A DNA stretch of 64,000 nt from Roseobacter ponti (GTDB taxonomy: Bacteria > Pseudomonadota > Alphaproteobacteria > Rhodobacterales > Rhodobacteraceae). Of the stretch, positions 1 to 64,000 are shown in pieces. Positions within the stretch are counted from its first letter, which is position 1; each line of letters begins with the position of its first letter. Where the stretch lies: NCBI RefSeq assembly GCF_012932215.1, contig NZ_CP048788.1, positions 1,736,001-1,800,000 of the forward strand, given 5' to 3'. The notes beneath the pieces were generated by a model. It was not told the DNA's origin. It saw only the letters and a program-made list of their open reading frames with translations, and did no database searches. The translations under genes and the position numbers were made by a program.

Positions 1-2
1 AC

Positions 3-506
3 GAGGGCCTTGCCGCCACAATGCCGATCGGTATCGGCGCGATGGTCGTTGTGGTGCTTTTGCTCTTTAACGCGATCCGGCAGCCGCTGATCATCTGGCT
101 CACCGTGCCGCTGGCCCTGATCGGCGTGATCTGGGGGCTGGCGCTGAGCGGGACGGCGCTTGAGTTCATGGCCATCCTCGGGATCTTGTCTCTCGCCGGT
201 ATGCTGATCAAAAACGCGATCGTCCTGATCGATGAGACCGACAGTCAGATCGGCGCCGGCAAAGAACGTATGCGCGCCGTCATTGATGCTGCGGTCAGCC
301 GCGTACGGCCGGTGTCGCTGGGGGTGCTGACAACCGTTCTCGGGGTGATCCCGCTGCTCTGGGATCCGTTTTTCAAATCCCTGGCGGTGGTGATCATCTG
401 CGGTCTGAGCTTTGCGACGCTGCTGACGCTGATCGTCGTACCGGTGCTTTATACGGTGTTTTTCCGCATCAGCCCGGGCGCGGATGCTGAGGTCCCCGCG
501 GAGTGA
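3..506 (+). CDS. RND efflux transporter permease, C-terminal part
   Basis: This is the 3' end of a gene that starts before the window; the frame is open from base 3. The roughly 167 visible residues are the last membrane segments of an AcrB/HAE1-family inner-membrane permease. The family pattern is clear: an LTVPLALIG segment, then GMLIKNAIVLID, then RPVSLGVLTTVLGVIPL, and a final helix ending in VVPVLYTVFF. Such proteins are proton-driven pumps that work with a periplasmic adaptor and usually an outer-membrane channel, but neither partner is visible here, so the substrate is unknown. The tail after the last helix is short (about 14 residues). Confidence 0.93.
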   Translation, partial: EGLAATMPIGIGAMVVVVLLLFNAIRQPLIIWLTVPLALIGVIWGLALSGTALEFMAILGILSLAGMLIKNAIVLIDETDSQIGAGKERMRAVIDAAVSRVRPVSLGVLTTVLGVIPLLWDPFFKSLAVVIICGLSFATLLTLIVVPVLYTVFFRISPGADAEVPAE

Positions 507-516
507 AACCGCGGGG
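494..516 (+). terminator. Hairpin over the RND stop codon
   Basis: CCCCGCGG (494-501) and CCGCGGGG (509-516) form a perfect 8-bp stem with a 7-base loop that contains the TGA stop of the permease. It sits between two convergent genes, which is where a transcription stop is expected. There is no T-run, so intrinsic termination is only possible, not shown. Confidence 0.4.
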
Positions 517-523
517 CCGCGGC

Positions 524-1270
524 TCAGTCTGAGCGCGCTCCCATCAGAGACTGCCAGGACTGCATTGCCTGCAGCGCCGGTGCCGATGCCATGACAGCCG
601 CAACGCCTGCGCGGGCATCGCCACAGGCGATCAGAGTAAGGTCATCTGCAAGAGGCACCAGCAGCCCGCCATCAGGGCCGCCGGCAGGACCGTTGCGCAT
701 GCCGGCCACGAAGGCCTCCAGCCGGGGGAACCACGCGGGGTCGCCGGAACATCCCGCACCGGCCTCTTCAGCTCCGCCAGTTGCTGTCAGGTCGTTCCAG
801 TGCAGGCAGGCAACTGTATCCGTTGCAATACTCTCCAACATCACGGCAACACCGCTCATCTGGTGCCGACCTGCAAGGGCCGCCCGCAAGGCAGGGACCG
901 AAGCGCCGGTGTCCGGGTCGCCCGCCGTGCCGGCACGCCCTGCGTTGGTCAGAGTGACTTCTGCGCCGGTCTCGCAGATCAGTCCGAGAACGCCTGCAAG
1001 GGTGGTCACGTCCGTATCTCCGGGCGCGTCATCACCAAGCCCGACCGCAACAAGCCGCCGGTTCGCTACGTCAAGTGCGCCAAGCTGAATGCCGTCGGCG
1101 CTGAGTTTCAGGGACCGGGGCAGCACAGTTTCGTTGATCTCGCGCAGGAGCACTTCCAGCGCGGCGGTTCTGTCTCTGGGCAGGGTCTGCGCCAACTCTG
1201 CGCTGCCAAGCCGGGCGAGCAGCCCTGCCAGAGCTGCGTCGGAAATGCTGTTTTTCTGTGGTGCGGACAT
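524..1270 (-). CDS. Hypothetical protein, last gene of the kinase/GTPase cluster
   Basis: The 248-residue product has no signal peptide or membrane segment and is rich in Ala, Gly and Leu. I do not recognise a family with certainty. A central stretch around residues 55-75 (LKLSADGIQLGALDVANRRL) and a C-terminal stretch (LLVPLADDLTLIACGD) have the look of small alpha/beta regulatory folds such as roadblock/LC7, but that is a guess from pattern. Its start codon overlaps the stop of the preceding 120-residue gene, so the two are translationally coupled and belong to the same operon as the upstream GTPases. A role as a GTPase partner is inference from position only. Confidence 0.75.
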   Translation of the reverse strand: MSAPQKNSISDAALAGLLARLGSAELAQTLPRDRTAALEVLLREINETVLPRSLKLSADGIQLGALDVANRRLVAVGLGDDAPGDTDVTTLAGVLGLICETGAEVTLTNAGRAGTAGDPDTGASVPALRAALAGRHQMSGVAVMLESIATDTVACLHWNDLTATGGAEEAGAGCSGDPAWFPRLEAFVAGMRNGPAGGPDGGLLVPLADDLTLIACGDARAGVAAVMASAPALQAMQSWQSLMGARSD

Positions 1271-1632
1271 CAGATCTGCTCCCCTGTGTTCTGCGGATCG
1301 GTAATGACGCAGGACAACAGCATCGCGGCGTCGCTTTCTGCGGGTGCGGCAAGGCAGATGGCTTCGTCACCTTCCGCGTCCGGCCGGCCGAAAGCTTCAG
1401 TGCGGCGGGCGGTGAAATGCAGCGCTGCGGCAGGCGGGTGCCCAGGGCTGATCGCGCCGGCAAGCGCAAAACACGCGGTAGCACGTGCGGCAAGGCTGTC
1501 GAGAGCTTCGCGCGGGCAGGGGGCGGGGCTGCTCCAGCTCAGAACAAGGCCTGCACCAATGTCGGTATAGGCGGCAAGGTCGCTTTGCTCTGCTGTACTG
1601 CGCAGTGCGTCCAGTCTGTCCTGCATGTCCAT
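1270..1632 (-). CDS. Small hypothetical protein, possibly roadblock/LC7-like
   Basis: This 120-residue cytoplasmic protein lies 24 bases after the 304-residue GTPase gene and overlaps the next gene at its stop. The N-terminal third (AYTDIGAGLVLSW, then a helix with ALDSLAARATACF) resembles the strand-strand-helix start of roadblock/LC7 proteins, which in MglB act on small GTPases. The likeness is weak and by eye. The C-terminal part is a low-complexity Ala/Glu region followed by AAMLLSCVITD. Two small proteins directly after three P-loop GTPases would suit regulators or activators of these, but nothing in the sequence proves it. Confidence 0.7.
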   Translation of the reverse strand: MDMQDRLDALRSTAEQSDLAAYTDIGAGLVLSWSSPAPCPREALDSLAARATACFALAGAISPGHPPAAALHFTARRTEAFGRPDAEGDEAICLAAPAESDAAMLLSCVITDPQNTGEQI

Positions 1633-1656
1633 GGTTGGGTTTTCCTGTGCTGGGCG

Positions 1657-2571
1657 TTATTCGCCGGCCATTACATCTCGGTCAGGGCGGGCATCGGGGC
1701 GGCGTCGTCCGGACGTGGTGTCCGCGCGCACGCGGCGGGGCTGTATGTGACCGTCAGGCAGCGGCGCTTCGTCTTCGGGCTCGTCAAAGAAATAGTCCTT
1801 TTCCGGCACGGCACGCGCAAAGTCTGCCGGAGCCTCGCTGTGGTGTCCTGCGCCATCGGCACTGCGATTGCCACCGGAGTTCATCAGCAGTTCAATCAGA
1901 TGCTCGCAGAAAGGTGCCACACCGCTGGTCTGCCAGATGTCCAGATCGTCGTCCGCGTTCAGCGCGTCAAGGAGCGATGCCGCATAGACCGCCGAAAAGA
2001 GACCATCGGTCTCGCGGCGGACCCGCCGCAGCACGCGGTCTTTGTCACGCTCGGTGCGCAGCTTGTCAAACTGTGTGATCAGCAGGAGGTTTTCGCCCCG
2101 CGTACAGTCGCGCAGGATCTCCCATATCGCGGCCTCGGACTGGCGCCAGGCCTGGGTTGCATGGGTGCACCAGACGACGTGATCGGCCTCTCCCACAACG
2201 GTTTCCCACATGTCGGTGGGCATGTTGGGATCGGAAATCCCCGGCATGTCGATCAGATCACAGAGCATCAGCGTATCCGCCTCCATCGTCAGATGGATGT
2301 GCTGTGTCTCATCAAGGCAGATGCTGTTGAGGTCCTGCAGATCAAACGGGATGCGGTTGCCGTCCATATCCACCGCATGCGCCGAGGACGGCCCGTAGGT
2401 CATCAGAACCGGGGGCAGGCGGGTCGCGGTCACCTTCATCGGCAGGGGTGCCGAACCCAGCAGGATGTTGGTCAGTGTGCTTTTGCCGGCACTGAACTCT
2501 CCCATCAGGGCCAGACGCGGACGCGGCGCCGCCGTATCGCCGTTCAGCGTTTCGGGTGTCAGGTCATCCAT
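1657..2571 (-). CDS. Dynamin-like P-loop GTPase (304 aa)
   Basis: The protein starts with a short tail and then a clear G1/Walker A loop, GEFSAGKST, at residues 24-32. A G3 motif follows as DLIDMPG, and a possible G4 as TQFDKL, which departs from the usual NKxD. The GEFSAGKST form is typical of bacterial dynamin-like and related large GTPases. The region after the G domain, about 100 residues, is charged and disordered, and there is no membrane segment. Its start overlaps the end of the 697-residue GTPase gene by 8 bases, which points to coupled expression and perhaps to a heteromeric GTPase pair, as seen for paired bacterial dynamins. Confidence 0.85.
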   Translation of the reverse strand: MDDLTPETLNGDTAAPRPRLALMGEFSAGKSTLTNILLGSAPLPMKVTATRLPPVLMTYGPSSAHAVDMDGNRIPFDLQDLNSICLDETQHIHLTMEADTLMLCDLIDMPGISDPNMPTDMWETVVGEADHVVWCTHATQAWRQSEAAIWEILRDCTRGENLLLITQFDKLRTERDKDRVLRRVRRETDGLFSAVYAASLLDALNADDDLDIWQTSGVAPFCEHLIELLMNSGGNRSADGAGHHSEAPADFARAVPEKDYFFDEPEDEAPLPDGHIQPRRVRADTTSGRRRPDARPDRDVMAGE

Positions 2572-4657
2572 GATCTGCTGGCTCCATATCTGGCATTGCA
2601 GCGTAGGCCTGGAGCTCTTTCAGGATTTCTTCGAGCTGTTCCACGCGGTCAGCCTCTCCGGCACCGAGGCAAAGACGCTGCAGCCCGTCTTTGTCACCAC
2701 GGCTGTTGCCAATCTCATAGAGCACATCGCGGTTCTGCTCGATAAACCCCGTCATGGCGCCGATCAAATCAGCGTTGATCTCGTCTGGCTGGGTGTCGCG
2801 GACGCGTGCCATAAATTCTTCTGTTTCGGCTGAAATCAGCGAACGGAACCGTTTGGCAAATGCCTGATAGCCACGTGTGCGGCGCCACCATGACTTCCAC
2901 CATCCGTCATTGAAATCGAGTGCGATGCTTTGCGCAAGGGAGACAGGGGCAGGCATCTCGGGCACATCAGGCACCGAAAGCTGCACGCCCTCGACCGCCT
3001 TGCCGAAGGCTCGAAAGTAAAAGCCTGCAAGCTCTTCTGTCGCGGCCTCAAAATTCTTTCTGGTCACGGACTGTGCCCTCGAGGCATAGACCGAGAACGC
3101 GGATTTCAGCAGCATGCGCAGACCTGCGGGATTGTATTCCCACATGTGCTCTGCGCCGACTTTCTCCAGATGCGTGATCAGCGAGTGGGTAGCGCGATCC
3201 ACAAAGTTGATATGGGCGCGGTCTGCACGCGCGCGGTAGTTTTTCGTCACATCTGAAAGGTCGCTGTGCATCGCATCGAGGTGGCGTTTGGTCAGCGCCT
3301 CAAGCTCTCTGCGGATTTCCTGCATGGTCAGCCCGGTTTCGGTTTCATCGCCGCTGATCATCACCTTGTTGGCGGCCTGCTGTCCGGTGGCGATTGTTGC
3401 CATGGACGTCGCCGTGCGGCGCAGAAGAGCATTGCCGATGCTGCTGACGACCTGATTGCCGATCGCTCGCTGCAGAGCAGGCATCCCTGAGAGGTGCCAG
3501 AGATTTTCAGCCGCCGAATATCCGTGCTGACCGGGGTTTTTTGCCCGGTCGGACATGCCGCTGAGGCGGGCGGCAGTGGATTCTGTCTTTTCGTCAATGC
3601 TGTCGGACAGGACCATATTGGCCCACCAGGCACTGCCAAAGAGAATATCGGCACCTTCTGGTCCGTTGTTTTCCGCAAGCACCCTGCGGATGCTGGCCTC
3701 GATCTCGGGGATCTGATTTTCCGGATCGCGCAACTCGTCGATGCGGTTCACAAAGATGATCACGTCACGCGACGACATATTTGAGATCAGCCGGATCAGG
3801 CCCATATCGACCGAGCTCAGCGCCTGATGCGCTGAGAGCACGACAACACAGATGCGGCTGTTGCGCACAGCGTTAATCGTTACCTGTTCGCGCATCATGA
3901 AGGTGTCGTTGACGCCGGGCGTGTCGCGCAGACAAAGCGGCACCGGACATGTCGGGCTGTGCAGGGTCAGATCGGCGGATTTGGTAATATCGGCAAACCT
4001 GCCCTGGGTATCTCCGCCCGTATCGGTATCTTCGTCCTCAAAGACGTCGTCACCAAGGCAGATGTATCGTTCCAGCAGTTCTTTGTCGAAATAGCCGTAG
4101 TCATGTTCCTGACCCAGCAGCATTTCAAACTTTTTGCCGAGACGGCGACGGGATTTCTCGCGCAGTTCTTCAACCTGCTGACGAATTTTTTCCATCTCGT
4201 CGCCCGCACCGGCACGATCAGCAAGCTCACCGAGGCGGCCGCCCTTCTGCACGAGGCGGTCCCATTCGTCGGCCTTCATCATCTGAAAACACGCGCCGAT
4301 TTCGCTGCGGGTTTCGCCGGGGATGAGATGCAGCGACGTTACAACTGACGTCCACGGATTGACGTCGGACGGCAGCAGATCAGACCAGCCTGCAACGGCA
4401 TTCACCAGGGTGGTTTTACCGGATTTGACCTGACCCAGAAATGTGATCGCAGGCTCGGATTCCTCAAGCTCGCGCTGCAGCCTCGCAAGCGGGCGTGCGG
4501 CGGCATCGCCGGCAAGTTCGCTCAGCCGGTCCATCAGGTCCGACAGCCGCGCGCTGCGTTCAGCAAGCTCCTGCAACGGCTCCATTCCTTCCGTCAGAAA
4601 CGGGGGGGCCATCAGGGCGTTGCTCTCTGCTTCGTCAATCTGTGGTTTTACATTCAT
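2564..4657 (-). CDS. Dynamin-family GTPase (697 aa)
   Basis: This is the largest GTPase of the cluster. After a helical N-terminal region (residues 1-70) comes G1 as GQVKSGKTT at 75-83. A switch-1-like stretch PWTSVVTSLH follows, then G3 as RDTPGVND and G4 as FVNRIDEL. The C-terminal 300 residues are mostly helical, as expected for a dynamin stalk, with a basic segment WWKSWWRRTRGY that could touch membrane. Known bacterial dynamin-like proteins remodel or protect membranes; the role here is unknown. The gene is separated from the upstream GTPase gene by 152 bases, so a second promoter inside the cluster is possible. Confidence 0.88.
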   Translation of the reverse strand: MNVKPQIDEAESNALMAPPFLTEGMEPLQELAERSARLSDLMDRLSELAGDAAARPLARLQRELEESEPAITFLGQVKSGKTTLVNAVAGWSDLLPSDVNPWTSVVTSLHLIPGETRSEIGACFQMMKADEWDRLVQKGGRLGELADRAGAGDEMEKIRQQVEELREKSRRRLGKKFEMLLGQEHDYGYFDKELLERYICLGDDVFEDEDTDTGGDTQGRFADITKSADLTLHSPTCPVPLCLRDTPGVNDTFMMREQVTINAVRNSRICVVVLSAHQALSSVDMGLIRLISNMSSRDVIIFVNRIDELRDPENQIPEIEASIRRVLAENNGPEGADILFGSAWWANMVLSDSIDEKTESTAARLSGMSDRAKNPGQHGYSAAENLWHLSGMPALQRAIGNQVVSSIGNALLRRTATSMATIATGQQAANKVMISGDETETGLTMQEIRRELEALTKRHLDAMHSDLSDVTKNYRARADRAHINFVDRATHSLITHLEKVGAEHMWEYNPAGLRMLLKSAFSVYASRAQSVTRKNFEAATEELAGFYFRAFGKAVEGVQLSVPDVPEMPAPVSLAQSIALDFNDGWWKSWWRRTRGYQAFAKRFRSLISAETEEFMARVRDTQPDEINADLIGAMTGFIEQNRDVLYEIGNSRGDKDGLQRLCLGAGEADRVEQLEEILKELQAYAAMPDMEPADHG

Positions 4658-4809
4658 TTTCGGGCCCGGAACCTGCTACGTGGCCTCATGTGAGGCCTTT
4701 GACTAAAAACTGCTCTTTATCTGTTGAAAGGTTTAGGGGTCATATCTGGCAAAGTTGTGGTGGGAATCCGGCACTGTTTCGACAAAAGAGCGCCGGTCCG
4801 GAGATTTCA

Positions 4810-6024
4810 TCACATTGTTTCTGCATGGATTTCCTTGCGCATCTGAACCATCAGAGCGAGCGCGTCAGTGGCTGCTGCGGCGCCGGATTCAGTCGAGAGC
4901 AGCGTGATCAGCTGCTCTGCATCAGTCACCTCATCTCGCAGTGCGGTAAAGGCCGGGCTGTCACAGGCTGTGCTCTCCAGCAGCAGCGCCACATCGGAGG
5001 CACATTGCGCGCAGGCGGAGAGAACGCGGCTTGCCTGGGGACCGGGAAGATAACCCTCTGCCGGGCGCAGATCACCTGCGAGCCGGTCGATCAGCGCCAG
5101 CGCCTGCCCGCAGGCTTCGGCCGGGTCGGCGGGTTCGGCAGTCGACGTCACCACTGCTGTCAGGTCGGGGTCCGGCACCGGCGATTTTGCCGGTGCCTGT
5201 GCCACCCCGGCGCGATCGAGCAGAATGCGCGCGTGGTCCATATCAGCCATACGACCGGCCGCAATCTGATGCTCAAGTCCTTCCATCAGTGCGCTGCCAC
5301 CGCTGGCCGTCAGTAACGACGGATTGGCGTCCGTAGCCGTTTTCCGCGCGGCAAGCGCCTGCAGCGTCGCCACCGGATAAAGGCCATAAAATTCTTCCGC
5401 CGCGCGGGCATCCAGATCTTTAAGCCGGCGCGTCAGGACACCCTTCACATGCAGCTGATCGGCCTTGGTCAATGCCAGGAAACTGCGGTCTTTCAGGTGA
5501 TCGGGCGCAGAGGCCCAGAGCATGTACTCGCGGTCGTCGAAATTCTGGGTGCACCAGAGCGCCACGTCGGCGCGCTCAAGACCCCAGTCGAGAAAATCCT
5601 CGGCCTTGTCCTGCTGGTCGGGCAGGGATACTTCGATAAAGCTCCGGTCGCGCAGTATTTCTGACGGAGTCTCGATGCTTACACGCAGAACGTCGGAGCT
5701 GAGCTCTGCCGCATCCGGCGCGCCGTCAAAGGTGACCATTTCGCCGTTGTGAAGCTCGGTCACCACTTTCGGTGTCTCACCCCAGGTCAGCTCGGTGATC
5801 GGCACGGCGCCAAGCGAAGGCATCAGATCGGTGCCCGCCAGCATATTGATCAGACTGGTTTTTCCACCACCGGCAAGGCCCGCCACCACAATTACCGTCG
5901 GGCGTCTGAGGTGTTCAAGCAGCCGTTCGCCGGTATCGCGTGCCGTGCCGGTCATCCGGTTTGCCTGCATCGCGTCGGCGAGCATTTCGGTGAGGTTGCG
6001 GGTATCAGCGAGCGCGTTCATCAT
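4810..6024 (-). CDS. P-loop GTPase with divergent G3 motif (404 aa)
   Basis: The G1 loop GLAGGGKTS is at residues 49-57, after an N-terminal helix. A TKAD motif fits G4. The G3 position reads SLPDQQDK in place of DxPG, so hydrolysis may be altered. The C-terminal half is helical and rich in Ala. The ATG at 6024 has a strong ribosome site (GGAGG seven bases upstream), and the start overlaps the stop of the PP2C gene, so phosphatase and GTPase are co-translated. The third of three different P-loop GTPases in one cluster, it may belong to the same membrane or assembly process, but this is inference. Confidence 0.83.
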   Translation of the reverse strand: MMNALADTRNLTEMLADAMQANRMTGTARDTGERLLEHLRRPTVIVVAGLAGGGKTSLINMLAGTDLMPSLGAVPITELTWGETPKVVTELHNGEMVTFDGAPDAAELSSDVLRVSIETPSEILRDRSFIEVSLPDQQDKAEDFLDWGLERADVALWCTQNFDDREYMLWASAPDHLKDRSFLALTKADQLHVKGVLTRRLKDLDARAAEEFYGLYPVATLQALAARKTATDANPSLLTASGGSALMEGLEHQIAAGRMADMDHARILLDRAGVAQAPAKSPVPDPDLTAVVTSTAEPADPAEACGQALALIDRLAGDLRPAEGYLPGPQASRVLSACAQCASDVALLLESTACDSPAFTALRDEVTDAEQLITLLSTESGAAAATDALALMVQMRKEIHAETM

Positions 6025-6911
6025 CTGCCTCCTGCGGGGCGGGCACTCATCATCAGCTTTTTCTCGCCATGCAGATTGAGAAAGAGCCTGCGCCCGGGTG
6101 CTGCGGTTTTCTGTTCTGCGCGCGGTGTTTTTACCTTGAGCACGCAGATTGCCACGTTGTCCTGTTCCGGGTCGTCGAGATCGCCGATTGCTTTCATCAG
6201 CGCGGCGCCGATCTCTTCACCGGATTTGTGGCGGTGTTCATAAATAAGCTGGGCAATCTGCGGTTCGGTCAGGAACTGCAGGCCGTCACTGGCAGCAATC
6301 ACGATATCAAGATCGCGCAACTCAACCGGCACGTCGCGGCAATCAACCTCGGGGATCGGGTCACCGATCAGAACCGACGTCAGACACTGCCGGTCGGGAT
6401 GCTGTTCGGCTTCGCCGGCGTCCATTTCGCCTTTGCGGACCATCCGGTCCATGCGGCGCGCCAGCGAGTGTTCTTCGTTCAGCCGGAAAAGCCGGTTGCC
6501 GCGGAAAAGATACAGCGGCGAGTCGCCCACAGAAATCCAGTAAAGCCGGTTGTTGATCACGACGGGAGCCACCAGCGTGGAACCCATGCCCTGAACACCC
6601 GGCCGGCGACGGGCATAGCTTGCCACGCTGTCGTTGGCGCATTCGGCAGCGGCCCGCAGGATGCTGCCGATATTGTCTTCAAGCATCGCCGGATCACCGG
6701 AATGCATCTTCAGTTCGCTGAAGATCTCAGTCACCACAATCTTGCTGGCGATATCGCCCGCTGCGTGCCCGCCCATACCGTCGGCGAGCACGATAAAACC
6801 ATACCCCGCGCCCCGGGAAAAATCGATGGCAAGCGAGTCTTCCTGGTGGTCACGGCGACCCTGGCTGATCGCCGGGGCCGCGTCGTAAAGATATGCGACG
6901 GGATCAGGCAT
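6021..6911 (-). CDS. PP2C-family Ser/Thr protein phosphatase
   Basis: The 296 residues cover one PP2C (PPM) domain. The metal-binding motifs are intact: QGRRDHQEDS (residues 17-26) with the first acidic ligand, LADGMGGHAAGD (42-53), GDSPLYLF, ASDGLQFL and near the end DPEQDNVAI. There is no membrane segment, so it acts in the cytoplasm, removing phosphate from Ser/Thr in a Mn/Mg-dependent reaction. It overlaps the FHA gene by 8 bases and follows the kinase in the same operon, so it is the natural counterpart of that kinase, an arrangement also known from type VI secretion (PpkA, PppA, Fha), although no secretion genes are in view. Confidence 0.95.
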   Translation of the reverse strand: MPDPVAYLYDAAPAISQGRRDHQEDSLAIDFSRGAGYGFIVLADGMGGHAAGDIASKIVVTEIFSELKMHSGDPAMLEDNIGSILRAAAECANDSVASYARRRPGVQGMGSTLVAPVVINNRLYWISVGDSPLYLFRGNRLFRLNEEHSLARRMDRMVRKGEMDAGEAEQHPDRQCLTSVLIGDPIPEVDCRDVPVELRDLDIVIAASDGLQFLTEPQIAQLIYEHRHKSGEEIGAALMKAIGDLDDPEQDNVAICVLKVKTPRAEQKTAAPGRRLFLNLHGEKKLMMSARPAGGR

Positions 6912-8046
6912 ATTTCGCGTCTTTTTCCGCCGGCTTGTCCCAGGAGAAGTCTTCTCCGCAGAGCGCGATCAGACGCAGGGTCGTCTCGCCCACACGGATG
7001 GTATCGCCATTGCGGATCTCTTCTGTGCTCAGAAGCGGTTTGTTGTTCACCCGGACAAGATTTGCCTTGCCGCTGTGTCCGATGAAGAACTGGTTCAGTT
7101 CGCCGTCATAGGCAATCGACACGTGGTTTTCGCGTGAAATGCTGTTGTCGCCGAAGTTCAGCGAAACCGCCTGTGTTGTTCCACGACCGACCTTTGAGAC
7201 ACCGTCGTAAAGCGTGAAGGATGCGCCGCGTCCCGGGCCTTCGATCACGACAACCCAGCCAACTGCGAATTCGCTCTGGCCGGCCTTTTCGGCGCGCGCC
7301 ATCGGATCCGTGCTTTCCGCTGTGCCAGGCGTGAAGCCCAGAAGGCGGGTTTTCACACGGCCCGAGCGGCTGCTGCCACGGCCAGGGGCGGGGGCAGGCA
7401 TCTGTACCGGCGCACCGGAGACGGCCTGGGCCACGCTCATTTCTGCGGAAACCTCGTGACGCGGTGCTGTACGCTCCGCGGCCATGGCACGGCGCAGTTC
7501 CGCAATGGACGCGGTCGTGGTGTCAGCGGCGGCCTCAGGGGCATCCTCTTCAAAAGCATCGGCTTCCTCTTCGGTCTCGTCGGAGGCCGTCGGTGCGCCG
7601 GCAAAGAAACCGGCCGCATCGTCTTCGTAGACTTCGTCCTGATCATCGTCAGAAGCAGCCTCATCGCCCGGTGCGACCTTCTGCGCAAAAAGCGCATCCA
7701 TCGGATCGGGGGACTGTTCCTGCTCTGCTGTGGTGTCCGCATTCAGATCGTCTTCTTCATACCCGTCGTCAGCATATCCGTCATCGGCGTATCCGTCGTC
7801 GTCAAAGTCCTCATCTGCAAAGTCCTCGCCTGCGTAGTCATCACCGTCGAATTCGCGCTCAAGGGCGTCAAGATCCGCAATGGGCGGCAGGGGTGTTTCA
7901 GCCGTCGCAGGCGCCTGAAGATAGGCACCGAGGTCCAGTGCGTCGCTTTGCGCGTCCTGCGGCTCAAGCAGCGCGTCGTCCGCTGGCGGTTTCTCCGCCT
8001 GGGCGGAATGGCGTTTCTCGTTGATGATATCGCGAATGAACTTCAT
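6904..8046 (-). CDS. FHA-domain protein with long acidic N-terminal region
   Basis: The start ATG at 8046 is chosen because GGAG precedes it by 7 bases; a longer reading to 8109 has no ribosome site and would run into the kinase gene. The 380-residue protein has an acidic, probably disordered N-terminal 200 residues with a near repeat of DDGYA, then a basic motif with KTRLLGF, and a C-terminal FHA domain (VSKVGRGTTQAVSLNFGD, then SISRENHVSI). FHA domains bind phosphothreonine peptides. The Thr in KTRLLGF is a possible substrate of the adjacent kinase. The protein may link kinase, phosphatase and GTPases as a scaffold; that is inference. Confidence 0.9.
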   Translation of the reverse strand: MKFIRDIINEKRHSAQAEKPPADDALLEPQDAQSDALDLGAYLQAPATAETPLPPIADLDALEREFDGDDYAGEDFADEDFDDDGYADDGYADDGYEEDDLNADTTAEQEQSPDPMDALFAQKVAPGDEAASDDDQDEVYEDDAAGFFAGAPTASDETEEEADAFEEDAPEAAADTTTASIAELRRAMAAERTAPRHEVSAEMSVAQAVSGAPVQMPAPAPGRGSSRSGRVKTRLLGFTPGTAESTDPMARAEKAGQSEFAVGWVVVIEGPGRGASFTLYDGVSKVGRGTTQAVSLNFGDNSISRENHVSIAYDGELNQFFIGHSGKANLVRVNNKPLLSTEEIRNGDTIRVGETTLRLIALCGEDFSWDKPAEKDAKYA

Positions 8047-8066
8047 GGGGATCTCCGTGGGGAAAA

Positions 8067-9368
8067 TCAGTCTCTTGACTGCTCGTTGGACTTTTTGCCC
8101 GGCATGCAACGGCTCAGCAGTCTGGCCATGCGTGATCGTCCGGGGGGTGTGGTTGCGGGCTCATCTGTCGGGGTATCGTGGTAGTCCGCAGTCTGATCGC
8201 TGCGTTCCTGTTCTTTCAGCCAGGTCGAGACATCTTCGATCGGGTTACCGAAGATATCGACGACGTTCTTTCTGGGTGCCGGCTGGGCTTCGATCTCACG
8301 GCGTGCGCGGGTTTCCATGCCCGGCCGGCCGGGGTCGAGCTCAGTGTTTGTTTCTTCGACCAGCCGCGAGATTGTGCTCTCCAGGATCGGGTCAAATTCT
8401 TTGCGCGCCGGTGCGGGCGGCTTCAGCAGTGGCAGACTGTTGAGCGTTTCCATCCATTCGGACGCAGAGGCAAAACGGTCTTCCTGCAGCACATTCATCG
8501 CGCGGTCGACCGTGGCGAGGATGTTATAGTCACAGTCCCATGTCCCCCGGGTCAGAGGGATACAGGGATCGGGCTCACCGGCCGCAGTGGCCGACAGCCG
8601 GACCTGACAGCAGGGCGGTGCCTCGCCGGTTATCATGTGAAAAAGCGTGGCGCCAAGAGCATACAGGTCACTTGAAAAATCATGCAGCGTGTCAGGCAGA
8701 TAAAACTCATGCGGCGAGTAGCCGTCCTTGACCGCGATCAGTGAGGAAAAGACGCGCTCACCGGGTTTTGGCTGTTCGATTGCGGCGCCAAAATCGATCA
8801 GAGTGAGAATGTCCTTGTCATCAAGCAGGATGTTGTCCGGCGAAATATCACGGTGCAGCACACCCTGGTCATGGGTGTAGCCAAGCGCGTCCAGCATCTG
8901 ATCGAGTACCAGCCGGATAAAGCCGGGCGTGACCCGGGCCGGCTGTTCTTCGATGATGGTGATCAGATCAGCGCCCATGACCTGGTCCAGCGCCATATAG
9001 GCGGTGTTGTTTTCCTCGAAGACCTGATGCACGGATACGATATTGCGGTGGCGGAATTTTGCGATGCTGCGCGCCTCGCGGATGAACTGTCTCCGCAGGG
9101 CGATCAGCTGCCCCTCAAATCCTGGCTCGGAAGCACGGACTTTGCCGTCCGCACGTTCGCACAGATCGCCTGGAAAACACTCCTTGATCACGACCTCGCG
9201 GTCGAGGCTGTCGCGCGCCACATAGGTGATACCGAAACCGCCGCGCTGCAGCTGACGTTCGATCTGATACTGTCCCTGCAGCAGGCGTGCGCCGTCGGGC
9301 AGTTGGTCACCCTGAGGGCCGTCCTCTATTGCTGACATCCGGTTCATCTGATCGCATCCGTTTTGCAT
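8067..9368 (-). CDS. Eukaryotic-type Ser/Thr protein kinase
   Basis: This 433-residue protein is the first gene of the minus-strand cluster. The kinase domain is complete: glycine loop GGFGITYVA (43-51), the catalytic Lys in VVIKECFPG (K62), HRDISPDN (172-179) with catalytic Asp174, and DFG at 192-194. The IKECFP form is typical of proteobacterial kinases related to PpkA. After residue 310 the tail is charged and lacks a membrane helix, so it is probably soluble. The start is uncertain: ATG at 9368, 9347 and 9338 are all possible and none has a good ribosome site. It likely phosphorylates the FHA protein encoded 20 bases downstream. Confidence 0.94.
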   Translation of the reverse strand: MQNGCDQMNRMSAIEDGPQGDQLPDGARLLQGQYQIERQLQRGGFGITYVARDSLDREVVIKECFPGDLCERADGKVRASEPGFEGQLIALRRQFIREARSIAKFRHRNIVSVHQVFEENNTAYMALDQVMGADLITIIEEQPARVTPGFIRLVLDQMLDALGYTHDQGVLHRDISPDNILLDDKDILTLIDFGAAIEQPKPGERVFSSLIAVKDGYSPHEFYLPDTLHDFSSDLYALGATLFHMITGEAPPCCQVRLSATAAGEPDPCIPLTRGTWDCDYNILATVDRAMNVLQEDRFASASEWMETLNSLPLLKPPAPARKEFDPILESTISRLVEETNTELDPGRPGMETRARREIEAQPAPRKNVVDIFGNPIEDVSTWLKEQERSDQTADYHDTPTDEPATTPPGRSRMARLLSRCMPGKKSNEQSRD

Positions 9369-9581
9369 GGGTTAAGACGCTGAAGAAGCTTTGAGTGTTT
9401 TTTTCGTACAATGTTATTGATCGGCGGAGATTGTGATCAGAACATGGCGATGCTGCGTCCGCTCAGTGGCGAGAGGCGCTTTTTCGCACTTGTAATCAGT
9501 TTGATGCGGGAATTGTTTCCTGGCACGCCGGGACGCGCACCGGATCGAACCGGCATGCAGAGGGCAGCGTGACGATGTTTT

Positions 9582-10421
9582 TCAGCCGCTGAAAAGCACC
9601 GGCAGCGGCGCGTCGCGCAGCAGTGAAAGTGTTACCGAACCCACAACGAAATCATGGATCCGCGAATGCCCGAAGGCACCCGTTGCGATGAGATCGGCGC
9701 CTTTCTCAAGAGCGATCTGTCCCAGCAGTGTCGCGACATCGCGGCCATGTCCGTCCCGGCGCGTGATCTCCGCGCTGAGCCCGTGCCGGGCGAACATGCC
9801 GGCAAGATCCAGCGCGCTGTGATCGCTGAGTTCATCCAGCAGTTCCGGGCCGATGTGGACGACATCGACCTGTGCGCCTTCGCGGGCCAGCGGGATGAGG
9901 TCATGAGCGGCCCGCGCCGCCTCTCGCGTGTCACTCCAGCCCAGCATGATGTGGTTCCCTGCCGGCGGCCCTTTATATTCCAGCGGGACGACGATCACCG
10001 GCCTGCCGCATTCACGGATCACCCGTTCCTGCACATGACGGTGATCATAGCGGTCGGTTGCTTTGTCGTCATGCGACATGATGATGAGGTCTGCAGCCCG
10101 CGCGCTTTCCACCAGCCTGTCGGCCGCCGAAACAGACTGCGCCCGCAGCAAACGCCATTCACTCTGAAAATCCGCATTCTGACAGGATGTTCTGAAAATC
10201 GTTTCAATGGCCCCGGCCTCTTTGATCTGGCTTTCGTTGAATGCGCCAAAGGCCTGGTCGGGGATGTGCATGGCAATGCCGGGATAGACGACCAGCGCTT
10301 CGATGGTGTGCAGTCCCACCAGATGCGCGTTATGCGCGCGCGCCAGTGGCACAGCGAACTTCAGCAGTGTTTCAGCGTGCCTGCTGGTGGTCAGGCAGAC
10401 GTGGATGGTTCTGATGGTCAT
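9582..10421 (-). CDS. Universal stress protein with two UspA domains
   Basis: The start at 10421 is supported by GGGAGAGAG just upstream; a longer reading to 10529 would begin inside the regulatory box. The 279 residues hold two tandem Usp folds, the second ending in the nucleotide-loop pattern GAFGHSRIHDFVVGSVT, which is the G-x2-G-x9-G-S/T signature for ATP binding. The first half carries IIMSHDD but lacks a full loop, a common state for tandem Usp proteins. Such proteins help cells survive energy or oxygen stress. The FNR box about 100 bases upstream fits induction under low oxygen. Confidence 0.92.
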   Translation of the reverse strand: MTIRTIHVCLTTSRHAETLLKFAVPLARAHNAHLVGLHTIEALVVYPGIAMHIPDQAFGAFNESQIKEAGAIETIFRTSCQNADFQSEWRLLRAQSVSAADRLVESARAADLIIMSHDDKATDRYDHRHVQERVIRECGRPVIVVPLEYKGPPAGNHIMLGWSDTREAARAAHDLIPLAREGAQVDVVHIGPELLDELSDHSALDLAGMFARHGLSAEITRRDGHGRDVATLLGQIALEKGADLIATGAFGHSRIHDFVVGSVTLSLLRDAPLPVLFSG

Positions 10422-10515
10422 CGGCTCTCTCCCGCAGGTGTTATGCGGCGCACCCGGTCCGGCCGGGCCCGGGGCGGCCCGCACAGACATCTTAGCCATA
10501 TCAGCGACCACGACC

Positions 10516-10529
10516 TTGATCGTGATCAA
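10516..10529. promoter_or_regulatory. FNR/FnrL-type box
   Basis: The sequence TTGAT-CGTG-ATCAA is a perfect 14-base palindrome that matches the FNR consensus TTGAY-N4-RTCAA. It lies about 95 bases before the start codon of the universal stress gene (minus strand) and about 100 bases before uxaC (plus strand). The stress gene is the likelier target because usp genes are known members of FnrL regulons in Rhodobacteraceae. Confidence 0.8.
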
Positions 10530-10629
10530 GCCCGCTTCACCGGACCATTAGTGCGCTTGACACTGCACGGCAGTTTTGCGCTAACGGATATGTCCCACAG
10601 GCTGATGCGAGACGGGCGGGAGAATGCTG

Positions 10630-12036
10630 ATGGAACGGGTGTTTCACGAAGATACGCTGCTGACAGGAACCGGAGCGGACTGCGTGGCGCGCGCTCTCTT
10701 TGACGTGGCGCGCGATCTGCCGCTGATATGTCCGCACGGGCATACCGATCCCGCGTGGTTTGCCACGGATGCGCCTTTCGCCGATCCTGCCGCCCTGCTG
10801 GTGACGCCGGATCATTACATCACTCGCATGTTTGCAAGCCAGCGAATGCGCCTTGAGGATTTTGGTGTGGAACGCGCCGATGGACGCGGCAGTGCGCCTG
10901 ATCCCCGGGATATCTGGCGGCGGTTTGCGGAGCACTATTATCTTTTCCGCGGCACGCCGACACGTCTCTGGCTCGATATCACCTTTGACCGTCTCTTCGG
11001 TCTCACGAGACCTCTCTCTGCATCAACTGCGGATGAGAGCTTTGATCTTATCAGCGAGAGGCTGGTATCCCCGGAATTCCGCCCCCGCGCGCTTTTTGTA
11101 CGCTTTAACATCGAAGTGCTGGCCACTACCGATGGTGCGCTGGATCCGCTTTCCCACCACCGCGCGCTGGCTGACGGGTCATGGTCGGGGCGGATCGTGC
11201 CGACCTACCGGCCGGATCAGATCACTGACCCGGACCATGAGGACTTTGCCGCCGGCCTGAAGGGTCTGGCAGAGATCACCGGAGAGGATACCGGCACATG
11301 GGCGGGGTATCTTGAGGCGCACCGCATTCGCCGGGCGTTTTTTCGCGAGCTGGGGGCCACTGCCACGGATCATGGCGTGCCCGACGCAGCTACGGCGGAT
11401 CTTGCGCCGGGCGATGCGGCAGCGCTTTATGACCGGGTGCGCCGTGACCGGGCAGAGCCAGGGGATGCTGCCCTGTTCCGGGCACAGATGCTGACCGAGA
11501 TGGCACGGATGAGCGCAGAGGACGGCATGGTCATGCAGATCCATCCCGGCGCGCTGAGAAACCACAACAGAAAGGTGTTCGCAGCCTACGGAAGGGACAG
11601 GGGTTTCGATATCCCGACCCGCGCCGAATTCACCCGCAGCCTCGCACCACTCCTTAATGCCGTGGGTGATGCGCCCGGGTTAAAGATCGTACTTTTTACG
11701 CTGGACGAAAGTGTCTATGCGCGCGAACTGGCCCCTCTGGCCGGCGCCTGGCCCTGCCTGACGCTCGGGCCGGCATGGTGGTTTCACGACAGCGTCGAGG
11801 GCATGCGCCGGTTCCGCGAACAGACGACCGAGACCGCCGGGATATATAATACCGCAGGATTTAACGATGACACCCGCGCCTTTCCGTCGGTGCCGGCCCG
11901 CCACGAAGTCGCGCGAAGGGTCGATTGCGCATATCTCGCAGGGCTCGTCGCGGATCACCGGCTGCGCGAGGACGAAGCCTTTGAGATGATTGCCGAGCTG
12001 ACAACCGGTCTGGCGCGGCGCACCTACAGGCTGTGA
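10630..12036 (+). CDS. uxaC: Glucuronate isomerase (uronate isomerase)
   Basis: UxaC interconverts D-glucuronate and D-fructuronate (or galacturonate and tagaturonate), the first cytoplasmic step of hexuronate breakdown. The 468-residue length fits the family. Metal-site motifs of this amidohydrolase fold are visible: CPHGHTDPAWF near the start, MQIHPGALRNHN in the middle, and WWFHDSVEGM and TAGFNDDTR near the end. I chose the ATG at 10630 because GGGAG is 7 bases upstream; the ATG at 10624 is too close to it. No other uronate genes are adjacent, so this copy is isolated from the rest of its pathway. Confidence 0.93.
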   Translation: MERVFHEDTLLTGTGADCVARALFDVARDLPLICPHGHTDPAWFATDAPFADPAALLVTPDHYITRMFASQRMRLEDFGVERADGRGSAPDPRDIWRRFAEHYYLFRGTPTRLWLDITFDRLFGLTRPLSASTADESFDLISERLVSPEFRPRALFVRFNIEVLATTDGALDPLSHHRALADGSWSGRIVPTYRPDQITDPDHEDFAAGLKGLAEITGEDTGTWAGYLEAHRIRRAFFRELGATATDHGVPDAATADLAPGDAAALYDRVRRDRAEPGDAALFRAQMLTEMARMSAEDGMVMQIHPGALRNHNRKVFAAYGRDRGFDIPTRAEFTRSLAPLLNAVGDAPGLKIVLFTLDESVYARELAPLAGAWPCLTLGPAWWFHDSVEGMRRFREQTTETAGIYNTAGFNDDTRAFPSVPARHEVARRVDCAYLAGLVADHRLREDEAFEMIAELTTGLARRTYRL

Positions 12037-12104
12037 CAGGTGCGGCCTCTTGTTCGGGCATGTCTGCGGGCTAGGTGGCAGCGCGGGAACAGGGGACGGA
12101 TCAG

Positions 12105-13118
12105 ATGAGTGATAAACCGAAGATTGCAGTTATAGGTGCCGGCCTCGCGGGTATGCGCCTGACACAGCGCCTGCGCGGTGCTGCAACCGTTACCGTCTTT
12201 GAGAAATCCCGCGGGATCGGCGGGCGGATGTCCACCCGCCGCGCCGGAGAGAGGCGCTTTGATCACGGCGCGCAGTATTTCACGGCCCGTGGTGCTGCGT
12301 TTCGCGATTTTCTTGCCCCCTTTGTTGCGGGAGGAACCGTGGCTGTGTGGGAGCCGCGGCTGATGAACGAGGTCGTCCGGGATGCGGCGGGGCCAGCCGG
12401 TGAGGATGATGCAGGCAGCACGCGCTATGTCGCCTGTCCGGGCATGAACAGCCTGTGCAGGGCGATGGGGCAGGGCGCAGATGTGGCCCTTGCGACGCGT
12501 GTGGCCACAATCAGCCGCGACGGCGCCACCTGGTCACTGAAAACGACAGGAGATACTTTACTCAACGGGTTTGATTATGTGCTCTGCACTGCGCCCTCGG
12601 TTCAGACAAAAGACCTTATGCCAGCTGAATTCGCCGGGCATGAGGCGCTTGCCGGGGCAAGGATGGCCGGATGCTACAGCCTGATGCTGGGGTTTGAACT
12701 GCCGCCTGCGCTTTCATGGGATGCGGCCTTTGTCAAAGACGGCCCGCTGTCATGGATCGCCGCCAATCACAGTAAACCGGAGCGCTCCGGCGCTGAGATG
12801 CTGTGTCAGTCGGATAATGCATGGGCAGACGAAAACATCGAACGCGATCAGGATGAGGTGCGCGAAACCCTGATGGCCGCGTTCACGGAAGTTACCGGAA
12901 CTGACGCCCGTCAGGCGGATTATAAAAGCCTGCATCGCTGGCGTTACGCAAAGATGACAACGCCTGCAGGCGCGCCCTGTCTCTTTGACGCGGCGCGCGG
13001 ACTTGGCGCTGCGGGGGACTGGTGCGGTGGCGGGCGGGTCGAATCCGCTTTTGACAGTGGGAATGCACTGGCGGATGCGGTCCTGCAGGACATGCGCTCC
13101 GCTCAGCCCGGCGCGTAG
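12105..13118 (+). CDS. FAD-dependent amine-oxidase/renalase-like oxidoreductase
   Basis: The protein starts with a Rossmann dinucleotide site, KIAVIGAGLAGMRLTQRL, followed by EKSRGIGGRMSTRR and FDHGAQYF, the pattern of small FAD amine-oxidase-like proteins related to renalase. The C-terminal part has AGDWCGGGRVESAFDSG, the second FAD contact. It is 337 residues, soluble and without signal peptide. The substrate is not known. The start at 12105 follows GGGGACGG; an earlier ATG-like start would add 10 residues before the Rossmann strand. Its end overlaps the convergent TauE/SafE gene by 16 bases. Confidence 0.88.
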   Translation: MSDKPKIAVIGAGLAGMRLTQRLRGAATVTVFEKSRGIGGRMSTRRAGERRFDHGAQYFTARGAAFRDFLAPFVAGGTVAVWEPRLMNEVVRDAAGPAGEDDAGSTRYVACPGMNSLCRAMGQGADVALATRVATISRDGATWSLKTTGDTLLNGFDYVLCTAPSVQTKDLMPAEFAGHEALAGARMAGCYSLMLGFELPPALSWDAAFVKDGPLSWIAANHSKPERSGAEMLCQSDNAWADENIERDQDEVRETLMAAFTEVTGTDARQADYKSLHRWRYAKMTTPAGAPCLFDAARGLGAAGDWCGGGRVESAFDSGNALADAVLQDMRSAQPGA

Positions 13119-13870
13119 TCCTGAAAAAGCCGCGTACCCCCCCAGATTATGAGCTGCAGGGCCAGCAGAAACAGAACCGCATTCAGCGCAACGCGGAATT
13201 TGCGCTCATCGATACGCAGCAGAATGTGCCGCCCGGCGACCGTTCCGAGAAAGCCTGAGCCGATCAGCAGCGCGACAAGCCCCAACCAGTGGGCAAAGGC
13301 AAATCCCAGCAGCGCAAAGGCAATGGTCTTGAACAGGTGCTGCGCGGTCATCAGCAGCGCGTGGGTGGCCGAATAACCAAGGCGATCCAGATCGAGAGTT
13401 TTGACATAAGCGGCCACAAACGGACCGGTTCCACCGAAAAACATCGTCAGAAAACTGGAGAAAAGCCCGGTGACGGCCGCTGAACTGCGCATGCTGGCGG
13501 GCGGTTTGAAGAGAATGGTCCAGAGAATAAAAAGCCCGACGCCGACCCGGATCATCCCGGGATTTAACTGCACCACAAAAGTGCCGCCGATGGCCACACC
13601 GACACAGGACCCGATCAGAAACGGTACTACCGTCGCGGTGTGTATATATTTTATAAACAATGCGGTACGGCCCACGTTTGATCCAAGCTGCACAAGGCCG
13701 TGCAGGGGGATGATCGCAGGTGCCGGCAGAAAGACCGCCATCACGCCGAGCATAACCGCGCCGCCGCCGATGCCGAATGCGGCTGTGATCAGCGAGCACA
13801 GAAAGCTGACGGCAGACAGCCCTGCGGCGACCCCCGGACCCAGCCCGCCGTGCATGATTTCCCAACTCAT
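13103..13870 (-). CDS. TauE/SafE-family membrane transporter
   Basis: The 255 residues form about eight hydrophobic segments in two halves. The first half contains FGIGGGAVMLGVM and the second MFFGGTGPFVAAY, the paired glycine-rich motifs of the TauE/SafE (DUF81) family. Members export sulfite, sulfoacetate or other organic anions across the inner membrane. No sulfur-metabolism gene is next to it, so the substrate cannot be named. It is convergent with the FAD enzyme gene, sharing 16 bases at the 3' ends. Confidence 0.9.
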   Translation of the reverse strand: MSWEIMHGGLGPGVAAGLSAVSFLCSLITAAFGIGGGAVMLGVMAVFLPAPAIIPLHGLVQLGSNVGRTALFIKYIHTATVVPFLIGSCVGVAIGGTFVVQLNPGMIRVGVGLFILWTILFKPPASMRSSAAVTGLFSSFLTMFFGGTGPFVAAYVKTLDLDRLGYSATHALLMTAQHLFKTIAFALLGFAFAHWLGLVALLIGSGFLGTVAGRHILLRIDERKFRVALNAVLFLLALQLIIWGGTRLFQDYAPG

Positions 13871-14182
13871 CGCGGCCTAACCGGCGCGGCGGGTGCTTGG
13901 CGGCGCAGATCCGGGGGGCGGGTTCGTATCATGCTGTCTCCGGTTTTGTTTCCGGGCGACGATAACGTGCTGTTCGGGGCCCGCAATCGGTTTTGGGTGG
14001 CGGTGCCGGGCAGGCGGCGCAACGGCTGAAAAAGCCGGCAGGTGGGCCACAGGTCTCTTCCGGGGTGCTGCTGCGACACTGTATCCGGGCGCTGGCAGGT
14101 TGTTTGCAGGCTGCCGGCCTTGCACAGAACGCGCATTGCGTCATCTTAAGCTGCGAGATCATTCCGGAAAGGCGCGGCATAT
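13871..14182. other. Intergenic region, no gene seen
   Basis: These 312 bases separate the divergent TauE/SafE gene and ABC exporter operon and must hold both promoters. I see no convincing gene, repeat or known operator in it. Confidence 0.5.
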
Positions 14183-14863
14183 ATGCTCCTGCAGATCAGG
14201 CACCTGTCAAAAGATTACCTTTCGGGCGCCGCCCGGACAGAAGTTCTGCGCGATGTGAGCTTTGATCTGGACGCCGGAGAGACACTGGCGCTCGAAGGTG
14301 AATCCGGCAGCGGCAAAAGCACGGTCCTGCACCTTATAGCCGGGCTCGATTCGCCCACCTCCGGCAGCATCCTGCTGAAGGGGCGGGAAATAAACGGCCT
14401 GCCCGATCAGGCAGCGGCGGGGATGCGGCGCTCAGATGTCGGCGTTATTTTTCAGCAGTTCAATCTGATCCCCAGCCTGACCGTGGGCGCAAACATTGCC
14501 TTTCAGGCCCGGCTGGCCGGGAAGGAAGATACCGCCTTTGTCAAGGAGCTGGCTGAGCGGATCGGTCTGGCCGATCAGACGGAAAAATATCCCGAAGCGC
14601 TCTCCGGGGGGCAGCAGCAACGGGTGGCCATTGCCCGCACTCTCGCCGCGCGACCGGCGCTGATCCTGGCGGATGAGCCGACAGGCAACCTTGACGAAAG
14701 CACCGCCGACGCGGTGCTGGATCTGATGCTGGAAAGTGCTGCCGGGGTCGGGGCGGCAGTGCTGATGGTGACCCATTCCGCCCGCCAGGCCGCGCGCATG
14801 TCGCGCCGTATCCTGCTGCGCCACGGCGTGGTGCAGCCCCGGTTGCAGGTCCCGTCACCATGA
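14183..14863 (+). CDS. ABC exporter ATP-binding protein (LolD/MacB type)
   Basis: A complete ABC ATPase of 226 residues: Walker A GESGSGKST, Q-loop IFQQFNLIP, signature LSGGQQQRVAIAR, Walker B LILADEPTGNLD and H-loop MVTHS. The DEPTGNLD form groups it with the LolD/MacB/FtsE class, which pair with FtsX-like permeases and drive mechanical work at the membrane rather than simple transport. It overlaps the permease gene by 4 bases (ATGA), the first of a three-gene operon with the AttH-like protein. Confidence 0.95.
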   Translation: MLLQIRHLSKDYLSGAARTEVLRDVSFDLDAGETLALEGESGSGKSTVLHLIAGLDSPTSGSILLKGREINGLPDQAAAGMRRSDVGVIFQQFNLIPSLTVGANIAFQARLAGKEDTAFVKELAERIGLADQTEKYPEALSGGQQQRVAIARTLAARPALILADEPTGNLDESTADAVLDLMLESAAGVGAAVLMVTHSARQAARMSRRILLRHGVVQPRLQVPSP

Positions 14864-17241
14864 CGCGGCACGGGCTGGCGGTTCTGCTCTCGCACTGGCG
14901 GCGCAACCCGTTGCAGCTGCTGACGCTGGTAACCGGTCTGGCGCTGGCAACGGCACTCTGGTCGGGCGTGCAGGCGATCAATGCCGAGGCGCGTGCGAGT
15001 TATGCGCAGGCCTCCGACACGCTGGATGCCGGTGATATCGCCCGGATTATCCGCACCGACGGTCAGGACATCACCATCGCGGAATATGTGGCACTACGCC
15101 GCGCCGGCTGGCTGGTGAGCCCGGTGGTCGAGGGGCAGTTGCGCGGAACGGAACCGGGCATCAGGATCACCGGGATTGAGCCGCTGACACTGCCCGGACG
15201 CGGAGCATTTGGGCAGGCTGAGGAGGGCATAACCTTACCTGACGGATTTCTGAGCGATGCCGGTCTCCTGATGGCGAACCCCGACGATCTGACGGCGCTT
15301 GAGCCGTTTGGCGTGCCGCTTCAGGTGGATCCGGACCGGCGCGCAGGCACGGCGCTCACAGATATCGCCACGGCCCGGCGGCTGCTCGGTGAGGACGGCA
15401 GCATCGGATGGCTGCTGCTCGCCCCCGAACAGCCCCTGATCCGCGCCGTTCTGCCGGTGGCCTATACCGTGAGCGAGCCGCTGGTGCAGAATGATGTCGC
15501 GCGCCTGACACGCAGCTTCCATCTTAATCTCACGGCCTTCGGGCTGTTGTCCTTTGCGGTTGGTATCTTCATTGTCTATGGCGCTGTAGGTCTTGCGTTT
15601 GAGCAACGGCGCGGGGTTTTCCGGACGCTGCGCGCGATGGGCATGCCGCTGCGCCGGCTGATGCTCTTGCTGGTGCTGGAACTGGGGGTTTTCGCTCTTC
15701 TGGCCGGGGCGACGGGTATCGCGCTGGGGTATGTGATCGCGGCAGCTCTGATGCCGGATGTGGCCGCGACCCTGCGCGGGCTTTACGGGGCGGAGGTCAC
15801 CGGGCAGTTGCAGCTGCGCCCGGTCTGGTGGCTCTCGGGCATGGCCATCGCACTAGGCGGGACTGCGGTTGCCGCTGTCGCCGCGCTCTGGCGTCTTGTC
15901 AGGATGCCGCTGTTGTCTTTCAACCACCCGCGCGCGATGCGCGTGCAGGCGGATGGCTCAGCGCGTCTTATGCTGGTGGCCGCAGCGGTGTTGCTGAGTG
16001 CGGCGGCTCTCTTTGCCGCCTTTGGCTCGGGGCTTTTTGCAGGATTTGCGCTGCTCGCCTGTCTGTTAACGGGGGCGGCATTCTGCCTGCCTCTGGTACT
16101 GTCGCAGGTGCTGAAAATGGCGGAAGGTGCTGCAAACGGCGTGCTGTCGCAGTGGTTCTGGGCTGACACACGCCAGCAGTTGCCGGGGCTGTCGATGGCG
16201 CTGATGGCGTTGCTGCTGGCAATGGCGGCCAACATTGGTGTCTCGACGATGGTGTCAAGTTTCCGGCTGACTTTCACCGGCTATCTCGATCAACGTCTTT
16301 CGGCAGATCTTTACCTGCGCGCAGGCTCCCCTGCTCAGGCCGGTGATATCGTTTCCTTTCTTGAGGATCGCGAAACGGATGTTCTGCCGATTGCCTCGGC
16401 GCCGACACGCATCGGCGGTCTGCCGGCGGAGGTATTTGGCCTGCGTGATCATGTCAGTTACAGAGAAAACTGGCCGGTGCTCGACGCTGTGCCGGCGGTC
16501 TGGGACAGGCTCGCTGTCGGGGACGGCGCGCTGATCAACGAGCAGATGGCGCGGCGCGAAGCCCTGGGCCCGGGCGATACCCTTCCGGGCGGCGATACTG
16601 TTCTGGGCATCTACAGCGATTACGGCAATGCCGCCGGGCAGGTGATCATCTCCGAGGCGCTTTTCGCCGCGCGCTATCCGGAAATCACACCGGTTCAGTT
16701 CGGTCTGGTGTCAGACGCGCCGGCGGCCCTCGCAGAGGCCCTGCAGGACCGGTTCGATCTGCAGCCCGATGCGCTGATAAATCAACGCGACCTCAAGGCG
16801 TTCTCGCTTGAGATTTTCGAGCGAACCTTTGCCGTGACGGCAGCCCTGAACGTGCTGACCCTGTCGGTGGCGGGCCTAGCGATCCTCATCAGCCTGCTGA
16901 CGCTTGCCACCATGCGGCTGCCGCAGCTGGCACCGGTCTGGGCGCTTGGTCTGACGCGCCGCGATCTTGCGGGTTTCGAAATACTGCGTGCCGTCTGCCT
17001 CGCCACGCTTACAGGTCTGCTGGCCGTGCCGCTGGGGCTGGCGCTGGCCTGGGTTTTGCTGGCGGTGGTCAATGTTGAAGCCTTCGGCTGGCGTCTGCCG
17101 ATGTATCTTTTCGCCGGCGATATGCTGCGGCTGGGCGGGCTGACGCTGCTGGCGGCATTGCTCGCAGCTCTCTGGCCCGCCGCACGCCTTGCACGAACAC
17201 CGCCCCAGAAACTATTGAAAGTATTCAGTAATGAACGGTGA
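14860..17241 (+). CDS. FtsX-like ABC permease
   Basis: The 793-residue membrane protein has an N-terminal helix (LLTLVTGLALATALWSG), a large periplasmic domain, three helices around residues 220-330, further central helices, a second periplasmic domain and a final FtsX bundle around residues 650-780. The duplicated layout matches long FtsX-type permeases of lipoprotein or hydrophobic-compound exporters. It is translationally coupled to the ATPase before it and overlaps the AttH-like gene after it by 11 bases. The set resembles the Att-type operon named in Agrobacterium; the transported compound is unknown. Confidence 0.93.
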   Translation: MTRHGLAVLLSHWRRNPLQLLTLVTGLALATALWSGVQAINAEARASYAQASDTLDAGDIARIIRTDGQDITIAEYVALRRAGWLVSPVVEGQLRGTEPGIRITGIEPLTLPGRGAFGQAEEGITLPDGFLSDAGLLMANPDDLTALEPFGVPLQVDPDRRAGTALTDIATARRLLGEDGSIGWLLLAPEQPLIRAVLPVAYTVSEPLVQNDVARLTRSFHLNLTAFGLLSFAVGIFIVYGAVGLAFEQRRGVFRTLRAMGMPLRRLMLLLVLELGVFALLAGATGIALGYVIAAALMPDVAATLRGLYGAEVTGQLQLRPVWWLSGMAIALGGTAVAAVAALWRLVRMPLLSFNHPRAMRVQADGSARLMLVAAAVLLSAAALFAAFGSGLFAGFALLACLLTGAAFCLPLVLSQVLKMAEGAANGVLSQWFWADTRQQLPGLSMALMALLLAMAANIGVSTMVSSFRLTFTGYLDQRLSADLYLRAGSPAQAGDIVSFLEDRETDVLPIASAPTRIGGLPAEVFGLRDHVSYRENWPVLDAVPAVWDRLAVGDGALINEQMARREALGPGDTLPGGDTVLGIYSDYGNAAGQVIISEALFAARYPEITPVQFGLVSDAPAALAEALQDRFDLQPDALINQRDLKAFSLEIFERTFAVTAALNVLTLSVAGLAILISLLTLATMRLPQLAPVWALGLTRRDLAGFEILRAVCLATLTGLLAVPLGLALAWVLLAVVNVEAFGWRLPMYLFAGDMLRLGGLTLLAALLAALWPAARLARTPPQKLLKVFSNER

Positions 17242-18292
17242 TTGGATCAGAGCATTTGTGTTTTCTGTGATCCTTTCGGTGCTACCGGCGGGTGCCGGTG
17301 CTCAGGGGTTTGCCGGCCTTGGCGCGGACGCTACCGGCTTTGCGTTTCCCGACCGGGACGTGCAGATTGCATTTCCGCGTGATCACGGCGCGCACCCTGA
17401 TTTTCGCATCGAATGGTGGTACCTCACTGCAAACCTTCAGGCAGCGGACGGTACAGAATACGGGCTGCAGTGGACGCTCTTCCGCAGTGCCGGCGCACCG
17501 GTCGAGAAAGAAGGCTGGTCAAGTCCGCAGGTCTGGATGGGCCACGCGGCTGTCACGACGCCTGACCGGCATTTCGTGGCCGAAAGGCTGGCCCGGGGCG
17601 GGATCGGTCAGGCGGGTGCCGAAGCTGAACCATTTCAGGCCTGGATCGACGACTGGGAAATGCGCGCCACAGGTGCGGGCATTGAGGCGCTGAGCATGCG
17701 CGCGACCGGCCCGGATTTTGCTTACGATATGACGCTCACCGCGCAAGGGCCGCTCGTCTTTCACGGAGACGAGGGGTATTCGGTGAAGTCGGCGTCGGGA
17801 CGGGCCAGTTATTACTATTCACAGCCGTTCTACGAGATTGCCGGAACGCTGAAGCTGCCCGGTGGTGATGTGGTCGTCACCGGCACTGCCTGGCTTGACC
17901 GGGAATGGGCGTCGCAGCCCCTCGGTGATACTCAGATCAGCTGGGACTGGTTCTCTATGGCCTTTGATGGCGGGGCGCGGCTGATGGGGTTTACGCTGCA
18001 TGACAGTGCCGCGGGTGACTATACGGCCGCGACCTGGATTGACCCGGATGGTACAACCACTGCCTATCCCGACGGAGCCTTCCGGGCCCGGCCTCTGGAG
18101 ACGGAAGAGGTGGCGGGCCGTGAGGTGCCGGTCGTCTGGCAGGTGTCGTTGCCGGACCGTGCGGTGGACGTGACCGTGACCGCAATGAACCGGCAGGCCT
18201 GGATGGATACGCTGGTGTCCTACTGGGAGGGCCCGGTGCGCATCACTGGCAGCCATGCCGGACGCGGATACCTCGAAATGACCGGCTACTGA
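17231..18292 (+). CDS. Secreted AttH/CrtC-family lipocalin-like protein
   Basis: The 353-residue product starts with a signal peptide (about 24 residues, ending AGAGAQ). It then shows the AttH/carotenoid hydratase (CrtC) pattern: FRIEWWYLTANL, GLQWTLFRS, VWMGHAAVT, and in the second half TAWLDREWASQPL and SWDWFSM. The fold is two lipocalin-like barrels. In CrtC it hydrates carotenoids; in ABC operons the role is unproven but a periplasmic carrier or chaperone of a lipid-like cargo is the usual view. The overlap with the permease gene supports the latter here. Confidence 0.9.
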   Translation: MNGDWIRAFVFSVILSVLPAGAGAQGFAGLGADATGFAFPDRDVQIAFPRDHGAHPDFRIEWWYLTANLQAADGTEYGLQWTLFRSAGAPVEKEGWSSPQVWMGHAAVTTPDRHFVAERLARGGIGQAGAEAEPFQAWIDDWEMRATGAGIEALSMRATGPDFAYDMTLTAQGPLVFHGDEGYSVKSASGRASYYYSQPFYEIAGTLKLPGGDVVVTGTAWLDREWASQPLGDTQISWDWFSMAFDGGARLMGFTLHDSAAGDYTAATWIDPDGTTTAYPDGAFRARPLETEEVAGREVPVVWQVSLPDRAVDVTVTAMNRQAWMDTLVSYWEGPVRITGSHAGRGYLEMTGY

Positions 18293-18373
18293 GTGTCGCA
18301 TACGCGGCATCAGGCTGGTTCTGTGCCGGTACCGGTGATATTTCAAAGCCAGGACAACCGGAGGAGCCGTACC

Positions 18374-20599
18374 ATGTCCCGCGCCCGTACACTGACACGA
18401 CGCACTGTGATGACCGGCGCACTCGTTCTGGGGGGCGGGGTGGCCTTTGGCACCTGGCGTCTGCTGACACCTGACGCCAACCCGGTGCTGGCAAGTCTTG
18501 AGCAGGGAGCGGCAAGCTTTAACCCCTGGGTGCTGATAGAGCCGGGGGGCGTTACTCTGATCACACCGCATGCGGATGTAGGCCAGGGCGTGACCTCAAT
18601 GCAGGCGCTGCTGATTGCGGAAGAAATGGATCTGGAGCCGGGTGGTTTCGTCACCGCGCCGGGGGTGCCCGCGCGGGCATACCGGAACCGCGCACTCTCA
18701 CAGGATGCGGTACCTTTCATGTCCACCGATCAGCGCTTTGTGGCGCGTGCCGGCCGGTCGGTTGCCGAGGGTGTGATGAAGCTTCTCGCGCTGCAGGTTA
18801 CAGGGGGGTCAAGCTCGGTGCCTGACAGCTATAACAAACTGCGCCGCGCCGGTGCGGTGGCCCGCGAAACGCTCAAAGCTGCGGCCGCCGCGCGAACGGG
18901 TATTCCGGTGACGCAGCTGTCGACCGCGCAGGGGGCTGTCATATTGCCAGACGGTGAGCGGATCCCTTATCCGGACCTGACCTCTTACGCGGCAGAAATC
19001 CCGCCGGTGACTGATGTGGTTCTGCGCCCGCCGTCGGCCTGGCGTCTGACGGGACAGCCGGTGGAACGCATTGACATCCGGGATAAATCAACCGGCACGA
19101 CCCGCTACGGCATTGATCAATGGCAGGCGGACATGCTTTTTGCCTCGGTCCGCGCAAGCCCGCGCCGGGGCGGTGCTCTGCTCGGGTACGACGCCACTCT
19201 GGCGCAACAGATGCCCGGTGTTCTGCATGTGCTGGATCTGCCCGGCGCGGTGGCGGTGGTTGCTGACAATACATGGAATGCCTTTCAGGCGCTGGAAGAG
19301 ATCAGTTTTGACTGGGGCCCGGCGCCTTTTCCGGCAGAGCAGGACGCGCACTGGCAGATCCTGAGCGATGCCTTTGACACCACGCCCGCGAAAACCTGGC
19401 GCAATGACGGGGATGTGTCCCGTCTGTCCGGGCCCTGGCGGGAATACCGCGCACCCTATGTCGCCCATCAGCCGCTGGAGCCGCTGAACGCCACGATCCG
19501 GGTTGACGGTGAGCGTGCTGAGATCCGGACAACCCATCAGATGCCGGGACTGGCACGGGATAAGGTGGCGAAAATTACCGGGCTGCCGGCAGCGCGTGTT
19601 AGCTTTCACAACCTGCCGGGCGGGGGCAGTTTCGGGCACCGGCTCGAGTTTGATATCATCGAACAGGCCGCAGAAATCGGCCGGCAACTGCCCGGTGAAA
19701 CCATCAAGGTGACGCTCAGCCGGGAAGAGGATTTCGCCCGCGACATCCCGCGCCAGATCGCGATGGCCCGCGCACGGGGGGCTGCGTCCGGGGGGCAGGT
19801 CACCGCACTGGATCTGCAGATTGCCGCACCTTCTGTGACGCGTTCCCAGACCGGGCGCGCGGCGTTTGAAGTGCCGGGGCCCGACCTGCAGACGGTGGCC
19901 GGTGCCTGGAACATGCCCTTTGCGATCCCGGATCTGCGGGTTTCGGGTCGGGATGTGGAGGGGCTGGCGCCGGTCAGTTCCTGGCGGTCGGTCGGTGCTG
20001 TAACGGCGGGGTTTTTCGCGGAATCCGCGCTTGACGAACTGATCCGTGATGCGGGCGCTGACCCGATGGCCGAACGGTTGCGGCTGGTCCGGGACCCGGT
20101 TGCGCGCGGCGTTCTGGAGGCTGTCGCTGAGATGTCGGACTGGGGCAGGGGCGTGGCCCCGGCAGAAGGGCGCGGTGTGGCGCTGGTCAGCTCATTCGGC
20201 GTGCCTGTGGCCCAGGTGGTGGATGTCACCGCGACGCATCAGGGCATTCGTATTGATCGGGTATTTGTGGCAGCGGACGCGGGCCCGATCCTTGACCCGG
20301 TGAATTTCGAAAACCAGGTGCAGGGCGGCGTTGTCTGGGGGCTCGGCCACGCGATCAACAGCGAAATTACCTATGCAGGCGGCGAGGCACAGCAGAGAAA
20401 TTATCATGCAGCACCCGGTTTACGGCTCTGGCAGACCCCGCAGATTGTTGTGCGCGGGCTGCAATCCGCACGCGACATCCGCGGGATCGGCGAGCCACCG
20501 GTGCCGCCTGTCGCCCCGGCACTGGCAGGGGCGGTCTTTGCAGCCACCGGCCAGCGCCTGCGCGAGATGCCCTTTGCGCGTCACGCAGCCTTTGTCTGA
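18374..20599 (+). CDS. Tat-exported molybdenum hydroxylase, large subunit (IorB-like)
   Basis: The start at 18374 has GGAGGA upstream. The N-terminus has a twin-arginine signal (RRTVMTGALVLGGG). The 741-residue protein matches the xanthine dehydrogenase family, isoquinoline 1-oxidoreductase beta type, which binds molybdenum cofactor and hydroxylates N-heterocycles or oxidises aldehydes in the periplasm. Cofactor contacts include HADVGQGVTSMQALL, PGGGSFGHRLEFD and the conserved catalytic Glu in RGIGEPPVPP near the end. The small [2Fe-2S] subunit that normally accompanies it is not encoded next to it, nor elsewhere in the window. Confidence 0.9.
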   Translation: MSRARTLTRRTVMTGALVLGGGVAFGTWRLLTPDANPVLASLEQGAASFNPWVLIEPGGVTLITPHADVGQGVTSMQALLIAEEMDLEPGGFVTAPGVPARAYRNRALSQDAVPFMSTDQRFVARAGRSVAEGVMKLLALQVTGGSSSVPDSYNKLRRAGAVARETLKAAAAARTGIPVTQLSTAQGAVILPDGERIPYPDLTSYAAEIPPVTDVVLRPPSAWRLTGQPVERIDIRDKSTGTTRYGIDQWQADMLFASVRASPRRGGALLGYDATLAQQMPGVLHVLDLPGAVAVVADNTWNAFQALEEISFDWGPAPFPAEQDAHWQILSDAFDTTPAKTWRNDGDVSRLSGPWREYRAPYVAHQPLEPLNATIRVDGERAEIRTTHQMPGLARDKVAKITGLPAARVSFHNLPGGGSFGHRLEFDIIEQAAEIGRQLPGETIKVTLSREEDFARDIPRQIAMARARGAASGGQVTALDLQIAAPSVTRSQTGRAAFEVPGPDLQTVAGAWNMPFAIPDLRVSGRDVEGLAPVSSWRSVGAVTAGFFAESALDELIRDAGADPMAERLRLVRDPVARGVLEAVAEMSDWGRGVAPAEGRGVALVSSFGVPVAQVVDVTATHQGIRIDRVFVAADAGPILDPVNFENQVQGGVVWGLGHAINSEITYAGGEAQQRNYHAAPGLRLWQTPQIVVRGLQSARDIRGIGEPPVPPVAPALAGAVFAATGQRLREMPFARHAAFV

Positions 20600-20681
20600 G
20601 GCGAACGCTCTCTCTTGCGGGTGTTGCGATTAATGCTATCCCTGGAACCTGATCGCGACACCAACAGCCACCGGAGGCCCC

Positions 20682-21827
20682 ATGGATTTTGCACTCAGCG
20701 AAGAACAGAGCGCCATTTTTGACATGGCATATGCCTTTGGTCAGGAGCATATCGCACCTTTCGCGCGCGACTGGGAAGCGCAGGGTACGATCCCCAAAGA
20801 TCTTTGGCCCCGGGTGGCTGAACTTGGTCTTGCCGGTATCTATGTCTCTGAAGAATACGGCGGATCCGGGCTGAGCCGTCTGGATGCCACGCTGGTTTTC
20901 GAGGCGCTTGCAATGGCCTGCCCGTCGGTGGGCTCTTTCCTGTCGATCCACAATATGTGTGGCGGGATGATCGATACCTACGGCTCGGAGGAAATGAAAT
21001 CAGCCTGGCTGCCGAAACTCTGTGCGATGGAAAAGATTTTCTCTTACTGTCTGACCGAACCCGGATCGGGTTCTGACGCATCAGCACTGCGCACACGCGC
21101 CGCGCGGACCAATGAAGGATACAGTCTGACCGGAACCAAGGCCTTCATTTCCGGAGGCAACTATTCGGATGTTTATCTCAGCATGGTCCGCACCGGCGAT
21201 GACGGCCCGAAGGGTATTTCGGCCATGCTGGTTGAGGCGGGAACGGATGGTCTGAGCTTTGGCGGACCGGAGCAGAAAATGGGCTGGCGCGCGCAACCCA
21301 CGGCACAGGTTCAGTTCGACGACTGCCGGGTGCCTGCGGAGAATCTCGTGGGCGAGGAGGGGCGCGGTTTCGCCTATGCGATGTCGGGGCTTGACGGCGG
21401 GCGCCTGAATATTGCGGCTTCCGCTTTGGGCGGCGCACAGGCGGCGCTGAATGCAGCCCTTGCCTATACCGGTGAGCGCAAGGCCTTCGGGCGGTCGATC
21501 GATCAGTTTCAGGCACTGCAGTTCAAACTCGCAGATATGGAAGTGCGCCTGCAGGCGGCCCGGATTTTCCTGCGTCAGGCTGCCTGGAAACTGGACGCCG
21601 GAACGGCCGATGCCACTAAGAACTGTGCGATGGCCAAAGTGTTTGTGACCGATGCCGCCTTTGATGTTGCCAATGACGCGCTGCAGCTGCACGGCGGCTA
21701 TGGCTACCTGGCCGATTACGGGGTCGAGAAAATTGTGCGGGATCTGCGTGTGCACCAGATCCTTGAAGGCACAAACGAAATCATGCGGGTTATTATCTCG
21801 CGGCAGCTGCTGGCGGCGCGCGGCTGA
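20682..21827 (+). CDS. Acyl-CoA dehydrogenase, isobutyryl-CoA type
   Basis: The 381 residues are a full-length acyl-CoA dehydrogenase using FAD and passing electrons to ETF. Motifs are YCLTEPGSGSDASAL (flavin and substrate contact), GTKAFISGG, ERKAFGRSIDQFQ and LHGGYGYLADY. The catalytic Glu lies in LEGTNEIMR near the C-terminus. The stretch SIHNMCGGMIDTYG resembles isobutyryl-CoA dehydrogenase (ACAD8), so valine breakdown is the best guess. No other branched-chain genes adjoin it. The 82-base gap before it holds a GGAGG ribosome site. Confidence 0.92.
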   Translation: MDFALSEEQSAIFDMAYAFGQEHIAPFARDWEAQGTIPKDLWPRVAELGLAGIYVSEEYGGSGLSRLDATLVFEALAMACPSVGSFLSIHNMCGGMIDTYGSEEMKSAWLPKLCAMEKIFSYCLTEPGSGSDASALRTRAARTNEGYSLTGTKAFISGGNYSDVYLSMVRTGDDGPKGISAMLVEAGTDGLSFGGPEQKMGWRAQPTAQVQFDDCRVPAENLVGEEGRGFAYAMSGLDGGRLNIAASALGGAQAALNAALAYTGERKAFGRSIDQFQALQFKLADMEVRLQAARIFLRQAAWKLDAGTADATKNCAMAKVFVTDAAFDVANDALQLHGGYGYLADYGVEKIVRDLRVHQILEGTNEIMRVIISRQLLAARG

Positions 21828-21846
21828 GCGCAGATCTCGCAGCCGG

Positions 21847-21862
21847 TTAAGCGGCGGTTTAC
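21847..21862. promoter_or_regulatory. CtrA-like box upstream of cheB
   Basis: TTAA-GCGGCGG-TTTAC differs at one base from the CtrA consensus TTAA-N7-TTAAC. It is about 100 bases before cheB. TTAA is rare in DNA this GC-rich, and CtrA commonly controls motility genes in this group. Confidence 0.45.
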
Positions 21863-21959
21863 CTGTTGGGGTCATAAAGACACTGCGCGGTTTCGCGCGC
21901 CTCGTATTTGTGACCCCTGACCGGATAGCCATGTGATTTCAGTACCGAGTGCCGCCGAT

Positions 21960-23060
21960 ATGATGTCTGATAAGCCGCCCAGACGGGTGCTCATTGTCGA
22001 CGATTCACGGGTTTTGCGGGCCTGGCTCTGCGCTGTTCTGTCCTCTGATCCGCGTCTGGTAATCGCCGGGGAAGCAGCCGATGCGGTCGCCGCCCGTGAC
22101 TTTCTGCGCGGTAACCCGGTGGACGTGATTACGCTCGATATCGAGATGCCGGGAATGAGCGGGCTTGAGTTTCTGACACGGCTGATGCGCGCCCGACCGA
22201 CCCCGGTTGTGATGATGTCGGGTCTGACAAGTGCCGGCAGTGACGCCGCGGTTCAGGCGCTTTCCCGCGGTGCCGTCGATTGTATGGTCAAGCCGACCGG
22301 CGATTATGGAGACGAGCTTACGAGCGACATCTGTGATCGTGTCTATCACGCGGCCTGCACGCGTCCGGCACGTACGAAACGTCCGGAGGCAGCCGTGCCT
22401 GTGCGCACATCTGCTCCGGCCGTTTTCGGGGCCGGAGGTCGTATCTGCCGCCGCGGATCGGTTTTTCTGATCGGCGCGTCGACCGGGGGGGTGGCAGCCC
22501 TTGAAACCGTTCTGCCAATGCTGGATCCTGCCGGGCCGCCCGTCGTTATCGTACAGCACATGCCAGGCAATTTTCTCGTCAGCTTCTCTGAGCGGCTCAA
22601 CAGGCAGTTGCCACAGAACGTATATCTCGCCCGCGAAAACCATATACTGGAAAGAGGTGATATCGTTCTGGCGCCGGGCGACGGGCAACACACCGGAATT
22701 TATCGTAAAAACGGCGGATGGATGTGCCGCTTTCTGCCCAATGATCCGCCCGCTCTTCATTGTCCCTCTGTCGATGTACTCTTTATGTCTGCAGTGAGCG
22801 AGGCCGGGAATGTAACGGCGTCACTGCTTACCGGGCTTGGCAGGGACGGGGCGAACGGACTGCTGGAGCTTTCGCGCGCCGGCGCGCGGACAATAGGCCA
22901 GAACGAGGGCACCTGCGTTGTCTATGGCATGCCGCGAGCGGCATATGCGATCGGTGCAGTTCAACGCGAACTGCCGCTGGATAAAATCGGTCCGGAAATG
23001 CGCGATACCCGACGTCGCACCGCGCGCTCCCTGCGACCGTCGGGGAATGCCAGGACATGA
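21960..23060 (+). CDS. cheB: Chemotaxis protein-glutamate methylesterase CheB
   Basis: CheB removes methyl groups from chemoreceptors, giving negative feedback after phosphorylation by CheA. The receiver domain ([10 protein letters not shown], then [13 protein letters not shown] with the phospho-acceptor Asp near residue 60) is followed by a linker and the esterase domain with the catalytic Ser in [12 protein letters not shown], His in [10 protein letters not shown] and Asp in GRDGANGL. The start is uncertain: ATG at 21960 or 21963, or GTG at 21933; no strong ribosome site marks any of them. It overlaps cheD by 4 bases. Confidence 0.96.
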
Positions 23061-23578
23061 GATCTGCGAACAGAGTTCACATCACCCAGGGTGAACGAGG
23101 TTCGGGCACCGACCCTGACCTTGTGATCAGCACAATACTTGGATCCTGTGTGTCGTGCTGTCTGTGGGACCCGGTGGCTGGTGCAGGCGGCATGAACCAT
23201 ATGCTGCTGACCGTCAGTACGGCAAAAAAGGGGTTTTGCAATCTCGCAGGGATCAATGCGATGGAACTGCTGATCAATGATATTCTCAAGCTCGGCGGCA
23301 GGCGGGACAGGCTGCGCGCAAAAGCCTTTGGCGGCTCGCGGATGGTTTCAGGCCTCAGCGACATTGGTCGGCTGAACAGTGATTTCACGCTCGATTTTCT
23401 GCGACAGGAAGGCATCACCTGTGAGGGTCATTCGCTTGGCGGGTCATCCGCCCGGCATCTGATGTTCTGGCCGGCGTCGGGCCGTGTGCTTCAGAAAGTT
23501 CGTGAAGATGCCCCGGAGGAAACACCGGCTCAGGTGCGCGCTCCGGAAAACACCGGCAACGATCTCGAGCTTTTTTAA
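23057..23578 (+). CDS. cheD: Chemoreceptor glutamine deamidase CheD
   Basis: CheD deamidates receptor glutamines so that they can be methylated. The catalytic Cys is in [14 protein letters not shown] and the His in [16 protein letters not shown] and the C-terminal [10 protein letters not shown] are also family features. The 173-residue length fits, with an added tail of about 25 residues ending NDLELF. That end resembles the end (ELDLF) of the small protein coded on the other strand just downstream. Coupled to cheB by an ATGA overlap. Confidence 0.95.
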
Positions 23579-23734
23579 AAGTACTGAACTTGCGGACAGC
23601 GTCCGACACTGGCTCAGAATTACCATCGGCCCTGGCTTCGCCCGTTCATGTAGTTTCATAAGCTTTGCAAAAAGAGCCTGGCGGTTCCGATCCAGCCGCG
23701 TCAGACGTTTTCGCTCCCGCCTGCCACGTATTTA

Positions 23735-23763
23735 GCGAATGGGAGTTTCGGACTCCCGCTTGC
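23735..23763. terminator. Hairpin between convergent cheD and che operon ends
   Basis: GCGAATGGGAGT (23735-23746), loop TTCGG, and ACTCCCGCTTGC (23752-23763) pair over 12 positions with two wobbles and one A-C mismatch. It lies in the 259-base gap where the two che transcripts meet, so it may end both. There is no T-run. The rest of the gap shows no gene. Confidence 0.4.
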
Positions 23764-23837
23764 AATGCAAGTGAGGCCTCAATTGATTCGCGAAAATTCC
23801 GGCACACCATGGGAACGATGAGCTCAGCGCTCCGCCT

Positions 23838-24215
23838 TCAAAACAGATCAAGCTCACCGGATGTTTCGGTCTCGATCTGACGATTTTGACAAACTTCACT
23901 GCTCAGCAATTTTTGCGTGGAGTTGAGTTTCAGCCTTTGAGCGATCCTCTGGAGATCGGAGTCCCCGGAGTTCTGCGCCTGTTCCCGCTTGTTCAGCAAA
24001 TGCATCAAGAGAGCCATATCCTCCAGCGACTGTCGCAGGAAATCAAGGCCCTGGATTTCAGTTATCGTCGCGCCGGAGGTGTTCCCGGATCGTAAGACCG
24101 TTGCTCCGACCGCCTGTTCTATCGTGAAGACCTGTGCTGCCAGTGCATCCAGGTGCCCCGAAACCCGCGCAAGAATCTTTCCGACCGTTTCACCTTCCGA
24201 GCAGGGTTCTGTCAT
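23838..24215 (-). CDS. Small CheZ/CheT-like chemotaxis protein
   Basis: This 125-residue soluble protein is the last gene of the che operon; its ATG touches the TGA of cheY. It is mostly helical. The stretch ITEIQGLDFLRQSLEDM carries D58-x-x-x-Q62, the same spacing as the D-x-x-x-Q catalytic pair of CheZ phosphatases, in a helix of similar hydrophobic pattern. The C-terminus ELDLF could act like the CheY-binding tail of CheZ. From memory, a CheZ-like protein of similar size, CheT, is known from the Sinorhizobium che operon. I therefore suggest a phosphatase of the neighbouring CheY; the evidence is motif and position only. Confidence 0.7.
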   Translation of the reverse strand: MTEPCSEGETVGKILARVSGHLDALAAQVFTIEQAVGATVLRSGNTSGATITEIQGLDFLRQSLEDMALLMHLLNKREQAQNSGDSDLQRIAQRLKLNSTQKLLSSEVCQNRQIETETSGELDLF

Positions 24216-24602
24216 TCAAAGACGCCCGACGACGGCTTCGATGCAGTTTCTTAGTCCCGCCTGCTCGAACGGTTTCTTCAGGTAATTATTCATTCCCAGT
24301 TTTTTACCGTGGTCAACGATCTGCTGTTCGGCACGACCTGTGATAAGAATGAAACCGACACCCTTGGTTTTTGGTGTGGCCCGCAAATGGTGCAACAGCT
24401 GCAAACCGTCCATTTCCGGCATATTGTAATCGGAGATCACCAGATGAACAGGATGCGTCGCAAGGGTTTTCAGCGCATCCATACCATTCTCTGCCGTCGA
24501 AACATTTCGCACTCCAAAAGCATCCAATGCCTGGGTTATCAACCCCCTGCTGGTCGACATATCATCAACAACCATGATCCTGATCTGATCGCGTAAAGAC
24601 AT
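24216..24602 (-). CDS. cheY: CheY-type response regulator (first copy)
   Basis: A single receiver domain of 128 residues. MVVDDMSTSRG gives the acidic pocket, D58 in LVISDYNMPEMDG is the phospho-acceptor, and LKKPF holds the conserved Lys. The start at 24602 has GAGGAAG upstream; a longer reading into cheR is unlikely. Phosphorylated by CheA, it would bind the flagellar switch. The gene lies 10 bases after cheR and directly before the CheZ/CheT-like gene, which suggests that the pair works together. Confidence 0.94.
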   Translation of the reverse strand: MSLRDQIRIMVVDDMSTSRGLITQALDAFGVRNVSTAENGMDALKTLATHPVHLVISDYNMPEMDGLQLLHHLRATPKTKGVGFILITGRAEQQIVDHGKKLGMNNYLKKPFEQAGLRNCIEAVVGRL

Positions 24603-24612
24603 AATTTCTTCC

Positions 24613-25482
24613 TCAATATCCAGGCGTATTCCGGGTGATCCCTGCCGACCGGTATGTGGTCGGTCCGCAGTTCTGAAATCCTGTCTGCTCAGGTTGTGAT
24701 ATTCGTTCCGAGTGCCCGAGGAACAACAAACCATCCGGTTTCAAAACGCTGTGAAACCTGGGCCATAAGGTGTCCTGTGTTTCAGAATCGAAATAGATGA
24801 CGACGTTCCGGCAAAAAATTACGTCGAACTGCTGCCTCATGGGCCAGTCTGACAGCAGGTTCAGTTCGCGAAACGTGACGAGTCGGGCGATTTTCGAATC
24901 CACCGTGTAAAGAACTTCAGAACTGCCTGAGGCTTTGCGGAAATATTTGCTCAGCATCACGGATGGAACTCCGTTGATCAATCGTTCCGGGTACTCTGCG
25001 GTCCTTGCAAATGCGACAACGTTCGGGTCAATATCGGTCGCCAGTATCCTAAAATCACTCTCGAAAACTGTGGGAAACAATTCAGAGAAAAGCATCGCAA
25101 GTGAGTAGGCTTCCTGACCATTGGAGCAGCCCGCTGACCAGATCCTTACCCGTTTCCCTGCGTTCAGAGCCGAAATCAGGGCCGGAGCAATTTCCGCCTT
25201 CAGATACTCAAAGTGATGGATTTCTCTGAAGAAATGCGAAACGTTTGTTGTCAGCGCTGATATCATATAGCGACGTTCTTCACGGCCGGCGTCTGAGCAG
25301 ACATGACGCGCGTATCGCGAAAAATCCGAGTACCCTAGCACTTTCAGTCTTTTGCGCAAACGTGACTGGATCATGGACTTTTTTTCGGCCAGAAGACGCA
25401 AACCGCTTTCCTGGTAAGCCAGTTCAGCAATGGCCTGAAAATTCTCCGCGTCGAGCGCCTGTTCTGATTGAAAATCTGACAT
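24613..25482 (-). CDS. cheR: Chemotaxis protein methyltransferase CheR
   Basis: CheR uses S-adenosylmethionine to methylate glutamates of chemoreceptors, opposing CheB. The 289-residue protein has the N-terminal helical domain (SRLRKRLKVLG) and the methyltransferase fold with IWSAGCSNGQEAYSLAM (the SAM site; the usual GCSTGEE reads GCSNGQE), LATDIDPNVVAFA, and FDVIFCRNVVIYF. The ATG at 25482 overlaps the cheW stop (TGATG). Confidence 0.95.
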   Translation of the reverse strand: MSDFQSEQALDAENFQAIAELAYQESGLRLLAEKKSMIQSRLRKRLKVLGYSDFSRYARHVCSDAGREERRYMISALTTNVSHFFREIHHFEYLKAEIAPALISALNAGKRVRIWSAGCSNGQEAYSLAMLFSELFPTVFESDFRILATDIDPNVVAFARTAEYPERLINGVPSVMLSKYFRKASGSSEVLYTVDSKIARLVTFRELNLLSDWPMRQQFDVIFCRNVVIYFDSETQDTLWPRFHSVLKPDGLLFLGHSERISQPEQTGFQNCGPTTYRSAGITRNTPGY

Positions 25483-25940
25483 CACGCAGCCGTGCTCTGG
25501 ACCGATGCCACGACGGAACTGAGCTCAAGTACGCGTATCATGCGCTCATCAATGAGTGTCAATGCGCTGACCACACCGGGACCCTGACCGGATTGCATTT
25601 CGGGAGGCGGTTGCAGGTCGTCTTCGGTAAGAGCGATGATGTCGGACACAGCATCGACCAGGAGACCAGTCAGCATATCGTCATGGCTGACCACAATTAT
25701 CACGTTGCGATCCGTTTGTTCGCGGGCCCGCAGACCAAGCCTTTCTGACAGGTCCATAACCGGCAGAACTGTTCCACGCAGGTTAATCACACCCTTCATG
25801 TAGCTCGGCGCATGGGGCAGAGGAGTGGTTCTGGTCCAGCCTCTGATTTCGCGGACCGACATGATATCAAGCGAATATTCCTGGTCCGCCAGCTGAAAAG
25901 TCAGAAGCTCTATGGATTTAACCGTTTCTTTTTCGCTCAT
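25482..25940 (-). CDS. cheW: Chemotaxis coupling protein CheW
   Basis: The 152-residue CheW adaptor connects chemoreceptors with CheA. Family features are LTFQLADQEYSLDIMSVREI at the start, PSYMKGVINLRGTVLPV in the middle, and VDAVSDIIALTEDD further on. Coupled to cheA before it by an ATGA overlap. No chemoreceptor gene lies in the window, so the receptors are encoded elsewhere. Confidence 0.95.
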   Translation of the reverse strand: MSEKETVKSIELLTFQLADQEYSLDIMSVREIRGWTRTTPLPHAPSYMKGVINLRGTVLPVMDLSERLGLRAREQTDRNVIIVVSHDDMLTGLLVDAVSDIIALTEDDLQPPPEMQSGQGPGVVSALTLIDERMIRVLELSSVVASVQSTAA

Positions 25941-28222
25941 GCCGGAATTCCTGTCAGAGAGGGGGACGCTCCTGTCCCTGTTGCACCGATTGCATTGGAA
26001 ATAATGTCGGAGGTGTCGAGGATTAATGCGATTTGCCCGTCTCCGAGAATGGTGGCTGCGGCGATGCCGGGTGCGCGGAAGAAGCTGTCATCCAGTCCTT
26101 TGATTACAACCTGACGCTGGTCAAGAATGCTGTCGATGATCAGGGCGGCGTGACTACCGTCTTCGTGGGCGATCAGGAGCACTACGCTGCCTTCGTACTC
26201 GCTGATCGGTGACCGATAGCCAAGTTCTTCACCAAGATCGAACAGCGGTACGAAACCGCTGCGCACCCTGACCACATGTGCACCGGGCCTGACCATTTCG
26301 ACATCTCCCTTGCCGAGAGTGAGGGTCTCAATCACGACATTGAGCGGCAGTACCAGCGTTTCATCAGCAACCTGCACTACCATCCCGTCAAGGACAGCGA
26401 GAGTGAGGGGCAGCGAGATGGAGAATGTGGTCCCGACGCCGGGAACCGAAGAGATTGTTATCCGGCCGCCAAGCGCCTGGATTGCGGTTCGGACCACGTC
26501 CATCCCGACGCCGCGACCCGACAGATCAGACACGACAGAGGCAGTTGAAAAGCCTGGCAGAAAAAGCAGGTTATCGATCTCGGTGTCAGAAAAAGACACA
26601 TCGGCAGGAACAAGCCCTTTGTCGATTGCAATCTGCAGTACTTTTTCCCGGTTTATACCGCCGCCATCATCAGAGACATCGATTACGACGCGGCCGGAAC
26701 GATGAGCCGCTGTCAGATTAACTCTGCCCTGCCTGGGTTTGCCGGCGGCGAGCCGTTTCTCGGTTGTCTCGAGCCCGTGATCGACGGCATTGCGGATCAT
26801 ATGGGTGAGAGGGTCGGCCAGCCGCTCGATAACTGTCTTGTCTACCTCGGTGTTTTCGCCTTCCGTATGCAGGCGCACGTCTTTGTCGACCATGGAAGAG
26901 GATTCCCGGACAATCCGTGACATTCTCTGAAAAAGTGACTTTACCGGCTGCGCCCGGATCATCATGACGCTGTCCTGGATGTCTCGCGTCAGGCGCTGAA
27001 ACTCTTCGAGCCCGTTCATGGCATCGGAATGAGGAGATAAACCCGACGACTCAAGGCTTTGCGACAGCATTGCCTGATTGATGACAAGCTCGCCCACGAG
27101 ATTTACGAGACGTTCAATGCGGTCGAGATCGACGCGCACGACCGATTTGGCTGCTGCAGGAGCGTTTGTTTTCGCGGGGGGCTTCTGCTCCGGGGTTTTT
27201 GTGGCCGGCACTTCTGCAGCCGGCGCATCCGGTTCGGGTTCCGGGAGTGTTTCGGTGGCTGGCTGTTCGTTCCGGGGCACACCCGGGCGCGCCTCCTGAA
27301 CATTCGTTGCGGCATCAGGCAACGGCACTTCCTGCGTGCTCTGTACAACCTCGATTCCGGTCTCAGGCATTTCCTGAGAAAGCTCTGCTGAGATTTCCTC
27401 CGGTTGCCTGATCGCTTCGACTTCAAGGGTGCAAAGGCCTTCCACAAATTCAAAGGCCGCTTCAATCTCGGCCGCATCCGCTTCGGTCGACAGCTCAATG
27501 GTCCATGATAAGAAGGAATGTTCGGGGTTCAGGTCTGCAAAGTCAGGAAGGCGCTCAAGTTGACAGATGACGTCACACTCTCCCAACTCATCCAGAGCGC
27601 GCAGCATGTGAAACGGCTCATTGCCAGTTTCAAAGAGTTCATTTGCAGGCCGGAACAGGATGCGGAACCGATTGGTGCTGGCGATGGGAGGAAGATCCGG
27701 CAGATCAGCGATCGCCAGCTCCGGCGTGTCGTCTTCGCCTCCAAGATCAAGATCCAGCGAGAGTATGGCAGGCTGGAATTCGATATCCTCCTCAGGTTCC
27801 GGCTCATCATGGGCGCTGGCCCCTTCTTCACCCAAAAGTTTATCGAGTTCACCAAGAAGCTCTGCCGTCTTCTCATCCGGCAGGTCTCCAGCATCCCGAC
27901 TGATGCGGACAAGGTCAGAGAGGTGGTCGGCACACTGGAAGAATACCTTCAGAGCATCGGCGCCAGCGGACATGCGCTCAGACCGTATCTCATCAAGGAC
28001 GGTTTCGAAACGATGTGCAAAGCGTACAAGTGCTTCCAGGCCGAAAGCCCCGGCGCCGCCTTTTATCGAATGGACTGCGCGAAAAACCACATTGATGGTC
28101 TCGGTGTCGTCGGCTCCGTCATAAAGCAGCTGCAGTCCGTCCTGCAATGCTTCAAGCAGTTCCTCGCATTCTATAAAGAATGAAGCCCTGATTTCCGCCA
28201 TCGGATCATTTGCATCAGACAT
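25937..28222 (-). CDS. cheA: Chemotaxis histidine kinase CheA
   Basis: CheA autophosphorylates on a His and passes the phosphate to CheY and CheB. The ATG at 28222 has a strong GAGGAG site; a longer reading lacks one. The 761 residues show P1 with the phospho-His in FRAVHSIKGGAGAFG (H51), a P2-like region (residues 200-260), an acidic and proline-rich linker, the dimer domain starting VDLDRIERLVNLVGELVI, the ATPase with NAVDHGLE, DDGGGI and GRGVGMDVV, and a C-terminal CheW-like P5 domain. The linker around residues 265-345 is longer than usual. Confidence 0.96.
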   Translation of the reverse strand: MSDANDPMAEIRASFFIECEELLEALQDGLQLLYDGADDTETINVVFRAVHSIKGGAGAFGLEALVRFAHRFETVLDEIRSERMSAGADALKVFFQCADHLSDLVRISRDAGDLPDEKTAELLGELDKLLGEEGASAHDEPEPEEDIEFQPAILSLDLDLGGEDDTPELAIADLPDLPPIASTNRFRILFRPANELFETGNEPFHMLRALDELGECDVICQLERLPDFADLNPEHSFLSWTIELSTEADAAEIEAAFEFVEGLCTLEVEAIRQPEEISAELSQEMPETGIEVVQSTQEVPLPDAATNVQEARPGVPRNEQPATETLPEPEPDAPAAEVPATKTPEQKPPAKTNAPAAAKSVVRVDLDRIERLVNLVGELVINQAMLSQSLESSGLSPHSDAMNGLEEFQRLTRDIQDSVMMIRAQPVKSLFQRMSRIVRESSSMVDKDVRLHTEGENTEVDKTVIERLADPLTHMIRNAVDHGLETTEKRLAAGKPRQGRVNLTAAHRSGRVVIDVSDDGGGINREKVLQIAIDKGLVPADVSFSDTEIDNLLFLPGFSTASVVSDLSGRGVGMDVVRTAIQALGGRITISSVPGVGTTFSISLPLTLAVLDGMVVQVADETLVLPLNVVIETLTLGKGDVEMVRPGAHVVRVRSGFVPLFDLGEELGYRSPISEYEGSVVLLIAHEDGSHAALIIDSILDQRQVVIKGLDDSFFRAPGIAAATILGDGQIALILDTSDIISNAIGATGTGASPSLTGIPA

Positions 28223-28232
28223 AACGTTCTCC

Positions 28233-28598
28233 TCAGCCAGCAACCATCTGCAAAGCCTTGATCAGCTTTGACGGATCGAACGGCTTTACGATCCAGCCGG
28301 TCGCCCCTGCGTGACGTGCACGGGCCTTGAGCTCAGGCGCGGCTTCGGTGGTCAGAACAAGGATGGGCGTTGCGCGATGCTCTTCCTGTCCGCGGACCGC
28401 ATCAATGAAACCGAACCCGTCCATACGCGGCATGTTGATGTCGGTGATAATCGCATCGGGAGTGATCCCGCTGAGTACTTCGATGCCGTGCACACCATCA
28501 TCCGCAGTATGCACGTTAAAACCAGCCGGCAGCAGCGCCAGCCGGATCATGTCCCGCATCGTGCGGCTGTCATCCACTGCGAGTATTTCGAGTGTCAT
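28233..28598 (-). CDS. cheY: CheY-type response regulator (second copy)
   Basis: A 121-residue receiver domain with ILAVDDSRTMRDMIRLAL, the phospho-acceptor D53 in AIITDINMPRMDG, the conserved Thr in LVLTTE and Lys in WIVKPFD. It is coded 10 bases before cheA and overlaps the STAS gene by 4 bases. It is closer to the classic CheY than the copy near cheR. With two CheY proteins, one may act as phosphate sink and the other on the motor. Confidence 0.95.
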   Translation of the reverse strand: MTLEILAVDDSRTMRDMIRLALLPAGFNVHTADDGVHGIEVLSGITPDAIITDINMPRMDGFGFIDAVRGQEEHRATPILVLTTEAAPELKARARHAGATGWIVKPFDPSKLIKALQMVAG

Positions 28599-28870
28599 AT
28601 GCGACCTCCGGCGATTGTTTCGGGTGTCATGCCCATGACGCGCAACTGGTCGATCACGCGGTCAGAAGCGTTGATCAGTGACAGCGACCGGCCGTCTTTT
28701 CGTGCGGCGGTTGCGGCTGCAATCAGAATCTGCAGGCACAGTGCCCCGAGATGGCGTACCTCTGAGAGATCGACGATCACTTCGGGTTCCGTGCGTTCCC
28801 GCAGAGCAGTGGCCAGTCCCGCTGCTGCGGAAAGATCAAGCCTGGCATCCGGTACGAGGGGGTCACTCAT
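28595..28870 (-). CDS. STAS-domain protein at the head of the che operon
   Basis: The start at 28870 is set by GGAGGAACCG upstream. The 91-residue protein is a single STAS domain (VIVDLSEVRHLGALCLQILI). In anti-sigma antagonists this position reads DSSG, with the phosphorylated Ser; here it is LGALC, so regulation by Ser phosphorylation is unlikely. STAS proteins of this form are often the first gene of alphaproteobacterial che operons; their role there is not firmly known. Confidence 0.88.
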   Translation of the reverse strand: MSDPLVPDARLDLSAAAGLATALRERTEPEVIVDLSEVRHLGALCLQILIAAATAARKDGRSLSLINASDRVIDQLRVMGMTPETIAGGRI

Positions 28871-28963
28871 CGGTTCCTCCGCGATGAAAGGTATTTTCCA
28901 GACGCATTGATTCCTCCACATCGGCTGATCAGTCGGACAGCGACGGTTGTAGGGCGCACTCCG

Positions 28964-28979
28964 TTAAACTTCGGTTACC
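28964..28979. promoter_or_regulatory. CtrA-like box upstream of the che operon
   Basis: TTAA-ACTTCGG-TTACC is one base from the CtrA consensus TTAA-N7-TTAAC. It is 94 bases before the STAS start codon, at a plausible promoter position for the minus-strand che operon. Confidence 0.45.
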
Positions 28980-29051
28980 CGCCTGTGATTTCTTTGGACG
29001 GGGAGCGGTCACGGTCGCTCTGTCCGGAAAAAAGAGACTGTGAAATGCAAA

Positions 29052-29076
29052 ACGGAGCCCTGTGAGGCTCCGTTTT
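29052..29076 (-). terminator. Intrinsic terminator of the methyl-transfer operon
   Basis: ACGGAGCC (29052-29059) and GGCTCCGT (29066-29073) form a perfect 8-bp stem with a 6-base loop. On the minus strand it is followed by TTTTGCATTT, 43 bases after the stop of the methyltransferase gene. Confidence 0.85.
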
Positions 29077-29118
29077 CTCAAAACACTTACATCGGCCCTT
29101 CGGACGGCCCGGTCTGTT

Positions 29119-30198
29119 TCAGCGTCTGCGACGACCGCCGGTCCGACCGGCACGGCCGCGCCCTTCCTGCCCGGGTTTGGGGGGTTCTTTGTTGAACTCA
29201 ATCCAGGCCCCGCCATGCGGGTCATTGTTGGTCAGGAAATTGGCCGCGCGAATGGCTTCCATCTCGCGGCCCGGGCGCGGCTTCGTCGAGCCCAGACCTG
29301 TCAACTGGCAGAAAATCTCATCATCCATTTCGTCCGGAACGATGATCCCTGCGGCAGCAAGCTCCTGTTTTTTAGCCTCAATCCTTGCCGCATTCACCGG
29401 CAGGGCGACGGGGTTCATGATCGCGGATGTCATACCCGCCTCCATCGCCATCGGCAGGAACGCGTTGTTGATCCCGTGCCGGTTTGGCAGGCCAAAGGAA
29501 ATGTTGGACGCGCCGCAGGTCGTGTTCACGCCCAGCTCTTCGCGCAGACGCCGTACCAGTGTGAACACCTGATGCCCGGCAGTTGCCATCGCGCCAATTG
29601 GCATTACCAGGGGGTCCACGACGATATCATGCGCGGGGATGCCGAAATCCGCCGCTCGCTCGACGATCTTTTTCGCCACGGCAAAACGCACATCCGGGTC
29701 TTCGGAAATACCGGTATCGTCGTTGGAGATCGCCACCACCGGCACGTTGAACTTTTTCACCAGTGGCAGAACGAGCTCAAGACGCTCTTCCTCGCCGGTC
29801 ACCGAGTTCAGAAGCGGGCGGCCCTCACAGGCCTCAAGCCCCGATTGCAGCGCGCCGGGCACAGAGCTGTCAATGCACAGCGGCACATCCACAATGGTCT
29901 GAACCCGCTCGATCAGCGCTTTCATCAAAGGCGGCTCGACAAAGTTGTTATCGGCATAGCGGGTGTCTTCGGCCATTTTATTGGTGAAAACGGCGCCCGA
30001 GTTGATATCGAGCACTGTCGCGCCTGCGGCCACCTGAGCGATGGCATCCGCTTCGACGGTTGAGAAATCGCCGGCTTCAAGCTCCAGGGCCAGTTTCTTG
30101 CGCCCTGTCGGGTTGATCCGCTCCCCGATCACGCAGAACGGCTGGTCAAAGCCGATGACGGCGGTGCGGGTTTTGGATTCGACGATTGTTCGTGTCAT
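29119..30198 (-). CDS. Methyltetrahydrofolate:corrinoid methyltransferase-type protein
   Basis: A pterin-binding TIM barrel, with CVIGERINPTGRK, AGATVLDINSGAVF, PLCIDSSVPGALQ, PLLNSVTGEE and VVDPLVMPIGA. Such proteins move the methyl group of methyltetrahydrofolate to a corrinoid protein and correspond to the folate domain of MetH. The 359 residues end in an unusual Arg/Gly tail (GRGRAGRTGGRRRR), perhaps for contact with an acidic partner or nucleic acid. It is the third gene of an operon with a methylenetetrahydrofolate-reductase-like gene, so one-carbon flow to methionine, or use of methyl groups from DMSP demethylation, is the likely context. Confidence 0.88.
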   Translation of the reverse strand: MTRTIVESKTRTAVIGFDQPFCVIGERINPTGRKKLALELEAGDFSTVEADAIAQVAAGATVLDINSGAVFTNKMAEDTRYADNNFVEPPLMKALIERVQTIVDVPLCIDSSVPGALQSGLEACEGRPLLNSVTGEEERLELVLPLVKKFNVPVVAISNDDTGISEDPDVRFAVAKKIVERAADFGIPAHDIVVDPLVMPIGAMATAGHQVFTLVRRLREELGVNTTCGASNISFGLPNRHGINNAFLPMAMEAGMTSAIMNPVALPVNAARIEAKKQELAAAGIIVPDEMDDEIFCQLTGLGSTKPRPGREMEAIRAANFLTNNDPHGGAWIEFNKEPPKPGQEGRGRAGRTGGRRRR

Positions 30199-30214
30199 TC
30201 AGTAAGTCCTTGGA

Positions 30215-31141
30215 TCAGGCGTTGGCCGGAACAGCGGCGCTGCCGCCGTTTTCGATGGCCCAGGTGGCATTTGTCCTGATGCCACCCAGCGGAAAGAAGT
30301 GCACGTTTGTAATGTTGAACTCCGGACTGGCGGCCTTATGCGCAGCCAGATCGCGGATCACGTCCGTGGGTTCATAGGGCAGCAACAGCTTGGTCACATC
30401 CATCGCGCGTTTCTGCAGCACTTTAAGCGAGGGGCCGACACCGCAGGCGATGGCAAATTTAATCAGCGTCTGCAGTTTGGCAGGGCCGGCGATCCCGATA
30501 TGGACGGGCAGGGTGATGCCATCTGCTTTGAGCGCATCCGCCCAGCGGATGATCGGTTTTGCGTCAAAGGCGAACTGCGTGGCAATCGCCATTTTCGCAT
30601 CGGTACGGGTCTGAAAGTCGTTTTTCCATTTCAACGCGGCGGAGACATTGGTCATTGAGCCGTCCGCGTCGATGTCGCGGTTGCCTTCGGGGTGGCCTGC
30701 AACGTGCAGACGGGTAAAGCCTGCCGCGTCAAAGAGGCCGGTTTCCATCAGCTGCATGGAGCTGTCGAAGTCGCCGTGCGGGGTGGTTACACCGCCTGCG
30801 AGCAGCAGTGCCTGTTTCACATCCGCCTCCCCCTGATACCGGGCAATCCAGTCGGCAAGCGTCGCGCGGTCTTTGATGATGCGCGCCGGGAAATGTGGCA
30901 TTACCGGAAAGCCGTCCGCATTCAGGCGTGCGGCGGTAGCAACCATCTCTTCAATCGGTGTGCCTTCTATATGCGCGATATAGACGCGGGTGCCGGCAGG
31001 CAGAAGATCGCGGAAGTTTTCGACCTTTTCGGCCGTTCGGGGCATCACTTCGATTGAATAATCCTGCAGAAAAGCCTCTGTTTCAGGGCTTACTCCGTCG
31101 GGCATCGCAGTCTCTTTGCGTTTGAAATTCAGAAGGGCCAT
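30215..31141 (-). CDS. Methylenetetrahydrofolate reductase-like protein
   Basis: The 308-residue protein resembles MetF: a TIM barrel with RVYIAHIEGTP, PVMPHFPARI, ALLLAGGVTTPHGDFDSSMQL, RLHVAGHPEGN, IATQFAFDAKPIIRW and PVHIGIAGPAKLQTL. MetF reduces methylene- to methyl-tetrahydrofolate with FAD and NAD(P)H. Sequence near the start differs from canonical MetF, so this belongs to a side branch. The ATG at 31141 has AAGGA upstream; a second ATG at 31105 is possible. It is 16 bases before the methyltransferase gene. Confidence 0.86.
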   Translation of the reverse strand: MALLNFKRKETAMPDGVSPETEAFLQDYSIEVMPRTAEKVENFRDLLPAGTRVYIAHIEGTPIEEMVATAARLNADGFPVMPHFPARIIKDRATLADWIARYQGEADVKQALLLAGGVTTPHGDFDSSMQLMETGLFDAAGFTRLHVAGHPEGNRDIDADGSMTNVSAALKWKNDFQTRTDAKMAIATQFAFDAKPIIRWADALKADGITLPVHIGIAGPAKLQTLIKFAIACGVGPSLKVLQKRAMDVTKLLLPYEPTDVIRDLAAHKAASPEFNITNVHFFPLGGIRTNATWAIENGGSAAVPANA

Positions 31142-31189
31142 CAGGCGATCCTTTCCGGGGAACAGTGTGTCGAAGAGGGGCGGCAGCGC

Positions 31190-31486
31190 TCAGGCCCAGC
31201 CGTCGTTATCAATCAGTGCTTTAATGCGGGTCCTGTCATATTCCGCATCGATCCGGGCAGCTTCGGCGTCGGCGACCGCGTCGGGATCGCCCTCAACCTC
31301 ATAGCTGCCGGCTTTGCGCCATTCCGCGAGATACGCATCGGTGTCCTCTGCGCCAACCTTCATTGCAGCGCGGTCAATCGCCTGCTCGAAGCGTTCAGGC
31401 AGCGGACGTTTGGAGCCACGTCGTCCCTTGCCCACGATCACCTGAGCGGGGATATCGCGCCAGTAAACGATTGTGACCTCAGGCAT
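31190..31486 (-). CDS. Small 'virulence factor'-domain (PF13769-like) protein
   Basis: The 98-residue cytoplasmic protein begins MPEVTIVYWRDIPAQVIVGK and continues with GRRGSKRPLPERFEQAIDRAAM, the pattern of the small family labelled virulence factor in Pfam, a name with no clear biochemical meaning. Being the first gene of an operon with MetF-like and folate:corrinoid methyltransferase genes suggests a part in methionine synthesis. From memory, members were tied to a split methionine synthase in Roseobacter-group strains. The reading frame stays open for 52 codons further upstream but without a ribosome site. Confidence 0.82.
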   Translation of the reverse strand: MPEVTIVYWRDIPAQVIVGKGRRGSKRPLPERFEQAIDRAAMKVGAEDTDAYLAEWRKAGSYEVEGDPDAVADAEAARIDAEYDRTRIKALIDNDGWA

Positions 31487-31632
31487 AGACTGATTCCTCG
31501 CATGTCCTTCGCAACTGTCTAACGGGTGCCACACGATCCTCAGTGCCGGTTTTCGACAGAAAGGACGCGTTCCGCGACGTGGCCCCCGGTATGACACAGC
31601 GCAGCGCGCGCGGCGAGGCCTCCGCAGTCTCA

Positions 31633-31664
31633 GATTTGTCATGATGATTGTGCGGATTTGTCAT
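31633..31664 (-). promoter_or_regulatory. Direct repeat, possible operator of the methyl-transfer operon
   Basis: On the minus strand ATGACAAATC occurs twice, at 31664-31655 and 31642-31633, 22 bases apart (two helical turns), 147 bases before the first gene of the operon and about 90 bases before ppx on the other strand. The spacing suits a dimeric regulator. I cannot name the regulator. Confidence 0.4.
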
Positions 31665-31753
31665 ATGAGGCGACAGCCAGGACCACGCCCCCGCTTGCGC
31701 TGGCGCGCGCCAGTGTCTAGGTTGAGCGCAACCCGATATGAAAGGCGCAGAAG

Positions 31754-32869
31754 ATGGCGCCAAAGCGTCCCACAGGTGCGGGCGCGCTCGACAAACTGAC
31801 GGCTCTGAGCCCCGCGCCGGTTCCGCCACGGTCAGGTGAGCTTTATGCCGCCCTCGACCTTGGTACAAACAGCTGTCGCATGCTGATCGCCCAGCCGAGA
31901 GGCAGCGGTTTTCATGTGGTGGACAGTTTCTCCAAATCCGTGCAGCTCGGCGCGGGGCTGGAGAAGTCCGGGCGCCTGTCGCACGGATCGATGTCGCGTA
32001 CCATTCAGGCACTTCGCATCTGTCAGCAGAAACTCAAGCGCAATAACGTGGACCGGATGCGGCTTGTCGCAACCGAAGCCTGCAGGCGGGCGCGCAATGC
32101 GGATGATTTTCTGCGCCGCGTGATGAATGAAACCGGTCTGCACCTCGATATCATCGAGCCTCAGGAAGAAGCACGCCTGGCCGTTGTCTCCTGTGCGCCG
32201 CTGGTGAGCCGTAATACCGAGAACCTGCTGGTTGTCGACATCGGTGGGGGCTCGACCGAACTGGTGTGGATCGATCTGTCGGATGTGCCGCGCAGTGACC
32301 GTCCGCAATCAATCATGCGCCTGCACCAGGGGTTCAAATATGATGCTGCCGGGGCACCGGCTGCGCGGGTGGTGGACTGGATCTCGGTTCCGCTCGGGGT
32401 GGCCACCCTGCGCGATCAGTTCAACGATGTGGATGATGATGCCGCGCGCTTTGCTCTGATGAGCTGGTTTTTCGAAGAGAACCTGTCGGATTTCACACCT
32501 TACCACGATACGCGACCGCATGAGAAGTTTCAGATTGTCGGAACATCGGGCACGGTGACTACGGTCGCGGCGAGCCATCTTGGCCTGAAACGCTATGACC
32601 GCACCAAGGTGGACGGGCTGCACATGACCACCGATCAGATCGACCGGGTGATCCGCTCTTACCTCGCGCTGGGGCCTGCCGGGCGCCGGGCCGATCCGCG
32701 CATCGGGCAGGACCGGCACGCGTTGATTATGTCGGGAGCGGCCATTCTGCAGGCGCTGATGCGCTGCTGGCCTACGGACCGCCTGTCGGTGGCGGATCGC
32801 GGTCTGCGCGAGGGTCTGCTATATGCGCAGATGAGTGCGGATGGCGTGCTTGATGACGGAGCCCTGTGA
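31754..32869 (+). CDS. Ppx/GppA-family phosphatase (exopolyphosphatase)
   Basis: The 371 residues show the sugar-kinase/actin fold of this family: [19 protein letters not shown] (phosphate 1), [26 protein letters not shown] (phosphate 2) and [12 protein letters not shown]. It hydrolyses terminal phosphates of polyphosphate or pppGpp. It is shorter than E. coli Ppx (about 510 residues), lacking the C-terminal HD-like part, which is common in Alphaproteobacteria. The stop overlaps the start of rlmE (TGATG); this ppx-rlmE pairing occurs widely in the group. Confidence 0.92.
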
Positions 32870-33591
32870 TGGCGAAAACACCCTCAGGCAAGAATACTTC
32901 CGGACGCGGTCAGCGCGAACTGAAGGTCAAAGTAAAATCCGCGCGCGGGCGCAAGCTCAGCTCCACCCGCTGGCTGCAGCGGCAGCTCAATGACCCATAC
33001 GTCAAACGCGCCCGTGCAGAGGGTTACCGGGGCAGGGCGGCCTACAAGATCCTGGAGCTTGATGAGAAATACCGTTTTCTGGTGCCCGGTGCGCGAGTGG
33101 TTGATCTGGGCTGTGCGCCGGGGGGTTGGTGTCAGGTGGCGGTCAAGCGGGTGAATGCGCTTGGCGAGAGACAGGGCAAAGCTGTCGGCACGGTTCTGGG
33201 TATCGATCTGCAGGAAATGGAGCCTATCGCGGGCAGCACGCTCTACCAGCTCGATTTCATGGCCGATGACGCCGATGCGCAGGTGCGCGAATGGCTGGGC
33301 GGCAAAGCGGATGTGGTCATGTCTGACATGGCCGCTTCGAGCTCGGGTCATAAACAGACTGACCATCTGCGGATCATCGCACTGTGCGAGGCGGCGGCGT
33401 ATTTCGCCTTTGACGTGCTGGAGGAGGGAGGCACCTTCGTTGCCAAAGTACTCGCCGGTGGCGCCGAAGGGGAGCTGCAAAAGCTGCTGAAACAACGATT
33501 CTCGAAGGTTGCCAACATAAAACCGCCGGCCTCGCGTCAGGACAGTTCGGAAAAATTCGTTGTGGCGACAGGCTTTCGGGCGGAGAACTGA
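32869..33591 (+). CDS. rlmE: 23S rRNA 2'-O-methyltransferase RlmE (FtsJ)
   Basis: RlmE methylates the 2'-OH of U2552 in 23S rRNA using S-adenosylmethionine, late in large-subunit assembly. The SAM site is [15 protein letters not shown]; catalytic residues of the K-D-K-E set are visible around [27 protein letters not shown] and SSEKFVVA. The basic N-terminal 30 residues ([19 protein letters not shown]) form an added tail typical of this group. The ATG at 32869 overlaps the ppx stop; a GTG one codon earlier is less likely. Confidence 0.95.
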
Positions 33592-33678
33592 CCGCTTTAC
33601 CAAACTTTAAGTGACATCTGCGTAGGTATGGCCAGTGGCCGCGCCACGCCGGCGGGCCAGATATCAAAGGACCCGAGT

Positions 33679-34251
33679 ATGTTTCGTACAATCCGTCTGT
33701 CTGCTCCACTGGTCGTGGCCGCCAGCCTTCTGCAGGCCGCAGATGCCCCGCCCGCGATGCGGGCTTTCGTCGAATCCGACATCATGACCTGGGCGCATGA
33801 TGCCAATGTCATCGCCGCCATCAATAAGCAGAACCAGCAAACCGCGGGTGCCAGCGAGGCACAGATCCTTGAATGGGATACCGCCTGGCGCGCGCAGGTC
33901 GGACAGTCCGACCAGCCGCTGATCAGCGAAGTGATGGGGCGCGATCTCTCCGCCTTCCTGAAAGAAAAAGTTGAGGCATCAGGAGGGCGCATCACCGAGA
34001 TTTTTGTGATGGATGCGGCCGGCCTGAATGTTGGTGCAAGCGATGTCACATCTGACTACTGGCAGGGCGACGAGGATAAGCACGCCAGAACCTATGGTGC
34101 GGGTTCCGGTGCTGTTTTCGTTGATGCGGTAGAATTCGACGAAAGTTCGCAGTCCTATCAGGGGCAGGTATCGGTTTCGCTGACAGACCCTGCATCGGGC
34201 GAAGTTGTCGGAGCGATGACCATCGGCCTCAATGCCGAGGCGTTCTTCTGA
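33679..34251 (+). CDS. Secreted protein with a Cache/PAS-like sensor fold
   Basis: A 190-residue product with a signal peptide (to about residue 22, ...ASLLQAADA). The rest has the strand order of a PAS or Cache domain, with ITEIFVMDAAGLNVGAS, DYWQGDEDKH and QVSVSLTDPASGEVVGAMT. Such domains normally lie in receptors; here it stands alone without a membrane helix or kinase, so it would be a free periplasmic binding protein. The ATG at 33679 is chosen by the signal peptide; its ribosome site is weak. No partner is obvious nearby. Confidence 0.78.
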   Translation: MFRTIRLSAPLVVAASLLQAADAPPAMRAFVESDIMTWAHDANVIAAINKQNQQTAGASEAQILEWDTAWRAQVGQSDQPLISEVMGRDLSAFLKEKVEASGGRITEIFVMDAAGLNVGASDVTSDYWQGDEDKHARTYGAGSGAVFVDAVEFDESSQSYQGQVSVSLTDPASGEVVGAMTIGLNAEAFF

Positions 34252-34276
34252 ACCTTAATGCTGTTGCGGGTGCGGA

Positions 34277-34459
34277 TCAGGTTCGCGCCTGCAGCGATCT
34301 TGCGGCAGCCTGCTGCAACTGCATCACCTCTTCAGGTGAGACCCGGCGGATGTCATAACCGCCCACACGTGCGACAGTTGTGTCCGCCTGGTTCTTCTGG
34401 CGGATCAGTTCAAAAAGGCGGCCGTGGCGCGGCAGCGGTGCACGGTGTGCAGAATACAT
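34277..34459 (-). CDS. Small hypothetical protein (60 aa)
   Basis: The ATG at 34459 has a good ribosome site (AAGGAG, 8 bases upstream). The product is basic and soluble, with a helix rich in Gln and Arg (VARVGGYDIRRVSPEEVM). I do not recognise a family. It is convergent with the PAS-like gene and transcribed away from the pseudo-ABC gene. Confidence 0.6.
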   Translation of the reverse strand: MYSAHRAPLPRHGRLFELIRQKNQADTTVARVGGYDIRRVSPEEVMQLQQAAARSLQART

Positions 34460-34713
34460 GTGCGTGTCTCCTTTGTCCCCGGCAACCGACCTGACAGATG
34501 ACTGTGGCATGCATCGGGCAGTTGCATGACATTCGGCGGGCACTAACCGCAGGTAGATCAGGCGCGGCCCGTCGCGGCGCCGGCACCTCTGGTGGCCTGT
34601 CCGGCGGCGGTCACAGAAACCGGCAAATCACGGAAAACATGTGAAATGTAGCGAAAATCCTTTGCTGCCGGGCCTGCGCACTTCTACAAGGGAAGGGGGT
34701 AACCCTGCTTCGC

Positions 34714-37700
34714 ATGGGGGTGCGCAGGATCGAAAAGTCGCTGTTTCAGTTCATCTGGAAATATTCCAGGCGTGATCAGCTCGTGTTGCTTGTTTTCACG
34801 TGCACGCTGTTCCCGTTCCTGTTTCTGACCCTGGAGCTGCCCAAACGCATCATCAACGATGCGATCGGCGCACAGAATGCGACGGTATCTGTTCTGGGAG
34901 TGAATCTCAGCCAGGTCACCTTTCTGTGGCTGCTCTGCGGGGCGTTTCTGCTTGCGGTCCTGTGTCACGGCCTGCTGAAGATGCGCATCAATACGATGAA
35001 GGGTGTGCTGTCTGAGCGTATGCTGCGGCGTCTGCGGTTTGATCTTATTGCGCGCCTGCTGCGCTTTCCCAAGCCCTATTTCCGGCGCACCTCGCAGGGC
35101 GAGCTGGTGGCGATGATCACCGGCGAAACAGAGCCGATGGGCGGGATAATGGGTGACGCGCTGACACAGCCGGTGCTGCAGGCCGGGCAGATGCTGACCA
35201 TTCTGTTCTTTCTGTTCATGCAGAGCGTCTGGTTCGGGCTTGCCGCGATTGCACTGATCCCGTTGCAGGCCTGGCTCATTCCGCGCCTGCAGAGGCAGAT
35301 CAACCTTATGAACAAAGAGCGTATCAAAGAGGTGCGCCTGCTCGCCTCAATGATCGGAGAAAGCGCATCGGGCGCCAGTGAACTTCGCACCCACGGCGGC
35401 TGGCGTTACCGGCTTGCAATGGTGACAGACCGTCTGGGCGCCGTGTATCGCATCCGCTTTCAGATATACCAGAAAAAGTTCTTCATGAAGTTCATCAACA
35501 ACTTCATTACCCAGCTGACGCCCTTCTTTTTCTTTGCGGCAGGCGGCTATCTGGTGATCCAGGGCGCGGTATCTCTGGGTGCGCTGGTCGCAGCCCTCGC
35601 CGCCTACAAAGACCTCAGTTCGCCGTGGAAAGAGCTTCTGACCTATTACAATCAGGCCCAGGATATGAGCCTGCGCTGGGAAACCGTAGCTGAGAAATTC
35701 TCGCCTTCGGGCGAGGTCCGGGAAGAGCTGATGACAGGCCGGCCGGATGACATCCCGCATCTGAACGGACAGATCGAGCTTTCCGACGTGAGCGTCGCGG
35801 ACGGTGATGGGAACATTATTCTGGATAATATATCGGCGCAGTTTCCGGCGGGTCAGGTCATCGCGATCGCTGCCGCCAGCGAAGAGGACAGGCACGCCCT
35901 GACAGATGTTCTGACCCGCGAGGTGATCCCCCAGAACGGCCGGGTGACAATTGCCGGGCAGGATCTTTCGGACATGCACCAGGTCACGATTGCCGCCCGG
36001 ATCGGTCACGCCAGTTCGCGCCCGGTGTTGTTTCAGGGCTCCTTCGGCGAAAACGTGATGATGGGGCTGTCTCCGGCGCCCCGGGACACCGACAGCCCTG
36101 CCGATGCGGATCTGCTGCGCGAAGCGCTGGCGGCCGGTAACAGTGCTGATCCGTTCGGGGCGAGCTGGCTCGATCCGGGGCTTGCCGGCATAAAGTCCGA
36201 ACAGGAGCTGCGGGACTGGTGGCTGACGCTGGTGGATGCCATGGGCACCGGTGGGCCGCTTTTTCGCCGTTCACTTGATCAGATTATGGACCCGCAGGAA
36301 GATACACCGCTGGCGCGCGGTCTGGTCGCGGTGCGTCCGAAAGTACGTGCGGCCGTTCAGGAGGCAGGTCTGGAACGGCATGTCTTCCGGTTTGATCCTG
36401 ACGCCTATAACCCGGCGCTACCGGTTGCCGGGAATCTCTTTTTTGCAACCCTGCGCCGCCCGATGAGCCAGCACGAACTGAGCCGGCACAGTGAACTTTT
36501 CGCGGTTCTGGAGCGGCTTGGACTTGATGAGAGCCTGCTCGAGCTTTCCTGCGAGGTGACCGAACTGCTGAATCAGATTTTCGGAACGGACGGCACCGAA
36601 CACCCGCTTTTCCGCAAACTGGGACTGGACCCTGTTCTGTACGAAAAATCCGTTCAGGTTGTCCGGGCAAGGCGCGCAGATCCGGGCCGTGACCTCAATG
36701 AGGCTGACAAAGCGCTGCTTATGTCGCTGCCGTCTCAGATCTCGGCCGAACAGATCGGGCGGGCCTTTCCCGAAGAGCTGCGTCACCAGGTACTTGAGGG
36801 GCGCTCGCGTTTGACCCGGGAGATGCGTGATGCATTGAGCGATCTGTTTGCCCCGCTGAGCGAGGACCGTATCGCGCCGGGCCTGTCGGTTCTGGAAAAT
36901 GCGCTCTACGGAAAGGTGTCAGAGACAGCCGGTTCGCGCGGAGATGAGCTGCGCAGGATTGTCTCCGGTGTTCTGGAGGCCGAGGGTCTGCGGCCCCGGG
37001 TCATCGAACTGATCTATGATCTGAAACTGGGGCTCGGCGGCGGCGATCTGCCGGCGATTTTCGCCGAACCGCTCGCGCTTTTCCGTGCTGCCGTAAAACG
37101 ACCGGATATTCTTATTTTGGAACAGGCGCTTAACAGCTATGATCAGAGCGTGCGCATCGGTCTTCATAACAACCTGCGAAAACTGCTGCCGGACACGACG
37201 ATCATCTACATCAATGAAACCTTCGAGAGTGCCGATCCCTTTGACATCTATTTAGAGGTCGTGCAGGGGCGCCTTGTGTCCGATGCCGCCGTGGATGAAG
37301 TCATTGACGACTCCGCCGCGAGTGCTGATCTGATGCGAAAGGTACGCGCGCTTGAAGCCACGGATATGTTCTCCGGGCTCAGCCGCAAACAGCTGCGCCT
37401 GCTGGCCTTCGGATCCAAATGGTATTCGGCGCACCCGGGCGAAGTGATCTTTTCCAAAGACGACGACCCCGGGGACGGGGCTTACATGATCCTCTCCGGG
37501 CAGGCCGGGCTTTATAATCCTGACGGTAAGGACGGCGAGGTGCTTGTCGCCGAGGTCGGACCTGGCCGGCTGGTTGGTGAGCTTGGTCTGATCCGCAACG
37601 TGCCAAGGGCGCTGACCATGCGGGCAAGTTCTGACATTGAGGCCCTGCGTCTTGGTGCAGAGGAGTTTCTGGCGGTTGTGGAAAACGATGCGGCAACGTC

Positions 37701-37740
37701 CTTCAAGCTGCTTCAGGTCGTGGCCGGCTATACCTCCTGA
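34714..37740 (+). CDS. ABC-exporter-like membrane protein with dead ATPase and cNMP-binding domain
   Basis: The 1008 residues comprise six membrane helices of an ABC exporter (residues 20-310), a nucleotide-binding-type domain (350-865) and a C-terminal cyclic-nucleotide-binding domain (about 885-1005, with PGEVIFSKDDDPGDGAYMIL and GELGLIRNVPRALTM). The ATPase is degenerate: the Walker A position reads AAASEEDR (386-393) in place of GxxGxGKS/T, Walker B reads ILILEQAL (no D-E), the signature is not LSGGQ, and the H-loop reads IYINETFE without His. An extra 300 or so residues of mostly helical sequence lie between Q-loop (VLFQGSF) and Walker B. It cannot work as a normal ATP-driven pump; a cNMP-controlled sensor or scaffold is possible. 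Confidence 0.88.
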   Translation: MGVRRIEKSLFQFIWKYSRRDQLVLLVFTCTLFPFLFLTLELPKRIINDAIGAQNATVSVLGVNLSQVTFLWLLCGAFLLAVLCHGLLKMRINTMKGVLSERMLRRLRFDLIARLLRFPKPYFRRTSQGELVAMITGETEPMGGIMGDALTQPVLQAGQMLTILFFLFMQSVWFGLAAIALIPLQAWLIPRLQRQINLMNKERIKEVRLLASMIGESASGASELRTHGGWRYRLAMVTDRLGAVYRIRFQIYQKKFFMKFINNFITQLTPFFFFAAGGYLVIQGAVSLGALVAALAAYKDLSSPWKELLTYYNQAQDMSLRWETVAEKFSPSGEVREELMTGRPDDIPHLNGQIELSDVSVADGDGNIILDNISAQFPAGQVIAIAAASEEDRHALTDVLTREVIPQNGRVTIAGQDLSDMHQVTIAARIGHASSRPVLFQGSFGENVMMGLSPAPRDTDSPADADLLREALAAGNSADPFGASWLDPGLAGIKSEQELRDWWLTLVDAMGTGGPLFRRSLDQIMDPQEDTPLARGLVAVRPKVRAAVQEAGLERHVFRFDPDAYNPALPVAGNLFFATLRRPMSQHELSRHSELFAVLERLGLDESLLELSCEVTELLNQIFGTDGTEHPLFRKLGLDPVLYEKSVQVVRARRADPGRDLNEADKALLMSLPSQISAEQIGRAFPEELRHQVLEGRSRLTREMRDALSDLFAPLSEDRIAPGLSVLENALYGKVSETAGSRGDELRRIVSGVLEAEGLRPRVIELIYDLKLGLGGGDLPAIFAEPLALFRAAVKRPDILILEQALNSYDQSVRIGLHNNLRKLLPDTTIIYINETFESADPFDIYLEVVQGRLVSDAAVDEVIDDSAASADLMRKVRALEATDMFSGLSRKQLRLLAFGSKWYSAHPGEVIFSKDDDPGDGAYMILSGQAGLYNPDGKDGEVLVAEVGPGRLVGELGLIRNVPRALTMRASSDIEALRLGAEEFLAVVENDAATSFKLLQVVAGYTS

Positions 37741-38033
37741 ACTGCAGTATACAGCCGGACAAACCATCACCGGGCGGAGTGTGCCCATATGCCTCTGACA
37801 ATTTTTTGCTTGCTGGCCACCTGCGGGGGTGCTCCGGAGGTGGACAAATGCGGTGCATGCCCGTGGATCCTTTGATGGCCCCCCAAGCTGGCTTTCGGCA
37901 AAGCGCCTTATTATTAAACAGATCGCGTCGTCTGCGCGCAAAAATTAATCACGCCACGCGGGTTTGGCGCCAGGTATGCGTTAACACATTCGCCTGACGA
38001 CCGGTTAAGGCAGAGTAGCGGCCAGAACAAGGA

Positions 38034-38128
38034 AACTAGGGTTCCGCCGCCTGCGGGTCAGGTCCGAGAGTTTCCGCTGCTCCAGCAAATTCTGCAGCAG
38101 TACACGGCGGGGGAAAATCCCGGGAGAG
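38034..38128 (+). ncRNA. Guanidine-I riboswitch (ykkC-yxkD class)
   Basis: All the conserved blocks of the class are present in order: CTAGGGTTCCG (38036-38046), CAGGTCCGAGAG (38059-38070), ACACGG (38102-38107), and the 3' helix GGGGAAAATCCCGGGAGA (38110-38127). Between them, 38075-38100 can form a stem of GCTGC with GCAGC. The class binds free guanidinium and turns genes on. It lies about 95 bases before the start codon of the ABC importer operon, which includes a guanidine-hydrolase-type enzyme, so sensor and target agree. Confidence 0.93.
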
Positions 38129-38162
38129 CAATGTTCCGATCTGGTCATGTCTCTCACCTGCA

Positions 38163-38201
38163 GTTCTGTCGACGGCCATATCGATACTATTCCGACAGAA
38201 C
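38163..38201 (+). promoter_or_regulatory. Hairpin between riboswitch and start codon
   Basis: GTTCTGTCG (38163-38171) and CGACAGAAC (38193-38201) form a perfect 9-bp stem with a 21-base loop, ending 21 bases before the ATG and just before AAAAAGGAG. A shorter alternative, GAGAG of the aptamer (38124-38128) with CTCTC (38151-38155), would disrupt the riboswitch 3' helix. Together they could be the expression platform. There is no T-run, so control at translation or by Rho is likelier than intrinsic termination. Confidence 0.5.
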
Positions 38202-38221
38202 CTGAAAAAGGAGTATTATCA

Positions 38222-39280
38222 ATGGGCAGGCCTTCAAAACTGATCCTTTCTTTCCTTGCCGCTACGACGCTTGCCGGGGCACCCGCGACAGCGCAGGAAA
38301 AAACCGACTTCCGAGTTGCCTGGTCGATTTATGTGGGCTGGATGCCATGGGGTTACATGGAAGACAGCGGCATCATGGACAAATGGGCTGAAAAATACGG
38401 CATCGATGTCGAGATCGTGCAGATCAACGATTATGTCGAATCCATCAACCAGTATACGGCCGGTGCCTTTGACGGCGTCTCGGCTACAAATATGGACACG
38501 CTGAGCATCCCGTCGGGCGGCGGTGTGGACACGACCGCTCTGATCGTTGGTGACTATTCCGATGGTAACGACGCGGTAATCCTGAAAGGCGAAGGCGATC
38601 TGACGTCGCTGGCCGGCAAACCGGTGAACCTTGTTGAGCTGTCTGTGTCGCACTACCTGCTGGCCCGCGCGCTTGATTCCGTGGGGCTCGCAGAGCGCGA
38701 CCTTGACGGTGTGATCAACACGTCGGACGCCGATATGATCGCGGCATATACCACCGATGACGTTCAGGCCGTGGTCACATGGAACCCGCTGGTGTCGGCC
38801 ATTATGGAAGAACCTGGTGCCAACAAGCTCTTTGACAGCTCAGACATCCCCGGCGAGATCATCGATCTGATGGTTGTGAATACTGAAACGCTGGAGGCGA
38901 ACCCGGCCTTTGGCAAAGCACTGGCAGGTGCCTGGTATGAAACCATGGCCCTGATGGCCGCCGGCGATGAAGAAGCACTGACAGCGATGGCAGAGGCGTC
39001 TGGTACAGATCTTGCGGGCTATAAAGCGCAGCTCGACAGCACTGAGATGTTTTATGACCCGGCAGCTGCCGTTACCTTCACCGAAAGTGGCGAACTGCCT
39101 GACACGATGGTCAGCGTTGCGGAGTTCCTTTTTGACAAGGGCATACTGGGTGAGGGCGCGCCATCGGCTGATTTCGTCGGCGTCGCATACCCTGACGGCT
39201 CCACAACCGGGGACGCCGCCAACGTTAAGTTCCGTTTCGATACGACCTACATGCAGATGGCTGCGGACGGCGCGCTCTGA
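38222..39280 (+). CDS. ABC importer substrate-binding protein, probably for guanidine
   Basis: The start at 38222 is set by AAAAAGGAG and the signal peptide (ending PATAQ, about residue 25). The 352-residue mature protein is a NitT/TauT-like periplasmic binding protein with FRVAWSIYVGWMPWGYMEDSG, INDYVESINQYTAGAFDG and TNMDTLSIPSGGGVDT. This subfamily is usually found near urea carboxylase genes, enzymes now known to act on guanidine. The riboswitch upstream and the hydrolase downstream make guanidinium the likely ligand; aromatic residues in the N-terminal stretch would suit a cation. Confidence 0.9.
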   Translation: MGRPSKLILSFLAATTLAGAPATAQEKTDFRVAWSIYVGWMPWGYMEDSGIMDKWAEKYGIDVEIVQINDYVESINQYTAGAFDGVSATNMDTLSIPSGGGVDTTALIVGDYSDGNDAVILKGEGDLTSLAGKPVNLVELSVSHYLLARALDSVGLAERDLDGVINTSDADMIAAYTTDDVQAVVTWNPLVSAIMEEPGANKLFDSSDIPGEIIDLMVVNTETLEANPAFGKALAGAWYETMALMAAGDEEALTAMAEASGTDLAGYKAQLDSTEMFYDPAAAVTFTESGELPDTMVSVAEFLFDKGILGEGAPSADFVGVAYPDGSTTGDAANVKFRFDTTYMQMAADGAL

Positions 39281-39289
39281 GCCTTTGTC

Positions 39290-40105
39290 ATGCGCTGGAT
39301 TAACCGAACTCCGGGCCGGGCAGCAGCATTCTGTCTGATGCTGCTGCCGTTCGCGGCTCTCTTTATCGCCTACGCGCTCGGATCCGAGGCCCGTCTGGCC
39401 GATAATCCACAGGACAAACTGCTGCCTGCGCCGTCGAAAATCGCTGAGACGGCCGGGCGGCTGATAACCACTGCTGACCGTCGGTCGGGCGAGATACTCT
39501 TCTGGAAAGACACATTCGCGTCGTTGCAGCGGCTGGGCCTCGGGGTGGCCATCGCTGCTGTGACCGGGCTCATCACCGGTCTTGCGATCGGTCTATTTCC
39601 CTATGTACGTGCTGCCGCATCGGGGTTCGTGTCGGTGCTCTCGATGGTCCCGCCGCTCGCGGTTTTACCCATTCTGTTTATCGTTTTCGGACTTGGCGAG
39701 GTAAGCAAATTAGCGCTGGTGGTCATCGGTATCACCCCCTTTCTGATCCGGGATCTGTCGCAGCGGGTTCTGGATATCCCTTCGGAGCTTTTCGTCAAAG
39801 CGCAGACGCTCGGTGCATCGAGCACTGTGATAGCGCTGCGCGTGGCACTGCCGCTCGTCATGCCGCGCCTCATCCAGTCGGTGCGCCTTTCACTCGGGCC
39901 CGCCTGGCTCTTTCTGATTGCATCAGAGGCGATTGCCGCAGATGGCGGGCTTGGCTACCGCATCTTTCTGGTCCGCCGGTATCTCGCGATGGACGTGATC
40001 CTCACCTATGTCATCTGGATTACCCTGCTTGCGTTTCTCTTTGATTTTGCTCTGCGCCGCCTTTCGCAACGGCTCTTCCCCTGGGCAGGCGAGGACAGCC
40101 TGTGA
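39290..40105 (+). CDS. ABC importer permease, probably for guanidine
   Basis: The 271-residue protein has six hydrophobic segments and the EAA-like cytoplasmic loop ELFVKAQTLGASSTVIALRVALP that contacts the ATPase, as in NitT/TauT permeases (BPD_transp_1). FWKDTFASLQRLGLGVAIA marks the start of the conserved core. It follows the binding protein by 9 bases and overlaps the ATPase gene by 4, so it is one operon under the riboswitch. Confidence 0.93.
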   Translation: MRWINRTPGRAAAFCLMLLPFAALFIAYALGSEARLADNPQDKLLPAPSKIAETAGRLITTADRRSGEILFWKDTFASLQRLGLGVAIAAVTGLITGLAIGLFPYVRAAASGFVSVLSMVPPLAVLPILFIVFGLGEVSKLALVVIGITPFLIRDLSQRVLDIPSELFVKAQTLGASSTVIALRVALPLVMPRLIQSVRLSLGPAWLFLIASEAIAADGGLGYRIFLVRRYLAMDVILTYVIWITLLAFLFDFALRRLSQRLFPWAGEDSL

Positions 40106-40869
40106 GTTTTGTCAGTGTCTCCGGCGTTTTCAAATCCTACGGGCGCAGACCGGTTCTCGAAGCCGTTTCGCTTGAGGTTGCAGAGGGCGAGTTCATCTCG
40201 CTGGTTGGTGCCTCAGGCTGTGGCAAGTCGACGTTCCTGCGGATGCTGCTCGATGAAGAACAGCCAAGCCGCGGGACAATCCACGTGGACGGGATGCCGC
40301 TTACCGGCGAGCCGTCGCGAAACCGTGGTATCGTCTTTCAGCGCTATTCGGTATTCCCGCATATGTCGGTGCGCGACAACATCGTGGCGGCCACGGCTTT
40401 TCAGACCCGGTTCGGATGGCTGAACGGCGCGGCCAGGAAAGCGGCGCATGACGCCGCTGCAAAAACCCTTGAGCGTATCGGTCTCGGGCATGTTGCGGAC
40501 CAGTATCCGGCGTCGCTTTCCGGCGGCATGCAGCAACGCCTGGCCATCGCACAGGCGATGGCAGCGCGCCCGCGCATATTGCTTCTCGATGAACCCTTTG
40601 GTGCGCTTGATCCGGGCACAAGGCTGGCGATGCACGCCTTTTTACTGGAACTGCGTGCAGAGACCGGCATGACTGTCTTCATGGTGACCCATGATCTTGA
40701 AGAGGGTTTCAAACTGGGCGACCGTGTGCTGGTGTTTGATAAACCGCGCTGGGATCCGCAGGAACCGGAAGCCTATGGTGCTACGATAACTTACGATTTT
40801 GATGCCCGCGATGGCGGCATCCCCTATCAACGCCTTGAGGAGGACACCCATGTTTTTAAGCCCCGCTGA
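40102..40869 (+). CDS. ABC importer ATP-binding protein, probably for guanidine
   Basis: A complete ATPase of 255 residues: Walker A LVGASGCGKSTF, Q-loop VFQRYSVFPHM, signature LSGGMQQRLAIAQAM, Walker B ILLLDEPFGALDP and H-loop VTHDLEEG. Closest by eye to the NitT/TauT/SsuB class. The C-terminal 45 residues (DKPRWDPQEPEAYGATITYD) extend beyond the core. The last 20 bases overlap the hydrolase gene, whose ribosome site (GAGGAGG) lies within this gene. Confidence 0.94.
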   Translation: MSFVSVSGVFKSYGRRPVLEAVSLEVAEGEFISLVGASGCGKSTFLRMLLDEEQPSRGTIHVDGMPLTGEPSRNRGIVFQRYSVFPHMSVRDNIVAATAFQTRFGWLNGAARKAAHDAAAKTLERIGLGHVADQYPASLSGGMQQRLAIAQAMAARPRILLLDEPFGALDPGTRLAMHAFLLELRAETGMTVFMVTHDLEEGFKLGDRVLVFDKPRWDPQEPEAYGATITYDFDARDGGIPYQRLEEDTHVFKPR

Positions 40870-42115
40870 CCAATCGCGCAGCCATCACCCTGCCGATCAC
40901 ATCCGCGATGAGAAACGACGGCATCATCCGGATCTGTCCAAACTCATGGGCTGGAAAGCGATGCGCAAGGAGGCAGATATTCCCGAGGGAGAATGGGAAA
41001 AGGAGAAAGCCTGGGCGCTGCGGATGGGGCTGACGGCCGCCGATACCATTGAGGACCGTTCGATCCCGACATTCGCGCGCGGCGAACTGCCTCATTACGC
41101 GGGGATCAACACATTCCTCAAAGCGCCCTATACCGAAGATGTGACGGAGGTCGGCAATTACGACGCCACCGTTCTGGGCGCGCCATTTGACGGGGGCACG
41201 ACGTACCGGCCGGGTACACGGTTCGGCCCGCAGGGGGTGCGGAAAATATCGGCGCTTTACACGCCGTACAATTATGAGATCGGCGTTGATCTGCGGGAAG
41301 AGATGAGCCTGTGTGACGCGGGTGATATCTTCACCATTCCCGGCAATATCGAAAAGACCTTTGATCAGATCAGCAGGGCCGTGAGCCATGTTTTCTCCTC
41401 CGGTTCCATGCCGATAATCATCGGCGGGGATCATTCCATCGGCTTTCCCTGCGTGCGGGGTATTGCCGAGTGCACTTCCAAGAAAATCGGCATCGTGCAT
41501 TTTGATCGTCACGCGGACATTCAGGAAAAGGATCTGGATGAACGAATGCATACAACGCCTTGGTTTCACTCGACAAACCTTCCGAATGTGCCGGCAAAGA
41601 ACCTGGTGCAGGTCGGGATCGGCGGCTGGCAGGTGCCGCGCGAGGCAGTCAAAGTTGCCCGTGAGCGCGAGACGAACATCATCACCATGGGCGATATGGA
41701 AAAGATGGGTATCGACAAAACTGCTGAGATGGCACTGGAGATGGCCTGGGACGGGGTTGATATGGTCTATATGTCATTTGACATCGACAGTATTGACTGC
41801 GGCTTCGTGCCCGGGACCGGCTGGCCGGAGCCGGGTGGGTTCCTGCCACGCGAGGCCCTTGCGCTGGCATCCAAAGTGGCGGCTGAGGGGATCTGCGGGA
41901 TGGAGCTTGTTGAGGTTTCTCCCCCTTACGACCAGTCCGAGATAACAGCATTGATGGGAACACGCGTCATTGTTGATGTGCTGGGATCGCTTGTGTCCAA
42001 CGGCAGGATGGGCGCGCATCGCAAACATATCGATAAACCGGTCAGCCTGCCGATGGGAGACTATTCCGAAGAGACCCACGGCAAGCGCTGGTCCACCAGG
42101 GCGAGGAGCGAATAA
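40850..42115 (+). CDS. gdmH: Ureohydrolase, probable guanidine hydrolase
   Basis: The 421-residue protein belongs to the arginase/agmatinase fold. Metal ligands are H195 in GGDHS, D219, H221 and D223 in HFDRHAD, and D311/D313 in SFDIDSID. Two features set it apart from agmatinases: a long N-terminal region of about 100 residues, and PGTGWPEPGG with Trp325 where agmatinases have a small residue; from memory this Trp helps to form the guanidine pocket in the nickel enzyme GdmH. With a guanidine riboswitch and importer in front, it likely splits guanidine into urea and ammonia. Substrate and metal are inferred, not shown. Guanidinobutyrase is the alternative. Confidence 0.82.
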   Translation: MFLSPADQSRSHHPADHIRDEKRRHHPDLSKLMGWKAMRKEADIPEGEWEKEKAWALRMGLTAADTIEDRSIPTFARGELPHYAGINTFLKAPYTEDVTEVGNYDATVLGAPFDGGTTYRPGTRFGPQGVRKISALYTPYNYEIGVDLREEMSLCDAGDIFTIPGNIEKTFDQISRAVSHVFSSGSMPIIIGGDHSIGFPCVRGIAECTSKKIGIVHFDRHADIQEKDLDERMHTTPWFHSTNLPNVPAKNLVQVGIGGWQVPREAVKVARERETNIITMGDMEKMGIDKTAEMALEMAWDGVDMVYMSFDIDSIDCGFVPGTGWPEPGGFLPREALALASKVAAEGICGMELVEVSPPYDQSEITALMGTRVIVDVLGSLVSNGRMGAHRKHIDKPVSLPMGDYSEETHGKRWSTRARSE

Positions 42116-42567
42116 TGCCGCATGATCACCATCCGAACGACGCGCACAGCCACCATCATCACGACCACCCCGCGACCGGCCACAATCATGCGGACGCTGA
42201 GCACCTGCATTCGCATATGCATGATCACGATGAGGCCGCTGACCTGCAGATCCTGACGAACCAGTTCATTGACGGTTTTGTGGCTGCGAAAGACAAAATG
42301 GCCTACCTGCGCATTGCCGGGGTGCCTCTGGAGCTGGCCGATAAAGCGGGCGGCCCGTCGCTCAAACTGGTGGACGTGCATCTTAGTACTGAATGGCAGG
42401 TGGGCACGGCTTCGCCCTCATTTGGATCTTCAGAACTCAGCTATCTGCCGTATCCTGGCGAAATGGTAACCGAGCGCACTAATATGGGTTTTGTGTATGT
42501 CTCGCTGAAAGCCAAGGATACTGTGGATCTGCGCGCGTTCATAGCAGGTAAGGCGGGGCCGGACTGA
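42115..42567 (+). CDS. Histidine-rich protein, candidate metal chaperone of the guanidine operon
   Basis: This 150-residue protein carries 16 His among residues 3-38, in clusters such as HSHHHHDH and HLHSHMHDHD, mixed with Asp: a metal-binding tail of the kind seen in nickel storage or delivery proteins (HypB, UreE, SlyD). The rest (45-150) is a compact domain I do not recognise, with AYLRIAGVPLELADKAGG and PSFGSSELSYLPYPGEM. Its start overlaps the hydrolase stop. In cyanobacteria the nickel guanidine hydrolase needs HypA/HypB-like helpers; none are here, so this protein may take that job. This is inference. Confidence 0.85.
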   Translation: MPHDHHPNDAHSHHHHDHPATGHNHADAEHLHSHMHDHDEAADLQILTNQFIDGFVAAKDKMAYLRIAGVPLELADKAGGPSLKLVDVHLSTEWQVGTASPSFGSSELSYLPYPGEMVTERTNMGFVYVSLKAKDTVDLRAFIAGKAGPD

Positions 42568-42771
42568 GGTTTGTTAAGGCGGATGGCGATGCATTGCACC
42601 TGGGGGCCGGTGTGTGATGGGTAATCCAGGCCACGTCTGCGGCCGTGAAACCCGCGCTTGAGGGCGGGTCGTCCGCGCAGGAGTGTACTGTGCCTGTTTT
42701 TCCTGCGTTTATTCCTTCGTCGCAGAACTGAACAGAAAGCGACTCCGTCCTGCCTGCGCGTTTGATCAACG

Positions 42772-42792
42772 CCGGTCGGAAGGACCGACTGG
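42772..42792. terminator. Hairpin between convergent guanidine operon and sensor kinase
   Basis: CCGGTCGG (42772-42779), loop AAGGA, CCGACTGG (42785-42792): eight pairs, one of them a G-T wobble. It lies 15 bases from the kinase stop in the 240-base convergent gap. No T-run follows. Confidence 0.4.
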
Positions 42793-42807
42793 TCCGCGCC
42801 GGAAGGC

Positions 42808-44805
42808 TCAGCCGGCAATCCTCAGCTTTTCGGTTTTTGTCGCAGGCTGGGGGATGGTGAAGGAGACCCTGCATCCCCTTGGCTCTGCGCCTGAAATTTC
42901 GATCGTGCCGCCCCATCGTTCGACTGTCCGTTTGGCAAAAGCGAGGCCAAGCCCGGTCCCTTCCTCGCTCGCGGAGAGCCTCTTGAAGGGCTCAAAAACC
43001 GTTTCGCGCGCACTTTCGGGAATTCCGGGGCCGTCATCGGTCACAATGACTTCGATGCCGGAGCCGCGCGGGGTGAATTCCACACTGATCGTTCCTGTCT
43101 CCTGGTCGTGGTATTTTCCGGAGTTTGAGATCAGATTGCGCAACACGGCCTGAAGAGCCGTTACATTGGCATAAATTTCCTGCTCTGTGTCGTCAAAACA
43201 GATGTTTATACCCGGCCTGCGGTACACCAGTTCCAGTACACTGGCGCGCAACTCATTCAGATCTGCGCGCTCGACCGGAAGATCAGAGGCGGTATCGTCG
43301 GCATAGCGCAGAAGGTCATTGATGAGCCGCGACATGCGGTGAGAGAGCGTGCCCATCAGATCCCAGTGTCCCTGAATGACTTCCGGAACAGTCTGGCTGT
43401 TCTCTTCGAGATCATCGGTGATGAACTGCATCAGCATCCTCAGCTGAATGAGTGGTGCATTCAGGTCATGGGCCGCGATGGCGGCAAAGGTCCGCAGCCG
43501 ATCGTTTGAATCCTTCAGCTGTTCGGCCTGGTCGCGGATCATGTCCTGCTGTTTCTGCAGCCGGGTGACATCCACCCTGAGTGAGGCGTAATGATGCCGT
43601 CCCAAGGGAAACTCGCTGGCCTCGAAAACCCTTTGGGTCCCGGTGAGAACGGTCCGCGCATCAAGCTGTCCGGCGGAGATGGACGCCACGATCTTGTCTG
43701 CAAATTCCAGAGCATTTTCCTGATCCTGTCCGGTTTCCTGTATGAGACCGGTGGTGACAGAAACGATAGTGCGCATGTCTGTACCTGCTTCAAGCAGATC
43801 CCTGGTTTCCGGAAAAATCCGGGTGAAGCCGCAACTCCAGTGTACCGCGCGCAGATCTGCGTCATAGATGACAATCGCTGCTCCGACTTCATCAAGTGCT
43901 GCCACAAGGAGTTCGCCGGCCTCGTTCTGTGCGCGCAGGCGCAAGCTGTCGTTTTTGTGCCGCTGACGGCTTGCGGCAAGAATGCCCAGAGCGAGTGTTA
44001 CAGATCCGGCAACGGCGATCGCCCACCAGAACAGGGGGTAGTCTGTCAGCGTTTTAGGGCGACCGAACCACAGCGCGTTCAGAACTGTGAGCTCGCGCGG
44101 CGTGATTTCTACGGCGATCGCGTCGTTCAGCGCCTTCTGAAGTCCGGGCCGGTCAAGAGCTGTGAAAAACCCGGAAGGCCGCGAAATAAGAGCAGGCCTG
44201 AGCGCCCGTGTGAACTGTTCGACGTCCGCCTGTCGCAGCCTTTTCCGGAAACTGTCGCCCGGGGAGACGACCGCGTCCACGTCGCCGGCAAGAAGAGCCA
44301 CGATCATCTGATCCCCCTGATCAAATTCAACGATCCTGGCAAAGGGGATCTGCTGTGCGCCGGTCACGGTAAAGCTGCCCGCAACCACGCCGATCTTTTT
44401 GCCGGAAAGATCTGCTACTGTCTGCACACCGCCTTTGTCCCGCACGAAGGCCAGCAGCTCAAATGCGCCGAGCACATCAGTCGGCAGGCCAAGTGCAAGA
44501 CGCTCTTCTGTCATCGCGAGAAGGGAGCTTACATCCGCCTCACCAGAGCCGATCATTCGCAGGCTTTCGGCCGGATTGGGTGAAGGAATAAATTCCAGCC
44601 GGTATCCGGCTGCACCTGCCAGTCTGCGCATCAGGTCAATTGAAAATCCACGCGCGTTTCCGTCAGAATTCGTGAAGGAATAGGGATTGAACTCTTCGTA
44701 AGCCATCCGGATTACCGGCTGATCTGACGCTGCCGGTTGCACAGACAGTGCGACTGCAATCGCAAGGCACAGCAGCCGGGCCAGCAGGGTAAGCCTTGTG
44801 ATCAT
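42808..44805 (-). CDS. Sensor histidine kinase with periplasmic solute-binding domain
   Basis: The ATG at 44805 begins a signal peptide (LLARLLCLAIAVALS, ending AASDQ). The 665-residue protein has an SBP_bac_3-type periplasmic domain (residues 30-255: IRMAYEEFNPYSFTNSDG, GEADVSSLLAMTEERL), one membrane helix (about 265-285), a PAS-like domain (AIVIYDADLRAVHW), a dimerisation domain with the phospho-His in AAIAAHDLNAPLIQLRML, and an ATPase with NLISNSGKYHD, VTDDGPGIPES and GTGLGLAFAKR. It senses a small solute, perhaps an amino acid or a cation. No response regulator gene is adjacent, so its partner is elsewhere. Confidence 0.93.
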   Translation of the reverse strand: MITRLTLLARLLCLAIAVALSVQPAASDQPVIRMAYEEFNPYSFTNSDGNARGFSIDLMRRLAGAAGYRLEFIPSPNPAESLRMIGSGEADVSSLLAMTEERLALGLPTDVLGAFELLAFVRDKGGVQTVADLSGKKIGVVAGSFTVTGAQQIPFARIVEFDQGDQMIVALLAGDVDAVVSPGDSFRKRLRQADVEQFTRALRPALISRPSGFFTALDRPGLQKALNDAIAVEITPRELTVLNALWFGRPKTLTDYPLFWWAIAVAGSVTLALGILAASRQRHKNDSLRLRAQNEAGELLVAALDEVGAAIVIYDADLRAVHWSCGFTRIFPETRDLLEAGTDMRTIVSVTTGLIQETGQDQENALEFADKIVASISAGQLDARTVLTGTQRVFEASEFPLGRHHYASLRVDVTRLQKQQDMIRDQAEQLKDSNDRLRTFAAIAAHDLNAPLIQLRMLMQFITDDLEENSQTVPEVIQGHWDLMGTLSHRMSRLINDLLRYADDTASDLPVERADLNELRASVLELVYRRPGINICFDDTEQEIYANVTALQAVLRNLISNSGKYHDQETGTISVEFTPRGSGIEVIVTDDGPGIPESARETVFEPFKRLSASEEGTGLGLAFAKRTVERWGGTIEISGAEPRGCRVSFTIPQPATKTEKLRIAG

Positions 44806-45043
44806 TTTCCGACCCGTTCGTTTCACAGCAGGAAGGGTACGCAGGTGCGGGTGAATCAAAAGTAAAGGCGCAGGGGCCGGTTCCGGCCATTTTTAATCAT
44901 AGAGACGCAGGCCGGGCCCGGGCATCTCAGGCCCATGCCGGCGATAATGCGGTATCCCTGCGTTTCCGGACATCGCGCCACGGCCACGGGCACACCATAA
45001 AATCTTGCCAGAAATTAATATTTTTGCGAGCATTCCTGTGCGT

Positions 45044-45526
45044 ATGGAAAATCAGACAAAAGATGGCACCGCTTCGAAGCGGTTAAAGCGGCAGGTGATC
45101 CTCACACTGGCTCTGGCCAGCATGTTGCTGTTTCTTGCACTGGTCTTTGAAGATATCGGCGAACTTGCCGCGGCGAACTGGTCAGAACTGCCGCTGGGAC
45201 TGATTGTCCGGTATGCTGTTGCCATGGGTATCGGTGGCGCCGTCGCCGGGTATGTTCTGGCGGGGCTATTTGGCAGGCAGGGCATCACTGGCTGGTGTCT
45301 GGCGATGACGGCTGGCGTTCTGGTAGCGACATTCGCGGGCTTGCTGGGAAGCGCCATCGGTCTTGCGCCGGATCTGTTATCCGACGGCTATCAGACCCGG
45401 GATATTGTGGCGATCGGGGCAGGGGCGCTGGTCTTTCCGCTGGCCGTTATCGGATGGCCGGTGCTGTTGCCTGTCTGGATCGTTCTGATTGCACGGGCGC
45501 ACATGCTGGCGCGCAGGCGAAGGTAA
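45044..45526 (+). CDS. Hypothetical inner-membrane protein, four helices
   Basis: The 160-residue protein has four hydrophobic segments (about residues 17-37, 52-75, 83-105, 128-152) and basic ends (SKRLKRQ at the start, ARRRR at the end), so both ends are probably cytoplasmic. I do not recognise a family. The ATG at 45044 is preferred; an upstream TTG would add 13 residues without a ribosome site. No operon partner. Confidence 0.7.
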   Translation: MENQTKDGTASKRLKRQVILTLALASMLLFLALVFEDIGELAAANWSELPLGLIVRYAVAMGIGGAVAGYVLAGLFGRQGITGWCLAMTAGVLVATFAGLLGSAIGLAPDLLSDGYQTRDIVAIGAGALVFPLAVIGWPVLLPVWIVLIARAHMLARRRR

Positions 45527-45854
45527 GAGTTTATAACTGCTTATGCGTTGACCGGTTTGGTTTCCGGCGGCGGCAGGTTAGCGCCTCGCAGCAGGCGACT
45601 GACGAGGGCCCGCGTGGCAGGTGCAGGGCCGCATACCACAGGTCCGTCTTCTTTACCCGCAGGCCTTTCTCAGAGGCGCCGGCCCCGCGATGCAACCGGA
45701 CAGCGCGACCGTTAACCCCCTCATAATCAGATCGCGCGCGCGCTTCATCAGACAGGTCCGGCTACGGACAATCGGGCCGTTTCCATTCCGAACGCGGCGC
45801 AGTAGTTTATGTCCCGGACAGAACCGGAAACACGATGAAAAGGATGGGCAGATA
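45527..45854. other. Intergenic region, no gene seen
   Basis: These 328 bases lie between two membrane-protein genes. The frame of the channel gene stays open backwards through much of it, but the extra sequence is basic and has no family features. I see no clear regulatory signal. Confidence 0.5.
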
Positions 45855-46289
45855 ATGTTCGCACAGCTGCTGCTTGGCTCGGCAATCACGCTTGTCTCGC
45901 TTATCGGGGCGGCCCTGGTGTGGTGGGTTCTCAACGAAGCCCTGTTGTGGATGGAACCCTGGTTGCGGCGCCCGCCGATGCCGGCAAAGTCGCTTATTGT
46001 AGTCTTTATGGCGGTGCTCGCGACCATGGCCATGATGACGCTGGGCGTCTGGTTATGGGCCGCAACCTTTGTGTATATGCTGGTGTTCAGCTCTCTGGAG
46101 GAAGCGGTTTATTATTCCCTTGTTGCCTATACAACGCTGGGTCTCGGCGATGTCGTTGTGCCCCGTGACCAGCGGCTGCTCGGCGGCATGACGGGGGCGA
46201 ACGGTTTTATGATGTTCGGGCTGATGACCGCAATGCTGACCGATACGCTGCGTCACGTTCGGCGGGTCCAGCGCAATCTGCGCGACTGA
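45855..46289 (+). CDS. Potassium-channel-like membrane protein (Ion_trans_2)
   Basis: The 144-residue protein has three to four hydrophobic segments and a pore-loop pattern VAYTTLGLGDVVVP, near the TVGYGD selectivity filter of two-helix potassium channels but with Leu for Tyr and Thr-Leu for Thr-Val. It lacks the cytoplasmic RCK domain of larger channels. Ion preference cannot be read from this altered filter. The ATG at 45855 is chosen for the hydrophobic start MFAQLLLGSAITLVS. Confidence 0.83.
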   Translation: MFAQLLLGSAITLVSLIGAALVWWVLNEALLWMEPWLRRPPMPAKSLIVVFMAVLATMAMMTLGVWLWAATFVYMLVFSSLEEAVYYSLVAYTTLGLGDVVVPRDQRLLGGMTGANGFMMFGLMTAMLTDTLRHVRRVQRNLRD

Positions 46290-46352
46290 ACGGGCTTCAG
46301 GCAACCAGGCGGCCGACCGGGTTGGCAGCAGCTTCGGAAAACATCTTGATGC

Positions 46353-46425
46353 GCCCCCGCGGCACTGTCGTTCTTCTGTAACACCATCACCAAATCCCGG
46401 GGTGAGACAGTTGCGGGGGCTTTCT
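46353..46425 (+). terminator. Nested stem structure ending in a T-run
   Basis: GCCCCCGC (46353-46360) pairs with GCGGGGGC (46413-46420), ACTGTC (46364-46369) with GACAGT (46406-46411), and TCACC (46387-46391) with GGTGA (46401-46405). The outer helix is followed by TTTCT. It may be the terminator of the channel gene or a small structured RNA in the gap before the SYLF gene. Confidence 0.5.
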
Positions 46426-46475
46426 GTCAGGTCTGACCGGTGGCAGAATTCACACCGCAATGACGGGGGAAACAG

Positions 46476-47153
46476 ATGTATCTGAAGCTGATGCGACTTA
46501 CGGTCCTGCTTGCTGTATTGCCAGGCTTCGATGGCTCTGCTGAGGCGGAGAGCCTGATGGACAAGGTGAAATCAGGCACGGTAAAAGCCGGCGATCTCGC
46601 CAGAAAGGGTGCGGATGCTGTTGGACAGTCCATCGATTCCACCAGTGAGCTGATGCGCGAGGAAGAAACGCCGGAAGCAACACGCGCAAAGCTTGACGCG
46701 ATGGCCGGAGATGTTCTGGCAAGGCTGCTTGAAGAAAACCCGCAGGCCGCGGATATGTACGAGCTGAGTGCGGGATATGCCGCCTTTGACATGCGCCGGG
46801 TGTCGATCTTCCCGCTCTCCGCAGGGTACGGTCGTGGCGTCGCCGTATCAGCCGGGGACCGCAGCCGGACTTATATGCAGATGGGAACGGGCGGGCTCGG
46901 AGCGGCCTTCGGTATCGGAGGCTTTGAATCTCAGTTCGTCATTCTTTTTGAAACTCCCGTTGATTTCGAACGATTTGTGGAAAACGGCTATGACGCCTCT
47001 GCGGATGCCGGGTCCATGCAGGGGGAAGACCGGCAGGCCACAGAAGTGCAGTTTACCGAAGGCCGGTCGTTTTTTGTACTCAGTAAAACGGGATGGCGGG
47101 TCAATGCCAACGCGTCCGGCACGAAATACTGGAAAGACAAATCCCTGAACTGA
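46476..47153 (+). CDS. Secreted SYLF/YSC84-domain lipid-binding-type protein
   Basis: The 225-residue product has a signal peptide (to about residue 25, ...GSAEA). The C-terminal two thirds match the SYLF domain: ELSAGYAAFDMRRVSIFPL, AGYGRGVAVS, YMQMGTGGLGAAFGIGGFES and VILFETPVDFERFV. SYLF domains bind phosphoinositides in eukaryotes; in bacteria they are periplasmic proteins of unsettled role. The gene stands alone. Confidence 0.85.
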   Translation: MYLKLMRLTVLLAVLPGFDGSAEAESLMDKVKSGTVKAGDLARKGADAVGQSIDSTSELMREEETPEATRAKLDAMAGDVLARLLEENPQAADMYELSAGYAAFDMRRVSIFPLSAGYGRGVAVSAGDRSRTYMQMGTGGLGAAFGIGGFESQFVILFETPVDFERFVENGYDASADAGSMQGEDRQATEVQFTEGRSFFVLSKTGWRVNANASGTKYWKDKSLN

Positions 47154-47256
47154 CCCCTTTTTCCGCCCGAGGGCACGGGTGACACGTGCCGAATGCCCGG
47201 CAGTGTTTCTGGTTGCGGAGCGTGCGGCAGGAGGAACCGGCCGCACATTCTCTGAA

Positions 47257-47295
47257 ACCGGTAATTTTCCGGGACATCACCGGCCTGTTACCGGT
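47257..47295. repeat. Inverted repeat ACCGGTAA / TTACCGGT
   Basis: ACCGGTAA (47257-47264) and TTACCGGT (47288-47295) are perfect inverted copies 23 bases apart, 60-100 bases before the DUF2238 gene. It could be a hairpin ending the SYLF transcript or a paired operator. Confidence 0.4.
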
Positions 47296-47303
47296 ACCGC
47301 CCG

Positions 47304-47319
47304 GACTTTGAGCAAAGTC
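47304..47319. promoter_or_regulatory. 16-base palindrome upstream of the DUF2238 gene
   Basis: GACTTTG-AG-CAAAGTC is a perfect palindrome ending 37 bases before the start codon. The position and symmetry suit a repressor site. I cannot match it to a known regulator. Confidence 0.45.
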
Positions 47320-47356
47320 AATTCCGGCCACCGCGCCTGGTGATATACCCTGCGAC

Positions 47357-47956
47357 ATGTCCTTTGACCCCACCCGGAACGAGCCTGGCGTCGCGGCGTT
47401 CACTCTCGGCTATATCGTGCTTTTCACGATCTGGTTTTTATCGGTCGGCAATTACGAGTTCATCATTTACGTCGTGACAATGCTGGCACTGGTTGTGCTT
47501 GTGGGCGCTTCCCTGGGCAGGGCCGGATATCCGCCTGCGATGCTCTGGGCGCTGTCACTCTGGGGGTTGGCACATATGGCGGGTGGCGGTGTGCCGGTCG
47601 GCGGTGCAGTGCTCTATAACCTTAAACTGCTCCCTCTGATCAGCACCGACCGGCTTTTCATCCTGAAGTATGACCAGCTGGTACATGCGTATGGCTTTGC
47701 AGTTGCGGCCTGTGTGCTGCATCACCTGCTGGTACGCCATTTCCCGACGGCGCGCGGCACCGCCACTGCGCTTGTCTATCCTGCACTGGCATCGATGGGG
47801 CTGGGCGCGGTCAATGAGATCATTGAGTTTTCAGCCGTGCTGGCTGTTCCTGATACGAATGTCGGCGGCTATATCAATACCGCGCTCGATCTGTGCTTTA
47901 ACGCTCTGGGGGCCTGTATCGCAGTTGCCGTTATTGGCTTCAGACGGGACCGATGA
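47357..47956 (+). CDS. DUF2238/YjdF-family membrane protein
   Basis: The 199-residue protein has about five to six hydrophobic segments. The core carries the family residues KYDQLVHAYGFAVAA, GAVNEIIEFSAVLAVPDTNVGGY and NTALDLCFNALGA. The conserved His and Glu in membrane segments suggest an enzyme or ion site, but no function is established. Expression may be set by the palindrome upstream. Confidence 0.87.
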   Translation: MSFDPTRNEPGVAAFTLGYIVLFTIWFLSVGNYEFIIYVVTMLALVVLVGASLGRAGYPPAMLWALSLWGLAHMAGGGVPVGGAVLYNLKLLPLISTDRLFILKYDQLVHAYGFAVAACVLHHLLVRHFPTARGTATALVYPALASMGLGAVNEIIEFSAVLAVPDTNVGGYINTALDLCFNALGACIAVAVIGFRRDR

Positions 47957-48084
47957 TCGCAAAGACTGTCCGCAGCCCTCTAACATGACACTCCGGTATA
48001 CGAGCCGACCACGGAGCCAGGGCACCCGGGTCAGGTGCGGCACGGGCAAGGATGCAGATGCAATAAGGGCTCGGGGTAGGAATG

Positions 48085-48174
48085 TGGCGGAGAGACAGGG
48101 ATTCGAACCCTGGGACCCCGTGAAGGGTCAACGGTTTTCGAGACCGCCCCGTTCGACCACTCCGGCACCTCTCC
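48085..48174 (-). tRNA. tRNA-Ser, anticodon CGA
   Basis: On the minus strand the sequence starts GGAGAGGTGCCGGAGTGG, has the anticodon loop TCTCGAAAA (anticodon CGA, reading UCG), a long variable arm typical of class II tRNAs, the T-arm CAGGGTTCGAATCCCTG, acceptor strand TCTCTCC, discriminator G and an encoded CCA. Total 90 bases. No integrase gene or repeated 3' end lies nearby. Confidence 0.97.
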
Positions 48175-48321
48175 GCGGGGATCGTCCGGGGCGTTTAGTC
48201 ATGTTTTCGGGCGCTGACAAGAGGGGACAGGCGAGCGGATGCCGCACACGGTAATTTTCATTGCTCCGGACATTAAAAAGCTTAGATTCCCCTTCAAACA
48301 GGCGCAGAAAGGTTCTGACGG

Positions 48322-49161
48322 ATGACATTTTCAATACGTGCATGCTTTGGCGTGCTTGCTCTTGTGGCCACGCTTGTGACCGGCCACGCAACGGCAAAAA
48401 CAAACGATCCGGACCGGCTGGAGGCCTTTCTGGAGGCCACAGGTTTTGACGTGGCGCTTGAAAGCATCAGACTGTCGGCGGAATCTGCGCCCGCGATGCT
48501 GGGCATCGAAACCGAAGATTTCGGATCGGAATGGACAAGGCTGGCGGATGAGGTGTTTGACACAGAACTGATGCACAATGAGGCCATCGACATCCTGTCC
48601 GAGGCGCTCACCGATGAGTTGCTGGATCATGCGGTCGACTTCTACACCTCTGATCTGGGCCGGCGGCTGGTCGCTGTCGAAAACGCCTCGCATATGGATG
48701 ACGACGACGGACTGCGCCAGGAGGCCGGGCAGGCCATCGTGGCGGGCCTGGTGCAGATCGGCTCACCGCGTCTGGAGGAGCTGAAGCGGCTGAACAGTGC
48801 AACCGGGTCTGAGGACGCTTCTGTTCATGCAATTCAGGAGGTGCAGGTGCGCTTTCTTATGGCGGCGGCGGCCGCCGGAGTGATTGAGCTGCGCATGGAG
48901 GAAGAGGACCTGCGCGAGAGCCTGAAGACCCAGGAGGGTGAATTGCGCCGCGGCATGAAGGTCGCGGGCCTGGCAGGTTCTGCCTATACCTATCAGGCGT
49001 TTTCTGATGATGAGATTACCGCCTATGCGGATGCACTGGAAAATCCGACGATGCAGCAGGTTTATGAGCTGATGAACGCGGTACAGTTTCAGATTATGTC
49101 CGACCGCTATGAAGCGCTCGCCGCGCGGCTGCAGGGTCTGCAGCCCAGTCAGGAGCTGTGA
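48322..49161 (+). CDS. Secreted DUF2059-type protein, first of a pair
   Basis: The 279-residue product has a signal peptide (to about residue 25, ...TGHATA) and then an all-helical domain with LTDELLDHAVDFYTSDLGRR and, in the second half, FSDDEITAYADALENPTMQQV. Both resemble the DUF2059 pattern in which a helix ends before Y-x-S-x-x-G. Function unknown. The stop overlaps the start of the next gene, a paralogue. Confidence 0.8.
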   Translation: MTFSIRACFGVLALVATLVTGHATAKTNDPDRLEAFLEATGFDVALESIRLSAESAPAMLGIETEDFGSEWTRLADEVFDTELMHNEAIDILSEALTDELLDHAVDFYTSDLGRRLVAVENASHMDDDDGLRQEAGQAIVAGLVQIGSPRLEELKRLNSATGSEDASVHAIQEVQVRFLMAAAAAGVIELRMEEEDLRESLKTQEGELRRGMKVAGLAGSAYTYQAFSDDEITAYADALENPTMQQVYELMNAVQFQIMSDRYEALAARLQGLQPSQEL

Positions 49162-49973
49162 TGCTGCGCGCGGCTTTGGTGAGTGCAGCGCTGAGCTTTG
49201 CGGCTCTGCCGGCCTTTGCGGACGCGCGTATCACCGTTCTGATGGACCTGCTGAAGGTCAGCGAGGTCACTGAGATTCTGCGCGCCGAGGGGCTTGAGTA
49301 TGTGAGCGAGCTTGATGCGGATATGCTGCAGGGGCAGGGGGGCGATTTCTTTGCCGTCCAGACCGATCAGATCTATGAAACCGGCCGCATCGCCGAGACG
49401 GTGCGCCAGGCGCTGGAAAACGGTCTCAGTGACGCGGATCTCGATGCTCTGATCGGCTGGTACAGCACCGGGACCGGCGCGCGGATTGTTGACCTTGAGA
49501 ACGCCGCCCGCAGCGCCATCTCCGACCCGGCCGTCGAAGAGGCTGCACGCACAGGTTTTGAGGCGCGGGCAGATGCGGATGATCCGCATGTGGCTCTGGT
49601 GCGGCAGTTCGTGGAGGATAACGACCTTCTGACGCGGAATGTCTCGGGCGCCATGACCTCAAATTACCGGTTTTTTACCGGTCTGGCGGACGGCGGGTTT
49701 TATGAGCAGTCCGAAGAGCAGATTCTTGCAGAGGTTTATGCGCAGCGGGATGAGATCCGTGAAGACACCGAAAGCTGGCTGAACGGCTATCTTCTGATGG
49801 CCTATCAGCCCCTGAGCCTTGCCGAATTCGAGGCCTATGTGGCTTTTTCCGCCAGCCCCGCAGGGCAAAGCCTGAACGCGGCACTTTTCGATGGCTTCGA
49901 GACGGTGTATCGCGACATCTCTTATGCGCTGGGGCGGGCTGTCGCCCTGAGTGCCCGGGGCAATGACATCTGA
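49161..49973 (+). CDS. Secreted DUF2059-type protein, second of a pair
   Basis: This 270-residue product also begins with a signal peptide (to residue 21, ...PAFA). It repeats the layout of the preceding protein: GLSDADLDALIGWYSTGTGARI in the first half and PLSLAEFEAYVAFSASPAGQSL in the second, so each protein appears to hold two copies of the helical motif. The pair is translationally coupled (TGATG) and may form a complex in the periplasm. Role unknown. Confidence 0.8.
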   Translation: MLRAALVSAALSFAALPAFADARITVLMDLLKVSEVTEILRAEGLEYVSELDADMLQGQGGDFFAVQTDQIYETGRIAETVRQALENGLSDADLDALIGWYSTGTGARIVDLENAARSAISDPAVEEAARTGFEARADADDPHVALVRQFVEDNDLLTRNVSGAMTSNYRFFTGLADGGFYEQSEEQILAEVYAQRDEIREDTESWLNGYLLMAYQPLSLAEFEAYVAFSASPAGQSLNAALFDGFETVYRDISYALGRAVALSARGNDI

Positions 49974-49986
49974 TCGCCACAGGCGC

Positions 49987-50015
49987 TTGACAACTGTGCC
50001 GGACTGGTGCAATTG
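49987..50015 (+). promoter_or_regulatory. Possible rplU promoter
   Basis: TTGACA (49987-49992) is a consensus -35 box; 17 bases later CAATTG is a weak -10. It lies 170 bases before rplU, leaving a leader of about 145 bases that might carry ribosomal protein feedback control. Confidence 0.35.
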
Positions 50016-50162
50016 GCGGCCTCACTGATGCGGGTCCGGCACACCGGGCCCTTTCACTTTAACGTACATCCCGACAGCGGGGTGCGCTGTTCGAGGTGGC
50101 CGAGAGGCCGAAAACGCCCGGATCCGGGGACCACAGAACGCGGCAGAGAAAAGGAAAGACGC

Positions 50163-50903
50163 ATGTTTGCGGTTCTCAAGACCGGCGGCAAGCAGTACAG
50201 AGTTCAGCCCGGAGATATGCTCCGTGTCGAGAAACTGGCAGCTGACGCAGGCGATAAAGTACAGTTCAACGATATTCTGATGCTCGGTGGTGACAGCCCC
50301 GTCGTTGGTGCTCCCTTTGTGAAGGACGCAGGCGTTCAGGCCGAAGTCGTTGATCAGATCAAGAGTGAGAAGACGATCAACTTCGTCAAGCGTCGCCGGA
50401 AGCATTCCTCCAAGCGCACCAAGGGTCACCGTCAGAAACTGACCCTGATCAAAGTGACCGACATTCTGACGTCGGGCGCTGATAAATCTGGCGTGAAGGC
50501 CGCCATCGGTGGTGCCGGTTACGCTGCTGTCGTCTCTGACGGCCGCTATGCCAAAAACAAAGGCGAGCAGGCCGAGATGGCCAAGCGCGTGAGTGAAGGT
50601 GAAGCGGCAGAGAAATCCGCCAAACCCGCCAAGGCGAAAAAAGCAGAAAGCCCCAAGGCCGAGGCGACCAAAGCTAAAGCGGCCCCGAAAAAAGCAGATG
50701 CCGCAGGCGACGACCTGAAGCAGCTCAGCGGCGTCGGACCGGCTCTGGAGAAAAAACTGCATGAAGGCGGCGTGACCACCTTTGCGCAGATTGCAGCATG
50801 GACCGAAGCGGACATCGCTGATATGGACGAGAAACTGTCGTTCAAAGGCCGGATCGAGCGTGAAGGCTGGGTTGAGCAGGCCAAAGAACTGACCAAGGGT
50901 TAA
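50163..50903 (+). CDS. rplU: Ribosomal protein L21 with long C-terminal HhH-type extension
   Basis: Residues 1-103 are normal L21 ([39 protein letters not shown]), a 50S subunit protein bound to 23S rRNA. The gene then continues for about 140 more residues: a Lys/Ala/Glu-rich linker (residues 135-180), then [20 protein letters not shown] and [20 protein letters not shown], a helix-hairpin-helix unit of the kind that binds DNA or RNA backbone. E. coli L21 has 103 residues, so the added part more than doubles it. The ATG at 50163 has AAGGAAAG upstream. rpmA follows 11 bases later. Confidence 0.95.
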
Positions 50904-50914
50904 GGAGAGACCAG

Positions 50915-51184
50915 ATGGCACATAAAAAAGCAGGTGGTTCATCCCGTAACGGCCGCGACTCAGCGGGTCGTCGTCTTGGTGTGAAACTCTACGGAGGCCA
51001 GGCGGCCATTCCGGGCAATATCATCGTGCGTCAGCGCGGCACCAAATTCTGGCCGGGCGCAGGCGTTGGCATGGGCAAGGATCACACGATTTTTGCAACT
51101 GTTGACGGCGCTGTGACCTTTCACAAGGGTCTGAAGAACCGTACCTTTATTTCGGTCCTGCCGGCGGCGGAGGCCGCAGAGTAA
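50915..51184 (+). CDS. rpmA: Ribosomal protein L27
   Basis: The 89-residue protein begins [16 protein letters not shown], whose flexible N-terminus reaches the peptidyl-transferase centre, and continues [20 protein letters not shown] and [12 protein letters not shown]. Normal length. It is co-transcribed with rplU and followed by a terminator. Confidence 0.98.
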
Positions 51185-51210
51185 GCCGCACCCAAAGCGA
51201 TGAATCATTC

Positions 51211-51247
51211 GGGGGATCGGCGACACCGTCGGTCCCCTTTCTTATTT
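51211..51247 (+). terminator. Terminator of rplU-rpmA
   Basis: GGGGGATCGGCG and CCGTCGGTCCCC pair with some wobbles around an ACA loop, followed by TTTCTTATTTT. It lies 27 bases after the rpmA stop. Confidence 0.75.
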
Positions 51248-51278
51248 TCGACACATCAATCCGTCAGGACCCCGACCG

Positions 51279-51877
51279 ATGTCGGTTGCAGTCACCAGTT
51301 TTGCGATCTTTGCCGCCAGCCAGGTCGGCACGCCGGGGCCGGCCAATATGGCCCTTATGGCCACAGGTGCGCGCTTCGGGTTCCGGGCGGCGCTGCCGTT
51401 CGTGGCCGGCGTTGTCATCGGCAAACAGCTTGTGATCTGGCCGGTGGGTTTCGGTCTGATGGAACTGGCAGATCGCGCGCCGTGGGTTTTCACAACACTG
51501 CGCTATGTCTCGGCGGCTTATATCATCTGGCTGGCCTGGAAGGTCGCGAATATGCGGCTGGGCGCGCGGCGCGAGGAGGGTGCCGCACCGGGGTTTATGG
51601 CGGGCCTTATCGTGCATCCGCTAAACCCCAAGGCCTGGGCGATGATCGTGGGCGGCTTTACGGCCTTTGTTACCCCGGGAACGCCCGCGCCTGAGGCGAC
51701 GATCGCTATCGCTCTGGTGCTGCTCATCTGCCAGCTTCTGCTGCACCCTGTGTGGACACTTGCCGGTGACGGGATTGCGCGCACGGTGGCAGGAACGCGC
51801 ATGGAACCCTATTTAATGTGGACCCTTGCCGGCCTGACGGTCGCATCGGTGCTGTTCGTACTGTTCGGAGGAGGAAC

Positions 51878-51881
<4 letters not shown>
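51279..51881 (+). CDS. LysE/RhtB-family amino-acid exporter
   Basis: The 200-residue membrane protein has five to six helices. It begins with a helix and the family motif SQVGTPGPANMALMATGARFG, and has HPLNPKAWAMIVGGFTAFVTP in the middle. Members export lysine, threonine, homoserine and similar compounds. The substrate is not known. Its stop overlaps the start of the acetyltransferase gene (ATGA). Confidence 0.92.
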
Positions 51882-54583
<2,702 letters not shown>

Positions 54584-54653
54584 GGTCTTCCGGCTGGAAA
54601 TACGCGCCCGGCAGGCTTAAACATGAACAGCGCGCAACCACAGGCACAAGCGA

Positions 54654-55919
54654 ATGAAAGACATGGATGACATTCCCGCACTGATGGCCGACACCGGCGC
54701 CCGTGCAAAAGCGGCTGCGGCAAAGCTGGGCTATGCATCAGCGGCGGCAAAGCGCGCCGCCCTTGAGGCGGCAGCGGATCACGTGATCGCAAACGCCGGT
54801 GAGATTCTCGCCGCAAATGCGCGGGATATGGAATATGGGCGCGAAAAGGGGCTGTCGGACGCGATGATGGACCGGCTGATGCTGGATGCGGCACGCCTTG
54901 AGGGTATCGCGGCGGGACTGCGCGCTGTCGCTGCCCAGGACGATCCGGTGGGCGAGGTTATCGCGGACTGGACTCAGCCCAGCGGTCTGCACATTCAGCG
55001 CGTGCGCACACCTCTGGGCGTGGTCGGGGTAATCTACGAAAGCCGGCCGAACGTCACTGCGGATGCAGGCGCTCTTTGCCTCAAAGCCGGCAATGCTGTG
55101 ATCCTGCGCGGTGGCTCGGAGAGCTTTCATTCCTCGCAGGCGCTGCATGCCTGTCTTGTGGCCGGGCTTCAGGACGCGGGCCTGCCAGAGGACGCCATAC
55201 AGATCGTACCGACCCGGGACCGTGCGGCGGTGAGCGAAATGCTGAAAATGACCGATACGATTGATGTGATTGTGCCGCGTGGCGGCAAGGGCCTCGTTGG
55301 TCTGGTGCAGCGCGAGGCGCGGGTGCCGGTCTTTGCTCATCTGGAAGGTATCGTACACATCTACATTGATGCCGAAGCGGACCCTGAGATGGTTCTGCGC
55401 GTGGTTCTGAATGCCAAAACCCGGCGGACCGGTATCTGCGGGGCGGCCGAATGCCTGCTTATTCACGAAGACATTGCGGATACGATCGGGCAGGGGATCC
55501 TGCGTGCGCTTATCGATGCCGGCGTCGAAGTGCGTGCTGACGAAAGACTGTCGGCCGTCAACGGGACGGTGCCCGCAACGATGGACGACTGGGGGTTTGA
55601 ATACCTTGATATGATCGTTGCCGCCCGTACGGTCGCGGATGTTGATGAGGCCATGGAGCATATCCGGACCTATGGCTCAGATCACACGGACTGCATCCTG
55701 ACGCAAAATGCCGGCACGGCCCGGCGCTTTATGACCGAGCTGGATTCGGCGATCCTGATGCACAACGCGTCGACCCAGTTCGCCGATGGTGGTGAGTTCG
55801 GCATGGGCGCTGAGATCGGTATCGCGACTGGCAAGATGCACGCCCGCGGGCCTGTCGGCACCGCACAACTGACAAGTTTCAAATATCTCGTGACCGGAGA
55901 AGGTACCGTACGGAGCTGA
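54654..55919 (+). CDS. proA: Gamma-glutamyl phosphate reductase
   Basis: ProA reduces glutamyl phosphate with NADPH to glutamate semialdehyde in proline synthesis. The 421-residue protein fits the family: [45 protein letters not shown], the catalytic Cys in [14 protein letters not shown], and [20 protein letters not shown] near the end. It lies 70 bases after proB in the same direction. Confidence 0.97.
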
Positions 55920-55934
55920 GTTCAGAACCTCAGC
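55915..55934. terminator. Hairpin between convergent proA and chpT
   Basis: GCTGAG (55915-55920) and CTCAGC (55929-55934) form a perfect 6-bp stem with an 8-base loop, right across the two stop codons. On the plus strand CTGATTTCATTTCC follows. A weak two-way terminator. Confidence 0.4.
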
Positions 55935-56518
55935 CTGATTTCATTTCCGCTGATTTCGGTACGCACCCGGCGGCTTTCGTCGCCGGCGATGATCGGCAGC
56001 AAAGCGAACTGAACCTGCGCGGGTCGCAGATCGTCGGGTGTATCCTGCGTGGTCAGAACAGACCACAGTGCTTCGTCGATGTTCAGCTTGTCCGCGCGAC
56101 CGTGCAGCAACCAGCTGCCGGCCTCCTGGCTGATCTCGATACGGCCCCCGTACGGCATCGCATTTTCTACGCAGAGTAGTGCCAGAAAGGCCATGCGCAC
56201 CGAGGAGCGTGGCTGTGCGTCCATCGGGCCCCAGGCGACCTGCAGCCGGGCGCCTTCCATCAGATCGTTCAGGATCGCGATGACCTCCGCGCGGCCCATC
56301 ATCTGATCTCCAGCAGCCCCGAAGGCGATGCGAAAGAACCGGATGCGCGCACTGGCATTGCCGACGCTTTCCTGAATGAGGTCCATCTCGGCGCCTCCGT
56401 CACTGCCGGACATACCCAGAAGTTCAAGACCATTGTTGATTGCACCGATCGGCGATATCAGGTCATGGCAAATCCGACTGCCGATCAGTGCCGCGAGGTT
56501 AACACCCGGGGTGCCCAT
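55922..56518 (-). CDS. chpT: Histidine phosphotransferase ChpT
   Basis: ChpT carries phosphate from CckA to CtrA and CpdR, the core phosphorelay of alphaproteobacterial cell-cycle and, in Rhodobacteraceae, motility and gene-transfer control. The N-terminal stretch AALIGSRICHDLISPIGAIN holds the phospho-His, followed by NGLELLG. The remaining 150 residues are a Bergerat-like domain without ATP-binding motifs, as is typical. The ATG at 56518 has AGGAGAAA upstream; the frame is open further back but that part lacks family features. The presence of ChpT supports the CtrA boxes noted at the che genes. Confidence 0.92.
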   Translation of the reverse strand: MGTPGVNLAALIGSRICHDLISPIGAINNGLELLGMSGSDGGAEMDLIQESVGNASARIRFFRIAFGAAGDQMMGRAEVIAILNDLMEGARLQVAWGPMDAQPRSSVRMAFLALLCVENAMPYGGRIEISQEAGSWLLHGRADKLNIDEALWSVLTTQDTPDDLRPAQVQFALLPIIAGDESRRVRTEISGNEIRLRF

Positions 56519-56548
56519 ACATATTTCTCCTGTCTTAATTAGGCCGCC

Positions 56549-56731
56549 ATGGAAGATCTGAACGCAATACTCTCGCCCGGTATGCTTGTGCGCCATCCGG
56601 GCCGGCCGGACTGGGGAACCGGGCAGGTGCAAAGCAACATCGGCGGGCGTGTCACCGTGAATTTCAGGGAGGAAGGAAAGATAGTCATCGATAGCTCCCG
56701 TGTTGCGCTCATCCCGGTCTTTGATGAATGA
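56549..56731 (+). CDS. DUF3553 protein
   Basis: The 60-residue protein is a small beta-rich domain: LSPGMLVRHPGRPDWGTGQV then GGRVTVNFREEGKIVID. This matches DUF3553, which resembles CarD/UvrD-type Tudor-like modules that touch RNA polymerase. Function unproven. Divergent from chpT with a 30-base gap, so their promoters overlap. Confidence 0.87.
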   Translation: MEDLNAILSPGMLVRHPGRPDWGTGQVQSNIGGRVTVNFREEGKIVIDSSRVALIPVFDE

Positions 56732-56848
56732 ACATCCTTTCCAAAAGATTAACGTACACCCATAGATTGTAAACCCGTGCAGGTCTGCCACATTGCCAGC
56801 CGGGGTCTTATTCCTTAAGAGGCTGCACAAGAGCACCACTTCAGGACC

Positions 56849-57625
56849 ATGTTTTCAAAGATGACAGATGTCGCCTCCTCCCGTTTTTCGGTCTCGCTGG
56901 CGGCGAGCACGGCAGATCTGGAGGCAGCGCAGCGCCTGCGCTATCAGGTTTTCGTCGAAGAGCTGGGTGGTGGTGGCCCGATGGTTGATCATGACGCCCG
57001 GCTGGAACGGGACAGGTTCGACCCGTTTTTCGATCATCTGCTGCTCCGGGATCACTCAAACGGCGAGATTGTGGGCGTGTACCGGGTGATGCGCGAAGAT
57101 CAGGCGCGCGCGGCAGGCCAGTTTTACAGCGAAGACGAATATGATCTGGCCGGGCTCAAGGCTTCGGGCCGGCGTATGCTGGAGCTGGGGAGGTCCTGCG
57201 TACACCGGGATTACCGTGGTGGTATGGCGATGTTTCACCTCTGGAGCGCGCTTGCCGGGTATATCGATGATCACAACATCGAAGTTCTTTTCGGTGTTGC
57301 CTCCTTTCACGGCACCGACGTCGCCGCTCTGGCCGAAGCCCTGTCGCTGCTGCACCACCGGCACCTGGCACCGCCGGAATTGCGGGTGCGTGCGCTGGCG
57401 GCTGCATTTCAGCGCATGGATCTGATCGCCGAAGAAGATCTCGACCGGCGCGCCGCGATGCGTATGGTACCCTCGCTGATCAAGGCTTATCTGCGGATGG
57501 GCGGATTTGTGGGGGAGGGGGCCTTTATCGATCATGCCTTTAATACCACCGATGTCTGTTTGATCCTCGACACCGCCCGGATCAATAAAAATCAGGCGAG
57601 GCTTTACAGGACCGCGCCTGTATGA
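56849..57625 (+). CDS. olsB: Ornithine N-acyltransferase OlsB
   Basis: OlsB attaches a 3-hydroxyacyl chain from ACP to ornithine, making lyso-ornithine lipid. The 258-residue protein has the GNAT-like pattern LRYQVFVEELGGGGPMVDHD, RRMLELGRSCVHRDYRGG and LFGVASFHGTD. The second ATG at 56861 is also possible; AGGA lies just before the first. The stop overlaps olsA by 4 bases. Ornithine lipid is a common membrane lipid of Rhodobacteraceae, often raised when phosphate is low. Confidence 0.93.
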   Translation: MFSKMTDVASSRFSVSLAASTADLEAAQRLRYQVFVEELGGGGPMVDHDARLERDRFDPFFDHLLLRDHSNGEIVGVYRVMREDQARAAGQFYSEDEYDLAGLKASGRRMLELGRSCVHRDYRGGMAMFHLWSALAGYIDDHNIEVLFGVASFHGTDVAALAEALSLLHHRHLAPPELRVRALAAAFQRMDLIAEEDLDRRAAMRMVPSLIKAYLRMGGFVGEGAFIDHAFNTTDVCLILDTARINKNQARLYRTAPV

Positions 57626-58440
57626 ACGCCACCTGGCACGGAGACCCGCCCCCGCCGGACCCGCCCATCACTCCTGCGGGATGGCTCAGCGTGATCTGTC
57701 GTGGCGTGCCTCTGGCACTGCTCGTCTTCGGTGGGCTGGCACTGCATCTGACCCTGCGCCTGATTGAGCGGCCGCTCTGCGGCGCGCAGCGTCCGGTGAC
57801 GCCCCGTATCACCGTATTTGTGTGCCGCAATGCCCTGCGCCTGATGGGGCTCAGGTTGCGCCTGACAGGTCCGGAGTTCAGCGGGCAGGGGGCGGTTGTG
57901 GCCAATCATTCCAGCTGGCTCGATATTTTCGTGCTGAATGCCACGCGGCGTATCTATTTCGTGTCCAAAGCCGAGGTGGCCTCCTGGCCCGCGATCGGCT
58001 GGCTCGCGCGGGCAACCGGCACGGTATTCATCGAGCGTAACAGATCACGCGCGGCAGAGCAGGCGCAGGTGTTTCAGACACGGCTGCACGCCGGGCACCA
58101 GCTGCTGTTTTTTCCCGAAGGCACCAGCAGCGACGGACAACGCGTTCTGCCGTTCAAAACCACGCTCTTTGCAGCCTTCTTTGCAGGCGGCCTGAAAGAG
58201 ACGCTGGCGATAGAGCCTGTGACCGTGCTCTACCAGGCACCGCCCGGACAGGATCCGCGGTTTTTCGGCTGGTGGGGGGATATGACTTTTGGCGCGCATA
58301 TCCTGAAATGCCTCGCATCCGGGGCAGGCGGACAGGTGACGGTTGTGCGTCATCCGCCCGTTCACGTGCGCGATTTTGCCGACCGCAAGGCCCTGGCCGC
58401 GGCCTGTGAGGCGGCGGTGCGCAGCGCTCATACTGTCTGA
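57622..58440 (+). CDS. olsA: Lyso-ornithine lipid O-acyltransferase OlsA
   Basis: OlsA adds the second fatty acid to lyso-ornithine lipid. This PlsC-type enzyme has the catalytic NHSSWLD (HX4D), then FIERNRSRAAE and FPEGTSSDG, the usual four-block order. One or two hydrophobic segments near residues 20-45 anchor it to the inner membrane. The 272-residue length is typical. Coupled to olsB and ended by a strong hairpin terminator. Confidence 0.93.
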   Translation: MNATWHGDPPPPDPPITPAGWLSVICRGVPLALLVFGGLALHLTLRLIERPLCGAQRPVTPRITVFVCRNALRLMGLRLRLTGPEFSGQGAVVANHSSWLDIFVLNATRRIYFVSKAEVASWPAIGWLARATGTVFIERNRSRAAEQAQVFQTRLHAGHQLLFFPEGTSSDGQRVLPFKTTLFAAFFAGGLKETLAIEPVTVLYQAPPGQDPRFFGWWGDMTFGAHILKCLASGAGGQVTVVRHPPVHVRDFADRKALAAACEAAVRSAHTV

Positions 58441-58455
58441 GCGCTGCGTGGTTTT
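58420..58455 (+). terminator. Intrinsic terminator of olsBA
   Basis: CGCAGCGCTCA (58420-58430) and TGAGCGCTGCG (58438-58448) form a perfect 11-bp stem with a 7-base loop, followed by TGGTTTT. The stop codon of olsA lies in the 3' arm. It can also act on the convergent PA14-like gene. Confidence 0.8.
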
Positions 58456-59030
58456 CAGTGGAAAAAGGCGCTGTTCGGCACCATTTCAAGCCCGTCGCTG
58501 TCCGGTCCCCATTCCATCATCAGGCACGCGGTGCCTTTGCGCTGAAAATAGGTTGCTTTGAGCGGGTAATACCCGGCCTGGGGCACATTGACCTCAATCT
58601 CGCCGGCATAACCACAGGCATGGATACCGTCGTAAAGGGCGACCTGCTGGCCGCCGATCGAAAGCTCAAGCCCGTCGTTGTTGAGAAACTCCAGCATATA
58701 CGAGCCAGCGCGGTCAAATTTGATATAGCCCGAGATATCGGCGGCGATTTTTTCGTATGAATCAGAGGTCAGCACCTTCTGATCGGTATCGTCATAGGAC
58801 AGCCCCGCCAGCGGTGTCCCGGGCTTCGCGCCTTTCTGAAGAGCCTTGGCGGCCCCGGCAAGTTCACGGACGGCGCTCGGCATCCGGGCATAGCTGACCG
58901 CCAGCCCCGGCGACAGCGCACCTGCGGAGGGTTGCGGGTTTGCCGGCGACAGCGTCACCGTCTGGGCGATGGCTGCAAGCGGCGACATCACGGCTGCCGC
59001 GAAAACCGCGGCGCAAATGGTTCTGATCAT
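58455..59030 (-). CDS. Secreted PA14-like domain protein
   Basis: The ATG at 59030 has GGGAG upstream. The 191-residue product has a signal peptide (ending AAIAQ, about residue 23), a linker, then a beta-sandwich with ISGYIKFDRAGSYMLEFLNN, DGLELSIGGQQVALYDG, and YYPLKATYFQRKGTACLMM. This is the strand order of PA14 domains, which bind carbohydrates in many proteins. The partner or ligand is unknown. It is divergent from rpsB. Confidence 0.8.
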   Translation of the reverse strand: MIRTICAAVFAAAVMSPLAAIAQTVTLSPANPQPSAGALSPGLAVSYARMPSAVRELAGAAKALQKGAKPGTPLAGLSYDDTDQKVLTSDSYEKIAADISGYIKFDRAGSYMLEFLNNDGLELSIGGQQVALYDGIHACGYAGEIEVNVPQAGYYPLKATYFQRKGTACLMMEWGPDSDGLEMVPNSAFFH

Positions 59031-59169
59031 GTTCACTCCCGGTGTTGATCCTGTTGGTCACGGACCGTCTGATGCGGTCTCTCACGCATTAACATAGGAT
59101 GCGTGGCCGCGGTGTGACAAGTGCGCCAGGCGCTTTGTGATCACGGGTCCGCAGGTGTCAGGAAAAGAC

Positions 59170-59198
59170 TTGCAGGGCCGCATGATCCGGCCTATACG
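59170..59198 (+). promoter_or_regulatory. Probable rpsB-tsf promoter
   Basis: TTGCAG (59170-59175), 17 bases, TATACG (59193-59198) is a good sigma-70-type promoter. It leaves a leader of about 118 bases containing a hairpin (CCGGGG 59235-59240 with CCCCGG 59248-59253), a possible site for S2 feedback control. Confidence 0.55.
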
Positions 59199-59323
59199 GC
59201 GCGCACTGAAACCCGCAGGCGGGGTTCGGGCTTTCCGGGGGAGACATCCCCGGCAGTCCACCGGTTGGCACCCTGACGGTGTCATGCCCCCGCCGAGGAT
59301 AAAACCGGAAAGGTATAAAAGAC

Positions 59324-60118
59324 ATGGCTCTTCCTGAGTTCACCATGCGCCAGCTGCTTGAAGCAGGCGTACACTTCGGCCACCAGACGCAGCGCTGGAA
59401 CCCGCGTATGGGGCCCTATATCTACGGCGCGCGCAACGGCATCCACATTATGGACCTCACACAGACCGTTCCCATGCTGGACGCGGCTCTGAATGTGATC
59501 CGTGAGACCGTCGCCAAGGGCGGCAGCATCCTGTTTGTCGGCACCAAGCGTCAGGCCCAGCAGCCGATCGCCGATGCCGCAGAGCGGTGCGCCCAGTATT
59601 ACATGAACCACCGCTGGCTCGGTGGCACGCTGACCAACTGGCAGACCGTGTCGCAGTCGATCAGCCGCCTGAAAAACATTGATGAGCAGTCTGAAAACGG
59701 TTTTGCCGGCCTGACCAAAAAAGAGCGTCTGGGCATGGAGCGTGATCAGGGCAAACTTCAGGCGTCCCTGGGTGGTATCCGCGAAATGGGCGGCCGGCCC
59801 GACCTGATTTTCGTGATCGACGTGAAAAAAGAAGCGCTGGCGGTTGCAGAAGCCAATAAGCTGGGCATTCCGGTGATCGCGGTCGTCGATACCAACTGCC
59901 CGCCCGATGGCATTGATTACATCATCCCGGGCAACGACGACGCATCGCGCGCCATTTCGCTCTATTGTGATCTGGCCTCGCGCGCAGCCCTCGATGGTAT
60001 GTCCGCACAGCTGGGTGCCGCCGGCGTCGATATCGGCGAGATGGAAGAAGCGCCCGCGGAAGAAGCTGTTGCGGAAGAAGCACCGGCCGCTGCCGCAGAG
60101 ACACCCGCAGAGGCGTAA
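59324..60118 (+). CDS. rpsB: Ribosomal protein S2
   Basis: The 264-residue protein is typical S2 of the 30S subunit: [54 protein letters not shown] and [14 protein letters not shown]. The last 30 residues form an acidic Glu/Ala tail ([12 protein letters not shown]), longer than in E. coli and common in this group. It precedes tsf by 81 bases, the usual order. Confidence 0.98.
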
Positions 60119-60199
60119 AAGCCTCTTCGTGTCACAGGTACAGACGGGGCAGGGATGACCTGCCCCGGAACATCCGATTTTCATAAAGGAGAACCAGCG

Positions 60200-61075
60200 A
60201 TGGCGATTACAGCATCCATGGTGAAAGAACTGCGCGAAACAACCGGCGCCGGTATGATGGACGCCAAGAAAGCGCTCACAGAGAACGATGGTGACATGGA
60301 AGCGGCAGTTGACTGGCTGCGCACCAAAGGTCTTGCCAAAGCGGCCAAAAAATCTGGCCGTACGGCGGCAGAAGGCCTTGTTGCGGTAAAGGTTGATGGC
60401 GGACATGGCGTTGCGGTCGAAGTGAACTCCGAGACCGACTTTGTCGGCAAGAACGCTGAATTCCAGTCGATGGTCTCCGGCATTGCCGATGTGGCCCTGA
60501 CCGTGTCCGACGTCGAGGCGCTGAAGGAAGCCGACATGGGCGGCAAATCCGTGGCCACCGTAATCACTGACAGCATCGCCAAGATCGGTGAGAACATGTC
60601 CGTGCGCCGGATGTCTTCAATCGAGGGCGAGACGGTTGTGTCCTATGTTCACAACGCAGCAGCACCTGGCATGGGTAAGATCGGTGTTCTGGTCGCGATG
60701 AAAGGTGGCGATGAAGCGTTTGGCAAGCAGGTTGCGATGCACATCGCAGCCGTAAATCCGGCGTCGCTGTCCGAAGACGACCTTGACCCGGCTGTGGTCG
60801 AGAAAGAAAAGCAGGTCCAGATGGATATCGCGCGTGAAAGCGGCAAGCCGGAGCAGGTGATCGAGAAGATGATCGTCGGCCGGATGAAGAAATACATGTC
60901 CGAAGTCACGCTGCTGAACCAGTCTTTTGTCGTAAACCCTGACCACACCGTGGGCGAGGCCGCGAAAGAAGCGGGTGCCGAGATCACCGGCTTTGTACGT
61001 CTGGAAGTGGGCGAAGGTATCGAAGTGGTGAAAGAAGATTTCGCCGCTGAGGTCGCAAAAGCTGCAAAGGGCTGA
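60200..61075 (+). CDS. tsf: Elongation factor Ts
   Basis: EF-Ts regenerates EF-Tu-GTP. The ATG at 60200 has AAAGGAGAA upstream. The 291-residue protein has the UBA-like start [20 protein letters not shown], the EF-Tu contact TDFV in [23 protein letters not shown] and VTLLNQSFV. Length normal. Followed by a terminator. Confidence 0.98.
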
Positions 61076-61105
61076 TCATTCAGCGCAGCAATGATTAGAC
61101 GGAAA

Positions 61106-61134
61106 AGGCACGCGTGAAGCGTGTCTTTTTTATT
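61106..61134. terminator. Two-way terminator between tsf and aroQ
   Basis: AGGCACGC (61106-61113), loop GTGAA, GCGTGTCT (61119-61126), then a run of six T on the plus strand. On the minus strand the same stem is followed by TTTTCC, so it can also end aroQ. Confidence 0.85.
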
Positions 61135-61160
61135 TAAAATCAGAATTTTGGCGAGATTAA

Positions 61161-61598
61161 TTAACGTTCCACATGATCTTTCAGAGCGTCCATCGCGAGC
61201 ACATAGCCTCTGGCGCCAAAGCCACAGATCAGGCCGATAGCCACGCGGGCTATATAAGACTGGTGCCGGAAGCTCTCACGCGCATGCACATTGCTCAGGT
61301 GCAGTTCAATCGCCGGCAGCTCAACCGATGAGATCGCATCCATCAGCGCAATGGATGTGTGGGTGTAGGCACCCGCATTCAGGATAATCCCGGCATGCCT
61401 GCCACGCGCCTCATGGATTTTATCGACAAGCGCACCCTCATGGTTCGACTGACAGAATTCCATAGTCATTCCAGTGGCTTCTGCATGGTCTTTACAAAGC
61501 GTTTCGATGTCATTGAGGGTCGTCGTGCCATAGACCTCTGGCTGCCGGGTGCCCAGCAGGTTCAGGTTCGGACCATTAAGGATCAGGACGGAGGTCAT
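61161..61598 (-). CDS. aroQ: 3-dehydroquinate dehydratase, type II
   Basis: AroQ removes water from 3-dehydroquinate in the shikimate pathway for aromatic amino acids. The 145-residue protein has the family start VLILNGPNLNLLGTRQPEVYG with the active-site Tyr, FCQSNHEGALVDKIH, ILNAGAYTHTSIAL, and HLSNVHARESFRHQS. Length normal. A single gene with its own promoter in the AT-rich region upstream. Confidence 0.97.
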   Translation of the reverse strand: MTSVLILNGPNLNLLGTRQPEVYGTTTLNDIETLCKDHAEATGMTMEFCQSNHEGALVDKIHEARGRHAGIILNAGAYTHTSIALMDAISSVELPAIELHLSNVHARESFRHQSYIARVAIGLICGFGARGYVLAMDALKDHVER

Positions 61599-61793
61599 TT
61601 ATGTATCTTTCGTTGTCTGATCCTTCGATAGACGCAGCCCGGGGCATCTGTCCAGTGGCAGCGCGCATGCGCAAAGACCGGTGAGGTTTCTCAGCTACAA
61701 AGGCGCGCGCCGTCCCGGGACGCCTGATGCGTCGGCATAGAGGTGCTACATGCGAACCCGTTGATGTGCCGCTCAAACCGGGAGGGGTGCTGC

Positions 61794-61946
61794 ATGTGTA
61801 TGGATGAGACGGCTTACAGGCATATAAATAAAATGTATAATCAGTATTATGTAAAATTAATTTCACACCGAAATGCGTACATTAAGGCCTTAAAACAAAA
61901 GTTTGCGGCAATTTCTCAATGTCCACTGACTACGAAGCGCGCCTGA
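61794..61946 (+). CDS. Possible small basic protein (50 aa)
   Basis: The ATG at 61794 has a good ribosome site, GGAGGGG, 6 bases upstream. The product is basic, with an amphipathic stretch YRHINKMYNQYYVKLISHRN. The base composition (61810-61920) is far more AT-rich than that of the neighbours, and codon use differs. It lies in the 352-base gap between aroQ and the Rieske-ThDP gene. It may be a real small gene, acquired DNA, or chance. Confidence 0.3.
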   Translation: MCMDETAYRHINKMYNQYYVKLISHRNAYIKALKQKFAAISQCPLTTKRA

Positions 61947-61950
61947 TGCC

Positions 61951-63930
61951 TTACACAAGCTCAGCGTCAGTCATGAACTCCACTAATGCCGGTCCCGGAT
62001 GTTCCAGCGCTTCGTGGATCGCAGTATCAATGTCAGCCGCATCCGTGACTTTTACCCCGTGACCACCACAAAGCCGCGCGAACGCAGCAAAGCCCGGGTT
62101 CTGCAGATCGGTCTCCCAGACCGGCCACTCGCCCGAGCGCTGCTCTTTGGAGATTTTGCCAAGCTCGCCGTTGTGTAAAAGAATATGTGTGATGTCCATG
62201 CCGTACTTTACGGCCGTCGTGAATTCCATCGGGTACTGGCCAAAACCACCATCACCGGAGATTGCGACGATCTTCCGGCCCTTCAGATCTTCTTTGTCCT
62301 GCGTTGCAGCCCAGGCGCCCATGGCTGCCGGAAATCCGAATCCGATGGAGCCCAGATATCCGGACATCAGCACCCTCTGGCTGCCTTTTGTTTCCAGATA
62401 TCGTCCGAAGGAATAAGTGTTGTTGCCCACATCTACGGCAAAAATCGTGTCGTCCGGCACCAGTCGGCCGAGCGCCTCGAAGATGGCAAGCGAATGAATG
62501 CCGTGGCCGGTGTTCTCCGCCAGACGCGTGTTTTTCTCGCGCTTCCAGATTTCGCGTCGCTCTGCGAGTTCCGGGATCTGGTTGCCAGCGTCCGGGCTTT
62601 TGCAGTCGCGCGCCGCGAGAGCGTCGCAGAAGGCTGCGATATCGCCCCATACGGGCAGCGCTACGGGATGAAATTTGCCAAGCTGCATGCGTTCATGATC
62701 GACATGGATGATGGTTTTTCCGCGTTCAATGCCGGTGTGATTGGAAAAACTTGTGCCGAGCGCGATGATCAGATCCGCTTCGTTCATGAACCAGCTGGCC
62801 ACCGGCGTGCCGGAGCGCCCGAGAACCCCGGCGGCATTGGGATGGCTGTCAGGGATCAGTCCCTTCGCCTTGAAGGTGGTGAGCACAGGCGCATCCAGGC
62901 GCTCTGCCAGAGCTGCAATCTGGTCGCGCATGTGGATCGCGCCATGACCTGCCACGATGATCGGCCGGCGCGCACCGAGGATCATCCCGGCGGCTTTGTC
63001 GATTTCACTGGCGGCGGGAATAACCGGCGCGCTGCTCATCCGGCCATCGGGTGCGCCTGCCTTCTGATCAGAAAGGATCGTCTGCACATCATCGGGAAAA
63101 ATCAGATGCGCCACATCCTGTTCAACAATTGCGGTTTTACAGGCCAGAGACGCAAGCTCTGCATGGTTTGAGCTGCCCAGCACCGGTTGAGAAAAGCGCG
63201 TCACGGCAGCAAATGCGGAGAGGAGGTCAATGTCCTGAAATGCCCCAGGCCCCATCACCTGGGTCTGTACCTGTCCGGTGAGTGCAATCACCGGCGCGCG
63301 ATCGACTTTGGCGTCCCAGAGACCGGTCAGAAGGTTCGTGGCTCCTGGCCCTGCAATGGTCAGACAGGCCGCAGGTGTCCCCGTAAGCTTGCCGTAAGCC
63401 GAGGCGGCAAAGGCCGCCGCACCTTCGTGACGGATGCCGAAAAAGCGCATTCGGCCATCGACCACTGCGCGCCGGATCGCGTCTGCAAGGCCCAGATTTG
63501 AATGCCCGACCATGCCGAAAACCGACTGGATGCCCCAGTTGCTCAGAGTGTCGACCATGACATCGGTGACGGTGGTTTCATGCGGCGGCTCCGGTGCGAT
63601 CCCTATGAAAATCTCGCCGTCCCGGATGTCGACCGGATACATCTGCTGTCCGGAGTCTTCATGCCCGCCCGGTGGTTTGCCGGTCAGCGGATCGAAATCC
63701 CATCCGTGCCAGGGGCACCGGATCCAGCATTTGCCATCGACACCTTTCTCGATGGATCCCTCGCCCAGCGGGCCACGCTGGTGCGGGCAATGGTTGTTCA
63801 TTGCAGACCACTGACCGTCAAAATGCACAAGGCAGATGGAGGTCGTGCGCGCGGTCACTGTTTTCACGCGGCCTCTCGGAAGATCATCTGTCCGACCGAC
63901 GCTGATCCAGTCGAGATTTTCATCGGTCAT
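61951..63930 (-). CDS. Rieske [2Fe-2S] domain fused to a thiamine-diphosphate enzyme
   Basis: The ATG at 63930 is preferred (GGGGACAG upstream). Residues 8-112 are a Rieske domain with C48-P-H50 and C72-P-W-H75, all four cluster ligands intact. From about residue 120 to 659 comes a complete ThDP enzyme of the acetolactate synthase/pyruvate oxidase group: the catalytic Glu169 in RHEGAAAFAAS, a central domain with IIVAGHGAIH and LGTSFSNHTGIERG, and the ThDP/Mg site GDGGFGQYPMEFTTA ending in HN at about 587. The Rieske cluster could take electrons from the ThDP intermediate, so oxidative decarboxylation of a 2-oxo acid is a fair guess; the substrate is unknown. Confidence 0.88.
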   Translation of the reverse strand: MTDENLDWISVGRTDDLPRGRVKTVTARTTSICLVHFDGQWSAMNNHCPHQRGPLGEGSIEKGVDGKCWIRCPWHGWDFDPLTGKPPGGHEDSGQQMYPVDIRDGEIFIGIAPEPPHETTVTDVMVDTLSNWGIQSVFGMVGHSNLGLADAIRRAVVDGRMRFFGIRHEGAAAFAASAYGKLTGTPAACLTIAGPGATNLLTGLWDAKVDRAPVIALTGQVQTQVMGPGAFQDIDLLSAFAAVTRFSQPVLGSSNHAELASLACKTAIVEQDVAHLIFPDDVQTILSDQKAGAPDGRMSSAPVIPAASEIDKAAGMILGARRPIIVAGHGAIHMRDQIAALAERLDAPVLTTFKAKGLIPDSHPNAAGVLGRSGTPVASWFMNEADLIIALGTSFSNHTGIERGKTIIHVDHERMQLGKFHPVALPVWGDIAAFCDALAARDCKSPDAGNQIPELAERREIWKREKNTRLAENTGHGIHSLAIFEALGRLVPDDTIFAVDVGNNTYSFGRYLETKGSQRVLMSGYLGSIGFGFPAAMGAWAATQDKEDLKGRKIVAISGDGGFGQYPMEFTTAVKYGMDITHILLHNGELGKISKEQRSGEWPVWETDLQNPGFAAFARLCGGHGVKVTDAADIDTAIHEALEHPGPALVEFMTDAELV

Positions 63931-64000
63931 GGCTGTCCCCTGCTCTGCTGCCGGGACGGTGAATGAAGTGGCGGGTCCCCGGATCGCGCGCAGCAAAGCA

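Follow-up and report, generated by a model that had tools for sequence, protein, structure and literature searches.

An operon of Roseobacter ponti very probably devoted to guanidine import and hydrolysis, judging from homology, carries directly after its guanidinase gene (gdmH) a gene for a small histidine-rich protein, for which we coin the name hisP. We document here the gene content of this operon, its conservation and a strict linkage of hisP to gdmH. On our best reading, in which we infer the metal, the docking and the activities, HisP is a putative new nickel-delivery partner of the guanidinase; from sequence, we assign a role in nickel supply to GdmH a probability of about two-thirds. 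HisP is the apparently new part of the system: the sequence-only reading had given the His-rich protein no role, and this is where the question lies. The operon occupies the following positions of the window (the whole stretch of 64,000 nt that was analysed):

38025..38128, + strand: guanidine-I (ykkC-yxkD) riboswitch aptamer (RF00442, 77.6 bits; gathering score 63)
38163..38201, + strand: leader hairpin GTTCTGTCG / CGACAGAAC, candidate expression platform, between aptamer and ribosome-binding site
38222..39280, + strand: ABC importer, substrate-binding protein (TIGR03427, 531.5 bits; cut-off 333.9)
39290..40105, + strand: ABC importer, permease (PF00528, 66 bits)
40102..40869, + strand: ABC importer, ATPase (PF00005, 121.2 bits)
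40850..42115, + strand: gdmH, guanidine hydrolase (guanidinase) of the arginase superfamily (PF00491, 256.6 bits)
42115..42567, + strand: hisP, His-rich N-terminus and folded domain, no named family

The operon and its published counterparts

The match to the Rfam covariance model RF00442 spans model positions 1–107 of 107 (E = 4.2e-12), is the single one across the entire genome and ends 93 bases before the first start codon. It encloses the interval 38036–38127, where the sequence-only reading had placed a guanidine-I riboswitch, and the ykkC-yxkD model search proposed there returned a score above the gathering score. Using a custom covariance model seeded with the window and nine related loci, which match by construction, the aptamer was recovered in 76 of 80 related gdmH loci (a contig end cuts one of the 76), so that the riboswitch is more than a chance occurrence. 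As to the four misses, 2.7 kb of upstream DNA was available at L094 and only 0.8 kb at L098, while the 7 kb upstream of each of L126 and L137 gave no match to the aptamer model.

The substrate-binding protein exceeded the TIGR03427 equivalog cut-off, in agreement with the earlier placement of the importer in the urea-carboxylase-associated subfamily. The ATPase gene shares its last 20 bases with gdmH, and a single base is common to the gdmH stop and the hisP start (TAATG), as would befit one operon. The genome encodes a urease, and its search for a urea/guanidine carboxylase gave none over the cut-off. Import followed by hydrolysis to urea and ammonia, as previously proposed, thus stands by homology, namely by RF00442, TIGR03427 and the identity and residues of the guanidinase.

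Overall, we picture a guanidine-induced nitrogen-scavenging operon. Guanidinium would bind the leader RNA and, to judge from the riboswitch class, allow expression of the downstream genes; the ABC importer would take up guanidinium; and GdmH, by analogy with close homologues, would use a nickel-containing two-metal site to convert it to urea and ammonia. The urea could then be broken down by the genome's urease.

The riboswitch–importer–guanidinase plan has already been published for Synechocystis and is therefore not new. According to the excerpted sources, sll1077–sll1082 comprises a guanidine-I riboswitch, an ABC importer, GdmH and GhaA/GhaB (Funck et al. 2022, as cited in PMC8390497, PMC10094980 and PMC12186494), sharing with the window the riboswitch, an SsuA-type substrate-binding protein, permease, ATPase and GdmH. 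Hydrolysis of guanidine to urea is likewise well supported by homology and not new, as Synechocystis GdmH shares this plan. Unlike Synechocystis, the window operon is devoid of HypA/HypB-type nickel-delivery genes and has hisP after gdmH instead. Nitrospira inopinata also combines a guanidine-I riboswitch with a guanidinase (PDB 9FEK), but has an APC permease rather than an ABC importer; the available part of that report describes neither a nickel chaperone nor HisP there, and comammox guanidinase loci without nickel chaperones (PMC11410670). A further counterpart is the metformin hydrolase operon, in which, as far as the excerpt of PMC11399263 goes, a Ni-dependent ureohydrolase likewise adjoins nickel-supply genes (hypA, hypB, two ureohydrolases, and hupE beside hypA and hypB), although that enzyme is heteromeric, acts on another substrate and has HypA/HypB where the window has HisP.

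Linkage and sequence of HisP

In all 80 loci of the nearest relatives, hisP comes after gdmH, and a genus sample showed hisP together with gdmH in all ten gdmH-bearing members, the window counted. Two partly overlapping whole-genome samples (289 genomes of the class, 398 of the phylum) gave the same picture, with HisP in 7 of 7 true-gdmH genomes in each; among the other genomes, weak or partial matches were limited to 2 of 282 and 1 of 391, respectively. Matches outside a gdmH setting amounted to a fragment (G143), a match to the His run (G201) and a weak match (G520). HisP was absent from L147–L149, three gdmH loci of Actinomycetota that have the Trp.

HisP comprises 150 residues, with 16 histidines among residues 1–39 (motifs MPHD...GHNH...HLHSH) and a single one in the remainder. 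Across 66 aligned members, the His count ranges from 1 to 28; L036, L037 and, as cut here, L117 have few, so the family can do without the His tail. In its His-rich end, small size and nickel-enzyme context, HisP resembles HypA, His-rich HypB, UreE with a His tail, and Hpn. Neither by sequence nor by fold did it match them: the window protein matched no Pfam or NCBIfam family, the HypA, HypB and UreE models included; among the 66 members, weak matches to unrelated models turned up here and there (best E = 0.0049); a sequence search of the PDB found no convincing solved-structure relative; and a fold search of the PDB gave 136 matches at E ≤ 10, not one of which reached E ≤ 0.001. Given this lack of matches in Pfam, NCBIfam and the PDB, we rejected HisP as a known nickel chaperone, and the family is apparently undescribed so far.

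COMM-domain proteins filled eight of the first 17 places in the fold search, at a best E of 0.59, which is not significant but offers a lead. Their strand-strand-strand-helix order is the same as that at the end of HisP, and a literature search found no papers on bacterial COMM proteins.

Candidate roles of HisP

Work on guanidine as a source of nitrogen is recent, and to our knowledge nickel loading of guanidinase has been solved only for the HypA/HypB type. In the system proposed here, HisP, made from a start codon overlapping the gdmH stop, would replace the HypA/HypB-type GhaA/GhaB of Synechocystis. Its flexible N-terminus may gather Ni(II), and its folded domain may dock on GdmH and pass the metal over. 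A more specific version, which we hold tentatively and at slightly less than even odds, casts HisP as founding member of a new nickel-insertion family dedicated to guanidinase: one small protein without nucleotide-binding motif would do the work of the HypA/HypB pair, its His-rich N-terminus serving as collector and a new fold docking on a clade-specific GdmH tail.

Besides the linkage to gdmH, several observations speak for a nickel role. The genome itself gave no match to HypA and no HypB over the cut-off, the best sub-cut-off match lying in the urease cluster's UreG gene; over 21 genomes with gdmH and hisP, HypA was absent in 16, and of 18 genomes searched for HypB, 2 had a match over the cut-off. 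One genome (G383) keeps riboswitch, gdmH and hisP while importer genes are absent within 13 kb, and in both Sinorhizobium fredii pNGR234b and G458 hisP is followed by a HupE/UreJ gene. In a tree of 26 sequences, the HisP-linked GdmHs fall into a single group of 19. Against a nickel role, this HupE adjacency holds in only 2 of 100 loci, HypA is encoded elsewhere in the genome in 5 of the 21 genomes, three family members (L036, L037 and L117 as cut here) are poor in His, and some guanidinases (comammox, L147–L149) seem to manage without a linked partner; urease chaperones could serve GdmH too.

HisP might instead store nickel (or zinc), or act as a sink against excess metal during guanidine growth, with no direct hand-over. 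His runs are also known from storage or sink proteins, the wide variation in run length is what a sink would lead one to expect, and HisP bears no enzyme signature. We nevertheless consider this unlikely, as conservation in HisP is strongest in the folded domain, which persists in members with a short His run (L036, L037), and as the linkage to gdmH has no second setting in the two samples except for G143, G201 and G520.

It is also improbable that HisP contributes to GdmH stability, assembly or allostery as a structural or regulatory subunit, its His run being incidental. The overlapping genes do suggest matched synthesis, with hisP starting at most 10 bases past, or inside, the gdmH end in 65 of 78 cases (starts chosen by motif). 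Moreover, a C-terminal HKxxIDKP-type tail (D[KQR]P in 80/80) is common to the HisP-linked GdmHs and was not seen in L147–L149. However, an N-terminal His run is ill-suited to a purely structural role, and, according to the excerpt of PMC11410670, the purified N. inopinata guanidinase hexamer shows activity with no such partner.

With HisP as putative nickel-delivery partner, the hisP-bearing operon, which is widespread in Rhodobacterales and also present in other Alphaproteobacteria, provides a ready system for testing GTPase-free nickel hand-over.

The hydrolase and its leader RNA

The nearest solved relatives of GdmH are the guanidinases of Synechocystis (7esr/7oi1, 552 bits; 66% identity over 356 compared residues) and N. 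inopinata (9fek, 547 bits; 64% over 358), the next scoring 176 bits, and the 26-sequence tree agrees with this placement. In the excerpted report on the latter, Thr, His, Trp (and Glu) at positions 105, 222, 313 and 344 are diagnostic of guanidinases (PMC11410670). All four are present in the window enzyme as Thr118, His234, Trp325 and Glu355, an assignment resting on a constant shift (9fek chain index equals paper numbering minus two). The pattern recurs in 80 of 80 loci; its strict form picked up the Trp in 79, the remaining locus, L116, also having it. Trp325 lies in the loop GTGWPEPGG, which, together with the scores to known guanidinases, upholds the earlier call of a ureohydrolase with a guanidine-type Trp loop. 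We thus rejected as very improbable an ordinary agmatinase or guanidinobutyrase with riboswitch and importer serving detoxification, for although NCBI names relatives 'agmatinase family protein' and the agmatinase models PRK02190 and TIGR01230 match below their cut-offs, the distance to solved enzymes, the diagnostic residues and the guanidine-I riboswitch on the same transcript all argue against it. Genes of this kind also carry the NCBI name 'hypothetical protein', which, like the agmatinase label, calls for caution in annotation.

A terminator was rejected for the leader, as no U run follows the hairpin, and folding of the window leader was not unusual (z = –0.74). Two-sided changes occurred at four of nine hairpin pairs and were matched by 4 of 500 shuffles, which is weak support for the hairpin because the 35 sequences had been picked beforehand for pairing; in this set, the share of paired cells was 90.2% vs. 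89.9% in shuffles, and 27 of the 35 rows left the ninth pair open. Of the 76 leaders, 49 have a hairpin whose 5′ arm carries GTTCYG.

Linkage of HisP to gdmH

At a threshold of E 1e-70 or better, GdmH-type proteins were matched in 9 of the 289 genomes of our class sample, seven carrying true GdmH and two (G082 and G097) a divergent type. HisP was matched in nine as well: the seven true-gdmH genomes plus two others. The G143 match spans 84 residues, with an internal stop and no gdmH within 13 kb; that in G201 covers 34 residues inside a His run. The phylum sample (398 genomes), overlapping the former in the window's genome (G000; 3.96 Mb, completeness 99.94%) and G125, held gdmH in seven genomes, all of the window's class, and HisP in those same seven, with an eighth HisP match (G520) of 34 residues and 23.6 bits. 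With G201 omitted from the class sample, G143 and G520 entered as HisP without gdmH, and kinship between genomes uncorrected, Fisher's test for the linkage gave about 3e-13 (class) and about 3e-14 (phylum).

A scan of genome contigs for GdmH relatives, of which the best 80 of 567 represent near relatives, revealed a HisP domain adjoining gdmH in all 80 loci; a contig of Roseobacter sp. isolate Ww482 encodes a GdmH with 99% identity to that of the window. HisP was also found beside gdmH in six more stretches (L141–L146) and on S. fredii pNGR234b (L151), and not in the gdmH-type loci of Actinomycetota L147–L150. HisP tracks the enzyme rather than the importer, since genome G383 retains a minimal unit of riboswitch directly before gdmH, then hisP, with importer genes not found within the 13 kb examined. 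An orphan HisP fragment (L162:7103-7348; 57% identity, internal stop, no gdmH within 13 kb) follows what we take to be an FtsX/MacB-like ABC exporter gene.

The probable guanidinase and a divergent relative

For the protein at 40850-42115, the sequence-only reading of a guanidine-type hydrolase is borne out by the closest solved ureohydrolases, the guanidinases of Synechocystis (GdmH, 7esr/7oi1; 552 bits) and N. inopinata (9fek; 547 bits), the next scoring 176. Thr105, His222 and Trp313 of the N. inopinata enzyme are required for a guanidinase call, with Glu344 marked, in PMC11410670; counterparts of all four occur in the window's GdmH and in 80/80 related loci (best 80 of 567). L150 is without the Trp. 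Window and loci (again 80/80 of the best 80 of 567) share HFDRHADIQ, whereas the two characterised enzymes have HFDRHVDTQ; this HADIQ for HVDTQ (41480-41560, GdmH residues 218-225) adjoins metal ligands. A tree of 26 GdmH-type proteins unites all 19 that are HisP-linked in a single group, with a support of 0.90 (value printed after re-rooting), and places this group beside Synechocystis GdmH.

Searched with loose patterns, 80/80 loci (best 80 of 567) had HP[DNE] at the N-terminal end and D[KQR]P at the C-terminal end, the full HKxxIDKP form being visible in most tails printed. Among the inspected Actinomycetota loci, GdmH of L147–L149 is without this C-terminal tail; close to the N-terminus of the L147 protein stands a similar HHHPE. 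The C-terminal tail could be where HisP docks.

The divergent, GdmH-like ureohydrolase, about 55% identical (L047:1489-2658 = L163:6253-7422, the same gene in G097; L046:1492-2265 in G082), has a His-rich insertion after DERMHTTPW and, in L047, GTGTPEPGG for GTGWPEPGG, i.e. Thr for Trp; the L046 contig ends ahead of this site. Its two genomes yielded no HisP in the 289-genome sample. Possibly, this type acts on another guanidino substrate and carries a built-in metal loop.

Riboswitch, and probable import and hydrolysis

A guanidine-I riboswitch had been read from the sequence and an Rfam check proposed: Rfam Guanidine-I matched full-length at 38025-38128 (77.6 bits, cut-off 63), its single match in the whole genome. 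It was present in nine of ten related loci submitted, the tenth (L043) being a 4-kb piece too short upstream. Trained on the window plus these nine, a model identified the aptamer in 76 of 80 gdmH loci (best 80 of 567). Of 28 additional stretches, 21 had it; the 28 take in all nine genus members (L022–L030), which in part duplicate loci among the 80. The seven without a match were L148, L149 and L150 (Actinomycetota), L159 (contig starting just ahead of the importer), L160, L162 and L163; the L160 operon (G114) has a UreG-like gene just upstream and urease alpha further upstream. L147, without HisP, has the riboswitch nonetheless.

Between aptamer and ribosome-binding site, the window (38163-38201) and related leaders share a conserved hairpin, GTTCCGCC/GGCGGRAC. 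In other related leaders a GGTCA...GGGGACC pairing covers the ribosome-binding site and hints at translational control; in contrast, PMC12186494 describes the guanidine-I riboswitch as transcriptional.

Two genes outside the operon were also noted:
34714-37740, + strand, ABC exporter-type protein of 1008 residues with a C-terminal cyclic-nucleotide-binding domain
42808-44859, - strand, convergent, encoding a fusion of PAS and histidine kinase with a family-3 solute-binding domain

The importer assignment also held, with a TIGR03427 substrate-binding protein, permease and ATPase. No urea or guanidine carboxylase exceeded the cut-off in the window's genome; 11 matches, all below, look like other biotin-dependent enzymes. 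Urease alpha was found, among neighbours we took by eye to be ureD, A, B, E, F and G, ureE with a His-rich end. With importer and urease present and carboxylase not over cut-off, hydrolysis of guanidine to urea, as in the first reading, and then urease is the likely route. The Synechocystis operon follows the same plan of import and hydrolysis to urea (PMC8390497, PMC12186494).

HisP and nickel proteins

The operon is solid and of a known type, with one part, HisP, new. No open-access paper in our search named a HisP-type protein together with GdmH; word searches for 'histidine-rich' or 'histidine' gave nothing in PMC11410670, PMC11271267 and PMC12186494, and 'His-rich' in PMC11399263 refers to HypB. 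The role we infer for HisP draws on its linkage to gdmH, the missing usual partner and its composition.

HisP matched neither fold (at significance) nor sequence in the PDB. Its predicted structure (mean pLDDT 80, pTM 0.63) comprises:
residues 1-36, unstructured
37-57, 61-67 and 139-147, helices
83-96, 118-129 and 134-138, strands
~97-117, loop of weaker prediction

MPHD begins 59 of 66 aligned members (start choice favoured that motif), and MH four Hyphomicrobiales-type members and L033. HypA proteins start with a nickel-binding Met-His-Glu, to which a putative N-terminal His site in HisP would at most be a plausible parallel.

HypA had no match in the window's genome, and the best HypB match (63 bits, cut-off 121) fell in ureG, leaving no other nickel chaperone in view by these profiles. 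HypA exceeded its cut-off in 5 of 21 gdmH+hisP genomes, beside gdmH in none of the five, and HypB in 2 of 18 searched, a list including G143 and G097, both without true gdmH. In the window's genome HupE/UreJ matched weakly at three places, all away from gdmH (cut-off 23 bits, scores of 30 to 36), and 16/21 genomes gave some match. A HupE/UreJ gene lies beside hisP in 2 of 100 loci (L151, L154); on the S. fredii NGR234 symbiont megaplasmid pNGR234b, this permease gene (L151:8758-9348) directly follows gdmH-hisP.
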